Below, piece after piece: positions 1 to 44,860 of a DNA stretch of 44,860 nucleotides (position 1 is its first letter; every line of letters starts with the position of its first letter). Under the pieces are notes generated by a model. That model ran no database searches. It was not told where the DNA came from and worked only from the letters and a program-made list of their open reading frames with translations. The DNA is taken from NCBI GenBank assembly GCA_947179295.1, contig CAMXAZ010000020.1, positions 1 through 44,860 of the forward strand. Direction: 5' to 3'. The stretch comes from an uncultured Muribaculaceae bacterium. Lineage in GTDB: Bacteria; Bacteroidota; Bacteroidia; Bacteroidales; Muribaculaceae. Both the position numbers and the translations under genes were made by a program.

Positions 1-1
1 T

Positions 2-184
2 GAAACTATCAAATTGGCACGTAAAACAACGTTGCCTGATGAATATGTAAATGCTACTAAAGAAGCAGTCAAGCACTTGGGTAAATTTAAGCCTGGGAAA
101 ATGAATGGCATACCTAAAAGGGTATGGTATAACCTACCTATCATATATCCTATTCCATTAGATAAAATCATTACGAGCGAATAG
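2..184 (+). CDS. TonB-like C-terminal domain, partial (5' end outside window)
   Basis: Sixty codons are open from the left edge to a TAG at 182-184. The encoded tail carries a lysine-rich PGK-x-NG-x-P pattern followed by a valine/tyrosine strand and a final LPIIYPIP, which resembles the last strand of TonB C-terminal domains in Bacteroidetes (usually P-x-NG-x-P then LPI-x-F). Such proteins pass proton-motive energy to TonB-dependent outer membrane receptors, or act as BlaR/TonB fusions. Only the end is visible, so the N-terminal architecture is unknown. The stretch is distinctly AT-rich compared with the genes from 477 onward. A strong terminator follows 22 bases after the stop. The family call is moderate and rests on a short tail. 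Confidence 0.5.
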   Translation, partial: ETIKLARKTTLPDEYVNATKEAVKHLGKFKPGKMNGIPKRVWYNLPIIYPIPLDKIITSE

Positions 185-206
185 AAACTCGTCTTTTACA
201 ATATAT

Positions 207-245
207 AACGGCTTATGTATCTTCGCGGTACATAAGCCGTTTTCT
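207..245 (+). terminator. Intrinsic terminator after the TonB-like gene
   Basis: A perfect 13-bp stem (207-219 with 229-241) closes a 9-nt loop, and the right arm runs into TTTT. It ends the partial gene 2-184 and separates it from the merR-type gene. Confidence 0.8.
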
Positions 246-328
246 ATGTCATATCCCGTGTGGGTTAAGTGGCTCTCGGCTCTGTTAGAGTGCAAAGACA
301 TAAAAACTAAAGTTTTATTGCAAGAAAA

Positions 329-360
329 TTTGGATAATTAGATTGAATTCCCTATCCTTG
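329..360 (+). promoter_or_regulatory. Candidate Bacteroidetes-type promoter for the MerR-type gene
   Basis: TTTG at 329-332 is followed after 20 nt by TATCCTTG at 353-360, one mismatch from the Bacteroidetes housekeeping -7 box TAnnTTTG. It would give a leader of roughly 110 nt before the ATG at 477. That leader holds a perfect 8-bp inverted repeat (380-387 with 431-438). Confidence 0.35.
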
Positions 361-379
361 AGTCGTGAAACCATTTCTC

Positions 380-438
380 GTCGCAACGGAGTGAACACAT
401 GAAGATATTTTGCATCCTCGATGACGGTCTGTTGCGAC
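380..438 (+). repeat. Inverted repeat in the leader of the MerR-type gene
   Basis: GTCGCAAC at 380-387 is repeated inverted as GTTGCGAC at 431-438, with 43 nt between. It could form a long-loop stem in the mRNA leader or be a split operator. Nothing else in the sequence decides between these. Confidence 0.4.
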
Positions 439-476
439 TTTAAGACTGCACATCGAAATTTTATCTGTTTTATTTC

Positions 477-890
477 ATGATAACAAAATCGGCCGAGATA
501 TCGGCAACAAAAACCTACTACCGCATCCGCGAGGTTGTCGCAATGCTGAACATTCCGGCAAGCACATTGCGCTTCTGGGAAGATACGTTTGATCAACTGG
601 AGCCGCACAGGACTCCGTCGGGTCAGCGCCGATACACACCGGAGAATGTCGAGGTGTGCAAACTCATAAAACATTTGCTCCGCGACAAGGGTTATTCGCT
701 TGAATACGCCAAGAAGGAGCTGGAGGTCTACCGCAAGTGTCCGCCCCGGAACGACTATGTCTGCAAGTCGGCTGATGACGCTCTAAACCTTTTGAGTGAA
801 GTTGCCAAAATGATTAATGGCAATCTCCATGCCGAAGCAAGAATCAAGGCCATCGAAAAGTGGATCAAGACAGACCACTCCATTAATTGA
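477..890 (+). CDS. MerR family transcriptional regulator
   Basis: A 137-residue protein. Residues ~14-80 form a MerR-type winged helix-turn-helix: a YYRIREVA-like recognition start, then STLRFWE, then a wing with SGQRRYTPENVE. This is the Bacteroidetes subgroup that keeps only the DNA-binding half and a short helical tail and lacks a metal- or drug-binding domain. No cysteine cluster typical of metal sensors is visible. The ATG at 477 leaves 13 residues before the HTH. It stands alone, between the terminator at 207-245 and the two-way terminator at 994-1040, so its neighbours give no hint of its target. Family certain; regulon unknown. Confidence 0.85.
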   Translation: MITKSAEISATKTYYRIREVVAMLNIPASTLRFWEDTFDQLEPHRTPSGQRRYTPENVEVCKLIKHLLRDKGYSLEYAKKELEVYRKCPPRNDYVCKSADDALNLLSEVAKMINGNLHAEARIKAIEKWIKTDHSIN

Positions 891-993
891 TGATATATAT
901 TTGGCCAGAACCGTCAGCTATACGGCCTCAACCACCCGTTTCATTTTTCTGACCTGCGTTCATTTTAAAGATGCGGGATTCTGCAATCACAAC

Positions 994-1040
994 AACAGCC
1001 TCTGCCGGATCAAAAAATAATCCGGCAGAGGCTCTGTTTG
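994..1040. terminator. Bidirectional terminator between merR-type and zeta-like genes
   Basis: AACAGCCTCTGCCGGAT at 994-1010 pairs with 1020-1038, with a 2-nt bulge, around a short A-rich loop. T-rich sequence follows on the plus strand and A-rich sequence precedes it, so it can serve both converging units (477-890 and 1074-1836). The 103 bases from 891 to 993 show no gene. Confidence 0.65.
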
Positions 1041-1073
1041 TTCTGGCGATAGGGCGATAGCCTGAATGGCCAT

Positions 1074-1301
1074 CTAATTTCTCGAAATTTCTTTTACGGC
1101 TTCTGCAAGGAAATGGTCAAGCGCATCTTTGGCCGACATGGTGTAGACCGTACCGTCATCGTGAGCGTAGACAACGGTCTGCCCTTTGACCACCTTGTCT
1201 AAAAGACACTTTTCGACCGCAACTTCCATTCCGCGGGCTAATTTTTCGGATATGTTATTGTCAGTCTTCCTGCGTCTTTCCATCGTTTTTGATTCGTTCA
1301 T
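1074..1301 (-). CDS. Small protein overlapping the zeta-like ATPase gene, possible partner or antitoxin
   Basis: Seventy-five residues, acidic at the C-terminus, with no motif I can name. The gene begins inside the 3' end of the zeta-like gene on the same strand: 41 bases overlap with the first ATG, or 23 with the ATG at residue 7 (minus-strand start 1283). That close coupling implies translational linkage. The protein has a helical N-terminus (ISEKLARGMEVAVEK) and a strand-rich middle containing DDGTVYTM, the size and style of small partners coded beside zeta/ABC-type ATPases in Bacteroidetes. A toxin-antitoxin role is inference from position; order would be toxin first, opposite to classical epsilon-zeta. 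Confidence 0.55.
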   Translation of the reverse strand: MNESKTMERRRKTDNNISEKLARGMEVAVEKCLLDKVVKGQTVVYAHDDGTVYTMSAKDALDHFLAEAVKEISRN

Positions 1302-1836
1302 ATATTTCCGGGGCTAAAGTCAGTGTGTCATTCGCCACTACACGAGGGCGACAGCGAGTGTTATCTATAATGGTCCAGCTGTCGACAATTGGCATAAACA
1401 GGTTGAACAGATTGTCTATGCCATGATGATAGCGGCGCACGATAACATCGGTGGGTATATTATGGCCTCCTTCACTGACTCGCTGGGCAACACGTTTGAT
1501 TGCCAGCTGCGGTGACGACAGCCAGATGTAAAGCAGATGGACAAAGTAGCCCAGTTTATGGGCTTTGGAGACCAGGGCATGGTAACTGCGTGTGGCCAGC
1601 GTGGTCTCTATAGCAAAGGTGATTCCTTTATGCAACAACTCTTCTATTCGGCCGAGCATGATACGTCCGGCCTCCATGCTCACACTTTCCGGATGGAAAG
1701 GTGAAAGGCCTTTGGCAATCTCATCGGCATTTACAAATTGTTGACAGTCAAGGACGTCAGGCAAAAGGGTGAATGAAGCTGTGGTCTTCCCAGCCCCATT
1801 GCAACCGGCGATGATGTACAAACTTGGCGATTTCAT
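1261..1836 (-). CDS. Zeta-toxin-like P-loop ATPase/kinase
   Basis: A 191-residue P-loop protein with Walker A GCNGAGKT at residues 11-18. It continues with VNADEIA, the Asn/Asp pattern found after the P-loop in zeta toxins and COG4185-type ATPases, then FAIETTL, and RVAQRVSEGGH followed by VIRRYHHGIDNL in the C-terminal half. Zeta toxins phosphorylate UDP-N-acetylglucosamine and so block wall synthesis; whether this chromosomal relative does so is not known. It lies 76 bases downstream of the MurF-Alr gene on the same strand with no terminator between them, so co-transcription is possible. A small overlapping gene follows. Family call firm, toxicity unproven. Confidence 0.75.
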   Translation of the reverse strand: MKSPSLYIIAGCNGAGKTTASFTLLPDVLDCQQFVNADEIAKGLSPFHPESVSMEAGRIMLGRIEELLHKGITFAIETTLATRSYHALVSKAHKLGYFVHLLYIWLSSPQLAIKRVAQRVSEGGHNIPTDVIVRRYHHGIDNLFNLFMPIVDSWTIIDNTRCRPRVVANDTLTLAPEIYERIKNDGKTQED

Positions 1837-1912
1837 AATTAGTTGTTTTGGTTTAAGGGGGTATGATTCGTGTGTTTTATATATAGATGACTTCCGTCTG
1901 CCGAGGAGCTTT

Positions 1913-4390
1913 TCACTCTCTATAGTAGACGCGTTTGACGCGCTGCGACACGGAGGTCAGGACTTCATAGGGTATTGTACCGAGGACTTCGGCAAGATCG
2001 TCGACCGGAATATTTTCGCCGAATATCTCCACACGGTCTCCGACTTTGACATCAGCCACATCCGTGACATCAATCATGCAGGCGTCCATACAGATGCTTC
2101 CGACGGTGGGACATTTGACGCCATTGACCATCACCGATGTATTGCCATAGCCGAGGTGACGGTTAATGCCATCGGCATAGCCCACCGGAATGGTGGCAAT
2201 CACCGACTGCCGCTTCAACACTCCACGGCGGTTGTAGCCGATTGTGGTTCCTTCAGGCCAGTTTTTCAGCGAGATAATCACAGTGTTGAGCGAAGAGACC
2301 GGACGCAGATCATCCTGCGAACCGTCATGCATGGTCTTGACACCATAGAGCCCGATTCCGAGACGCACCATATCGAGCTGATGGTCAGGGAAACGGGTGA
2401 TGCCTGTAGAGTTCAGAATATGCCGCAGTATTTTCCGCTCAGGGAATGCCGACAGGAGCATCCTGCAACATTCATCAAAATAAGCGAACTGCCGCTGGGT
2501 ATAGTCATCCTCCATCGGATCATCGGCGGCGCAGAGATGAGAGAATATCGAGCGTGGAACAACTCTATCCTGACTCTTGAGCAGTTCGATCAGCTCAGGG
2601 AGATCCTCTTTAAGGAATCCGAGGCGGTGCATTCCGGAATCAATCTTGATATGGACCGGATAGCCCGTGATGCCATAGCGGCCGGCCTCGCGGATCAATG
2701 CGCGCAAGAAATCAAAGCTGTATATCTCAGGCTCCAGACGATCGGTAAACAAGGCATGGAAATTCTCAACCGTCGGATTCAATACTAGAATTGGCATAGT
2801 GATTCCTGCACGACGCAGATCTGCACCTTCATCATGCACGGCCACGGCAAGATATGATGCACCCTGAGCCTGCAAGGTGCGCGCAAGTTCATGCGAACCT
2901 GCGCCATAGCCTGAGGCTTTGATCATACAGGCAATGGCCGTTGTCGGCTTGATGCGCGAGCGGAAGGCGTTGAAATTCGCCACCACGGCATCAAGATTGA
3001 TTTCCAGCACCGTTTCATGCTGTCGGGCTTCAAGAAGCTCGCAGATGCGTCCGAATCCAAACGCCGGAGCGCCTTTTATCAAAATCAGCTCCCCGCGGAA
3101 ATCAGACGTAGACTTTTTATGTAGAAAATCTTCAGTCGAAGTAAAAAATTCAGATTCCGGACCGAAGCAATCCTTATGGGCCATCAACTCAGGGCCGATC
3201 CCGATCACCCGGTTCACACCGGCAAGAACCAGCAGCTCAGACATACGCCGGTAAAGGTCCTCCAAATCGGTATCGGCATCGTGCATCAGATCACTGACTA
3301 CGACCGTAGCCTTACAATCAGGAGTCATTCTCCGCTTCATGAAATCAAGCGCCGGGGCAAGAGAGTTGAAATCACTGGTGTAGTTGTCATGGACAAGCAG
3401 ACAGCCATTGACACCCTCAATGACTTCAAGGCGTGTGCCAACGGGCGTAAGTGATGCCATCCGCCGGCGTATGGTCTCCTGATTTATTCCAAGCAGAAGC
3501 ATCACAGCAAGACAATGGATAGCATTCTCAAGTTCATGCTCTCCCTCAAACGGGATTTCCAGCACGGCGCTCTGACCACCTTTATATATATAGCAAAATT
3601 CGGTCCGGCCATTTCCTCTGACAACATCGCAGATATACAGCGGAGCCTCAGGATCAGTCCGTGACCACCCCATCATTTCAGGAGCAGCTTTCACACAGCC
3701 TGAAATCAAAGGATCATCCGCATTATAGATGACACACCTGCATCCGTCAAGAAGCAGAGCCTTCTCCCGACACTTCTGCTCTATGGACTCAAAACCGGCA
3801 CTGTGAGCCGGACCGATATTGGTGAAAATGCCGATTTCAGGCTTAAGTATCTCCTTAAGCTTCGCCATTTCACCCGGTTGCGAGATTCCGGCTTCAAATA
3901 TCCCCATAGCGGAGTCTTTGTCAAGCTGCCAGACCGACAAAGGCACACCTATCTGCGAGTTGTAGCTGCGTGGGCTTCTTACGATTTCAATATCGGCCTG
4001 AAGCAATTGATTGAGCCATTCTTTCACAGTGGTTTTTCCTCTACTGCCTGTAATGGCAATCAGAGGCACATCGTAACGCCGGCGATGATTCGCGGCCAGA
4101 GTCTGCAACGCAGCTAACGGCGACTCAACGCACAGTACATTGGCATCCGGAAGCCCATCCGGACATGAAAATGAGCCAGAAACCACAAAATTACGTACTC
4201 CACGTTCATAGAGCGATTTAACGTAGCGGTGTCCATCGCCCGAAGACGTTTCAAGGGCAAAAAACAATGTGTCTGACGGATATGTCAATGATCGGCTGTC
4301 AGTCAACAGTCGAGATATCTTGAAATCAGGAGCAGGCAATGATGAATCAGCCCCGATTATTTTTGCTATTTCAGAGATTGAATAGTCCAT
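1913..4390 (-). CDS. Bifunctional MurF (UDP-MurNAc-tripeptide:D-Ala-D-Ala ligase) / alanine racemase
   Basis: An 825-residue fusion making and using D-alanine for peptidoglycan. Residues ~1-455 are MurF-like: ATP loop ITGSRGKTT near 113-121, RSYNSQIG near 141-148, TNIGPAH near 190-196, and DNYTSDFNSL where free-standing MurF has DSYNANP. Residues ~460-825 are alanine racemase: the PLP-binding lysine is Lys491 in MIKASGYGAG, followed by HIKIDSGMHRLGF, VRLGIGLYG, GYADG and CMDACMIDV. The fusion is typical of Bacteroidetes. It overlaps the stop of the upstream GSCFA gene by one base (TAATG), so the two are translated together. Cytoplasmic. The altered MurF motif leaves some doubt about full ligase activity. 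Confidence 0.92.
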   Translation of the reverse strand: MDYSISEIAKIIGADSSLPAPDFKISRLLTDSRSLTYPSDTLFFALETSSGDGHRYVKSLYERGVRNFVVSGSFSCPDGLPDANVLCVESPLAALQTLAANHRRRYDVPLIAITGSRGKTTVKEWLNQLLQADIEIVRSPRSYNSQIGVPLSVWQLDKDSAMGIFEAGISQPGEMAKLKEILKPEIGIFTNIGPAHSAGFESIEQKCREKALLLDGCRCVIYNADDPLISGCVKAAPEMMGWSRTDPEAPLYICDVVRGNGRTEFCYIYKGGQSAVLEIPFEGEHELENAIHCLAVMLLLGINQETIRRRMASLTPVGTRLEVIEGVNGCLLVHDNYTSDFNSLAPALDFMKRRMTPDCKATVVVSDLMHDADTDLEDLYRRMSELLVLAGVNRVIGIGPELMAHKDCFGPESEFFTSTEDFLHKKSTSDFRGELILIKGAPAFGFGRICELLEARQHETVLEINLDAVVANFNAFRSRIKPTTAIACMIKASGYGAGSHELARTLQAQGASYLAVAVHDEGADLRRAGITMPILVLNPTVENFHALFTDRLEPEIYSFDFLRALIREAGRYGITGYPVHIKIDSGMHRLGFLKEDLPELIELLKSQDRVVPRSIFSHLCAADDPMEDDYTQRQFAYFDECCRMLLSAFPERKILRHILNSTGITRFPDHQLDMVRLGIGLYGVKTMHDGSQDDLRPVSSLNTVIISLKNWPEGTTIGYNRRGVLKRQSVIATIPVGYADGINRHLGYGNTSVMVNGVKCPTVGSICMDACMIDVTDVADVKVGDRVEIFGENIPVDDLAEVLGTIPYEVLTSVSQRVKRVYYRE

Positions 4391-5382
4391 TATTTAAATA
4401 ATGTATTCTTGTCATTATAACGCCTTATAGCGTCGGTGAGTTTTGGATAACGTTCAGTAATTGCACTGATAGCCCTCTGCCTTGCCGCAATTTCCTTCGA
4501 CCCGGCCTCTGTCGAGGAAGCTACAATGCGGTGGGAAAGCCGACGGGTCAGGGCGCGGGCTTCAGCCGCGACCTTTTCAGTTTCAGGAGAGAAGTATGAT
4601 GCGCGAAAAATTTCATATATATAATCGACTGCCTGTGACGATGGATGCTTCATATCCTCCGCATAGAACCGATAATCGCGCAGATCGTCCATCATTATCT
4701 CATAGGCAGGGAAATAGCTCACGATATCTTCACCAAAGGCTTTCACCACTTGGTCTACAGCCAGAAGCAGAGTCGCTTTGATCAACTGATTCCCATGAGC
4801 GCCTGATTCGAGATAGCGCAGAGGACTAACCGTAAAAACGATTTTCGCCAACGGATTAAACCCTCTGATCAGTTCTACACACTCCTTAAGAACCGCCACC
4901 GCATCATCAAGCCCAAGATTCTGAATTTCGAATTCCCCGGCAGGCTGTTTATGGCAATTGGCCACAACCTGCCCCGACACGATATGCCTGAACGCTCTTG
5001 TAGTCCCCAAAGTCACGAACACTACTGAAGCGGTCTTCAAGGCCTCATGGCCGGACAACACCGAGGCTGTCATCTCATCTGCCGCCTGTGCTCTGTCAGC
5101 AGCGGAATATCGGGAGTGGAACATGAAACTGCGGTATAGCCCCTCCACTTCAATAAGCCCCTCTTCATTGATTGACTGACAGTCTCTCAGAATTTCCAGT
5201 GACCTCAAGACTGACATCGGATTGTAGACCGGACCAAAAGGATTGACCTCGACATCAAAAAGGTCATCTCTGAGACACTTGCCTATATTATCCGTGAAGC
5301 ATGAACCAAGCAAGAGCATGGGCTTACCATGTTCCACAAGGCCTTGACGGCAGAGCGGACGTATGACTGTTCGAAATTCCAT
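4390..5382 (-). CDS. GSCFA domain-containing protein (SGNH-hydrolase-like)
   Basis: A 330-residue protein. The family signature appears as LLLGSCFTDNIG at residues ~23-34, then NPFGPVYNP, FVTLGTTRAF, and a C-terminal DMKHPSSQAVDYIY block that places Asp and His like the SGNH/GDSL hydrolase end. The GSCFA family is believed to be related to SGNH esterases, but its substrate is not established. No signal peptide is seen, so it is probably cytoplasmic. It is the first gene of a minus-strand unit with MurF-Alr (one-base TAATG overlap), which suggests a link to cell-wall or D-alanine metabolism; that link is inference. Confidence 0.85.
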   Translation of the reverse strand: MEFRTVIRPLCRQGLVEHGKPMLLLGSCFTDNIGKCLRDDLFDVEVNPFGPVYNPMSVLRSLEILRDCQSINEEGLIEVEGLYRSFMFHSRYSAADRAQAADEMTASVLSGHEALKTASVVFVTLGTTRAFRHIVSGQVVANCHKQPAGEFEIQNLGLDDAVAVLKECVELIRGFNPLAKIVFTVSPLRYLESGAHGNQLIKATLLLAVDQVVKAFGEDIVSYFPAYEIMMDDLRDYRFYAEDMKHPSSQAVDYIYEIFRASYFSPETEKVAAEARALTRRLSHRIVASSTEAGSKEIAARQRAISAITERYPKLTDAIRRYNDKNTLFK

Positions 5383-5469
5383 TTCTCTTTTTATGTTTTG
5401 CCATCAGACACACTGCAAAATTTATTACAGAAGTAGCCGATAGCCCTATCGTAGAATTGATGCGATTGA

Positions 5470-5477
5470 CAAAATTA
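5470..5477 (-). promoter_or_regulatory. Candidate -7 box for the GSCFA/murF-alr unit
   Basis: Read on the minus strand this is TAATTTTG, an exact match to TAnnTTTG, lying 88 bases upstream of the ATG at 5382. No convincing TTTG is seen 19-21 nt further upstream, so this is only a candidate. Confidence 0.3.
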
Positions 5478-5530
5478 CTAATAATCTTCAAGAACCAGGT
5501 TAAAAAAAACAATAATCTGATTCTGTCATT

Positions 5531-5562
5531 CAACAACCGCCAACAACCGCCAACAACCGCCA
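5531..5562. repeat. 10-bp tandem repeat (3.2 copies)
   Basis: CAACAACCGC is repeated three times head to tail (5531-5560) with the first two bases of a fourth copy. It lies in the AT-rich spacer between the divergent units at 5382 (minus) and 5794 (plus), just upstream of the minus-strand -7 candidate. The unit length is close to one helical turn. The rest of the 411-base spacer 5383-5793 shows only the promoter candidates listed. Confidence 0.8.
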
Positions 5563-5677
5563 TAGATCAAATGCGACAAGCGAACATAAAAGCAGCCGGC
5601 AATCTTCTTGTAAATTACACACTTAGCCATAAATACACATTGTTTATGTTAATTTTAATTAAATATCAGCCTATCGC

Positions 5678-5708
5678 TTGGTCATTCCTCAAAATATATG
5701 TAGCTTTA
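5678..5708 (+). promoter_or_regulatory. Candidate promoter for the secreted protein gene
   Basis: TTGG at 5678-5681, a 19-nt spacer and TAGCTTTA at 5701-5708 fit the Bacteroidetes consensus with one mismatch in each box. The expected leader is about 80 nt. Confidence 0.35.
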
Positions 5709-5793
5709 GGCACTACATCTTATTATCCGTCAGTAGAATAGTTGATCATCAATTTTTTCATTCTAATCTACACAGACCTTTCATAAATTAATC

Positions 5794-7206
5794 ATGAAAC
5801 ATTTCTCCCTGATCAAGGCTATCGCTGCAACTTTCGGCGTCACCTTTCTTACTTTTCAGCCCATGCAGGCTGAGAACGCAGCTGAGAACACTTATCGGCT
5901 TGTAACGAACAACAACATGATTATCGACCGATGTGTCTATCTCTTAGTAGCCGAAGACCTTGACATCGCAGCCGCAAACCAGATGAATAGCCCAAGCGGC
6001 ATTAAAACCACCGCAATCACACGTGGCGCCAACGGCATCATCAGCCTGCCGAAGGAGCATTCCGTTGGAGAATACTCCATTTTTTATACCGAGCTCCAGA
6101 AAACATGCGACTGCGGATCTCCGGAATTGCACGTTGATTACCCCTGGACATTCAGACCATCATTTTCACAGGATTATCTGACATATTATTACACGGATGG
6201 CATAAAAATCGGCCCGCTTGCCATAAAGCCACGCCTTTATCATTACTATACCACTGTCGATATTGACCCGGAATCATACACATGCGCGACATCATTCTAT
6301 TTAGAAGGCAATAAAGCCAATTGCTATGGACTATGGTTCAAAGAAGAAGGCGGAGAATATATCCTCAATACATATGCACCGGAAACAGACGGTCTGCGCC
6401 GGATGCAGCTGTACCGCAAAGAAATCTACGACCTCAAGGTAATGGAAATCAAAAAGACCGACAACACCTACAATATCAAAATACACGTAAATACATTTGA
6501 CGAGAGCAACGATTACAGCAAAGGCCATCTGATGTATATTTTCAGCGATGAAGAGGTACTGTTCAATGACGATATCTATCATGACCCGGAAACAGTCATC
6601 CTCAGAAACTACAATGCCGGCGACCTTGAAATAAATTATACCGGCAGCAAAAAATATCTTTGGCTCATACGTGATCATGGCTCCAACGAACGCTTTACCG
6701 ATGCCATAAAAGTAGAAATCAAAGAAACCCAAAAGCCGCCCACTTCAGCTGAATACAACCACTTCACACCTCCGGCAGCAGAAGGATATTCCGTCGGCTC
6801 ATATATTGATTTTGAGCCTAAAGACACCGATGTGAAAATATACTATACTCTTGACGGACAAGATCCGGTAATTCCCGAAAGCAAAATTTCGACACTCGCA
6901 GAAGACAACAGTGAAGAAGAAGAGCACAGAGGCAAAACTTACGATCTTGACATACGTCCGCTGATCTACGAAGGCTCCCCACTTTCAATCCGCTACATCG
7001 CAGTGAAAGCCGGCCACTCGCCAAGCGCAGTAGCAGCTGTCAATATCCCAGGGATTCCCACATCCATAACTCTTACCGAAGCCGATAACTCCCAAAAGGA
7101 GCCGGAATACTTCAACATGCAAGGATTCCGGGTCTACACTCCTCTTGCACCCGGACTATACATCCGCAGACACAATGGAAAAACAGAAAAGATAATTATT
7201 CGCTGA
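5794..7206 (+). CDS. Secreted protein with chitobiase-C-like repeat and sorting-tail-like C-terminus
   Basis: A 470-residue protein with a signal peptide at residues 1-27 (basic start, hydrophobic core, MQA-E cleavage). I recognise no catalytic family. Residues ~25-330 are beta-rich with many Tyr and Asp. Around residues 350-410 is a segment with IYYTLDGQDPV, the pattern of the chitobiase/beta-hexosaminidase C-terminal-type domain common in Bacteroidetes surface proteins. The last ~30 residues (FNMQGFRVYTP, APGLYIRR, ending KIIIR) look like the short C-terminal tail domain shared with type IX-secreted proteins. The gene is monocistronic, between a candidate promoter and a strong terminator. 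Somewhat AT-richer than the genes after it. Envelope location likely, function unknown. Confidence 0.7.
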   Translation: MKHFSLIKAIAATFGVTFLTFQPMQAENAAENTYRLVTNNNMIIDRCVYLLVAEDLDIAAANQMNSPSGIKTTAITRGANGIISLPKEHSVGEYSIFYTELQKTCDCGSPELHVDYPWTFRPSFSQDYLTYYYTDGIKIGPLAIKPRLYHYYTTVDIDPESYTCATSFYLEGNKANCYGLWFKEEGGEYILNTYAPETDGLRRMQLYRKEIYDLKVMEIKKTDNTYNIKIHVNTFDESNDYSKGHLMYIFSDEEVLFNDDIYHDPETVILRNYNAGDLEINYTGSKKYLWLIRDHGSNERFTDAIKVEIKETQKPPTSAEYNHFTPPAAEGYSVGSYIDFEPKDTDVKIYYTLDGQDPVIPESKISTLAEDNSEEEEHRGKTYDLDIRPLIYEGSPLSIRYIAVKAGHSPSAVAAVNIPGIPTSITLTEADNSQKEPEYFNMQGFRVYTPLAPGLYIRRHNGKTEKIIIR

Positions 7207-7234
7207 TCTCCTCTCTACTCTGACAGCAATTGTC

Positions 7235-7276
7235 AAAGGCGCAGTATCGAACCATCTGGCTTCTTACTGCGCCTTT
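7235..7276 (+). terminator. Intrinsic terminator after the secreted protein gene
   Basis: A perfect 12-bp stem, 7235-7246 with 7265-7276, closes an 18-nt loop; the right arm ends in TTT. Between here and 7434 I see only a short direct repeat, GCAATGAAT at 7361-7369 and 7373-7381. Confidence 0.65.
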
Positions 7277-7434
7277 CATCTTTCCTGCATCATCATTGCC
7301 ACTCATCCAGATTTCATTTAGAGATCGTAAAAAACAACCTCTAAAGCTGAATTCCGAATCGCAATGAATAGCGCAATGAATGGCATCCGAAACAAGCCGA
7401 CCGAGAGACACACGTAGATTTTAAGATGATTCGG

Positions 7435-7465
7435 TTTGAACTTTTAGCAAAAAGTTGTAATTTTG
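7435..7465 (+). promoter_or_regulatory. Promoter of the pyrK-pyrD unit
   Basis: TTTG at 7435-7438, a 19-nt spacer and TAATTTTG at 7458-7465 match the Bacteroidetes housekeeping consensus exactly. The predicted start near 7470 leaves a leader of about 36 nt before the GTG at 7506. Confidence 0.75.
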
Positions 7466-7505
7466 TGGAGATGGAATAAACCCACCTAATCCTAACCTCA
7501 TTATC

Positions 7506-8279
7506 GTGAAACAAGTAAAGGATTTCATAATCATCGAAAATATCAGCATCAACAGCAGTTATTCCAAGCTGATATTGTCACCGGCTGACGGAGCCATTCT
7601 GCCAGTCATTCTACCGGGCCAATTCGTGCAGGTAGCCGTTGAAGCCCCGGATGTGTTTCTGCGCCGTCCGATATCAATCAACGACGTAGACCGTGAGTCG
7701 AACACTCTGACACTGCTTGTCAGAAATGCCGGACGCGGCACAGCCGCCCTTATCGGCATGAAGGCCGGAGAAAAACTTAACATTCTGCTTCCACTCGGCA
7801 ACGGATTCACAACCGAATGCAAAGCCAGCTCACGGCTGCTCCTCATAGGCGGCGGTGTCGGTGTCGCCCCCCTGCTCTATCTCGGACGCGAGCTCAAGGC
7901 CAAAGGCCACCGTCCGGAATTCCTATTGGGTGCGCGTTCGGCAGGTGACCTGCTGTCACTTGACGAATTCCGCAGCATCGGACCTGTACACATCTGCACC
8001 GAAGACGGATCGGAAGGCATAAAAGGCCTCGTCACCGCACATCCCACGCTGAGCGAAAGCTATGAGCTTTATTATTGCTGCGGTCCGGCACCGATGATGA
8101 AAGCCATCGCAGCCATAGCCTATAAGAACGGCACAGACTGCGAAGTCTCGCTTGAAAACATGATGGCATGCGGCCTCGGCGCTTGCCTATGTTGTGTAGA
8201 GAAGACCGTCAAAGGCAATGTGTGCGTCTGCACCGAAGGCCCCGTGTTCAACATCGAATCCCTCACCTGGAATCAATAA
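7506..8279 (+). CDS. pyrK: Dihydroorotate dehydrogenase electron transfer subunit PyrK
   Basis: A 257-residue flavo-iron-sulfur protein that passes electrons from the PyrD flavin to NAD in pyrimidine synthesis. A ferredoxin-reductase-like FAD domain (RRPISIND near residues 53-60) is followed by the NAD-binding LLIGGGVGVAPLL (~113-125). The C-terminus has the [2Fe-2S] ligands Cys222, Cys227, Cys230 and, most likely, Cys242 in MACGLGACLCC...VCTEGPVF. The start is GTG: it fits the promoter and family length, and no ATG lies nearby in frame. pyrD follows after 3 bases, confirming the type 1B heterotetramer. Confidence 0.95.
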   Translation: MKQVKDFIIIENISINSSYSKLILSPADGAILPVILPGQFVQVAVEAPDVFLRRPISINDVDRESNTLTLLVRNAGRGTAALIGMKAGEKLNILLPLGNGFTTECKASSRLLLIGGGVGVAPLLYLGRELKAKGHRPEFLLGARSAGDLLSLDEFRSIGPVHICTEDGSEGIKGLVTAHPTLSESYELYYCCGPAPMMKAIAAIAYKNGTDCEVSLENMMACGLGACLCCVEKTVKGNVCVCTEGPVFNIESLTWNQ

Positions 8280-8282
8280 GAA

Positions 8283-9191
8283 ATGGCAAATCTATCAGTC
8301 AATATAGGAAAACTCCGGCTGTCAAATCCGGTGATGACCGCGTCAGGCACTTTCGGCTATGGCGAAGAATTCACTCCGTTCATAGACATTGACCGTCTTG
8401 GCGCATATATAATAAAAGGTACCACCCTCAACCATCGTGAAGGCAATGACTATCCACGCATGGTCGAAACTCCGTCAGGTATGCTCAACGCGGTAGGTCT
8501 GCAGAATAAAGGTGTAGACTATTTCATCGAACACATCTACCCGCGCATCCGCAACCTCGGATCAAAACTTATTGTCAACGTATCCGGCGCAAATGTCGAT
8601 GACTATGCCGAGACAGCCCGCAGGCTTCACGGCCTCGATGACGTAAGCGCCATTGAAGTCAACATTTCGTGTCCGAACGTAAAGGAAGGAGGAATGGCCT
8701 TCGGCACCACCACAAGCGGTGCGGCCGAAGTAACCCGCGCAGTGCGCCAGGCCTACCCCGACAAGACACTCATTGTAAAACTTTCTCCCAATGTAACATC
8801 CATTGCCGACATTGCCAAGGCAGTTGAAGCCGAAGGAGCCGACTCGGTCTCACTCATCAACACCCTTATGGGCATGTCGATTGACGTAGAGCGCCGTAAG
8901 CCTCACCTGTCAACAGTCACCGGCGGTCTTTCAGGCCCGGCAGTACGTCCGGTTGCAGTGCGTATGGTCTGGCAGGTAGCCAAAGCAGTCAGCATCCCGG
9001 TGATCGGACTCGGAGGCATCATGAATGGCCGTGACGCCATAGAATTCATGCTTGCCGGAGCCACTGCTGTTGAAATCGGCACAGCCAACTTCATCGACCC
9101 CGCAGTCACAATGAAAGTCATTGATTTCATGGAAGACTACTGCATCCGCCACGGGATCAATGACATAAACGAAATAGTCGGCTGCATCTGA
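8283..9191 (+). CDS. pyrD: Dihydroorotate dehydrogenase, class 1B catalytic subunit PyrD
   Basis: A 302-residue cytoplasmic FMN enzyme that oxidises dihydroorotate to orotate, the fourth step of UMP synthesis. It shows the N-terminal GKLRLSNPVMTASGTFGYG, the catalytic Cys130 in VNISCPN (class 1 enzymes use Cys where class 2 use Ser), and the phosphate-binding GLGGIMNGRDAIEF and AGATAVEIGTANF near the end. Length is normal for the class. It follows pyrK after 3 bases, and the two products form the NAD-dependent 1B complex. Confidence 0.96.
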   Translation: MANLSVNIGKLRLSNPVMTASGTFGYGEEFTPFIDIDRLGAYIIKGTTLNHREGNDYPRMVETPSGMLNAVGLQNKGVDYFIEHIYPRIRNLGSKLIVNVSGANVDDYAETARRLHGLDDVSAIEVNISCPNVKEGGMAFGTTTSGAAEVTRAVRQAYPDKTLIVKLSPNVTSIADIAKAVEAEGADSVSLINTLMGMSIDVERRKPHLSTVTGGLSGPAVRPVAVRMVWQVAKAVSIPVIGLGGIMNGRDAIEFMLAGATAVEIGTANFIDPAVTMKVIDFMEDYCIRHGINDINEIVGCI

Positions 9192-9208
9192 CATAACAAT
9201 CAATCCGA

Positions 9209-9604
9209 ATGAAAAATTTCCGCATCTCTCTTCTTCTCCTTGCAGGCTTAGCGGTGACATCTTGCAGCCATCTGAGCAAGGAAGCCCGTCAGATTATCGG
9301 CACATACTACAACCCTGAGTTGTCACAGACCGAACCTGTGATGCAACTGCGCAAGGATGCCACCTGCACAGTCACCGCCATGAAGCCGGGCGTGCTCACA
9401 TACAGCGTGGATGGCAACTGGGATGTGACCAATGACTCTCTGATCATTGAACTCACCCCCGGCTCCATACGCTTTGACGGAGACAGCACTCTGATCGGAG
9501 ATATCCCGACACGAGTGGCACGGAAAATCATTTCGCACAACGACTTCTCTCTTCAGCTTGAAAGCGGCGGAGTAAGCTATCTTTTCCAACGCCGCAATGA
9601 ATGA
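9209..9604 (+). CDS. Small lipoprotein, function unknown
   Basis: A 131-residue protein with a lipoprotein signal: MKNFR, a hydrophobic core, then VTSC with the lipidated Cys19. The mature part is a small beta-rich domain (IGTYYNPE..., GVLTYSVDGNWDVTNDSLIIEL) resembling the lipocalin-like/META-style domains found in many Bacteroidetes lipoproteins; I cannot assign one. It starts 17 bases after pyrD and is probably transcribed with it, although no functional link to pyrimidine synthesis is visible. Confidence 0.7.
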   Translation: MKNFRISLLLLAGLAVTSCSHLSKEARQIIGTYYNPELSQTEPVMQLRKDATCTVTAMKPGVLTYSVDGNWDVTNDSLIIELTPGSIRFDGDSTLIGDIPTRVARKIISHNDFSLQLESGGVSYLFQRRNE

Positions 9605-9637
9605 CAAACACCTAATGTCTCACTCAGAATCTTTACA

Positions 9638-10153
9638 ATGGCACACAACCTGAAATATCTTCTGGCAGCAGCTCTTGTCGGATTGTCTCTGTCAACCAGC
9701 TCGTGTGGCAAAAGCCATTCGGTTTCCGATCAGTTTGCCGCGGCCGAAATAGCTATTGCCGATGAAGACATGAATGCGACCCGCGACATCTGCAACGGCA
9801 TCATGACTTCCGCTGAAAAAGAGGGAATAGAAGCCTCTGACTATGCACGGCTTTCAATACTCTATATGCAGCTCAATGACCGGACTGACAATCCGGATGA
9901 CATCCAGCTGGCTGCCCGCTGCTATCGGGAAGCCTTCAAGCTGAATGCCGATTCGGCCCGGAATTTCTATCGGACACTCCCGGTAGATCAGGAAAAATAT
10001 GCCATGACCCTATCTACCATAGTCCATGCGCTGGACAATCCGCGCGAAATCCCATCGGATCATGACTGGGAAGTTCCTGCCAATGAAATTGGCAAAGTCA
10101 CTGATCCGGCCGTTGCAGACTCCGCCAATCAGGACTGCGGACATATCCACTGA
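9638..10153 (+). CDS. Lipoprotein with TPR-like helical region, function unknown
   Basis: A 171-residue protein. A basic start and hydrophobic stretch lead to TSSC with the lipidated Cys23. Residues ~32-115 are helical with regular Ala and Tyr spacing (AAEIAIADED, YARLSILYMQLND, LAARCYREAFKLN), consistent with two or three TPR-like hairpins. The C-terminus is short and acidic. It lies 33 bases after the preceding lipoprotein, probably in the same transcript. No function can be given. Confidence 0.65.
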   Translation: MAHNLKYLLAAALVGLSLSTSSCGKSHSVSDQFAAAEIAIADEDMNATRDICNGIMTSAEKEGIEASDYARLSILYMQLNDRTDNPDDIQLAARCYREAFKLNADSARNFYRTLPVDQEKYAMTLSTIVHALDNPREIPSDHDWEVPANEIGKVTDPAVADSANQDCGHIH

Positions 10154-10178
10154 AACAACCTCTCATGTGACAGCCCCG

Positions 10179-10221
10179 CCGGCCGTTTGGCCGGATAAAG
10201 CATTATTAATAATCTTTTTTT
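10179..10221 (+). terminator. Possible weak terminator after the second lipoprotein gene
   Basis: CCGGCC at 10179-10184 and GGCCGG at 10189-10194 form a tight hairpin. A short AT palindrome (10202-10213) and seven Ts (10215-10221) follow, but the T run is 20 bases from the GC stem, so termination is uncertain. Confidence 0.3.
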
Positions 10222-10234
10222 AACGCCTCTGAAT

Positions 10235-10555
10235 TTGGACTGGAAAGATCTGTTATCCCAGAAAATCGCATCAGGCGAGATAGACCGGGAAGAGTTTATT
10301 GAAGAAAAGCCGGCTCAGACACATGAACCTGAGACCATTGAAGTCATGCTCGACAAGAAAGGACGCAAAGGCAAAACCGCCACTCTTGCCGTAGGATTCA
10401 AATGTGACGAGAACAAGCTCAAAGAAATAGCATCGCAACTGAAATCTCGCCTCTCAACCGGCGGATCGGCCCGCGGAGGTGAGATCCTCATCCAGGGCGA
10501 CCGCAAAGAAGAGTTGAAAAAACTGCTCTCTGAAATGGGCTATAAGGTCAGATAG
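10235..10555 (+). CDS. YciH/SUI1 (eIF1-like) translation factor family protein
   Basis: A 106-residue protein. Residues ~37-106 are the SUI1/eIF1 fold: KKGRKGKTATLAVGF, then LKSRLSTGGSARGGEILIQGD and a C-terminal KKLLSEMGYKVR. Eukaryotic eIF1 controls start-codon choice. Bacterial YciH is less well understood and has been linked to initiation fidelity and translation inhibition under stress. The reading frame has no ATG before the domain; the best start is TTG at 10235, and the next ATG (residue 38) would cut into the domain. It precedes the AddA-like gene by 63 bases. Confidence 0.85.
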   Translation: MDWKDLLSQKIASGEIDREEFIEEKPAQTHEPETIEVMLDKKGRKGKTATLAVGFKCDENKLKEIASQLKSRLSTGGSARGGEILIQGDRKEELKKLLSEMGYKVR

Positions 10556-10618
10556 AAACCATAGCTCTCCAGCGCCACATCATACACAGCAAGCACCTCC
10601 ACCCGTTTCCACCCTTCA

Positions 10619-13600
10619 ATGATCAACATCTACAAGGCTTCGGCCGGTTCAGGAAAGACATTTACCCTTGCCCGCGAATACATCAAACTGCTTCTCGGCA
10701 GAAAAGATGAATCGGGCAGATACCATCTGCGCAAATCTGCAAGCGGATCACACAGATCCGTGCTGGCCATCACGTTTACCAACAAGGCCACAGAGGAAAT
10801 GAAAATCCGAATCATCCATGAGCTTGCCGTCATTGCCGGACTGGAGAAAGGCTGGACCAAAACAAGTCCCTATGAAGCAGATCTGTGCGCTGCATTCCGC
10901 TGCACATCCGAAGACCTGAAAACCGCAGCCGCCACTGCATTGCGCAGCCTGCTCTACGATTTCAACTTTTTCAGCGTCTCGACCATCGACTCCTTCTTCC
11001 AGCTCATACTGCGGTCATTCGCACGTGAAGCTGAAGTGTCAGGCAACTACGAACTTGAACTTGATGACAAGGGAGTGATAGGAATGAGTGTGGACAAACT
11101 TCTCCAGGACCTCAACCACGGAGAGCAGACCGCCCGCACAAATTATCTAATCAACTGGCTTTCCAGTTACATGACGCATCTGATCGAAGACGGGCGCACG
11201 TTCAACATCTTCAACCGCAGCTCATACATTCACCGCGATCTTATCTCATTCATCAACGATATCACAGACGACGTCTTCCGTGAAAACGAGAGCCGGCTGA
11301 TGGAGTACTTTGCCGATGAAAAGAAATTTGACAGTTTCAAGAACCACATATATAATATAATCGGCAAAATCACCCGCCAGACTGCTGCCGCCTGCAAGGC
11401 CGCGGTAGATGCCATTGACAACAAGAAAGCACGTGACATAGTCTCGGCGAATGTCTACAAGCCCCTTGTCAAATGGAAGAAGAACGGCTATGACAGCAAA
11501 GCGCTTTCCGCTACGATAATCAAGGTCGAAGGCGACATCGAGCAGGCATATGTCAAAAAAGGCAAGACATCGCCGCTACGCACACCGGAACTCGACGGGC
11601 TGATAAGCAATGCCGTGGCATCAATGTCATTCAGCGCAAAAAATGTCAGACCGCTGAAAATCATAGCCGCGAATCTCTATCAGCTGGGTATGCTCTCGAC
11701 TCTTACTGCATATCTCGACAAATTCCGACAGGAAAACTCGACAATTCTGCTGAGTGACACCAATGCGCTTATCGCAAAGATCATAGGCAACGAAGACGCA
11801 CCGTTTCTCTATGAGAGAGTCGGCGTGTGGTTCAAGCACTATCTGATAGACGAATTTCAGGATACATCCCACAGTCAGTGGCAGAACATCAGGCCACTGA
11901 TCAGCGAAAGCCTTGCCTATGACAACGACAATCTCGTCATCGGTGATGAAAAGCAATGCATCTACCGCTTCAGAAACAGCGATCCGACTCTGCTCCACAA
12001 TCTTCACAATGAAGAAATGGCCCAGGGGCGCACCGTCATCAGCGGAAATTCCATTGAAGAGAACACCAACTGGCGATCATCGGCTGATGTTATCAAATTC
12101 AACAACACTTTTTTCTCCGCTCTTGTCAAAAACCTGGGATATGAAGATATCTATTCCAATGTAGCCCAGCAGATTTCTCCGAAACATCTCTCCCACCGCG
12201 GCTATGTCAGAGTCAAAGTCTATTCCGGTTCAAAGAAAGAAGACTGGATGGCTGAGGCGCTTGACAATCTGACAGTGGAGCTGCGCCGCCAACTGATGTC
12301 GGGCTATCGTCCGGGAGACATCGCCATTCTTGTCAGACGCTGGGATGAAGGAAATGCAGTGATCGGCCATCTTGAAGAGGTGCGTAAAGCAGATCCGTCT
12401 TTCCCTGAGTTCAGGATCGTGTCAGACTCTTCGCTTCTCATCGGAAATTCACCCGCGGTGTCTCTAATCCTCAGCCGACTGCGTCTTCTTTCATCAACGG
12501 ATTTCACAACAAGCCCTCGCAAAAAGACCCAACGCGAGATAGCCAACCTTATCAACCGTTACGAATCACTGCGCACCGACAGCGCCATGCCCCCGGCTAC
12601 CGCTCTTGATCTCGCTCTACGAGCCGACGAAAACACCGCCGGCGAAATGTTCAGTCCTCAGAAAGAGACCATATCAACCGGCCAGACTCCGACTTCAATC
12701 GACCTCGTATCGCTGGTTGAGAACATCATTGTCAATTTCGTTCCCGAAAAAAGCCGCCGGAATGAAAATCTCTACCTCACCGCATTTCAGGATCTGGTCA
12801 CTGAATTCGTGGGGCGCGGACAGGGCGACATACGCGCATTCCTTAGATGGTGGGACGAATCTGGCCATAAATCGGCTATAGCCGGAGCCAAGGATGACAG
12901 CGCACTCAATATCCTTACAATCCACAAATCCAAAGGACTGGAATATCCCTGCGTGCACATTCCGTTCGCCCAGATGAACAGCGGGACCCATTCGGAACTC
13001 GCCTGGTTCGAGATTGACGAAATTCCTGGCGTTCCGTCCGACTGCATTCCGCCGATGATTCCGCTGAAACTGTCATCGTCAATGGAAGGGACTGTCTTTG
13101 CCGACAGGTATGCCGAAGTGACAGCCCAGGCAAAACTTGATACTGTCAATCTCCTATATGTGGCTTTCACAAGAGCCGTTGATGAACTGCACATAGGCAT
13201 AACCTCACCAGATGCTAAAGGAGCAAGCATAGGCCCTGATATCTACAAAGCCCTGACTATGTGCGACCCCTCCTTCTGCCAGGAGCTCGAACAGGCCAAC
13301 GGAATTCACGATCTCTCGCAATCGCCATTCACGTCATTCACGCTGGCTGACAGTCTGATCACCCTCGGCCGGCCATCGGTCAAATCGGCAGAAGAACATG
13401 CGGAGAAAACATCTCTCACACCGTCAAAACTGCTGGAAATAGACTGCTACGACTCCCAGTCACACCGCTCGTTCTGGGACAACACCCACCTTGAAGAAAA
13501 ATATTACAACATTGAGGATGCCCGTGACCGCGGCATAATGCTTCATGACACAATGGCTGCAATACGCACAGTGGCAGATGTCCCGGTGGCCGTCAACAAT

Positions 13601-13960
13601 CTGCGCCATTCAAAAAAGGCAAAAGAACTTACAGAGGCTGATATCGAGGAAATCCGTTCGATTATAGAAAGCAGAGTAAAGGACCCGCGGGCGGCCCGAT
13701 GGTTCGACGGCTACACACGGCTGCTGATAGAGCGACCCGTGGTCTTGTCTCCGTCAGAATCACGACGCCCTGACCGCGTGGTGTGGACCGCCGACGGTCA
13801 TATCGACATCATTGACTTCAAGAGTGGATCGCAGCCGGCAGGCAAATACCGCAGGCAGCTGACAGAATACGCCCGTCTGCTATCAGAACTCGGATATCAG
13901 AATCTCCGGGCCTATCTCTACTATCTTGACAGTGGCGAAATCGTTGAGTTTACCGTATGA
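10619..13960 (+). CDS. UvrD-like helicase-nuclease, AddA/RecB type
   Basis: A 1113-residue superfamily 1A helicase for double-strand-break repair. Motif I is ASAGSGKT at residues 7-14, motif Ia is AITFTNKATEEMK, motif II is LIDEFQDTSHSQW, GDEKQCIYRFR is motif III, LTIHKSKGLEYPCVHIP is motif V, and LLYVAFTRA is motif VI. The C-terminal ~200 residues end in a PD-(D/E)XK nuclease core with IDFKSG at ~1065-1070. This is the layout of AddA and RecB (exonuclease V beta). The AddB/RecC partner usually coded alongside is absent from the window: upstream is the YciH gene, downstream the Phe/Tyr operon. No terminator other than a weak AT hairpin (13995-14015) follows. Confidence 0.88.
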   Translation: MINIYKASAGSGKTFTLAREYIKLLLGRKDESGRYHLRKSASGSHRSVLAITFTNKATEEMKIRIIHELAVIAGLEKGWTKTSPYEADLCAAFRCTSEDLKTAAATALRSLLYDFNFFSVSTIDSFFQLILRSFAREAEVSGNYELELDDKGVIGMSVDKLLQDLNHGEQTARTNYLINWLSSYMTHLIEDGRTFNIFNRSSYIHRDLISFINDITDDVFRENESRLMEYFADEKKFDSFKNHIYNIIGKITRQTAAACKAAVDAIDNKKARDIVSANVYKPLVKWKKNGYDSKALSATIIKVEGDIEQAYVKKGKTSPLRTPELDGLISNAVASMSFSAKNVRPLKIIAANLYQLGMLSTLTAYLDKFRQENSTILLSDTNALIAKIIGNEDAPFLYERVGVWFKHYLIDEFQDTSHSQWQNIRPLISESLAYDNDNLVIGDEKQCIYRFRNSDPTLLHNLHNEEMAQGRTVISGNSIEENTNWRSSADVIKFNNTFFSALVKNLGYEDIYSNVAQQISPKHLSHRGYVRVKVYSGSKKEDWMAEALDNLTVELRRQLMSGYRPGDIAILVRRWDEGNAVIGHLEEVRKADPSFPEFRIVSDSSLLIGNSPAVSLILSRLRLLSSTDFTTSPRKKTQREIANLINRYESLRTDSAMPPATALDLALRADENTAGEMFSPQKETISTGQTPTSIDLVSLVENIIVNFVPEKSRRNENLYLTAFQDLVTEFVGRGQGDIRAFLRWWDESGHKSAIAGAKDDSALNILTIHKSKGLEYPCVHIPFAQMNSGTHSELAWFEIDEIPGVPSDCIPPMIPLKLSSSMEGTVFADRYAEVTAQAKLDTVNLLYVAFTRAVDELHIGITSPDAKGASIGPDIYKALTMCDPSFCQELEQANGIHDLSQSPFTSFTLADSLITLGRPSVKSAEEHAEKTSLTPSKLLEIDCYDSQSHRSFWDNTHLEEKYYNIEDARDRGIMLHDTMAAIRTVADVPVAVNNLRHSKKAKELTEADIEEIRSIIESRVKDPRAARWFDGYTRLLIERPVVLSPSESRRPDRVVWTADGHIDIIDFKSGSQPAGKYRRQLTEYARLLSELGYQNLRAYLYYLDSGEIVEFTV

Positions 13961-13994
13961 CAAGGCAAAACATTGCTATTTTCTTGAAAAATCA

Positions 13995-14015
13995 GTAAAA
14001 ATATAACATTTTTAC
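13995..14015 (+). other. AT-rich hairpin after the AddA-like gene
   Basis: GTAAAAAT (13995-14002) and ATTTTTAC (14008-14015) form an 8-bp stem around ATAAC. There is no T run after it, so its value as a terminator is doubtful. Confidence 0.3.
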
Positions 14016-14045
14016 AGTCCGGTGCATTAATTTTATTAAATTTTA

Positions 14046-14077
14046 TTTGGCAGTTCCTCTAAGAATGCCTACTTTTG
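14046..14077 (+). promoter_or_regulatory. Promoter of the Phe/Tyr biosynthesis operon
   Basis: TTTG at 14046-14049, a 20-nt spacer and TACTTTTG at 14070-14077 match the Bacteroidetes consensus exactly. The start site is expected near 14082, about 33 nt before the leader peptide's ATG. Confidence 0.75.
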
Positions 14078-14114
14078 TGGCAAAGATTTCAAAAACAACT
14101 TTTCAAAATCAGAC

Positions 14115-14171
14115 ATGAAGCGATTTTACGCATACTCCTATTTTTATTATTTTTATTTTGACAAAAAATAA
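14115..14171 (+). CDS. Aromatic (Phe/Tyr) leader peptide of the attenuator
   Basis: An 18-codon frame, ATG 14115 to TAA 14169-14171, reads MKRFYAYSYFYYFYFDKK. Ten of its 18 residues are Phe (4) or Tyr (6), seven of them in one uninterrupted run at residues 9-15. It lies between an exact promoter and a terminator/antiterminator pair, upstream of genes for both Phe and Tyr synthesis. This is the design of ribosome-mediated attenuation (compare pheL of enterobacteria). The stop codon's last base is the first base of the antiterminator arm, so a ribosome that finishes the peptide would cover that arm. The peptide itself need have no other job. Confidence 0.85.
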   Translation: MKRFYAYSYFYYFYFDKK

Positions 14172-14264
14172 GAACGGGATTTGCATGTGTGATTTTTTGC
14201 ATCAGACTAATTTTTATAATATCGAATAACGATCCCGTTCTCCAATGTGAAAACGGGATTTTTT
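14171..14264 (+). promoter_or_regulatory. Two-state attenuator: antiterminator and terminator
   Basis: Arm A, AGAACGGGAT (14171-14180), is a perfect 10-bp complement of arm B, ATCCCGTTCT (14232-14241): the antiterminator. Arm B also pairs over 8 bp (14232-14239) with arm C, AACGGGAT (14252-14259), which runs into six Ts ending at 14264: an intrinsic terminator. The two structures exclude each other. Ribosomes slowed at Phe/Tyr codons leave arm A free and permit read-through; ribosomes reaching the stop codon at 14169 mask arm A and favour termination. pheA starts 17 bases after the T run. Confidence 0.85.
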
Positions 14265-14281
14265 AATTATCATAACCGACA

Positions 14282-15127
14282 ATGAAAAAGGTCACGATCC
14301 AGGGAGTAGCCGGCTGCTATCACGATGCCGCCGCACATCTCTACTTCAACGGAGAAGAAATACAGACAGTGGCGTGCGAGACATTTCCCGCCATGTTCGA
14401 AACTTTGGCCAACGATGCGTCACTCTTCGGAATAATGGCGATTGAAAACACAATAGCCGGCAGCCTTCTGCAGAACCACGAGCTGCTGCGTCAGAGCAAT
14501 CTCTCGATCATAGGAGAGCTGAAACTCCGCATCTCACACGTGATAGCCACTCTTCCCGGACAAACTATTGACGAATTGTCGGAGGTCAACTCCCATCCTA
14601 TGGCGCTTATGCAGTGCGAACAGTTTCTGCGCCGCCATCCCAATCTCAAAATCGTAGAGCGCCTTGACACAGCCGGAAGCGCCAAAGAGATAGCCGAAGG
14701 AAATCTGACAGGCCACGCTGCGGTCTGCGGAGAGTATGCCGCCAATCTCTACGGACTCAACATCCTTGAAAAAGGTATCGAGACCAACAAACGCAACTTC
14801 ACCCGATTCCTCATTCTGGCAGATCCGCTGCTCGCAGCAGAACATGGCCCTGCGGAAAGAGATATCAACAAAGCGTCAATAGTATTCACCACACCCCACA
14901 CCCAGGGTGCGCTGTCCAAAATCCTGACCATACTCTCGTTTTTCGACATCAATCTCTCAAAGATACAGTCGATGCCCATTATAGGCCGCGAGTGGGAATA
15001 CCGATTCTACGTTGATTTTACGTTTGACAGCCTCGTGCGCTATCATCAGGCAATGGAAGCCGTCAGACCGCTGATCAAAGATCTTAAGGTACTCGGTGAA
15101 TATGCCGAAGCCCAAATGACACATTAA
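14282..15127 (+). CDS. pheA: Prephenate dehydratase PheA
   Basis: A 281-residue enzyme converting prephenate to phenylpyruvate, the committed step to phenylalanine. The catalytic domain (~1-180) shows IQGVAGCYHDAAA at the start, MAIENTIAGSL, SHPMALMQC and NFTRFLIL, the TRF motif needed for activity. A C-terminal ACT domain (~195-275) includes GALSKILTILSFFDINL. The ESRP motif of the E. coli allosteric site is replaced by IQSMPI, so Phe feedback may differ. First structural gene after the attenuator and 77 bases before the aminotransferase gene. Confidence 0.93.
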   Translation: MKKVTIQGVAGCYHDAAAHLYFNGEEIQTVACETFPAMFETLANDASLFGIMAIENTIAGSLLQNHELLRQSNLSIIGELKLRISHVIATLPGQTIDELSEVNSHPMALMQCEQFLRRHPNLKIVERLDTAGSAKEIAEGNLTGHAAVCGEYAANLYGLNILEKGIETNKRNFTRFLILADPLLAAEHGPAERDINKASIVFTTPHTQGALSKILTILSFFDINLSKIQSMPIIGREWEYRFYVDFTFDSLVRYHQAMEAVRPLIKDLKVLGEYAEAQMTH

Positions 15128-15204
15128 CCCGACAGACAATAATCAAGTTCAAAGCCGACTCCGGAAAACAGCGCCGGCTGATCTCTCAATAAATTTAGAC
15201 TACG

Positions 15205-16374
15205 ATGGAAATCCGCCCCTCTCAAAGAGTTGAAAACATAAAGGAATACTACTTCTCAACCAAACTCAAAGAAGTGGCCGCAATGAAAGCCGCCGGCCAC
15301 GATGTCATATCGCTCGGCATCGGAGGCCCCGACCGTCCGCCTCACAAAGAAGTGATTGACACTATGGCAGTAGCATTGCAGGCACCCGACAATCACGGCT
15401 ATCAGCCCCACGTGGGCCTGCCGGAACTCCGCCAGGCTTTTGCGGAATGGTACAGAAAGTGGTATGGCGTAGAGCTTGACCCTAAATCAGAGATTCAGCC
15501 GCTGATCGGCTCTAAAGAGGCGGTGACCCATATATCACTGGCCTTTCTGAATCCTGGCGACGGAGTGCTCGTTCCCAACCCCGGCTATCCTACCTATTCT
15601 TCTATCAGCCGCCTTGTCGGAGCCGAAATCTTCAGTTATGATCTCAAAGAGGAAAGCGGATGGCAACCCGACTTCGAGGCTCTTGAGAAACTCCCTCTTG
15701 ATCGCATAAAACTCATGTGGATCAACTATCCCCACATGCCGACAGGCGCCGCCGCCAGAATGGAGACATTTGAAAAAGCCATTGCCTTCGGCAAGAAACA
15801 CGGCATAGTGATAGTGAATGACAACCCCTACTCTTTCATACTCAACGACCGCCCGATGAGCATACTCCAGGTGCCTGGAGCCAAAGAGATAGCCATTGAA
15901 ATGAATTCACTCAGCAAAAGCCACAACATGCCGGGCTGGCGTGTGGGCATGGCCGCTTCAAACCCCACATTCATTTCCTGGATACTGAAAGTAAAGAGCA
16001 ACATAGACTCCGGACAGTTCAAGCCGCTCATGCTTGCTGCCGCCAAAGCCCTTGAAGCAGACCAAAGCTGGTATGACGAAGTCAACGCACTCTACGGTTC
16101 TCGCCGCAAAGTGGCCGAGGAGCTCATGACAGCCCTCGGATGCTCGTTCGACCCATCGCAGAAAGGCCTCTTCCTCTGGGGACGCATCAACGATCCGGAT
16201 GTGACATCAGAAGCTCTTGCCGACCGTCTGCTCAAAGAGGCTAAAGTATTCCTCACTCCCGGATTTATATTCGGATCAAACGGCGAACGCTACATACGCA
16301 TCTCTCTCTGCGCCACAGAAGACCGAATGAAAGAAGCCCTGCAGCGAATACTCGCGCTCGACAACCATAAATAA
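15205..16374 (+). CDS. PLP-dependent class I/II aminotransferase, probably aromatic
   Basis: A 389-residue fold-type I aminotransferase. It has VISLGIGGPDRPP near the N-terminus, VPNPGYPTY at ~123-131, the NDNPY cofactor motif near 205-209, the Schiff-base Lys238 in NSLSKSHNMPGWR, and the substrate-carboxylate Arg in RYIRISLC near the end. It resembles LL-DAP/alanine/aromatic aminotransferases. Its place between prephenate dehydratase and DAHP synthase strongly suggests it aminates phenylpyruvate and 4-hydroxyphenylpyruvate to Phe and Tyr. Substrate choice is inferred from context. Confidence 0.88.
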   Translation: MEIRPSQRVENIKEYYFSTKLKEVAAMKAAGHDVISLGIGGPDRPPHKEVIDTMAVALQAPDNHGYQPHVGLPELRQAFAEWYRKWYGVELDPKSEIQPLIGSKEAVTHISLAFLNPGDGVLVPNPGYPTYSSISRLVGAEIFSYDLKEESGWQPDFEALEKLPLDRIKLMWINYPHMPTGAAARMETFEKAIAFGKKHGIVIVNDNPYSFILNDRPMSILQVPGAKEIAIEMNSLSKSHNMPGWRVGMAASNPTFISWILKVKSNIDSGQFKPLMLAAAKALEADQSWYDEVNALYGSRRKVAEELMTALGCSFDPSQKGLFLWGRINDPDVTSEALADRLLKEAKVFLTPGFIFGSNGERYIRISLCATEDRMKEALQRILALDNHK

Positions 16375-16416
16375 GATAATATACTAACCCACACACCTCT
16401 ATACACAACAACAGTC

Positions 16417-17484
16417 ATGGAAAATATCCAACCGCTCGCAATTGACGGAGTAGAACTCTCAAAACCCATTATAATCTCAGGCCCCTGCAGCGCCGAAACA
16501 GAAGAGCAAGTGCTCGAAACAGCCACCCAACTTGCACGCAAAGGCGTGAAGATCTACCGTGCCGGCATCTGGAAACCACGCACCAAACCCGGCGGATTCG
16601 AGGGCGTAGGCGTTCCCGGACTCGCATGGCTCAATAAAGTCCGCAAGGAAACCGGCATGAAGATCTCGACCGAGGTTGCAAACCGCAGCCATGTCGAAGC
16701 CGCACTTGAATATGACCTGGACCTTCTCTGGATCGGTGCCCGCACATCGGCCAACCCGTTTGCTATGCAGGAGATAGCCGACGTGCTCCGCGAAAGCGGC
16801 CGTGACATTCCAGTGCTTGTAAAAAATCCCGTCAACCCGGATCTTGAACTCTGGATCGGCGCGCTCGAACGCCTTTACAACGCAGGCATCACCCGCCTCG
16901 GCGTGATCCACCGCGGATTTTCCACCTATGGCGAACACATCTACCGCAATCATCCCCAGTGGCGCATTCCTCTCGAACTCCGCATCCGCTATCCGCAGAT
17001 ACCCATCATCTGCGATCCGAGCCACATCGGAGGCAAGCGCGAACTGATCGCCTCTCTCTCCCAGCAGGCACTCGACATGGGCTTCGACGGCCTGATCATC
17101 GAGAGCCACTGCAACCCTGACTGCGCCTGGAGCGACAAGAACCAGCAGATCACACCCGAAGTGCTCAGCGTGATTCTCGACAACCTCGTCTACCGCGATG
17201 CTCCGGCTCCTGCCGAAAGCCTCGTGCAGCTGCGCCGTCAGATCGACCAGCTCGACAACGAACTGCTTGAAGTGCTTGCCAAGCGAATGAACATCTCACG
17301 CGAGATAGGTACTTACAAGCGTGACCACAACATGCCCGTGGTCCAGCCCAACCGTTACGGCGATGTGATGAGCACCCGAATCCTCGCAGCCAAGTCAATG
17401 GGCATCGGAGAAGAATTCATGCGCTCGATCCTTTCGGCCATCCATGAGGAATCTGTCCGTCTGCAGGTAGAAATCAACAAATAA
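16417..17484 (+). CDS. Bifunctional DAHP synthase / chorismate mutase
   Basis: A 355-residue fusion joining the first shikimate step to the branch point for Phe/Tyr. Residues ~1-260 are a KDO8P-synthase-like (Ibeta) DAHP synthase: SGPCSAET, RAGIWKPRTKPGGFEG, VLVKNPVN, HRGFS, CDPSHIGGKRE and IIESHCNPDCAWSD. Residues ~268-355 are an all-helical AroQ chorismate mutase with LRRQIDQLDNELLEVLAKRM and a catalytic-type Lys in GTYKRDHNMPVV. The same domain order occurs across Bacteroidetes. A mutase domain attached to the synthase usually also gives feedback by prephenate; that is family knowledge. It lies 42 bases after the aminotransferase gene. Confidence 0.93.
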   Translation: MENIQPLAIDGVELSKPIIISGPCSAETEEQVLETATQLARKGVKIYRAGIWKPRTKPGGFEGVGVPGLAWLNKVRKETGMKISTEVANRSHVEAALEYDLDLLWIGARTSANPFAMQEIADVLRESGRDIPVLVKNPVNPDLELWIGALERLYNAGITRLGVIHRGFSTYGEHIYRNHPQWRIPLELRIRYPQIPIICDPSHIGGKRELIASLSQQALDMGFDGLIIESHCNPDCAWSDKNQQITPEVLSVILDNLVYRDAPAPAESLVQLRRQIDQLDNELLEVLAKRMNISREIGTYKRDHNMPVVQPNRYGDVMSTRILAAKSMGIGEEFMRSILSAIHEESVRLQVEINK

Positions 17485-17514
17485 GAAACTCTTTTGAAGC
17501 CTCCTCACAAGATA

Positions 17515-18288
17515 ATGAAAATACTGATTCTCGGAGCCGGGAAAATGGGCAGTTTCTTTTGCGACCTGCTTTCATTCGACCATGATGTGGCCGTCTATGA
17601 TCCGGACCCCAAACGCCTGCGCTTCACTTTCAATGCCCGGCGCTTCAAAGATCTTGAAGAAGTCAGGGACTTCGATCCGCAGCTCGTCATAAACGCATCC
17701 ACGGTGAAATACACCCTCGATGCCTTCAAAGCCGTGCTCCCCTATCTGTCAAAATCGTGTATAATCAGCGATATCGCCTCGGTCAAGACAGGTCTGCCTG
17801 AGTTCTACGCCGGATGCGGACACCCCTATGTCAGCACCCATCCGATGTTCGGCCCGACATTCGCCTCACTCAGCAATCTGAGCAACGAAAACGCCATCAT
17901 CATCAGCGAAGGCGACCATCTCGGCAAGATCTTTTTCCGCGACATCTATTCAAGGCTCCACCTGAACATTGTAGAATACACATTCAAGGAACATGACGAA
18001 ACCATAGCCTATTCGCTCTCCATACCATTTGCCGCCACCCTGGCATTTGCCGGAGTAATGAAGCACCAGGAAGCGCCGGGCACTACCTTCAAGCGCCACA
18101 TGCAGATAGCCCGCGGTCTCATGTCGGAAGACGATTACCTTGTCAGCGAGATCCTCTTCAATCCCAACACTCCTGAGCAGCTGATGAAAATACAGTCGCA
18201 GATGGCAGAGCTTCTTGACATCATAAAGCGCCACGACAGCGAGGCCATGAAAGCCTACCTCGCCCGCGTCCGCCAGAATGTCGAATAA
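17515..18288 (+). CDS. tyrA: Prephenate dehydrogenase TyrA
   Basis: A 257-residue NAD(P)-dependent enzyme oxidising prephenate to 4-hydroxyphenylpyruvate, the Tyr branch. The dinucleotide-binding LILGAGKMGSFF opens the protein, followed by YDPDPKRL, SDIASVKTGLPE and the substrate motif STHPMFGPTFASL, then a helical dimer domain. I choose the ATG at 17515 over the TTG at 17494 because the Rossmann strand begins right after it. It is the last gene of the attenuator-controlled unit, 30 bases after the DAHP synthase gene and before a 20-bp terminator. Confidence 0.9.
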   Translation: MKILILGAGKMGSFFCDLLSFDHDVAVYDPDPKRLRFTFNARRFKDLEEVRDFDPQLVINASTVKYTLDAFKAVLPYLSKSCIISDIASVKTGLPEFYAGCGHPYVSTHPMFGPTFASLSNLSNENAIIISEGDHLGKIFFRDIYSRLHLNIVEYTFKEHDETIAYSLSIPFAATLAFAGVMKHQEAPGTTFKRHMQIARGLMSEDDYLVSEILFNPNTPEQLMKIQSQMAELLDIIKRHDSEAMKAYLARVRQNVE

Positions 18289-18335
18289 ACTCCCAAATAT
18301 TTGTCAACGTTAGAGAACGGGGCTTAGCTCCTTAT

Positions 18336-18381
18336 AAAAAGCAAACAGGCTGTGCGCGTGTGCACAGCCTGTTTGCTTTTT
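18336..18381. terminator. Bidirectional terminator between tyrA and the GH28 gene
   Basis: A perfect 20-bp stem (18336-18355 with 18362-18381) closes a 6-nt loop. The left arm begins with AAAAA and the right arm ends with TTTTT, so it works for both converging units. Confidence 0.9.
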
Positions 18382-18399
18382 ATTCGTTATCGGAACGGT

Positions 18400-19731
18400 T
18401 TATCTTTTCACATCGTTGATGGTGACGTTCTGGATGATGCAGTCCTGAATGCCGCTGGTATCGAATGCTCCACCGGCGGGATCAGTGGCCCAGATGTCGC
18501 GGAAGATGAAGTTCTTGAGGGTGTAGAAGTCGCCTTGTCCCTGACGGTAGAAATCGCGGGTGCATTCGAGATGTCCGTTGCGGAACACAACATTGTCCAC
18601 TCCCGACTCAGGCATCGGATCGCGCTCAACCTTGTTGAAGAACTGACGCCAGGTCTGTACTTCAAGAGCTGTGCGCACACGGCCTGTGGCTCCGTCAATC
18701 AGAACATTGCGATACTGCTGCGGGGTGTCGGGACGCATCTTGAAAAGAAGCACATGGTAGGTGTCTTCAAACTTGCAGTCTTTCATTATGACATTGGAGC
18801 AGTCCCAGGCCTCGCTGCCGAAAGTCACGCCGGCATTTGTCTTGCCGAAAGTGCAGCGGTCGATGATGACATTGGTAACAGGACCGTTGCCGGGAATAGT
18901 GTCGACATAAGTTCCTTTGCCACCTTTGAGACATACACCGTCGTCATTGACGTTCATGTAGCACTGGCTGATCAGAACATCGTTGCAGACATCCATGTCA
19001 ATTGCGTCGGTGCTGGGGCCTTTGGGATAGCCGTCAGTCGGAGCAAGGATGGTCACGCCGAGATATTTCACTCGTTCGCAGTTGTAAAGATGATTGGTCC
19101 AGAAACCTGAGTTGACCATGCGCACGCCGCCCACTGTCACATCCTTGGAGTTGGAAATATAGACCATACGCGGACGAAGAGCCTCCAGATTGGTACACTT
19201 TTTATTGACCTTGCGGCGAAGCCAGAATTCGTCATAGAAACGGTGGCCGTTGCCGTCGATAGTGCCTTCACCGGTGATGGTAAAACCATTGCAGTTGTCG
19301 GCATTGATCAGAGCTGCGAAATAGTCGAGAGTCTGGCCTTCGAGACGGGTCTTGACAATCTCATAGTGGGTTATCGCATCGCTGCCTTTCAGTTTGCCTC
19401 CTTTGAGAAGATGCAGATGGGTAGACGGCTTGAAAAAGAGCGAACCGCTGAGGAAAGTGCCTTCAGGGATCACAACCACACCTCCGCCATTCTGAGCTGC
19501 GAGATCAATGACAGCCTGAATACGTTCGGTCTGGATAACGGTGCTGTCATTGACTACACCATGTTCGGTCACCACATATTGCTTTCCGAGAGAGTTGAGC
19601 ACCGGCTGATGCGCGTCGTTGAACCACGCCGGCACCGGGCTTCCGTCAGGAAACTGCTTGAATTCGGCCTGAGCCGAAAATCCGGCAGCAAGTAACAGGG
19701 AGAGAGACAGGAGTTTAGATTTAAGTTCCAT
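18400..19731 (-). CDS. Glycoside hydrolase family 28 (polygalacturonase-like), secreted
   Basis: A 443-residue right-handed beta-helix enzyme. The start at 19731 gives a clean signal peptide (MELKSKLLSL...SAQA-E); an earlier start at 19875 would add 48 residues without family similarity and overlap the promoter. GH28 landmarks: STDAIDMDVCNDV (NTD region), VNDDGVCLKGG with the catalytic Asp pair, NAGVTFGSEAWD (GHG region altered), and LLFKMRPD in place of RIK. These changes are common in Bacteroidetes GH28 paralogs acting on pectin side chains such as galacturonans. Periplasmic or surface. No SusC/D genes adjoin, so it stands apart from a typical polysaccharide locus. Confidence 0.85.
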   Translation of the reverse strand: MELKSKLLSLSLLLAAGFSAQAEFKQFPDGSPVPAWFNDAHQPVLNSLGKQYVVTEHGVVNDSTVIQTERIQAVIDLAAQNGGGVVVIPEGTFLSGSLFFKPSTHLHLLKGGKLKGSDAITHYEIVKTRLEGQTLDYFAALINADNCNGFTITGEGTIDGNGHRFYDEFWLRRKVNKKCTNLEALRPRMVYISNSKDVTVGGVRMVNSGFWTNHLYNCERVKYLGVTILAPTDGYPKGPSTDAIDMDVCNDVLISQCYMNVNDDGVCLKGGKGTYVDTIPGNGPVTNVIIDRCTFGKTNAGVTFGSEAWDCSNVIMKDCKFEDTYHVLLFKMRPDTPQQYRNVLIDGATGRVRTALEVQTWRQFFNKVERDPMPESGVDNVVFRNGHLECTRDFYRQGQGDFYTLKNFIFRDIWATDPAGGAFDTSGIQDCIIQNVTINDVKR

Positions 19732-19824
19732 TGATTCCGGTATTTTGATTAAGTTTATTATCAGTCCATATAGCTCCAGAAGAGCCTGATCAGTTATCCG
19801 GGCATTGATTTTGCCAATATTCTG

Positions 19825-19832
19825 CAAAGTTA
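19825..19832 (-). promoter_or_regulatory. Candidate -7 box for the GH28 gene
   Basis: On the minus strand this reads TAACTTTG, an exact TAnnTTTG, 93 bases upstream of the ATG at 19731. The -33 region is poor, which would suit a promoter needing an activator. Confidence 0.45.
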
Positions 19833-19910
19833 CAAAAAACTTTTTGCCTGAGTAAGCCTTTATTAAGATATACACTATTTTTCAGAACACGTTTCAATTC
19901 AGGTTTTGTC

Positions 19911-21032
19911 ATGTCTCAGTCTCGTCCATTCACCTTTGACAGGGTAATACGCATACTGATCGGCCTCGCGTTTATAGCAGGCGCATACTGGCTTGTCAAC
20001 AGGCTGAGCAACGTGCTCCTGCCTTTCTGTCTGGCATGTCTGATCTCTTACATTCTTGAACCGCTGGTTGAATTCAATCTGAAAAAACTGCATCTACACT
20101 GGCGCATTGTGGCCATTTTCTTCACCCTGACGGAAGTGACACTCGTGATCGGAGGCCTGATATATTTCTTCCTGCCATCAATTCTGAAAGAAATTCATGA
20201 CATGGCTGCGATAATACGCGACTATTCGGCTCACAACAGGTCGCTGCCATTCATTCCCAAAGAAGTTCACGACTATCTGACTGCCTATTTCGATGACGAC
20301 ACGATGGTCAGGCTGCTTGAAGGCCAGCATCTTGAATCAATACTCAGCAAAGGTACGTCAGTGATATCGGCATCAGTCGGCTTTGTGATCCACACGCTCG
20401 AATGGTTCCTGGCTTTCATATATGTGATTTTCATCCTACTCGACTATCAGCATATCATGCGCGGTTTCGGTCTGCTCGTTCCTCCTAAATACCGCCCGAT
20501 AGCCAACCGGATAGGCAATGATATCAAGAACAGCATGAACCGCTATTTCCGCGGTCAGGCCCTGCTGGCGCTCTGTGCTGCCGTGTTCTATTGCATCGGC
20601 TTTTCGATTGTCGGCATACCGATGGCCATTGTGCTCGGATTGCTTGTGGGTGTCCTATACATGATACCCTACTTCCAGTATGTCACCATCATTCCCGTGG
20701 CCTTCGTCTGCATGATTGTTTCCATGAACGGTGAAGCAGGTTTCTGGACTGAATTCGGAAAATGTCTGCTGGTCTATGCCATAAGCCAGTGCATCTGTGA
20801 TTACATACTTACACCCAAGATCATGGGCAAGGCAATGGGGCTGAATCCGGCCATAATACTGCTGTCACTGTCTGTATGGGGCACATTGCTGGGCCTGATA
20901 GGCATGATCATAGCCCTTCCTCTTACCACTCTGCTTCTTGCCTACTATGAAGAATACGTAATCCGCCCCGGATGTACGGACAGCGTGCGTACAACGGACG
21001 AAAATGTCCGAAATCGGACACCGATGAAATAA
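19911..21032 (+). CDS. AI-2E family (PerM/YdiK-like) membrane transporter
   Basis: A 373-residue multi-spanning inner membrane protein. Hydrophobic segments at ~18-50, 62-86, 157-182, a cluster of three at ~218-270, and ~280-345 follow the usual family pattern, with a hydrophilic helical part near residues 90-150 (IRDYSAHNRSLPF). The GLLVGVLYMIPYFQYV and ALPLTTLLLAYYEEYVI blocks are typical of the C-terminal half. Family members export autoinducer-2 or act as ion antiporters; the substrate here is unknown. Its last codons overlap the palindromic site 21005-21020 belonging to the next operon. Confidence 0.85.
   Translation: MSQSRPFTFDRVIRILIGLAFIAGAYWLVNRLSNVLLPFCLACLISYILEPLVEFNLKKLHLHWRIVAIFFTLTEVTLVIGGLIYFFLPSILKEIHDMAAIIRDYSAHNRSLPFIPKEVHDYLTAYFDDDTMVRLLEGQHLESILSKGTSVISASVGFVIHTLEWFLAFIYVIFILLDYQHIMRGFGLLVPPKYRPIANRIGNDIKNSMNRYFRGQALLALCAAVFYCIGFSIVGIPMAIVLGLLVGVLYMIPYFQYVTIIPVAFVCMIVSMNGEAGFWTEFGKCLLVYAISQCICDYILTPKIMGKAMGLNPAIILLSLSVWGTLLGLIGMIIALPLTTLLLAYYEEYVIRPGCTDSVRTTDENVRNRTPMK
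20977..21020. promoter_or_regulatory. Candidate upstream activator sites for the sigma-54 promoter
   Basis: A perfect palindrome, TGTCCG-AAAT-CGGACA, occupies 21005-21020. Further CGGAC half-sites occur at 20977-20981 and 20995-20999; the second of these also forms an inverted repeat with GTCCG at 21006-21010. The palindrome centre is about 80 bp before the expected start site, the usual place for an NtrC-family dimer. The sites lie inside the last codons of the AI-2E gene. A single TGTCCG half-site recurs just before the response regulator gene (29919-29924). Confidence 0.6.
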
Positions 21033-21063
21033 TTTTACACCTGATTTTCAATCATTTGTGAGT

Positions 21064-21080
21064 TTGGCACGATTAATGCA
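21064..21080 (+). promoter_or_regulatory. Sigma-54 (-24/-12) promoter of the exporter operon
   Basis: TTGGCACG-ATTA-ATGCA matches the sigma-54 consensus YTGGCACG-N4-TTGCW with one mismatch, and exactly 10 nt separate the invariant GG and GC. The start is expected near 21091, giving a ~25-nt leader before the ATG at 21116. An inverted repeat, TGCAATA-TTG-TATTGCA (21077-21093), overlaps the -12 element and start site. Confidence 0.75.
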
Positions 21081-21115
21081 ATATTGTATTGCAGAAAATA
21101 ACCCAGACATCACAA

Positions 21116-22366
21116 ATGGATAGAGAACTTACCCAAAAAGAACGCAACAGCGCACGGCGCCGCAAATACCTGCCTTATATAATAGGTGGGACCGCGCTTG
21201 CCGCCGGGCTTATCACGCTGCTGATAGCCAGCCGCCAGAGCGTAGACCGTGAAGATCTGCTGATAACAACAGTAGACTGCGGCACCATCGAGACATCGGT
21301 AACCGGAAGCGGCAGCATTGTCCCGGCATTCGAAGAGATCATAAACTCTCCGATCAACAGCCGCATAATAGAAGTCTACTGCAAAGCCGGCGACAGTGTA
21401 GACATCGGCACTCCCCTCCTGAGGCTCGACCTGCAGAGTACCGAAACCGAACTCAACAAGCTCAAAGACCAGATACAGATGAAGAACTACGAGCTTGAGC
21501 AGCAGAAGGTCAACAACAGCACCCGTGTCAGCGACCTTGCCATGCAGGTCAAAGTAAAAGAAATGACCGTCAACCGCCTTGAAGCCGAACTGCGCAACGA
21601 ACGTTATCTCGACAGCCTCGGTTCAGGCACAGGCGACCGCGTGCGCCAGGCAGAACTCGCCTTCAATACCGGAAAACTCGAACTCGAACAGATGCGCCAG
21701 CAGCTTGCCAACGAGCGCAAAGTCACCGCCGCCGGGCTGAGCGTCAAGAACCTCGATATCAACATCGCCCGCAAGAATCTCGGCGAGATGACGCGCACAC
21801 TCGATGACGCGCAGATCAAGGCTCCGCGCAAGGCAACTCTCACATTCATCAACGACCAGATAGGCCAGAAGGTCTCCGAAGGCGAGAAAATAGCCATCAT
21901 CTCTGATCTCAGCCATTTCAAGGTTGACGGCGAGATTGCCGACGCCTATGGCGACCGCATCCGCGTAGGCTCCAAAGCCGTGGTGCGCATCGGCCGCAAC
22001 GAGCGCATGAACGGGACCGTCAGCAACGTCACACCCCTCTCGCGCAACGGCGTAATCTCCTTCTCGGTCCGCCTTGACGAGGATGCCGACAGCCGCCTGC
22101 GCTCAGGTTTGAAAACCGACATATATATAATGTGTAACGTGATGGAAGATGTCCGCCGCATCAAAAACGGAAGTTTCTACACCGGTCCGGGCTCCTATGA
22201 ACTGTTCGTTTTCAACGGCGATGACAAACTTGAGCGCCGCTCAGTGCGCCTCGGCGACAGCAACTTCGAATTTGTAGAGGTGGTTGACGGCCTCAATGAC
22301 GGTGACCGTGTGGTTGTCAGCGACATGAAACGCTTCATCAACGCCACGTCTGTCAAAGTGAAATAA
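21116..22366 (+). CDS. Periplasmic adaptor (HlyD/MacA-like) subunit of the exporter
   Basis: A 416-residue membrane fusion protein linking an ABC pump to an outer membrane channel. One membrane anchor lies at residues ~19-38. It is followed by a beta-barrel/lipoyl half (VTGSGSIVPAFEEIINSP), a coiled coil at ~105-205 (LNKLKDQIQMKNYELEQQ onward), the second lipoyl half (AQIKAPRKATLTF), and a barrel/membrane-proximal end. I choose ATG 21116 over TTG 21089 because the predicted sigma-54 start site lies near 21091. First gene of the operon, 37 bases before the first permease. Confidence 0.88.
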   Translation: MDRELTQKERNSARRRKYLPYIIGGTALAAGLITLLIASRQSVDREDLLITTVDCGTIETSVTGSGSIVPAFEEIINSPINSRIIEVYCKAGDSVDIGTPLLRLDLQSTETELNKLKDQIQMKNYELEQQKVNNSTRVSDLAMQVKVKEMTVNRLEAELRNERYLDSLGSGTGDRVRQAELAFNTGKLELEQMRQQLANERKVTAAGLSVKNLDINIARKNLGEMTRTLDDAQIKAPRKATLTFINDQIGQKVSEGEKIAIISDLSHFKVDGEIADAYGDRIRVGSKAVVRIGRNERMNGTVSNVTPLSRNGVISFSVRLDEDADSRLRSGLKTDIYIMCNVMEDVRRIKNGSFYTGPGSYELFVFNGDDKLERRSVRLGDSNFEFVEVVDGLNDGDRVVVSDMKRFINATSVKVK

Positions 22367-22403
22367 AAATTTTAACCTTTTCAACATACATCCCCCACCA
22401 GAC

Positions 22404-23705
22404 ATGCAGATCCGTTCATCACTCAGACAGTTATGGCGCGAATCGCGGGCCAATCCGGGATTCACGGCTCTCTACATCGGCGGCGTGGCATTCGCAGTGG
22501 CTTTCACGATGGTCTATGCCATTATCTACTACGTAAATATCGCCCCGCTTTATCCTGAATACCACCGTGACACCACAAGCTACGCAGCCTACATCCAGAT
22601 ACGAAATGACAGCACCTCCAGCACACACGGGAGTCTTATAAGCAAAAAATTCATTGATGAATTTATCGCCAAATCCGAAAACATCGAATTTTGCAGTATC
22701 ATAGCTCCAACAGGGAATGAAGGTGCAACGATCTCTACTCCAAACGGCACAATCAAAGCCGTTTCAAAACTGACCGACAGGAATTTTTTCAGGCTCTATG
22801 ACTACGAATTCCTTGCCGGACGCCCGTTCAGTGAAATAGAGGTCGAAAGCGAGAAACCCTTTTTCGTCGTGATCACCAACACGATCGCCGAAAGAGTTTT
22901 CGGCAGCCCGGAAAATGCCGTCGGGAGTGAAATCCTCATCGACTACCGTCCACACAAGGTTGTAGGTGTCATCCGCCGCGGCAACCCGGTGGCCAACACC
23001 TCCTATGCCGACATCATAAGGCCCTATACCATAACTCCAATGTCGATGTCCGGATATAACGGATCTTTGAAAGACTATCTCGGCAGCTTCTGCGCCTATA
23101 TCAAATTCAGCGACAGCAGACAGCGCGAACGTTTTATGGCTGAGTACAATGACAAGATCAGCCGGGCGGCAGATGCCGATGGATTCAAAATCAACGGCGC
23201 CAAAATCAAGACTCACTATGAAGGGCTGCTCGAAGGGAATGAGACCGAGCCGGTCCCCTTGGAAAATGCAGTCAGATCACTCATAATCATGCTCCTCATT
23301 CTGCTTATTGTCCCTGCCATCAACATCAGCGGCATGATCGGCGGTCAGATGGACCGTCGCCTGGCTGAAACCGGACTCCGCCGCTCATTCGGAGCCACCC
23401 GCGGCAATCTGATACGCCAGGTGATGTTTGAAAACTTCGTGCTGACCCTTACCGGTGGTCTCATAGGCTTCTTGATAGCCTGGGGCATAGTGCTCATAGG
23501 CCGCCGTCAGCTGCTCCAGCTGCTTGTCAGCTCATGGGAGATGATCGACGCACCGATAGACATCAGTGCCGAAATGCTTTTCGCTCCCGCAATTTTTATC
23601 GGAGCCCTTCTGTTCTGCCTCATGCTCAATCTCCTCTCCGCCTATATTCCGGCCCGTCTGTCACTGCGCAGACCGATAGTCAACTCCCTTAATTCAAAAC
23701 GATAA
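22404..23705 (+). CDS. ABC transporter permease, MacB/FtsX type (A1)
   Basis: A 433-residue permease: one N-terminal membrane helix (~20-43), a ~230-residue periplasmic MacB-type domain, then three C-terminal helices (~290-310, 343-365, 390-415) forming the FtsX domain. The coupling segment after helix 2 reads MDRRLAETGLRRSFGATRGN. It resembles the permease at 25820 (RRRAEEIGVRRAFGARR) more than its immediate neighbour, which points to duplication of a permease pair. It lies 8 bases before the B1 permease. Family members move lipoproteins, peptides or drugs, or sense antimicrobial peptides; the substrate is unknown. Confidence 0.87.
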   Translation: MQIRSSLRQLWRESRANPGFTALYIGGVAFAVAFTMVYAIIYYVNIAPLYPEYHRDTTSYAAYIQIRNDSTSSTHGSLISKKFIDEFIAKSENIEFCSIIAPTGNEGATISTPNGTIKAVSKLTDRNFFRLYDYEFLAGRPFSEIEVESEKPFFVVITNTIAERVFGSPENAVGSEILIDYRPHKVVGVIRRGNPVANTSYADIIRPYTITPMSMSGYNGSLKDYLGSFCAYIKFSDSRQRERFMAEYNDKISRAADADGFKINGAKIKTHYEGLLEGNETEPVPLENAVRSLIIMLLILLIVPAINISGMIGGQMDRRLAETGLRRSFGATRGNLIRQVMFENFVLTLTGGLIGFLIAWGIVLIGRRQLLQLLVSSWEMIDAPIDISAEMLFAPAIFIGALLFCLMLNLLSAYIPARLSLRRPIVNSLNSKR

Positions 23706-23713
23706 TCTCCGTC

Positions 23714-25054
23714 ATGTTAAAACTTATATATAGAAACCTCATTGCCCACCGCCGGCGCTATCTCTGGATAATGCTTGAACTCTGCATAGCGGTGTTCATT
23801 TCCTGGAAGCTGCTTGACAAAGTGATTGTCAACGAATACAACCGACTCTCACCACTCGGCTACGACATAGACCGGCTTGTCACGTTTCAGTTTAGAGAAC
23901 TTCCGTCAGATGCCATGCCCTCCGGCTATGAAGAGCGCGACATCGACAGTAAGATGGCCGATGTCATCCGAATCATCGACATGGTCCGTGATGACAGCCG
24001 TGTGGAAGCGGCGACTATCACAGGTCAATATACTTTTGAAAATATGGGAGTGTGGATGAACACCATCCCGAAAGTGACCTCCGACAGCGCCGGCGAGAAA
24101 AACAAAGTTTCTATCAACGCCTTTTATATAAAATTCTGGCGCGGTACGGATTTTTTCAAGACATTCGGTCTGAAAGATGCCTCCAATACCGGTCACGCAG
24201 ACTTCGAGGAGCAAGCTATGACCAAAAGCCAGATAATAGTATCGAAATCTATCGCCGAATTCCTCTTCCCTGGGGAAAGTGCCATCGGCCACTCTCTTTT
24301 CGAAAAGAACGGCGAAGAGCATAAAGACGGCCGTGAAATGATTGTAGGAATCGTCAATGATGCCGTATATCGCTCACCAAGCGGACGCACCCCAATTGTC
24401 TACAAGCCACGTAATAATAAAGATGTGGAGCGCGAAGGTGGCGTAGAAACCCTCAGCGGAGTGATCAGACTGAAAGAAGGCGTAGACATGAGCGCGTTCA
24501 TCCGCGATATGAAACCGAAAATCGAACAGGATTACCGCTTCGGCGAAATCTATTGCGAATCACTCGCCCCCTACAACGATATGCGCGAACGAATGGCCCG
24601 CGATGTCAACAACGACAATTTCATCGCCAAATCAATAGCTCTGTTCTTCTTTGTCAACATACTGCTCTGCATGACCGGCACATTCTATCTCCAGACACGC
24701 AAGCGCAGCGAGGAAGCCGGAGTGATGCGCTCGTTCGGTGCCTCGCGCGGCTTCATAATCCGCGAAATGCTCGGCGAAGGATTTGCAATGGTCACCTTGG
24801 CGTGGCTCTGCGGCTGCATTCTGTACCGGTTTTTCATTCATGACTCCGGACTGGCCGACATCAGTTTCATGGGCTATGACATAACAATAGTCAAGCAGCT
24901 GATGCCTCTGTGGTATGATGATTTCCTGACGCATTTCGCCATCGTCTCGCTGGTCATCTATGTCATCATGCTCATAGCCGTCATGGCCGGCATCTATTTT
25001 CCGGCCCGGCGCATCAGCCGCATCAGCCCTATCGAAGCGCTACGAGAAGAATAA
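23714..25054 (+). CDS. ABC transporter permease, MacB/FtsX type (B1)
   Basis: A 446-residue permease with the same plan as A1: helix at ~15-34, large periplasmic part, and three C-terminal helices (~303-325, 353-374, 405-430). Its coupling segment is TRKRSEEAGVMRSFGASRGF. It follows A1 by 8 bases and most likely pairs with it as a heterodimer. It resembles the permease at 27132, whose coupling segment is TQQRVPEIAIRKANGATRSD. The protein ends RISPIEALREE, a frequent FtsX-family C-terminus. Confidence 0.87.
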   Translation: MLKLIYRNLIAHRRRYLWIMLELCIAVFISWKLLDKVIVNEYNRLSPLGYDIDRLVTFQFRELPSDAMPSGYEERDIDSKMADVIRIIDMVRDDSRVEAATITGQYTFENMGVWMNTIPKVTSDSAGEKNKVSINAFYIKFWRGTDFFKTFGLKDASNTGHADFEEQAMTKSQIIVSKSIAEFLFPGESAIGHSLFEKNGEEHKDGREMIVGIVNDAVYRSPSGRTPIVYKPRNNKDVEREGGVETLSGVIRLKEGVDMSAFIRDMKPKIEQDYRFGEIYCESLAPYNDMRERMARDVNNDNFIAKSIALFFFVNILLCMTGTFYLQTRKRSEEAGVMRSFGASRGFIIREMLGEGFAMVTLAWLCGCILYRFFIHDSGLADISFMGYDITIVKQLMPLWYDDFLTHFAIVSLVIYVIMLIAVMAGIYFPARRISRISPIEALREE

Positions 25055-25116
25055 CGGATATCAGACACTATATTAATCATAACAGTAACCTCCCACAAAC
25101 AATACCCAATAACATC

Positions 25117-25788
25117 ATGAACGCAATCGAACTCAAAGAAATCAATAAGATCTACCGTACAGACGAAATCGAAACCCTCGCACTCGAAAATGTGAACCTC
25201 ACGATTGAAAAAGGCGAATTTGTCAGCGTAATGGGCCCCTCAGGCTGCGGCAAATCAACTCTGCTGAATATTGTCGGCCTGCTTGACGAACCGACAAGCG
25301 GCTCTGTCATCATCGACAATACCACAATCGGCAAAATGTCAGACAGCAAACTCGCAGCCTTCCGCAATTCAAAACTCGGCTTTGTCTTCCAGAGTTTCCA
25401 TCTGATCAACTCACTTAATGTGCTTGATAACGTGGAACTGCCGCTTATCTATCGCTCAATGAGTGCCTCCGAACGACAGCGCCGTGTGCGTGAAGTGCTT
25501 GAACGTGTAGGCCTCAGCCACCGTCTGCGCCACATGCCCTCGCAGCTCTCCGGCGGTCAGTGTCAACGAGTGGCAATAGCCCGCGCCATTGTCGGGAACC
25601 CTGAAATCATCCTTGCCGACGAACCGACCGGCAACCTCGACTCAAAAATGGGAGCCGAGGTAATGGATCTGCTCCACAGTCTCAACAAGGAAGACGGACG
25701 CACTATCATGATGGTGACCCACAACGAACAGCAGGCCCGTCAGACAGACCGCATCATCCGTTTCTTCGACGGCCGCCAGGTGCAGTAA
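25117..25788 (+). CDS. ABC transporter ATP-binding protein (MacB/LolD type)
   Basis: A 223-residue ATPase with every required motif: Walker A GPSGCGKS (40-47), Q-loop FQSFHLIN (91-98), signature LSGGQCQRVAIARA (144-157), Walker B IILADEP (164-170), D-loop NLDS and the switch His202 in VTHNE. The length and SxxE-rich middle place it with LolD/MacB/FtsE ATPases. It is the only ATPase in an operon with four permeases, so it probably serves both pairs (A1/B1 before it, A2/B2 after it). Confidence 0.93.
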   Translation: MNAIELKEINKIYRTDEIETLALENVNLTIEKGEFVSVMGPSGCGKSTLLNIVGLLDEPTSGSVIIDNTTIGKMSDSKLAAFRNSKLGFVFQSFHLINSLNVLDNVELPLIYRSMSASERQRRVREVLERVGLSHRLRHMPSQLSGGQCQRVAIARAIVGNPEIILADEPTGNLDSKMGAEVMDLLHSLNKEDGRTIMMVTHNEQQARQTDRIIRFFDGRQVQ

Positions 25789-25819
25789 CAGTAAGCGATA
25801 ACAAAGAAAACAACATCCA

Positions 25820-27109
25820 ATGAAAATAAATTATTTCAGACAGGCTTGGTCATCCATAAAGCAGGAACCGGTTGTCAGCGCCGTAAGCCTTGCAGGTACG
25901 GCTCTCGCCATCTTCCTGATCATGGTTGTGGTCATGATCGAGGAAGTCAAGACCGCCCCGTTCGCACCGGAAAGCAACCGCGACCGCTGGCTGGTACAGA
26001 AATATGCTTCCATCACAAACGATTCCTGGGGCACTGACAACTCATCAAACGGAGGCATGGGATTCAATCTGGTCAAGCAGGTGTTTTACCGGATGGAGAC
26101 CCCTGAGGCTGTGACAGCCTATACCGTCACCCCTTCCACCGGTCTGTTTTCCGTACCCGGACAGGCTCCGTTCTGTGCGGAAGAACTGTCAACGGACGCA
26201 GGATTCTGGAAAGTAATGGATTTCACTTTCATATCAGGCAAGCCTTACACACAGGAAGATTTCGAGGCCGGACTACCGGTGGCTGTTCTGTCGGAATCAA
26301 CAGCACGACGTCTGTTCCAGACAAGCGATGCGGCCGGACGCGAATTTCAGCTCAATTATGTCACTTTCCGTGTGGCCGGTGTGGTCAAAGACGTATCTAA
26401 TCTTGCCACCGCCTCATATGCACAGGCCTGGATTCCGTTCACATCGACCAGCACGGCAGACTTCAGCTGGTGTGACTACATGGGCCCTCTCAGCGTGACA
26501 ATCCTGCCACGCGATGAAGCTGACGTCCCGGCCATCCGGGAGGAATATGACAGACTTTTTGCCGAACTCGGCGACGAGGCAAAGATCAACGGGTGGAAAT
26601 TCATACTCCGTGAGAGACCTTACACACAGGAAGTCACCGCCAACACCCCCTGGGCCAGCGTCAGCCCTGACATGTCAGGAGTCTACCGCCGGCGGATCAT
26701 CACCTACCTGATACTGCTCCTTGTCCCGGCAGTCAATCTGAGCAGCATGACCCACAGCCGCCTGCGCCGTCGGGCGGAAGAGATCGGGGTACGCAGGGCA
26801 TTCGGAGCACGTCGTTCCGTAATCATGACCGATATTTTTCTTGAGAATCTTATCATCACGCTTTTCGCCGGTATGCTCGGCCTGCTTCTGAGTCTCGGCT
26901 TCGGACTGATTTTCGGAGGGACGGTCTTCGCCCCCGGCTTCGGAACGTCCATTGAATCGACCGGCATCAGCCTCGGAATCCTGTTCCACTGGTCAACTTT
27001 CGGATGGACAATGCTCTTCTGCTTCCTGCTCAATCTGCTCAGCACAGGACTTCCGGCACTAAACGCCTCACGAATCAACATCGTCAACGCCCTGACAGGC
27101 AAACGCTAA
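25820..27109 (+). CDS. ABC transporter permease, MacB/FtsX type (A2)
   Basis: A 429-residue permease, paralogous to A1. N-terminal helix at ~19-40 (VSLAGTALAIFLIMVVVM), a periplasmic domain, then helices at ~293-310, 343-372 and 392-412. The coupling segment LRRRAEEIGVRRAFGARRSV follows NLSSMTHS, the counterpart of NISGMIGG in A1. It starts 31 bases after the ATPase gene and ends 22 before B2. Confidence 0.87.
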   Translation: MKINYFRQAWSSIKQEPVVSAVSLAGTALAIFLIMVVVMIEEVKTAPFAPESNRDRWLVQKYASITNDSWGTDNSSNGGMGFNLVKQVFYRMETPEAVTAYTVTPSTGLFSVPGQAPFCAEELSTDAGFWKVMDFTFISGKPYTQEDFEAGLPVAVLSESTARRLFQTSDAAGREFQLNYVTFRVAGVVKDVSNLATASYAQAWIPFTSTSTADFSWCDYMGPLSVTILPRDEADVPAIREEYDRLFAELGDEAKINGWKFILRERPYTQEVTANTPWASVSPDMSGVYRRRIITYLILLLVPAVNLSSMTHSRLRRRAEEIGVRRAFGARRSVIMTDIFLENLIITLFAGMLGLLLSLGFGLIFGGTVFAPGFGTSIESTGISLGILFHWSTFGWTMLFCFLLNLLSTGLPALNASRINIVNALTGKR

Positions 27110-27131
27110 TTCACCACTCCTACATAAAATC

Positions 27132-28385
27132 ATGAAAAGAAAATTATTCAGACAGACTGCCAACGAATGGCAAAACAATGTGTGGCTCGCCATCGAACTG
27201 CTCATTGTCAGCGTGGTGATGTGGTTCGTCTCAGATTATATCTTCACCAATATATCAATCTACACCTCGCCGCGCGGATTTAATACGGACCATTGTTATC
27301 TTATAGGGTACCGTGAGCTGAACGACAAAAGCCCTGACTATGCCGGCAAGCTGAACAAGGCCGAGCGCAGCGCCAATCTGCTCCGCCTGCTTGAACTGCT
27401 GGAAAAACGTCCGGAAATCGAATGCGTGGCAATGGGACAGAATGCGTATTTCTATAACCATTCAAACAGCGGAAACCATATGGAGACCGACACGTTCAAC
27501 ACCGGCAACTACTACTTCCTGCGCCGCCTCGTATCGCCTGACTTCACCAAGGTGTTCCGCATCAGGGGAGCCAACGGGGAGAGTCCCGAAGAACTTGCTG
27601 AAATTCTCAGAAACAATCCGCGCTCCTTCCTGATCTCAGACAATGCCTTTTCACACTACGGCATCAACCATATGAAAGACTTCATTGGCCACGAATTTAC
27701 AAGCCATGCCACCAATGACACACTGGTCCTTGCCGCCGCCTTTATCCCGGCTCGTTATGATGACTACAACAGCGAAGATATGGCCCATTCGATGATATTT
27801 ACCTGCAGCCCCGATGACTATATCTATCTGAATGAGCTGGTGGTCCGCGTCAGAGACAATATGGACCACAACTTCATTGAGAACCTGATGAAAGACGCTC
27901 CTACAACGCTACGTTCAGGCAACTATTTCATCTCTTCGGTCCAGTCATTCGATGATATCCGTGAAATCCATCAGCGAGACTATGATGCCGATCTGCGCAA
28001 CTATTTCATAGGCGCAGCCTTCCTCGCTCTCAACATCTTTCTCGGACTGTTAGGCACCTTCTGGTTCCGCACACAACAGCGTGTACCGGAAATAGCTATC
28101 CGCAAGGCCAACGGAGCCACACGCTCCGACATCTTCCGCCGAGTCATCAGCGAAGGAGAACTGATATTGCTTCTTGTCACCCCCTTCGCCGCAGCCATTG
28201 ACTGGGGACTCACCAGGATGGAGCTGAACACCTATTACCACGGCACTTACTTCGAGCCGGTACGCTTTATCAGCTGCCTGTTCATTGCCTGGGGACTTAT
28301 GGCACTGATGATTTTCCTCGGAACCGTCATCCCGGCCAACAGAGCAATGAACACCGCTCCAGCCAAAGCCCTCGGCGAAGAATAA
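27132..28385 (+). CDS. ABC transporter permease, MacB/FtsX type (B2)
   Basis: A 417-residue permease, paralogous to B1, with helices at ~14-37, 292-312, 335-352 and 370-395. The coupling segment is TQQRVPEIAIRKANGATRSD. The start MKRKLFRQTANEWQNN and the end NTAPAKALGEE fit FtsX-like members. The periplasmic domain is rich in Asn, Tyr and His. With A2 it would form the second permease pair of this operon. Confidence 0.87.
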   Translation: MKRKLFRQTANEWQNNVWLAIELLIVSVVMWFVSDYIFTNISIYTSPRGFNTDHCYLIGYRELNDKSPDYAGKLNKAERSANLLRLLELLEKRPEIECVAMGQNAYFYNHSNSGNHMETDTFNTGNYYFLRRLVSPDFTKVFRIRGANGESPEELAEILRNNPRSFLISDNAFSHYGINHMKDFIGHEFTSHATNDTLVLAAAFIPARYDDYNSEDMAHSMIFTCSPDDYIYLNELVVRVRDNMDHNFIENLMKDAPTTLRSGNYFISSVQSFDDIREIHQRDYDADLRNYFIGAAFLALNIFLGLLGTFWFRTQQRVPEIAIRKANGATRSDIFRRVISEGELILLLVTPFAAAIDWGLTRMELNTYYHGTYFEPVRFISCLFIAWGLMALMIFLGTVIPANRAMNTAPAKALGEE

Positions 28386-28449
28386 AAGCTATAGCCACAA
28401 TCCACAAGATAAACACATCTCATTCCTGAACGCCTCCATTACTACTCAT

Positions 28450-29931
28450 ATGAAGCAATTAAGATTATTGGTTTTCCTCTTCATGTTTGCCGGCCTCGCG
28501 CCGGCAAGCATGGCAGCGGAGGTGCGTCGCATAACTCTCGACGAAGCCATACTGACAGCGCGGTCACACAGTGTAGATGCCGCCGTTGCACTCAACGAAT
28601 TGCGTACCGCCTACTGGACATACCGCACCTATCGCGCCGAACTTCTGCCGGAAATCAACTTCAGCGCCACAGCTCCCGGCTATCGGAAAAGCTACAGCAG
28701 CCATCAGCTCGATGACGGCTCGTTCACATTTGTCCGCAACAACTATATGGAGATGAACGGCGAGATCTCGGTTGACCAGAACATCTGGCTCACCGGAGGC
28801 ACTCTGTCGCTAAACACCTCTATAGACTATCTCAAACAACTGACCGGCACACGTCACAACCGCTTCATGTCAATTCCGGTAGCACTCACACTCTCCCAGC
28901 CTATTTTCGGTGTCAACACCATCAAATGGGACCGCCGCATCGAGCCGGTGCGCTATGCAGAAGCCAAAGCGGCTTTCATCAGCGCTACTGAAAACGTGGC
29001 CATGACAGCCATAAACTATTATTTCTCCCTGCTGCTGTCAAAAGAAAATATTTCCATTGCCCGGCAGAATCTGGCCAACGCACAAAAACTTTATGAAGTG
29101 GCAAAAGCCAAGCGCGAGATGGGCCAGATCAGCAAAAACGACCTGCTGCAGCTTGAGCTGAACCTGCTCAACGCCCGCTCGACACTAACCGACTGCGAAA
29201 GCGACTACAAGGCAAACATGTTCAAGCTCCGCGCCTTTCTTGACATCGAGGATGACGTGACGCTTGACCCAATTGTCCCCGACACAATTCCCCAGGCCCT
29301 TGTCTCCTATGACGATGTGCTCGAAAAGGCACATGCCAACAACAGTTTCGCACAGAACATCCGCCGCCGTCAGCTCGAAGCCGACTACCAAGTGGCCAAG
29401 GCCAAAGGAGACCAGCGCCAGATAATGCTCTACGCCCAGATAGGCTACACCGGCACGTCTGACCGCTTCGGCGAGGCTTATGACCGGCTCAAGGACAACC
29501 AGGTGGTTGAAGTCGGGTTCAAAATTCCTCTTCTCGACTGGGGCAAACGCCGCGGAAAGGTCAAAGTCAGCGAAAGCAACCGCGAAGTGGTGCAGAGCCG
29601 TCTGCGCAAAGAGCAGATGGAGTTCGACCAGAATATCTTCATCCTTGTGGAGCGTTTCAACAATCAACGCCGTCAGCTCGAAATTTCTCTGAGAGCCGAC
29701 ACCATAGCCCGCCAGCGCTATGCCACCAATGTCGAGACATTCATGATCGGTAAAATTTCAACTCTTGACCTGAACGACTCGCAGGTGAGCAAAGATGAAA
29801 GCCGCCAGGCCTACATCAACCAGCTCTATCTCTACTGGAACTACTATTATCAGCTCCGCAGCGTGGCCCTCTGGGATTTCTCGGCCAACCGAGGCATCGA
29901 CGCTGACATAGAAGCTATTGTCCGACGTTGA
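28450..29931 (+). CDS. TolC family outer membrane efflux protein
   Basis: A 493-residue protein with a signal peptide (residues ~1-22, ending MAAE) and two long helical/coiled repeats typical of TolC: ITLDEAILTARSHS opens the first and VSYDDVLEKAHANNS the second. Conserved KRREMGQISKNDLLQLELNL-like and VGFKIPLLDWGKRRGKV segments are present, the latter at the second barrel strand. It would complete an adaptor-ABC-outer-membrane channel with the genes before it. It is 64 bases after B2 and 22 before the response regulator gene. Confidence 0.9.
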   Translation: MKQLRLLVFLFMFAGLAPASMAAEVRRITLDEAILTARSHSVDAAVALNELRTAYWTYRTYRAELLPEINFSATAPGYRKSYSSHQLDDGSFTFVRNNYMEMNGEISVDQNIWLTGGTLSLNTSIDYLKQLTGTRHNRFMSIPVALTLSQPIFGVNTIKWDRRIEPVRYAEAKAAFISATENVAMTAINYYFSLLLSKENISIARQNLANAQKLYEVAKAKREMGQISKNDLLQLELNLLNARSTLTDCESDYKANMFKLRAFLDIEDDVTLDPIVPDTIPQALVSYDDVLEKAHANNSFAQNIRRRQLEADYQVAKAKGDQRQIMLYAQIGYTGTSDRFGEAYDRLKDNQVVEVGFKIPLLDWGKRRGKVKVSESNREVVQSRLRKEQMEFDQNIFILVERFNNQRRQLEISLRADTIARQRYATNVETFMIGKISTLDLNDSQVSKDESRQAYINQLYLYWNYYYQLRSVALWDFSANRGIDADIEAIVRR

Positions 29932-29948
29932 AAAAAATCGTAATTTTG
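29917..29948 (+). promoter_or_regulatory. Candidate internal promoter for the response regulator gene
   Basis: TAATTTTG at 29941-29948 is an exact -7 box, with ATTG at 29917-29920 placed 20 nt before it. The start site would fall at about 29953, directly at the ATG (29954), giving a leaderless message. Part of it overlaps the end of the tolC-like gene. Confidence 0.45.
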
Positions 29949-29953
29949 CAATC

Positions 29954-31291
29954 ATGATTCTTATAGTCGATGATGATCCCGCAGTACGCCTGTCTCTGAA
30001 ACTGTTGCTGTCGCGCAACGGATTCGAGACCATTCTGGCCGCTTCGCCCAAAGAGGCTATGGAAACCGTACGCACCGAAACTCCGGAGCTGGTGATGCTT
30101 GACATGAACTTCTCACGGGCCACAACCGGAGAGGAAGGCATAACCCTGCTCAGACAGATCAAGATCTTCCAGCCTGACACACCGGTGATACTGATGACCG
30201 CATGGGGTAGCATACCGCTTGCTGTAGAGGGAATCCATGCCGGAGCCTTTGACTTCATCACCAAGCCGTGGGACAACTCAGCCTTGCTTCAGCGCATAAA
30301 TGTAGCGCTGGAACTCAACAGCCCGAAAACAGACACTTCTTTACCCGCCGGTCGCTTTGACCGCTCGTTCATAATAGGCCGGTCGCCGGCTCTGATGAAT
30401 GTGCTTGATACAGTGGAACGCATTGCCGCGACTGATGCGCCGGTGCTCATCATGGGTGAAAACGGCACAGGAAAGGAACTGATAGCCGAAGCCATCCACC
30501 GCAACAGCCGGCGCAAAGGCAAAAGCATGGTCAAGGTCAACCTCGGCGGCATTGCATCGTCACTTTTCGAAAGCGAGATGTTCGGCCACAAGAAGGGAGC
30601 ATTCACCGGTGCTGTAGCAGACCGGGAGGGCCGTTTTGCGATGGCTGACGGCGGCACGATCTTCCTTGACGAGATAGGCGAGCTTGATCTCAACTGCCAG
30701 GTGAAGCTCCTGCGGGTGCTTCAGGAACACACATATGAAATGCTCGGTGACAGCCGTCAGCGCCACACCGATGTCAGAGTAGTGTGCGCCACAAACGCCA
30801 ATCTTCCGGCAATGGTAGGCGAAAAAACTTTCCGCGAAGACCTGTTCTATCGAATTAACCTTATCACCGTCACGCTTCCGCCATTGCGTGACCGAACTGA
30901 AGATATACCTCTGCTGGTCGACCACATCATGCGTGAACACTGCGCGCAGACAGGCCGGCCGATTCCCGAAATCACTCCTGAGGCTATGGCGTTTCTCTGT
31001 TCTCTCCCCTATCCGGGCAACATCCGTGAGCTGAAGAACTTTATAGAGCGTACATTGCTTGTCAGTCCCGGCGACCGTCTTGACGAAAGGGAGTTCCGCA
31101 GCCAGTATGACGGAACCATTCCGATGCCTGACAGCCCGACGCGCTCCAGCCTTGAGATGCAGGAACGGGAAAGCGTAGAGCAGGCCATAGCCCATTCCGG
31201 CGGCAATCTGACACGTGCCGCGGCTCTACTGGGCATCACACGGCAGTCGCTCTACCGCCGGATGGAAAAGTACGGAATAAAAGGCAACTAA
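29954..31291 (+). CDS. Sigma-54-dependent (NtrC-type) response regulator
   Basis: A 445-residue activator. The receiver domain (1-115) has acidic residues at 6-8, the phospho-acceptor Asp50 in LVMLDMNF, and Lys104. The AAA+ domain (~138-370) has Walker A GENGTGKE (168-175), the sigma-54-contacting GAFTGA (215-220) and Walker B TIFLDEIGE. A Fis-type HTH closes it (SVEQAIAHSGGNLTRAAALLGITRQSLYRRM). The intact GAFTGA means it should open sigma-54 promoters, and the operon's own promoter at 21064-21080 is of that type. The ATG at 29954 begins MILIVDDDP, preferred over an upstream TTG at 29918 inside the tolC-like gene. Confidence 0.93.
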   Translation: MILIVDDDPAVRLSLKLLLSRNGFETILAASPKEAMETVRTETPELVMLDMNFSRATTGEEGITLLRQIKIFQPDTPVILMTAWGSIPLAVEGIHAGAFDFITKPWDNSALLQRINVALELNSPKTDTSLPAGRFDRSFIIGRSPALMNVLDTVERIAATDAPVLIMGENGTGKELIAEAIHRNSRRKGKSMVKVNLGGIASSLFESEMFGHKKGAFTGAVADREGRFAMADGGTIFLDEIGELDLNCQVKLLRVLQEHTYEMLGDSRQRHTDVRVVCATNANLPAMVGEKTFREDLFYRINLITVTLPPLRDRTEDIPLLVDHIMREHCAQTGRPIPEITPEAMAFLCSLPYPGNIRELKNFIERTLLVSPGDRLDEREFRSQYDGTIPMPDSPTRSSLEMQERESVEQAIAHSGGNLTRAAALLGITRQSLYRRMEKYGIKGN

Positions 31292-31307
31292 CTCACGCTA
31301 CAAGCCG

Positions 31308-32642
31308 ATGAGAATAAGCTGGATACTGATCATAATCATCCTTTTGCTCGGAGCATCACTTGTCAGCTCCCTGCTGCTGTCTGTGTCAGAGGCGGGGACA
31401 GAGCTGTATGTCACACAATCGGCCTGTGTTCTCGCCATCATACTGCTGATTGTGTTCTACCGCAGTGTGATGAAACCGATCCGCAGCATCACAAACGGCA
31501 TCGACCTGCTGCGCGAACAGGATTTCAGCAGCCGTCTCTCTCACGTCAATCAGCATGAAGCCGACAAGATTGTCGACATGTTCAACGGCATGATGGTGGC
31601 GCTCAAAGAGGAACGGCTCAGACTGCGCGAACAGAACCATTTTCTTGACCTGCTCGTAGACGTCTCCCCGATGGGAATTCTTATTCTTTCCGACGCCGAC
31701 CGTATAAAGACCGCAAATAAAGCTGCTGCTGCTTTTCTCGGCTTTGCCGACAGTTCCGCACTGGAGGGTCTCGCTGTTGACAGCCTCGATTCCCAGCTTG
31801 CGGCAGTGCTCTCCGGCCTCAGTCAGGGACAGACCGTCACCGAGCGGCTGAACGACTCTATGATCTATCGCTGTTCGCGTCTGTCATTCATGGATCAGGG
31901 CTATCCCCACCCCTTCCTTCTCATAGAGAAACTGACCGAAGAGGTGATGATAGCAGAAAAAAAGAGCTACGAAAAGGTGATCAGGGTCATAGCGCATGAA
32001 GTCAACAATTCGATGGCCGGGGTCAATTCCATGCTGTCGACCGCACGGCTTATGCTCAGTGAGAGCAGCGATGAATATTCCGATCTGAGCGAAGTGGTCA
32101 GCGTATGCGAGGCCCGCTGCCAGTCGATGAGCAAATTTATAACCGCTTTTGCCGATGTGGTTAAAATCCCTGAAGCCAGCCTCAAGCCGACCGACCTGAA
32201 CAGCCTGATAGAAAGCTGGCGGGTGATGCTCGAAAGCCTCTGCGGACGGCATGACATAAAAATTGAATTCCGGCTTGAAGAACAGCCTATACCGGTGATG
32301 GCCGACACGGTGCTCATGGAACAGGTAATAATCAATATCGTGAAAAACTCGGCCGAAAGCATAGGTTCGGGCGGACTGATAACCGTGGCCACATCCGCTT
32401 CGCCGGCCACTCTGACCGTCACTGACAACGGTCCGGGCATTGATCCTGAAGCAGCAAAAAAACTCTTCAGCCCCTTCTTTTCAACGAAAGTCAACGGCCA
32501 CGGCATAGGCTTGCTTTTCGTCAGCGAAGTGCTCCACAAGCATTCGTGCAAATTCTCACTCGTCACCGGCCAGGACGGGCTGACACGTTTCACAATCTGC
32601 TTTCCGGACCACAAATCTGCCGCTCCCGCTTTCAGTAAGTGA
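31308..32642 (+). CDS. Sensor histidine kinase, partner of the NtrC-type regulator
   Basis: A 444-residue kinase starting 16 bases after its regulator. Two membrane helices (~4-26 and 37-53) leave only about ten residues outside. A HAMP-like linker (~54-105) and a PAS-like domain (~110-205) come next. The phospho-acceptor is His230 in IAHEVNNSM. The ATPase domain (~315-440) has an N box NIVKNSAESI, G1 DNGPGID, an F box FSPFFSTK and G2 GHGIGL. It resembles NtrY-class kinases. The missing outer domain suggests that it senses the membrane, the transporter or a cytoplasmic signal. Confidence 0.9.
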   Translation: MRISWILIIIILLLGASLVSSLLLSVSEAGTELYVTQSACVLAIILLIVFYRSVMKPIRSITNGIDLLREQDFSSRLSHVNQHEADKIVDMFNGMMVALKEERLRLREQNHFLDLLVDVSPMGILILSDADRIKTANKAAAAFLGFADSSALEGLAVDSLDSQLAAVLSGLSQGQTVTERLNDSMIYRCSRLSFMDQGYPHPFLLIEKLTEEVMIAEKKSYEKVIRVIAHEVNNSMAGVNSMLSTARLMLSESSDEYSDLSEVVSVCEARCQSMSKFITAFADVVKIPEASLKPTDLNSLIESWRVMLESLCGRHDIKIEFRLEEQPIPVMADTVLMEQVIINIVKNSAESIGSGGLITVATSASPATLTVTDNGPGIDPEAAKKLFSPFFSTKVNGHGIGLLFVSEVLHKHSCKFSLVTGQDGLTRFTICFPDHKSAAPAFSK

Positions 32643-32668
32643 ATTTTTAGCCGTCAAAGAGGCTTGCT

Positions 32669-32690
32669 GCAAAAATTTTTGCTATTTTTG
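32669..32690 (+). promoter_or_regulatory. Candidate promoter and palindrome before murB
   Basis: TATTTTTG at 32683-32690 is an exact -7 box; the -33 region is weak. A perfect 14-bp palindrome, GCAAAAATTTTTGC (32669-32682), abuts it and could be an operator. The start near 32695 favours the murB ATG at 32756. Confidence 0.45.
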
Positions 32691-32755
32691 TGGATGAATT
32701 CGGCCCGATGTCCTATCGGCTCCGTTGCGCTCACGTCACAAACAATTCATCCGAC

Positions 32756-33781
32756 ATGATCAGAACTCTTGACAATTACAATCTGACTGCACACAACACG
32801 TTCGCAATGAATGTGAAATGCAGTGAGTTTATGGAATATACCAAAGCAGATGATATTCCGTTCATCATATCATCGATCAGAAAAGGCGTAGAGAAATTCC
32901 ATATCGGAGCGGGCAGCAACCTGCTTTTTACCGGTGATTTTCCCGGCATAATACTTCACAGCGCCATAAAGGGGATTGAGATACTGTCTGAAACTGCAGA
33001 AGAAGTGATAGTCAGAGCGGGCGCAGGTGAAACTATGGATGATCTGATTCTCTGGGCCTGCCGGCGCGGACTCTGGGGAATCGAGAATCTCTCAGGCATC
33101 CCCGGCGAAGTCGGAGCCTCGGCCGTGCAGAATGTCGGAGCCTATGGAGCCGAAGCAGCTGACAGCATTGTGGCTGTACATGCCTATGACGAAGTCGAGG
33201 AAGAGTTTGTGTCATTCTCCACCGATGAGTGTCACTATGCCTACCGTGATTCCGTTTTCAAACAGACCGATTTCAAAAAGCGATATATAATCCATGCTGT
33301 AGACTACAGGCTCTCCCCCATTGCCACCCCCGATCTTTCATATCCGGCTCTCAAAAGTCATTTTGAGGGACGCGATGAATCCACCCTTTCACCGTCAGAT
33401 ATCCGCGAGGCCATTATCGAAATCCGCAACTCAAAGCTGCCCGATCCGGCCAAAGTTCCAAGCGCGGGAAGTTTCTTCAAGAATCCGGTGATAAGCGAAG
33501 AACTTTTCGCCGAAATCCGCGCCAAGGAAGCACCGGCTGAACCGCCTCACTATAAAGTCAGCGACGGCTACAAGATTCCGGCCGCATGGCTGATAGACCG
33601 CTGCGGATGGAAAGGCTACCGCGACGGCAACGTCGGTGTGTGGCATCTGCAACCGCTGGTCATCGTCAACCCCGACCGGCAGGCAAGTCCGGAAGAGGTA
33701 ATCAGTCTTGAATCACGGATCATCAACTCTGTGAAGCAACGCTTCGGCATAAAGCTGACTCCTGAGGTTGAACATATTTAG
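32756..33781 (+). CDS. murB: UDP-N-acetylenolpyruvoylglucosamine reductase MurB
   Basis: A 341-residue FAD enzyme reducing UDP-GlcNAc-enolpyruvate to UDP-MurNAc, the second peptidoglycan step. FAD-binding blocks FHIGAGSNLLF and GIENLSGIPGEVGASAVQNVGAYG are clear, as are the substrate/catalytic YAYRDSVFK and SAGSFFKNPVI, and a final-third W-x-IDRCGWKG block. The length and YAYRDS place it with type I (E. coli-like) MurB. I choose ATG 32756; the GTG at 32690 overlaps the -7 box. It follows the kinase gene but has its own promoter candidate. Confidence 0.94.
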   Translation: MIRTLDNYNLTAHNTFAMNVKCSEFMEYTKADDIPFIISSIRKGVEKFHIGAGSNLLFTGDFPGIILHSAIKGIEILSETAEEVIVRAGAGETMDDLILWACRRGLWGIENLSGIPGEVGASAVQNVGAYGAEAADSIVAVHAYDEVEEEFVSFSTDECHYAYRDSVFKQTDFKKRYIIHAVDYRLSPIATPDLSYPALKSHFEGRDESTLSPSDIREAIIEIRNSKLPDPAKVPSAGSFFKNPVISEELFAEIRAKEAPAEPPHYKVSDGYKIPAAWLIDRCGWKGYRDGNVGVWHLQPLVIVNPDRQASPEEVISLESRIINSVKQRFGIKLTPEVEHI

Positions 33782-33849
33782 GGTGTCAGGCATTCTTATT
33801 TTAGCATCACTTTTCAACTGTTTCAACATTTAAAACCTGCATAACAATT

Positions 33850-35160
33850 ATGAGCACCTATATAATAGAGGGAGGCCACAGACTCAGCGGCTCCATCAAA
33901 CCCCAGGGAGCCAAAAACGAAGCTCTGGAAGTAATCAGCGCCACTCTGCTCACCTCGGAGCCTGTCACCATCCACAACGTGCCCAATATCCTTGATGTCA
34001 TCAACCTCATCAATCTCCTGAAAGCCATGAGAGTGAAAGTTGACCGGCTTAGCGAGGATACATATCGTTTTCAGGCTGACGATCTTGACGAAGACTATAT
34101 CTCAAGCGCTGATTTCGTGGCCCGCTGCGCCTCACTCCGCGGTTCTGTTCTTGTGGTAGGACCACTGCTCGCGCGACTCGGCCAGGCATACTTCGCCAAG
34201 CCGGGCGGCGACAAGATAGGCCGCCGCAGAGTCGACACCCATATCACCGGCTTGTCGAAACTCGGAGCCATGATTGCATACAATGAGGACCGCCAGGCTT
34301 ATTATCTGGTCTCTGTAGGCGGTCTCAAAGGCTGCTACATGCTTCTTGACGAAGCTTCTGTCACCGGCACCGCCAACATCGTAATGGCTGCCGCTCTTGC
34401 CGAAGGCACCACTACTATCTATAATGCGGCCTGCGAGCCTTACGTGCAGCAGCTTTGCAAAATGCTCGTCAAAATGGGCGTGAAGATCGACGGTATCGGC
34501 TCGAATCTTCTCAGGATAACCGGCGTAGAGAAACTGTCAGGAGCCGATCACACGATTTTGCCCGACATGATCGAAGTGGGCAGCTTCATCGGCATGGCAG
34601 CTATCACCCGCAGCGAACTGACCATCAAGGATGTCAGCTATGACAACCTCGGAATCATTCCCGACTCATTCCGCCGTCTCGGAATCAACCTCGAACGCCG
34701 CGGCGACGATATCTTTATCCCCTCGCAGGAATCATACGAAATCGAGACCAATCTCGATGGCTCGATCCCGACAATAGCCGATGCACCCTGGCCCGGACTC
34801 ACCCCTGACCTCCTTTCGGTCATGCTCGTCACCGCCACACAATGCCGCGGGAGTGTGCTGATTCATCAGAAGATGTTTGAAAGCCGACTTTTCTTCGTTG
34901 ACCGGCTGATTGATATGGGTGCTCAGATAATGCTCTGTGACCCGCACAGAGCGGTTGTCATAGGGCTCGACCACAAGGTGCCGCTGCGGGCCAACAAAAT
35001 GCACTCGCCTGACATCCGCGCCGGCATCGCAATGCTCATCGCCGCCATGAGTGCCCGCGGAGTATCAAGAATTGACAACATCGACCAGATAGACCGCGGC
35101 TACCAGGCAATTGACACGCGCCTCAATTCAATCGGGGCCTGCATTCACCGCCGCGACTGA
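33850..35160 (+). CDS. murA: UDP-N-acetylglucosamine 1-carboxyvinyltransferase MurA
   Basis: A 436-residue enzyme adding enolpyruvate to UDP-GlcNAc, the first committed peptidoglycan step. The PEP/UDP-sugar motifs are visible: KPQGAKNEALEV (Lys and Asn of the active site, ~17-29), VDTHITGLSKLGA and the AGIAMLIAAM block near the end. At the active-site loop the usual GGCAIG reads GGDKIG, so the PEP-binding Cys115 of E. coli is Asp121 here. Asp at this position keeps activity but blocks covalent attack by fosfomycin. It lies 68 bases after murB, so consecutive pathway steps are coded together. Confidence 0.94.
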   Translation: MSTYIIEGGHRLSGSIKPQGAKNEALEVISATLLTSEPVTIHNVPNILDVINLINLLKAMRVKVDRLSEDTYRFQADDLDEDYISSADFVARCASLRGSVLVVGPLLARLGQAYFAKPGGDKIGRRRVDTHITGLSKLGAMIAYNEDRQAYYLVSVGGLKGCYMLLDEASVTGTANIVMAAALAEGTTTIYNAACEPYVQQLCKMLVKMGVKIDGIGSNLLRITGVEKLSGADHTILPDMIEVGSFIGMAAITRSELTIKDVSYDNLGIIPDSFRRLGINLERRGDDIFIPSQESYEIETNLDGSIPTIADAPWPGLTPDLLSVMLVTATQCRGSVLIHQKMFESRLFFVDRLIDMGAQIMLCDPHRAVVIGLDHKVPLRANKMHSPDIRAGIAMLIAAMSARGVSRIDNIDQIDRGYQAIDTRLNSIGACIHRRD

Positions 35161-35220
35161 TCACATCTGCTGTTTTCAGGCCAGAGACATCGTAACTCCC
35201 CCTCCAACCTCACTTACACA

Positions 35221-37431
35221 ATGGAAAAACCGATATTTACATCTGCTGAAACCACCGAACTGAAAGCCCTCGCCAGAACTCTTCTGCGCGAGGCGGCTGA
35301 AGTGGCGTCTCCTAAAGATTTCGCTACGGTCAAGGATGCCGTGGCCAGAGCCTATTCGGGAGAGAAATCGCCGGTTGACCGCCACGGGATCAACCGGGTG
35401 CTCCATTCGATGCGCACGGCGATAGCCCTCTGCCAGATGGTGTCGCCTGACCGCAACATGATCATCGCCACGATGACCTACGGGCTCTGCATGGAAGAGG
35501 CATTCTCTCAGGATCAGATACGCAAACTGTGGGGCGAGGATGTAGAGCATATGGTCGGAGGTCTGATAAAGGTTTCAACCCTCTACGGCAAGCAGGGAGT
35601 GGTGAAAACCGACAACTTCCGAAGACTGCTTATGACATTCGCGGAAGACATTCGTGTGATCATCATAATGATTGTGGAGCGCCTGATTCTCATGCGCACC
35701 ATCAACCATCATCCTGATGAAAAATTTGTGGCCGACACAGCTTTTGAGGCTAATTATCTCTATGCCCCGCTTGCCCACCGCCTCGGTCTCTACAAGATCA
35801 AAAGCGACCTTGAAGACATGTCGCTGAAATATACCGCCCGCGAGACCTACAGCAAGATCGCGGCCGAGCTCAACGAGACCAAGGTGGCCCGCGACGCATA
35901 CATAGCCGACTTCATAGCCCCGCTTAAAGCCAAACTCGACACTACCGGCCTGAAATATGAGATCAAAGGACGCACCAAGTCAATCTACTCCATCTGGAAC
36001 AAACTGCGCAAACAGCAGGTGGAACTTTCAGGCATATATGACCTCTTTGCCATAAGAATCATTCTTGACGTACCTCTTGACAGAGAAAAGGCCGACTGCT
36101 GGAATGTGTACTCGATCGTCACCGACATGTACACCCCGAATCCGGCCAGAATGAAAGACTGGCTGTCGATTCCGAAGAGCAACGGCTATGAATCGCTCCA
36201 CACCACAGTCAAAGGCCCTGACAACAAATGGGTGGAGGTCCAGATCCGCACCCGCCGCATGGACCTTGTGGCTGAAAAGGGTCTTGCCGCCCACTGGAAG
36301 TACAAGGGCATAAAGAGCGAAGGCGATCTCGACTCATGGATGAACAATATCCGTGACATTCTTGAGACCGCCGACGGCCCTATGGAGCTGATGAAAAACT
36401 TCAAAATGGATCTCTATGACAAAGAAGTCTTCGTCTTTACTCCAAGGGGCGACCTCTACCGTCTGCCTCTCGGTGCGACAGTGCTTGACTTTGCGTTCAA
36501 CATCCACTCCAAACTCGGCTGCACCTGCGTAGGAGGCAAAGTCAACGGACGCAACTGCAAGCTGAACTACAAGCTCCATTCCGGTGACACCGTAGAGATA
36601 ACCACTGCCCCCGGACAGATCCCCAAGCAGGACTGGCTCAGCTTTGTGGTGACATCCAAGGCCCGCAACAAGATCAAACAGACGCTAAACGAGCGCGCCA
36701 ACCGTTCGGCCGAACTCGGCAAGGAGCTTCTGCAGCGCAGATGCAAAAACCGCAAAATCGAACTGGAAGAAGGCTATCTGATGCGCACCATCAAGAAGAT
36801 GGGCTACCGTACCGTCACCGATTTCTACAAGGCGATTTCCGATGAAATCATCGATGTGAACGACGTGATCACACAATATGAGCTTATCGAAAATGCCGAC
36901 CGCAAAGCTGAAAGCGAACGCCGTAGCGCCGAAGAATTCGAACTTCTTGACAACGGCGATCACCGCCAGGAATCGGCATCGGACGATATTCTGATCATCG
37001 GTGACAACATCAAAGGAATCAACTACAAGCTCTCGCGCTGCTGCAACCCGATTTTCGGTGACGATGTGTTCGGATTCGTCTCGGCCGAAGGGGTCATCAA
37101 GATTCACCGCAACGACTGCCCGAATGCCGAACATATACGCTACAAATATCCCTACCGGGTGATCCGTACACGCTGGTCAGGCAAGGTCGGCAGCCATTTC
37201 GCCGCCACGCTCAAGATTGTGGGCAACGATGACATCACCATCGTCACAAACATCACCTCTATAATAAACAAGGAGAAGGACGTCACCCTGCGCAATATCT
37301 CGATCGACTCCTCTGACGGCATCTTCTCAGGCTTCCTTGTCATTGGCATCAGTGACACCGATGCACTCAACAATATCATCAAAAAAATCAAAAACATAAA
37401 AGGAATAAAAGATGTACAACGCAGCAACTGA
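35221..37431 (+). CDS. RelA/SpoT-family (p)ppGpp synthetase with degenerate hydrolase domain
   Basis: A 736-residue long RSH protein. The synthetase domain (~240-365) is intact: GRTKSIYSIWNKL, IYDLFAIRI, SNGYESLHTTVKGPDNKWVEVQIRT and AAHWKYKG. TGS (~402-460) and C-terminal ACT (~660-736) domains are present. In the N-terminal HD domain one His (H62) remains, but the HD-x-x-ED segment reads YGLCMEEAF and the ADRLHNMRT segment reads VERLILMRT, so metal binding for ppGpp hydrolysis should be lost. It should therefore behave like RelA, with a separate SpoT-like hydrolase elsewhere. The 3' end overlaps the next gene by 20 bases. Confidence 0.92.
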   Translation: MEKPIFTSAETTELKALARTLLREAAEVASPKDFATVKDAVARAYSGEKSPVDRHGINRVLHSMRTAIALCQMVSPDRNMIIATMTYGLCMEEAFSQDQIRKLWGEDVEHMVGGLIKVSTLYGKQGVVKTDNFRRLLMTFAEDIRVIIIMIVERLILMRTINHHPDEKFVADTAFEANYLYAPLAHRLGLYKIKSDLEDMSLKYTARETYSKIAAELNETKVARDAYIADFIAPLKAKLDTTGLKYEIKGRTKSIYSIWNKLRKQQVELSGIYDLFAIRIILDVPLDREKADCWNVYSIVTDMYTPNPARMKDWLSIPKSNGYESLHTTVKGPDNKWVEVQIRTRRMDLVAEKGLAAHWKYKGIKSEGDLDSWMNNIRDILETADGPMELMKNFKMDLYDKEVFVFTPRGDLYRLPLGATVLDFAFNIHSKLGCTCVGGKVNGRNCKLNYKLHSGDTVEITTAPGQIPKQDWLSFVVTSKARNKIKQTLNERANRSAELGKELLQRRCKNRKIELEEGYLMRTIKKMGYRTVTDFYKAISDEIIDVNDVITQYELIENADRKAESERRSAEEFELLDNGDHRQESASDDILIIGDNIKGINYKLSRCCNPIFGDDVFGFVSAEGVIKIHRNDCPNAEHIRYKYPYRVIRTRWSGKVGSHFAATLKIVGNDDITIVTNITSIINKEKDVTLRNISIDSSDGIFSGFLVIGISDTDALNNIIKKIKNIKGIKDVQRSN

Positions 37432-38278
37432 CCGCAGACTGTTAGGACGCACCATAAAATTCGCTTCAATGAGCCTGCTGCTGTCAATCGCAGCATCATG
37501 TTCAGGATCAGGCGACACGGAAAAAGCCAATGCTCTTCTCGATGAAGCCCGCACAGCTTATGAGGCTCACGATTATTCGAAAGCAATGGCGCTTATCGAC
37601 ACGCTGAAGAACCGCTATCCGCGAGAAATCGACGTGCGCCGAGAAGCCCTCCATCTGGCCACCAGAGCCACTGAAGGGTTGAGCGTGATGAAACTCCAGG
37701 AGGCCGACTCGCTGACTGCAGTCTTAGGCGCACTGGGCGATTCGCTGCAACGACAGATGAAGTTTGTCAAAAATCCGATCGAAAGATATTATGTGGCCTC
37801 AAGCGCTGATCCCGCCAAATTCATAGGCACCAACGGACTTCAGGGTCGTGTGAGTCCTGACGGCAATTTCTATCTCATATCCTCTCTGAAAGCCAAGAGT
37901 GTGAAAAGCACCTCGGTCACCGTGAGTGCCGGCGGACGCGAGGCGAGCACATCGGTGGTCAGCCATGACGGCGAACGCAACGACCGCTCTATGGGAGCAG
38001 AAGTCATCACCTTCATGGGTGTTGAATGTGATTCTGTAGGAAAATTCATCAGTGAGAATACCGGCCGCGACATAAAACTCACATTCAACGGCGCCTCATC
38101 ATATTCAATGACCCTCCCTGCCAAGGAAGCCCGCGAAATAGCTTTGGCTTATGACTACGCCGCCACTATACGCCGCTTCAAAGTGGCATCGCTTGAAAAA
38201 GAGCGTCTGAGCCGGACGGTAGACATTGCCCGCAGCCAGGCTTCACGCACATTTGTGGAGAAAGACAGTACAAAATAA
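37412..38278 (+). CDS. Lipoprotein with N-terminal TPR-like region, function unknown
   Basis: A 288-residue protein. A basic start (two Arg pairs and Lys before residue 17) and hydrophobic run lead to IAASC with lipidated Cys30. Residues ~37-85 form a TPR-like hairpin (ANALLDEARTAYEAHDYSKAMALIDTLKNRYP), then a helical segment around ~90-120 and a beta-rich part (VTVSAGGREASTSVV). The C-terminus is helical and charged. Close relatives are typical Bacteroidales hypothetical proteins. It overlaps the RelA/SpoT gene by 20 bases, so the two are translationally coupled; a functional link is untested. Confidence 0.7.
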   Translation: MYNAATDRRLLGRTIKFASMSLLLSIAASCSGSGDTEKANALLDEARTAYEAHDYSKAMALIDTLKNRYPREIDVRREALHLATRATEGLSVMKLQEADSLTAVLGALGDSLQRQMKFVKNPIERYYVASSADPAKFIGTNGLQGRVSPDGNFYLISSLKAKSVKSTSVTVSAGGREASTSVVSHDGERNDRSMGAEVITFMGVECDSVGKFISENTGRDIKLTFNGASSYSMTLPAKEAREIALAYDYAATIRRFKVASLEKERLSRTVDIARSQASRTFVEKDSTK

Positions 38279-38293
38279 TTGGCTACACAACCT

Positions 38294-38329
38294 TCTGTCT
38301 GTAATTCATTTTACCCGGAAACAGACAGA
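38294..38329 (+). other. Inverted repeat between the lipoprotein and YihY genes
   Basis: TCTGTCTGT (38294-38302) and ACAGACAGA (38321-38329) make a perfect 9-bp stem with an 18-nt loop. The following sequence CTCTTAATC is not a proper T run, so it may be a weak terminator or an operator. Confidence 0.35.
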
Positions 38330-38370
38330 CTCTTAATCATACTGCACAAACACATATTATTGAAAATAAG

Positions 38371-39768
38371 ATGATATTCACAAAGAAAAAGAAAGACATA
38401 TCCGCTGACAGCAATAACAAGCAGTCGCTTTTCGAGCGCCTGAAAAACAAGGCTCTTGACATCTGGGAGTATTGTTCGAAAGGCGTATGGGAAGACAAGC
38501 GCGACACTCTAAAAATCAGGATTGTCAAGACTCTGAATCTGACAATCAGGACGTTTATGAGTGCTGATCTGCAGTCAAAAGCCTGTGCGATGACATATCG
38601 CACTCTGCTTGCGATTGTGCCGGCGCTCGCACTGCTGTTTGCCATCGGACGGGGCTTCGGATTTCAGAATCTGCTGCAAAATCAGTTATATCAGTATCTG
38701 CCGTCTCAGCGCAAGGCCCTCGAAATGGCTTTCTCTTTCGTTGACTCCTGCCTCGCACAGGCTTCGGAAGGCATCTTTGTCGGTGTCGGCATCGTCTTCC
38801 TGCTCTGGACCTTGATCTCACTGCTTGACAGTGTTGAAGAGTCGTTCAACAACATCTGGGGAATCACAGCAGATCGTCCGCTCGCCCGCAAAGTTACCGA
38901 CTATCTCGCCATCTTCATCATCCTGCCTGTGTTGATGATCTGCTCAAGCGGTCTGCAGATCTTCATGTCGACCACCATCCAGAAACTTCTTCCTTTCGCT
39001 GATATCACCCCATTCCTCGGCGAACTTCTCGATCTTGCATCTGTAGCGTTGTCGTGGTTGTTCTTCGCCGGAGCCTATATGCTGATCCCCAACACAAAAG
39101 TGCGTTTTCAGAACGCCCTGATAGCAGGAGTTCTTGCCGGCACCGCATTCCAGATTCTGCAATGGCTTTTTGTGACCGGACAGATCTATGTGGCCAAATA
39201 CAATGCCATCTACGGCAGTTTCTCCTTCCTCCCCCTTATGCTGATATGGATGCAGCTTTCATGGCTGATCACACTGGCCGGAGCGCTCGTCTGCTGCTCG
39301 TCACAGAACATCAACATGTTTTCGTTCGAAAAACAGACCGATTCCATATCTTCCGATTATCGCCGCAAGGTGTCAATCGCCATGCTTTCGGTGATTCTCA
39401 AACGCTTCTGCAAGCAGGAAAAGCCTTATAATATTTCGGAGCTATCGGCTCAATTTCTTATTCCTCCGAAACTCACAGGGCTGGTTGTCAACAAACTTAT
39501 TGAGTGCAACCTGATTGTCAGGCTCGCGGTAGCTGACGGGAGTCCGGATGAAACCGACCCACCCCTCATACCTGCCACCAGCCCGGAGCATTACACTCTC
39601 GGACATGTGCTTGAGGTGCTCGACAACCACGGAGAATCAGATTTCATTCCTGAATTCGATCAAAACTTCAGATTGCTGACCGGCATCCTTGACAAACTCT
39701 CCGCTCAGCTCGAAAACGAAGCCGGCGACATGCGCCTGGCCGACATACAGATCAACAATATAAAATAA
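38371..39768 (+). CDS. YihY/BrkB family inner membrane protein with C-terminal winged-helix-like extension
   Basis: A 465-residue protein. About 65 cytoplasmic residues come first, then the family core (SKACAMTYRTLLAIVPALALLFAIGRGFG) with roughly six membrane helices between residues 75 and 310, including LIPNTKVRFQNALIAGVLAGTAFQ and WLITLAGALVCC. The family was once called ribonuclease BN in error; its role is unknown, probably transport. Residues ~330-420 are soluble and look like a winged helix (KPYNISELSAQFLIPPKLTGLVVNKLIE), similar to Rrf2-type DNA-binding folds. That extension occurs in some Bacteroidetes members. Confidence 0.85.
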   Translation: MIFTKKKKDISADSNNKQSLFERLKNKALDIWEYCSKGVWEDKRDTLKIRIVKTLNLTIRTFMSADLQSKACAMTYRTLLAIVPALALLFAIGRGFGFQNLLQNQLYQYLPSQRKALEMAFSFVDSCLAQASEGIFVGVGIVFLLWTLISLLDSVEESFNNIWGITADRPLARKVTDYLAIFIILPVLMICSSGLQIFMSTTIQKLLPFADITPFLGELLDLASVALSWLFFAGAYMLIPNTKVRFQNALIAGVLAGTAFQILQWLFVTGQIYVAKYNAIYGSFSFLPLMLIWMQLSWLITLAGALVCCSSQNINMFSFEKQTDSISSDYRRKVSIAMLSVILKRFCKQEKPYNISELSAQFLIPPKLTGLVVNKLIECNLIVRLAVADGSPDETDPPLIPATSPEHYTLGHVLEVLDNHGESDFIPEFDQNFRLLTGILDKLSAQLENEAGDMRLADIQINNIK

Positions 39769-39827
39769 GAAATATCACCATCTCCCTCATATCAAATTTC
39801 ATTAACCCCAAAATTTAACTACCAATC

Positions 39828-40202
39828 ATGAAAGAAGTCATTGCAACAACTGCGGCTCCCGGAGCCATCGGTCCTTACAGCCAGGCAATCAAGGCAGGCA
39901 ACCTGCTCTTCTGCTCAGGTCAGATTCCCGTTGACCCCGCCACCGGCACGGTGCCCGAAGGCATCAAGGCTCAGACCGCCCAGTCGCTCGCAAATGTCAA
40001 GGCTATCCTTGCAGCCGCCGGCGCAAGCATCGACAATGTCGTAAAAACAACCGTATTCCTTGCCGACATGAGCCTTTTCGGTGAAATGAACGAGGTTTAC
40101 GCCCAGAATTTCAACGAGCCCTTCCCTGCCCGCTCAGCCGTAGCCGTGCGCGAACTTCCCAAGCAGGTTCTCGTTGAGATCGAAGTCATCGCGGCTCTCT
40201 GA
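39828..40202 (+). CDS. ridA: RidA family reactive enamine/imine deaminase
   Basis: A 124-residue trimeric enzyme that hydrolyses 2-aminoacrylate and related enamines released by PLP enzymes, protecting those enzymes. Family marks: [23 protein letters not shown] at residues 15-37, [10 protein letters not shown], and [12 protein letters not shown] with the active-site Arg102, plus VEIEVIA with Glu117. Length is standard. It sits alone between the YihY gene and a shared terminator. Confidence 0.95.
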
Positions 40203-40261
40203 TCTCCGCTTTTAAAGACTGCTCCCGACGGTCATCAAGAAGACCTGACAGGGCAAAAAAC

Positions 40262-40320
40262 AATACGGACAAATCCTTCAATCCACATTCTGTGAATCCG
40301 GGATCTGTCCGTATTCTATT
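40262..40320. terminator. Terminator between ridA and the HtrA gene
   Basis: AATACGGACAAATCC (40262-40276) pairs with 40301-40315 with one mismatch, forming a long-loop hairpin followed by CTATTTAT. It lies between converging genes and can serve both. Confidence 0.6.
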
Positions 40321-40348
40321 TATCTATATCTGTGTTATTATCCAGATA

Positions 40349-41893
40349 TTATTCGGTGCCTGAAAGATCAACGGCATAGATGCCGCGCTTTCCGGTGGGA
40401 TAGACACCACGCAGGATCATGACTTTCTCATCGCCGTTGCCTTTCATGATTGCCTTATACATTTTCTCGGCATCTTCAGGAGTGCTTATGCGCGAATTGT
40501 TGATCGAAGTGATGATGAAGCCCTCCTTGACACCGGCGTCATGGAAGCGGCCTTTCGAGAGTCCGGCCACCTGCACGCCATTGCTGAGACCGAGCTGACG
40601 GAGTGTGGCCTCATCGACTTTTTTGAAGGCACATCCGAGGTCCATGATGTCAGCCGCCTTGGTCACCTGAGTTGTGCCCTGCAGGTTGCGGAGCTGCACA
40701 TTGACCGAGTTGGTCTTGTTGTCACGGACATAAGTCACCTTGATCTTGTCGCCGGGACGGTATTTGGCTACCTGTTCCTGAAGCTGGGCCACGTTGTCGG
40801 TAGGTATATCGTTGATGCTTATGATAACGTCATTTTTCTGCAGACCGGCCTCTTTGGCAGAACTGCGGTCACTTATCTCTCCGACATAGACACCCTTGGT
40901 CACAGCGGTGATTCCATGCTCTTTTGCAATCTCATTGGTAAGCTCTGATATCGAGACTCCGAGAACCGCGCGCTGCACAGTGCCAAATTGCTTCAGGTCA
41001 CTGACAATTTTCTTGACGATCGAGGTCGGGATGGCAAACGAATAGCCGGCATAGCTTCCGGTCTGGCTATAGATCGCGGTGTTGATGCCTATGAGCTCTC
41101 CGGCAAGATTTACAAGCGCACCGCCTGAATTCCCGGAGTTGACAGCCGCGTCTGTCTGGATATATGATTCGATGTTCATGCGTCCGTGGCCACCGCTGCC
41201 GATGCTGCGGCCTTTGGCCGACACGATGCCGGCGGTGACAGTCGATGTGAAGCCAAACGGATTACCAACGGCAAGCACCCACTCTCCTACCTTGAGAGCC
41301 TCACTGTCGCCCATCGGGATCACAGGCAGGTCTTTGGTGTCGATCTTGATCAGAGCGAGGTCTGTAGTCGGGTCGGCACCCACAACAGTGGCATCGAATG
41401 TGCGGTTGTCATTAAGAGTGACCTCCAGGCGCTCGGCCTCGTCAATCACATGGTTGTTAGTGACGATATAACCGTCAGAGCTGATGATCACACCTGATCC
41501 AAGTCCGAGCGGCTGCTGCTTAGGCTGCTCCTGCTGCGGCTGACTGCGACGGCTTCCGCTGGGCGAGCCGAAGAAATATTCGAAAAACGGATCATCAAAA
41601 AATCCTCCTCCCTGCTGCTGACGTGAATAGCCGCGCGGAGTGGCATAGCTCTTTATAGAGACAACACCGTTGATGGTGCTTTCGGCAGCCTTGGTGAAGT
41701 CGGATGTGTTGGCCGGAAGCTGTGACACTCTTGTGACCTGCCCCTGAGCCTGGGCAGAGCCTGCAAAAAGTTCATTGAAACTCTGCGCTTCCTCCGCGGG
41801 GAAAAGCACCTGTTTCATCGCATAGGCTGTGATGGCCGAACTGACTACCGCTGTCGCGGCAGCGAGCATAATGATTTTGCTGCTTGATTTCAT
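40349..41893 (-). CDS. Periplasmic serine protease DegP/HtrA (Do family)
   Basis: A 514-residue envelope protease and chaperone. A signal or anchor segment at residues ~6-26 is followed by a Gln/Gly-rich linker (~85-130). The trypsin-like domain carries the triad His148 (TNNHVID), Asp178 (DPTTDLAL) and Ser256 (NSGNSGGAL). Two PDZ domains follow (~285-375 and ~395-500). The start at 41893 gives the signal sequence MKSSSKIIMLAAATA; an earlier start at 42010 would lie upstream of the predicted promoter and is unlikely. An ECF-sigma-like promoter precedes it, consistent with stress control. Confidence 0.92.
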   Translation of the reverse strand: MKSSSKIIMLAAATAVVSSAITAYAMKQVLFPAEEAQSFNELFAGSAQAQGQVTRVSQLPANTSDFTKAAESTINGVVSIKSYATPRGYSRQQQGGGFFDDPFFEYFFGSPSGSRRSQPQQEQPKQQPLGLGSGVIISSDGYIVTNNHVIDEAERLEVTLNDNRTFDATVVGADPTTDLALIKIDTKDLPVIPMGDSEALKVGEWVLAVGNPFGFTSTVTAGIVSAKGRSIGSGGHGRMNIESYIQTDAAVNSGNSGGALVNLAGELIGINTAIYSQTGSYAGYSFAIPTSIVKKIVSDLKQFGTVQRAVLGVSISELTNEIAKEHGITAVTKGVYVGEISDRSSAKEAGLQKNDVIISINDIPTDNVAQLQEQVAKYRPGDKIKVTYVRDNKTNSVNVQLRNLQGTTQVTKAADIMDLGCAFKKVDEATLRQLGLSNGVQVAGLSKGRFHDAGVKEGFIITSINNSRISTPEDAEKMYKAIMKGNGDEKVMILRGVYPTGKRGIYAVDLSGTE

Positions 41894-41968
41894 TTGCTTT
41901 ACTATAATTTTTGTGCTTACTATGTTTTTTGTACGATGTGAATTCTGATGAATGTCATTTCTGACTAT

Positions 41969-41996
41969 TAGACGGCAAAAAGTGTGCGTTGTTACA
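41969..41996 (-). promoter_or_regulatory. ECF-sigma-like promoter of the HtrA gene
   Basis: Read on the minus strand: TGTAAC (41991-41996), a 16-nt spacer, then CGTCTA (41969-41974). This is the -35/-10 pattern of group IV (ECF) sigma promoters. The start would be near 41962, with a ~70-nt leader before the ATG at 41893. No TAnnTTTG box is seen on this strand. Confidence 0.5.
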
Positions 41997-42124
41997 TTGC
42001 CTGAGGCCAATTACTGACAGGTTTAAAATAATTTAAGCAGAAAATTTACGTTTTTAAGATATATTTACCACTCCGGCCGATATTTGTAACTGTCATTTGA
42101 CGGTTTACTGTCACAAAAAATGAC

Positions 42125-42132
42125 TAAATTTG
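42125..42132 (+). promoter_or_regulatory. -7 box directly before the NlpC/P60 gene
   Basis: TAAATTTG is an exact TAnnTTTG ending five bases before the ATG at 42137. The start site is expected at or next to that ATG, so the message may be leaderless. The -33 region (TTTA at 42104-42107, 17-nt spacing) is poor. Confidence 0.5.
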
Positions 42133-42136
42133 CGTC

Positions 42137-42967
42137 ATGATGTCACGTTTATCCATTTCAGTCCTCGTCTCCGCTTCAATAGCCTGCTCGATGTTGTTTG
42201 CATCGTGTGGGACATCACGTTCATCCAACGCAACGGTCTACAAGACCACGCCCGCCGGCACCGGCTCACGCCCTGACAAAAAGACATTCGATATACCCTC
42301 ATCGCTGGCCCCTCAGTCACACGCCTTGCTGACAGAAGCCAAACGCTGGATCGGGACGCCATATAGATATGGTGGCGAAGACCGCAACGGGGTGGATTGC
42401 TCCGGGCTGGTACTCAATGTCTACCGCAGCGCTCTCCAGCTCAAATTGCCACGCAACTCCGCAGCTCAGGCCGACTACTGTAAACCTCTGTCGAAAGCCA
42501 TGCTTATGCCCGGCGACCTCATTTTTTTTGACACCGCAGGAGGCGGAGGAAAAAAGATTTCTCACGTGGGAATATATGTGGGTGACGGCATGATGATACA
42601 CTCTTCGTCATCAAAAGGAGTAATCGTCAGCGATATCAACGCCGACTATTTCAAGCGCACTTTTGCCGGAGCCGGATATGTTGAGAAATACCGTGATATG
42701 ATAGCCTCAAACACTCCGGAGCCGAAACCTGCACCGGCAGCTCAACAGACATCAAAGAACACCGCCCCGAAAGCTGTCGGGACGCGCAACGAAGCTGCGG
42801 TAGAAGAGCCCTTCACTCTGTCGCTCGTCACGTCGCTGCCTTCTCGCAAGGTCACCCCTGCCGTTACCGGCACTCCCAAAGCAGACGAACCGACTCCGGA
42901 AGAAGCCAGAAAGAAAGTGCTCAACACTCTCATAGAACAAAAACTCGACTCTATTTTCAACCGATAA
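42137..42967 (+). CDS. NlpC/P60 family cell-wall endopeptidase, lipoprotein
   Basis: A 276-residue lipoprotein: a hydrophobic N-terminus leads to LFASC with lipidated Cys24. Residues ~62-175 are the NlpC/P60 (C40) papain-like domain: GTPYRYGGEDRNGVDCSG with catalytic Cys88, PGDLIFFD, and HVGIYVGDGMMIH with His143 and His155. Such enzymes cut between D-Glu and the diamino acid in peptidoglycan stems. After ~180 comes a Pro/Ala-rich linker and a short helix (ARKKVLNTLIEQKLDSIF). It is 27 bases before the M16 gene. Outer membrane or periplasmic face. Confidence 0.92.
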   Translation: MMSRLSISVLVSASIACSMLFASCGTSRSSNATVYKTTPAGTGSRPDKKTFDIPSSLAPQSHALLTEAKRWIGTPYRYGGEDRNGVDCSGLVLNVYRSALQLKLPRNSAAQADYCKPLSKAMLMPGDLIFFDTAGGGGKKISHVGIYVGDGMMIHSSSSKGVIVSDINADYFKRTFAGAGYVEKYRDMIASNTPEPKPAPAAQQTSKNTAPKAVGTRNEAAVEEPFTLSLVTSLPSRKVTPAVTGTPKADEPTPEEARKKVLNTLIEQKLDSIFNR

Positions 42968-42994
42968 GCTCCTCCTCCGCCACACCTATATTAT

Positions 42995-44299
42995 ATGAAC
43001 CGAACAATCGCCCCTCAGGTCCATAATTTCGGACCACTGCATCTGACGCCCCCACGTGTAATCCGCCTGCATAATGGTATACACATATATATAGAAACCG
43101 GTAGCGAGGCCGATGTCAACCGCCTCACCATCGCACTGCCGGGAGGAGGAGCCGAAGAGCCCGTAGCAGGTCTGGCTTCCTGCACCGCGTCACTTCTCGC
43201 CGAAGGGACCAACCATTACAGCGGAGCTGACATCGCAGCCCGACTGGAATATGCCGGCGCATGGACCGGGGCTTCTGTTTCGACTCACCACACCTCGATC
43301 ACCCTCTCAAGCCTCAACGACAAGTTTGCAGAACTGCTTCCCCTGTTGATCGACATAGTATTTCACCCCACATTCCCGGTCGAAGCAACCAACGGCATCC
43401 TGCGCAGAAAGGCCGCTAAGATCGAAATAGAACGCCGAAAAGTGTCATTTCTCGCAGACGAAGCCATCCGTCCGCTTGCCTATGGAGCGAGCTCTCCCCT
43501 CGCCCGCTCTGAATCGGCCGAGCAGATCCTCAGTCTGACCCCTGACCAACTCCGAGAATTCCACTACTCACGCCTGTCGACCAATGACATCCATGTATTC
43601 CTTTCAGGCAATATCACACCACGGATAGAGGCACTCGTGACCGATACATTCTCACGCATCGCCTCAGGCACAAGTTTCGACATGGCTCCTCTCAGCTTCG
43701 CCCCGCCCGCAGAAAGCCCCCGCGAAGTACTCATTGAACTGCCGGGATCACAGCAAAGCGCCGTGAATATGATGATTCCGGCTCCGGGAAGGCTTGACAG
43801 CAGTTTCGTGCCATTGCGATGCGCCGTCACAGCCCTTGGCGGATATTTTGGAAGCCGACTGATGCTCAACATACGCGAAGCCCGCGGCCTGACCTATGGC
43901 ATCTCCGCCTCACTTTTCGGCTATCCGGAGCGCAGTTTCATAAGCGTGGCAACCCAGACCGCCTGCGATTCTGTAAAAGAAGTGCGCAGGCTCATACTCG
44001 AAGAAATCGAGCGGATGAAGGACCCTGCATCCTATACCGAAGACGAACTCATGCGTCTGTCTCGTTTTCTGCTCTCAGGACTTGCCGCAACTCTTGACAC
44101 ACCATTCAGCCGGATGGATTTTTTCAAGACAAAACTTTATGCCTCGACACCCGATGACTACTTCGAAATTCAGGAAAACTTCGTCAGAAGGCTTGATCCG
44201 GCCAATACATCATCAAAAGAAGCCGCAGAATTGCTCGCCTCAACCGCAGCCGATAACTTCAACGTTTCCAAGAGAATAACCGCCATAGCCGGTCTGTAA
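42995..44299 (+). CDS. M16 (insulinase) family protein lacking the HxxEH zinc motif
   Basis: A 434-residue protein with the two-domain M16 fold. In the N-terminal half the segment that should read GLAHFxEHxxFxGT reads GLASCTASLLAEGT (59-72): both zinc His and the catalytic Glu are replaced. The C-terminal half keeps RLMLNIREARGLTYGISA, the Arg/Tyr region that supports substrate binding. In heterodimeric bacterial M16B peptidases one subunit bears HxxEH and the other the R/Y pair; this would be the second kind. No catalytic partner is in the window. No signal peptide is seen, so it is probably cytoplasmic. Confidence 0.85.
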   Translation: MNRTIAPQVHNFGPLHLTPPRVIRLHNGIHIYIETGSEADVNRLTIALPGGGAEEPVAGLASCTASLLAEGTNHYSGADIAARLEYAGAWTGASVSTHHTSITLSSLNDKFAELLPLLIDIVFHPTFPVEATNGILRRKAAKIEIERRKVSFLADEAIRPLAYGASSPLARSESAEQILSLTPDQLREFHYSRLSTNDIHVFLSGNITPRIEALVTDTFSRIASGTSFDMAPLSFAPPAESPREVLIELPGSQQSAVNMMIPAPGRLDSSFVPLRCAVTALGGYFGSRLMLNIREARGLTYGISASLFGYPERSFISVATQTACDSVKEVRRLILEEIERMKDPASYTEDELMRLSRFLLSGLAATLDTPFSRMDFFKTKLYASTPDDYFEIQENFVRRLDPANTSSKEAAELLASTAADNFNVSKRITAIAGL

Positions 44300-44353
44300 A
44301 GAGATTTTTGCGAAAAATATTTTGCAAAAACACGCAAAAAAGTCCCCGAAAAA

Positions 44354-44385
44354 TTTGCACAGTTCAACAAAACTCCTTAACTTTG
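44354..44385 (+). promoter_or_regulatory. Promoter of the tRNA-Ser gene
   Basis: TTTG (44354-44357), a 20-nt spacer and TAACTTTG (44378-44385) match the Bacteroidetes consensus exactly. The tRNA begins 73 bases after the -7 box, leaving a 5' leader to be trimmed. Confidence 0.75.
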
Positions 44386-44458
44386 CACCCGTAATCAAGA
44401 GAGCTGCTCAACAGAACATTAAGCGAAATGATCTAAAGCCCTTAAGTGTTACAAATTT

Positions 44459-44543
44459 GGAGAGATGGCAGAGTGGTCGATTGCGGCGGTCTTGAAAACC
44501 GTTGAGGGTCACACCTCCGGGGGTTCGAATCCCTCTCTCTCCG
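44459..44543 (+). tRNA. tRNA-Ser (anticodon UGA)
   Basis: An 85-nt class II tRNA. The acceptor stem GGAGAGA (44459-44465) pairs with TCTCTCC (44536-44542), and the discriminator is G44543. The anticodon loop CTTGAAA (44491-44497) carries TGA at 44493-44495. A long variable arm (GAGGGTCACACCTC region) and the T arm GGGGG-TTCGAAT-CCCTC follow. The 3' CCA is not encoded, as is usual in Bacteroidetes. Confidence 0.96.
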
Positions 44544-44579
44544 CTGAACTAACCGGACAATACCGGACAGTAAGCAGAC

Positions 44580-44615
44580 AAGTCCCACAAATTCAATGAT
44601 TTGTGGGACTTTTTT
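44580..44615 (+). terminator. Terminator of the tRNA-Ser transcript
   Basis: AAGTCCCACAAAT (44580-44592) and ATTTGTGGGACTT (44599-44611) form a perfect 13-bp stem with a 6-nt loop. The right arm runs into a T-run ending at 44615. Confidence 0.85.
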
Positions 44616-44808
44616 ATACCCTTGTGTCTGCCTTAAAGTACATCTTTTCGCCCCTAAAAGACAAAGTTCGTAACCTAACTCGTACCCCCGACAAACAAAA
44701 ACGGAAAGGTGGTACAGATTGTCCGAAGATGCCGTCACCCACCCCTCGGCCATCACCCGCCTCTCCCAAGTCCTCGACCTTGTAAAATAACCCCCTCCCC
44801 CACCATAT
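44616..44808 (+). other. Region with no clear gene; possible gene remnant
   Basis: No complete gene is recognised. A frame from 44674 to a TAA at 44788-44790 is open for 38 codons, lacks a Met, and contains ERWYRLSEDAV and ITRLSQVLDLVK, which look protein-like. It ends 19 bases before a terminator-like hairpin, as the 3' end of a decayed gene might. I do not recognise the family, and chance is not excluded. Confidence 0.2.
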
Positions 44809-44853
44809 GAGGCTGTGTCGTAATTAAGTTTTACGGCGCAGCCTCTCTTTTTT
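44809..44853 (+). terminator. Terminator-like hairpin near the right edge
   Basis: A 15-bp stem with two G-U pairs (44809-44823 with 44831-44845) closes a 7-nt loop and is followed by TCTTTTTT. It could be an intrinsic terminator for the remnant before it, or an inverted end of a mobile element; the window stops too soon to tell. Confidence 0.55.
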
Positions 44854-44860
44854 GAGTGTT

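Follow-up and report, generated by a model that had tools for sequence, protein, structure and literature searches.

The prephenate dehydratase gene (pheA) of an uncultured Muribaculaceae bacterium is preceded by a short frame rich in Phe and Tyr codons and by segments that could form two alternative hairpins. Is the operon that starts with this gene controlled by a ribosome translating that frame, as an earlier note on this DNA had proposed, and how widely does the arrangement occur? The window analysed here is the whole stretch of 44,860 nucleotides (contig CAMXAZ010000020.1, assembly GCA_947179295.1); its family, order and class are Muribaculaceae, Bacteroidales and Bacteroidia.

Elements upstream of the operon and the genes downstream

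A re-reading of the letters located the promoter pair, the leader frame, arms A, B and C and the six T residues where the earlier note had placed them (Table 1). The TTTG/TACTTTTG pair is assigned to what we take to be the Bacteroidetes promoter consensus. In the leader, 10 of the 18 codons specify Phe or Tyr (4 Phe and 6 Tyr). The antiterminator (A:B) consists of 10 perfect pairs, a pairing reached by none of 100 shuffles of arm A, and the terminator (B:C) of 8 perfect pairs around a loop of 12 nt. As arm B is used by both, the two hairpins are mutually exclusive; in the window, 50 nt separate CGGGATT from ATCCCG. A general scan of the window reported neither this promoter nor this terminator; it looked for sigma-70 promoters and for terminators with a loop of 3-8 nt, compared with 12 nt here. 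The leader uses TTT for each of its four Phe residues, and the four operon genes together contain 36 TTC and 15 TTT codons.

Table 1. Features of the leader region and of the downstream operon in the window
Feature	Position	Strand	Description
Promoter-like pair	14046..14077	+	TTTG 14046-14049, 20-nt spacer, TACTTTTG 14070-14077; TAnnTTTG type
Leader ORF MKRFYAYSYFYYFYFDKK	14115..14171	+	ATG 14115 to TAA 14171; 18 codons
Arm 1, within leader ORF	14126..14133	+	Partner is 14185-14192
Arm A (segment 2), AGAACGGGAT(T)	14171-14180(81)	+	5' arm of the antiterminator
Arm 2'	14185..14192	+	Partner of arm 1, directly 3' of arm A
Arm B (segment 3), (G)ATCCCGTTCT	14232-14241	+	Common to antiterminator and terminator; 14231 adds a G-U pair
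Arm C (segment 4), AACGGGAT	14252-14259	+	Forms the intrinsic terminator with arm B
U-run TTTTTT	14259-14264	+	3' end of the intrinsic terminator
Prephenate dehydratase PDT (pheA), first gene of the operon	14282..15127	+	PF00800, E 1.6e-51
Class I/II aminotransferase, assigned at family level	15205..16374	+	PF00155, E 5.9e-63
DAHP synthase-chorismate mutase fusion	16417..17484	+	PF00793, E 2e-37; PF01817, E 1.4e-22
Prephenate dehydrogenase (tyrA)	17494..18288	+	PF02153, E 2.5e-9

The domain matches of all four downstream genes agree with the claimed content of the operon, i.e. genes for Phe and Tyr synthesis. The tyrA product also matches the NCBIfam prephenate dehydrogenase model (E 2.5e-16, under the curated cut-off); its start codon is uncertain, with TTG 17494 listed and 17515 used for the profile search. 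At least two Phe and at least two Tyr are present in 150 of the 154 leaders from the family and the order's other families, which fits the view that mixed Phe and Tyr codons suit an operon making both amino acids.

Occurrence of the leader among relatives

A leader was called when a short ORF lying at most 400 nt upstream of a PDT gene had 7 or more Phe/Tyr among 13 residues. PDT (PF00800) is present in 18/27 genomes of the genus, 128/198 of the family, 111/247 of the order and 102/118 of those sampled across the phylum. Of the PDT-bearing genomes, the upstream DNA was read for 87 of 133 distinct ones in the family and for 90 of 108 in other families, mostly best-scoring first; two family loci and one other-family locus among these 177 were dropped for short upstream DNA.

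Phe/Tyr leaders precede PDT at 76/85 loci of the family (dinucleotide shuffles, 30/1700; antisense, 0/85) and at 78/89 loci of the order's other families (shuffles, 29/1780; antisense, 3/89). The peptide is thus conserved in relatives, as the proposal implied. The leader was also found at 19/21 loci from other orders of the class (shuffles, 13/420), for which 22 loci were fetched from 24 genomes with PDT and one could not be located. A named set of Bacteroides/Phocaeicola/Prevotella-type loci (80 loci, two of them too short) gave 74/78 (shuffles, 3/1560) and includes Phocaeicola vulgatus ATCC 8482, Bacteroides fragilis, B. xylanisolvens, Paraprevotella xylaniphila and Prevotella. Across all sets, at most 3.1% of shuffles satisfied the leader criterion. 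Of the 30 best-scoring phylum loci, 28 lie outside the class, and no Phe/Tyr leader was detected at any of these 28, many of which come from one family. Among eight genus leaders of equal length, pS is 0.214 and pN is 0.040 (28 non-independent pairs).

The promoter element accompanies the leader. TAnnTTTG occurs at most 110 nt upstream of it at 72/75 loci of the family and at 58/77 of the other families (shuffles, 148/1500 and 154/1540, respectively), and together with a TTG 17-21 nt before at 66/75 and 45/77 (shuffles, 21/1500 and 11/1540); one leader locus per set was dropped from these counts for short upstream DNA.

By our criterion, the leader is absent from 9/85 family and 11/89 other-family loci. 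The nine family loci with PDT and no leader (L011, L013, L025, L083, L086, L093, L099, L105 and L115) may reflect loss, another type of control, or a PDT gene within another operon. Separately, PF00800 was not found in 9 of the 27 genus genomes (G008, G009, G011, G015, G017, G018, G021, G022 and G025), four of which are at least 90% complete; these are possible Phe auxotrophs or assembly gaps.

The leader is specific for its operon. In the window's genome and relatives, the same scan detected a leader with at least 7 Phe/Tyr upstream of hisG, trpE or ilvD in 1/24 cases. None was found upstream of pheS at 10 loci, one of which (L354, from the window's genome) is a piece that does not start at the gene start. 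Likewise, no His-, Trp- or Thr-rich leader was seen at hisG (8 loci), trpE (5 loci) or thrA (11 loci, the gene start being unfetched in 9). The upstream regions of 11 ilvD loci gave short ORFs rich in Ile, Leu and Val, counted without a shuffle control. The most leader-like of these ilvD ORFs are at L224 and L228, from another genus, and could possibly encode branched-chain leader peptides.

Some loci carry two Phe/Tyr leaders in series (20 of the 268 with at least 450 nt upstream of PDT). Of 19 such tandem loci examined, 12 have a terminator and an A:B pairing (score at least 15) in both copies, a count made without a shuffle control. These loci are L053, L069, L070, L071, L075, L126, L135, L136, L147, L152, L169 and L174.

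Alternative pairings, spacing and the proposed switch

A terminator follows the leader at 146 of the 154 leader loci (70/76 in the family and 76/78 in the others) and was not found at the remaining eight. Arm A beat 95 of 100 shuffles at only 101 of the 146 terminator loci. Because arms picked by their pairing are biased towards pairing, a partner-swap test was run, in which the stretch after the last Phe/Tyr codon was scored against its own B arm and against the B arms of other loci. It serves as the controlled test, the column-wise covariation table (101 loci) being biased by the pairing-based choice of the arms. For 141 of the 146 loci, the score with the own arm was 22.11, compared with a swap mean of 16.54 and a highest value of 17.30 in 2000 permutations. 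The same held in the family (22.91 vs 19.94), in the other families (21.32 vs 16.56), among the named loci (20.68, highest swap 19.93, n=67) and in the other orders of the class (21.11, highest swap 17.75, n=18). Arms A, B and C are thus conserved with covariation, the own partners beating all 2000 permutations, and the leader and the hairpins are not due to chance. A GATTAAC...ATAT-like stretch recurs just 5' of arm B at nine loci (L020, L021, L022, L029, L030, L041, L042, L043 and L045); its end can extend A:B.

The earlier note had seen no 1:2 pausing hairpin. A 1:2 pairing is present in the window, where TTACGCAT pairs with ATGTGTGA; with 8 bp including two G-U, it is weak. In a further swap test, the start of the leader ORF was scored against the stretch that begins with base 4 of arm A, at 95 of the 101 loci whose A arm is supported. 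The own score was 18.29, compared with a swap mean of 14.38 and 15.39 for the highest of 2000 swaps (family, 18.49 with a highest swap of 16.35; other families, 18.06 and 15.87). A 1:2 hairpin thus exists, its arm 1 lying within the leader ORF, although it is weak in the window itself.

Arm A begins at the final base of the leader stop codon in the window (14171), as had been noted. As a conserved spacing this relationship does not stand, since the distance that is kept counts from the last Phe/Tyr codon. In the window, the last Phe codon ends at 14159, with 11 nt between it and arm A. The gap has a median of 12 nt in the family and of 11 nt in the other families, and it falls within 8-15 nt at 127/141 loci, vs 22.8% of shuffles. 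The named loci have a median gap of 13 nt (8-15 nt in 63/67; shuffles, 21.5%). This ruler is looser or shorter in the other orders of the class, with a median of 8.5 nt and 10/18 loci at 8-15 nt (shuffles, 25%). Where the A arm is supported, the gap is uncorrelated with how many codons follow the last Phe/Tyr (r 0.01), and the distance from the stop codon to arm A is strongly correlated with it (r -0.90). The stop codon precedes arm A in some genera and lies beyond it in others; in leaders that end, for instance, in KNKNGVLCA, arm A is inside the ORF. The footprint of a ribosome extends about 10 nt past its A-site codon. Arm A therefore starts where a ribosome stalled at the last Phe/Tyr codon would end, and its downstream edge would set such a distance.

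The behaviour of arm A in the presence of ribosomes was modelled by folding transcripts that stop at arm B, with the nucleotides under the ribosome masked. Over 141 loci, the median probability of A:B was 0.91 with a stalled ribosome, 0.00 with a ribosome on the stop codon and 0.62 with no ribosome. It was higher in the stalled state than on the stop codon at 137/141 loci, and higher than with no ribosome at 119/141. For the window, with an assumed start at 14084, the corresponding values were 0.91-0.95, 0.00 and 0.40; across two fold runs, the value with no ribosome lay between 0.40 and 0.66, and 1:2 had a probability of 0.49 in the ribosome-free transcript ended at arm B. For the full-length window RNA at equilibrium, the terminator prevails in each of the ribosome states tried (B:C, 0.68-0.97), so the switch must be kinetic and decided before arm C is made. 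The proposal that a ribosome at the stop codon covers arm A holds for the majority of loci. The modelled footprint covers at least 80% of A at 100/146 loci, i.e. only 51/70 in the family and 49/76 in the others, and it falls short of this at the remaining ones.

Taken together, these comparisons support the reading of the earlier note, with two details changed: the locus is very probably a ribosome-mediated attenuator of the Phe/Tyr operon, responding jointly to charged tRNA-Phe and tRNA-Tyr. We base this on the sequence, its conservation, the covariation of the alternative pairings, the spacing ruler and the content of the operon, and infer from them leader translation, stalling, read-through and close coupling of ribosome and RNA polymerase. 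When Phe or Tyr is short, the ribosome would stall in the Phe/Tyr run, covering arm 1 and ending just before arm A. Arm A would then be free to pair with B once B is made, so that the terminator would be blocked and the operon transcribed. When both amino acids are plentiful, the ribosome would reach the stop codon and cover arm A; B:C would form, and transcription would end at the U-run. Without translation of the leader, 1:2 would compete with A:B and favour termination.

This last step distinguishes the proposed switch from the version of the earlier note, with A:B and B:C only, in which an untranslated leader would allow read-through by default. The two G-U pairs in the 8-bp 1:2 of the window speak for that version, as does the fold model, which leaves A:B of the window at 0.40 to 0.66 when no ribosome is present. 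We nevertheless consider it unlikely, as the own 1:2 pairing exceeds all 2000 swaps both in the family and in the other families. An arrest peptide of the TnaC/SecM type, in which the nascent chain would halt the ribosome on a ligand and the hairpins would follow, would account for the conserved RFYAY start and FFYYFYF core in the window's family. Across families, however, the order and number of residues vary while the Phe/Tyr richness is kept, and the ruler holds when counted from the last Phe/Tyr; the RFYAY codons overlap arm 1, which would give an RNA-level reason for their conservation. This makes peptide arrest very improbable.

A structured 5' region in front of an amino-acid operon might also be a riboswitch, a T-box or a protein-binding leader, to which we attribute only a minute probability. 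No family of the Rfam copy searched, which includes Phe_leader and Bacteroid-trp, matched the window leader or 12 related loci at gathering score. For the window as a whole, a tRNA was the only match at gathering score, with none to the T-box, and the conserved features found are codons and pairing arms. Lastly, AT-rich DNA easily yields TTT and TAT codons, and a large ORF (10619-13960), which we take to be helicase/nuclease-like, ends 154 nt before the leader; the elements might thus be the plain intrinsic terminator of an upstream gene together with a chance ORF. This reading is already contradicted by the conservation results, and its probability is close to nil: in the family and in the order's other families fewer than 2% of dinucleotide shuffles satisfy the leader criterion, the A arms covary, and the promoter-like pair sits between the upstream gene and the leader.

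Significance and relation to known attenuators

Classical attenuation requires a ribosome close behind RNA polymerase. A leader present in most sampled members of a class, with a ribosome-sized ruler, would be a ready test of this coupling in Bacteroidetes. The promoters of this phylum and its way of starting translation are unlike those of enterobacteria, and initiation is thought to use little Shine-Dalgarno pairing. On balance, we favour the broader view that one Phe and Tyr attenuator has been kept before pheA throughout the class, that its ruler corresponds to the leading edge of the stalled ribosome, and that in several families it occurs as two complete copies, one after the other. In that case, ribosome and RNA polymerase would have to be coupled kinetically in these bacteria, and the attenuator would offer a natural read-out of this coupling. 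For cultured species, among them Phocaeicola vulgatus ATCC 8482 and Bacteroides fragilis, the attenuator is a likely regulator of Phe/Tyr synthesis. The gathered loci could seed an RNA family, as no match was obtained in the Rfam copy searched.

This kind of attenuator is known; the leader family, its spread, the ruler and the tandem copies were not found in the literature searched. We found no description of a Bacteroidales pheA attenuator there, and broader comparative studies of attenuation may contain Bacteroidetes cases. Lopatovskaya et al. 2010 (Mol Biol 44:128) reportedly compared attenuation in bacteria, and Vitreschak et al. 2004 is said to be such a study on proteobacteria. In a map of B. 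thetaiotaomicron, short ORFs reminiscent of leader peptides are mentioned (PMC7366714). The remark of the earlier note that this control is less described in Bacteroidales is thus correct for pheA as far as the searched literature goes, and it needs qualification for the phylum, where Bacteroid-trp and Flavobacterium psychrophilum provide precedents.

In pheL, a short leader rich in cognate codons is followed by segments 1-4, with a terminator before pheA. The window has the same anatomy as this enterobacterial pheL-pheA system (Rfam Phe_leader, RF01859). As in attenuators of the pheL/trpL type, a short ORF with many codons for the amino acids that the operon makes precedes an antiterminator and a terminator that exclude each other and have a common arm; the spacing and the fold model suggest that a stalled ribosome would leave A free and that one at the end would cover it. 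Unlike pheL, the leader of the window mixes Phe and Tyr, which fits its dual-product operon, and its promoter is of the Bacteroidetes type. The Phe_leader model scored 14.6 bits (E 9.3) against the window, below its gathering score of 55.

Bacteroid-trp (Rfam RF01692) comes from the same phylum as the window and differs in its leader codons, which are Trp. It had no match in the window, and none in the window's genome at E 0.001. In two copies (L343 and L344), a short ORF contains a pair of neighbouring Trp codons (MRSILVNTYWWRYLQLNKS and MNTILVNTYWWQFLQLP), suggesting that this RNA, listed as cis-regulatory (PMC2864571), is a Trp attenuator. As to pheA itself, a transcriptomic study of Flavobacterium psychrophilum suggests leader-peptide attenuation and describes a pheA 5' element conserved across other Flavobacteriaceae genera (PMC9723704). 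This structured element precedes the same gene as the attenuator of the window and probably belongs to the same family.
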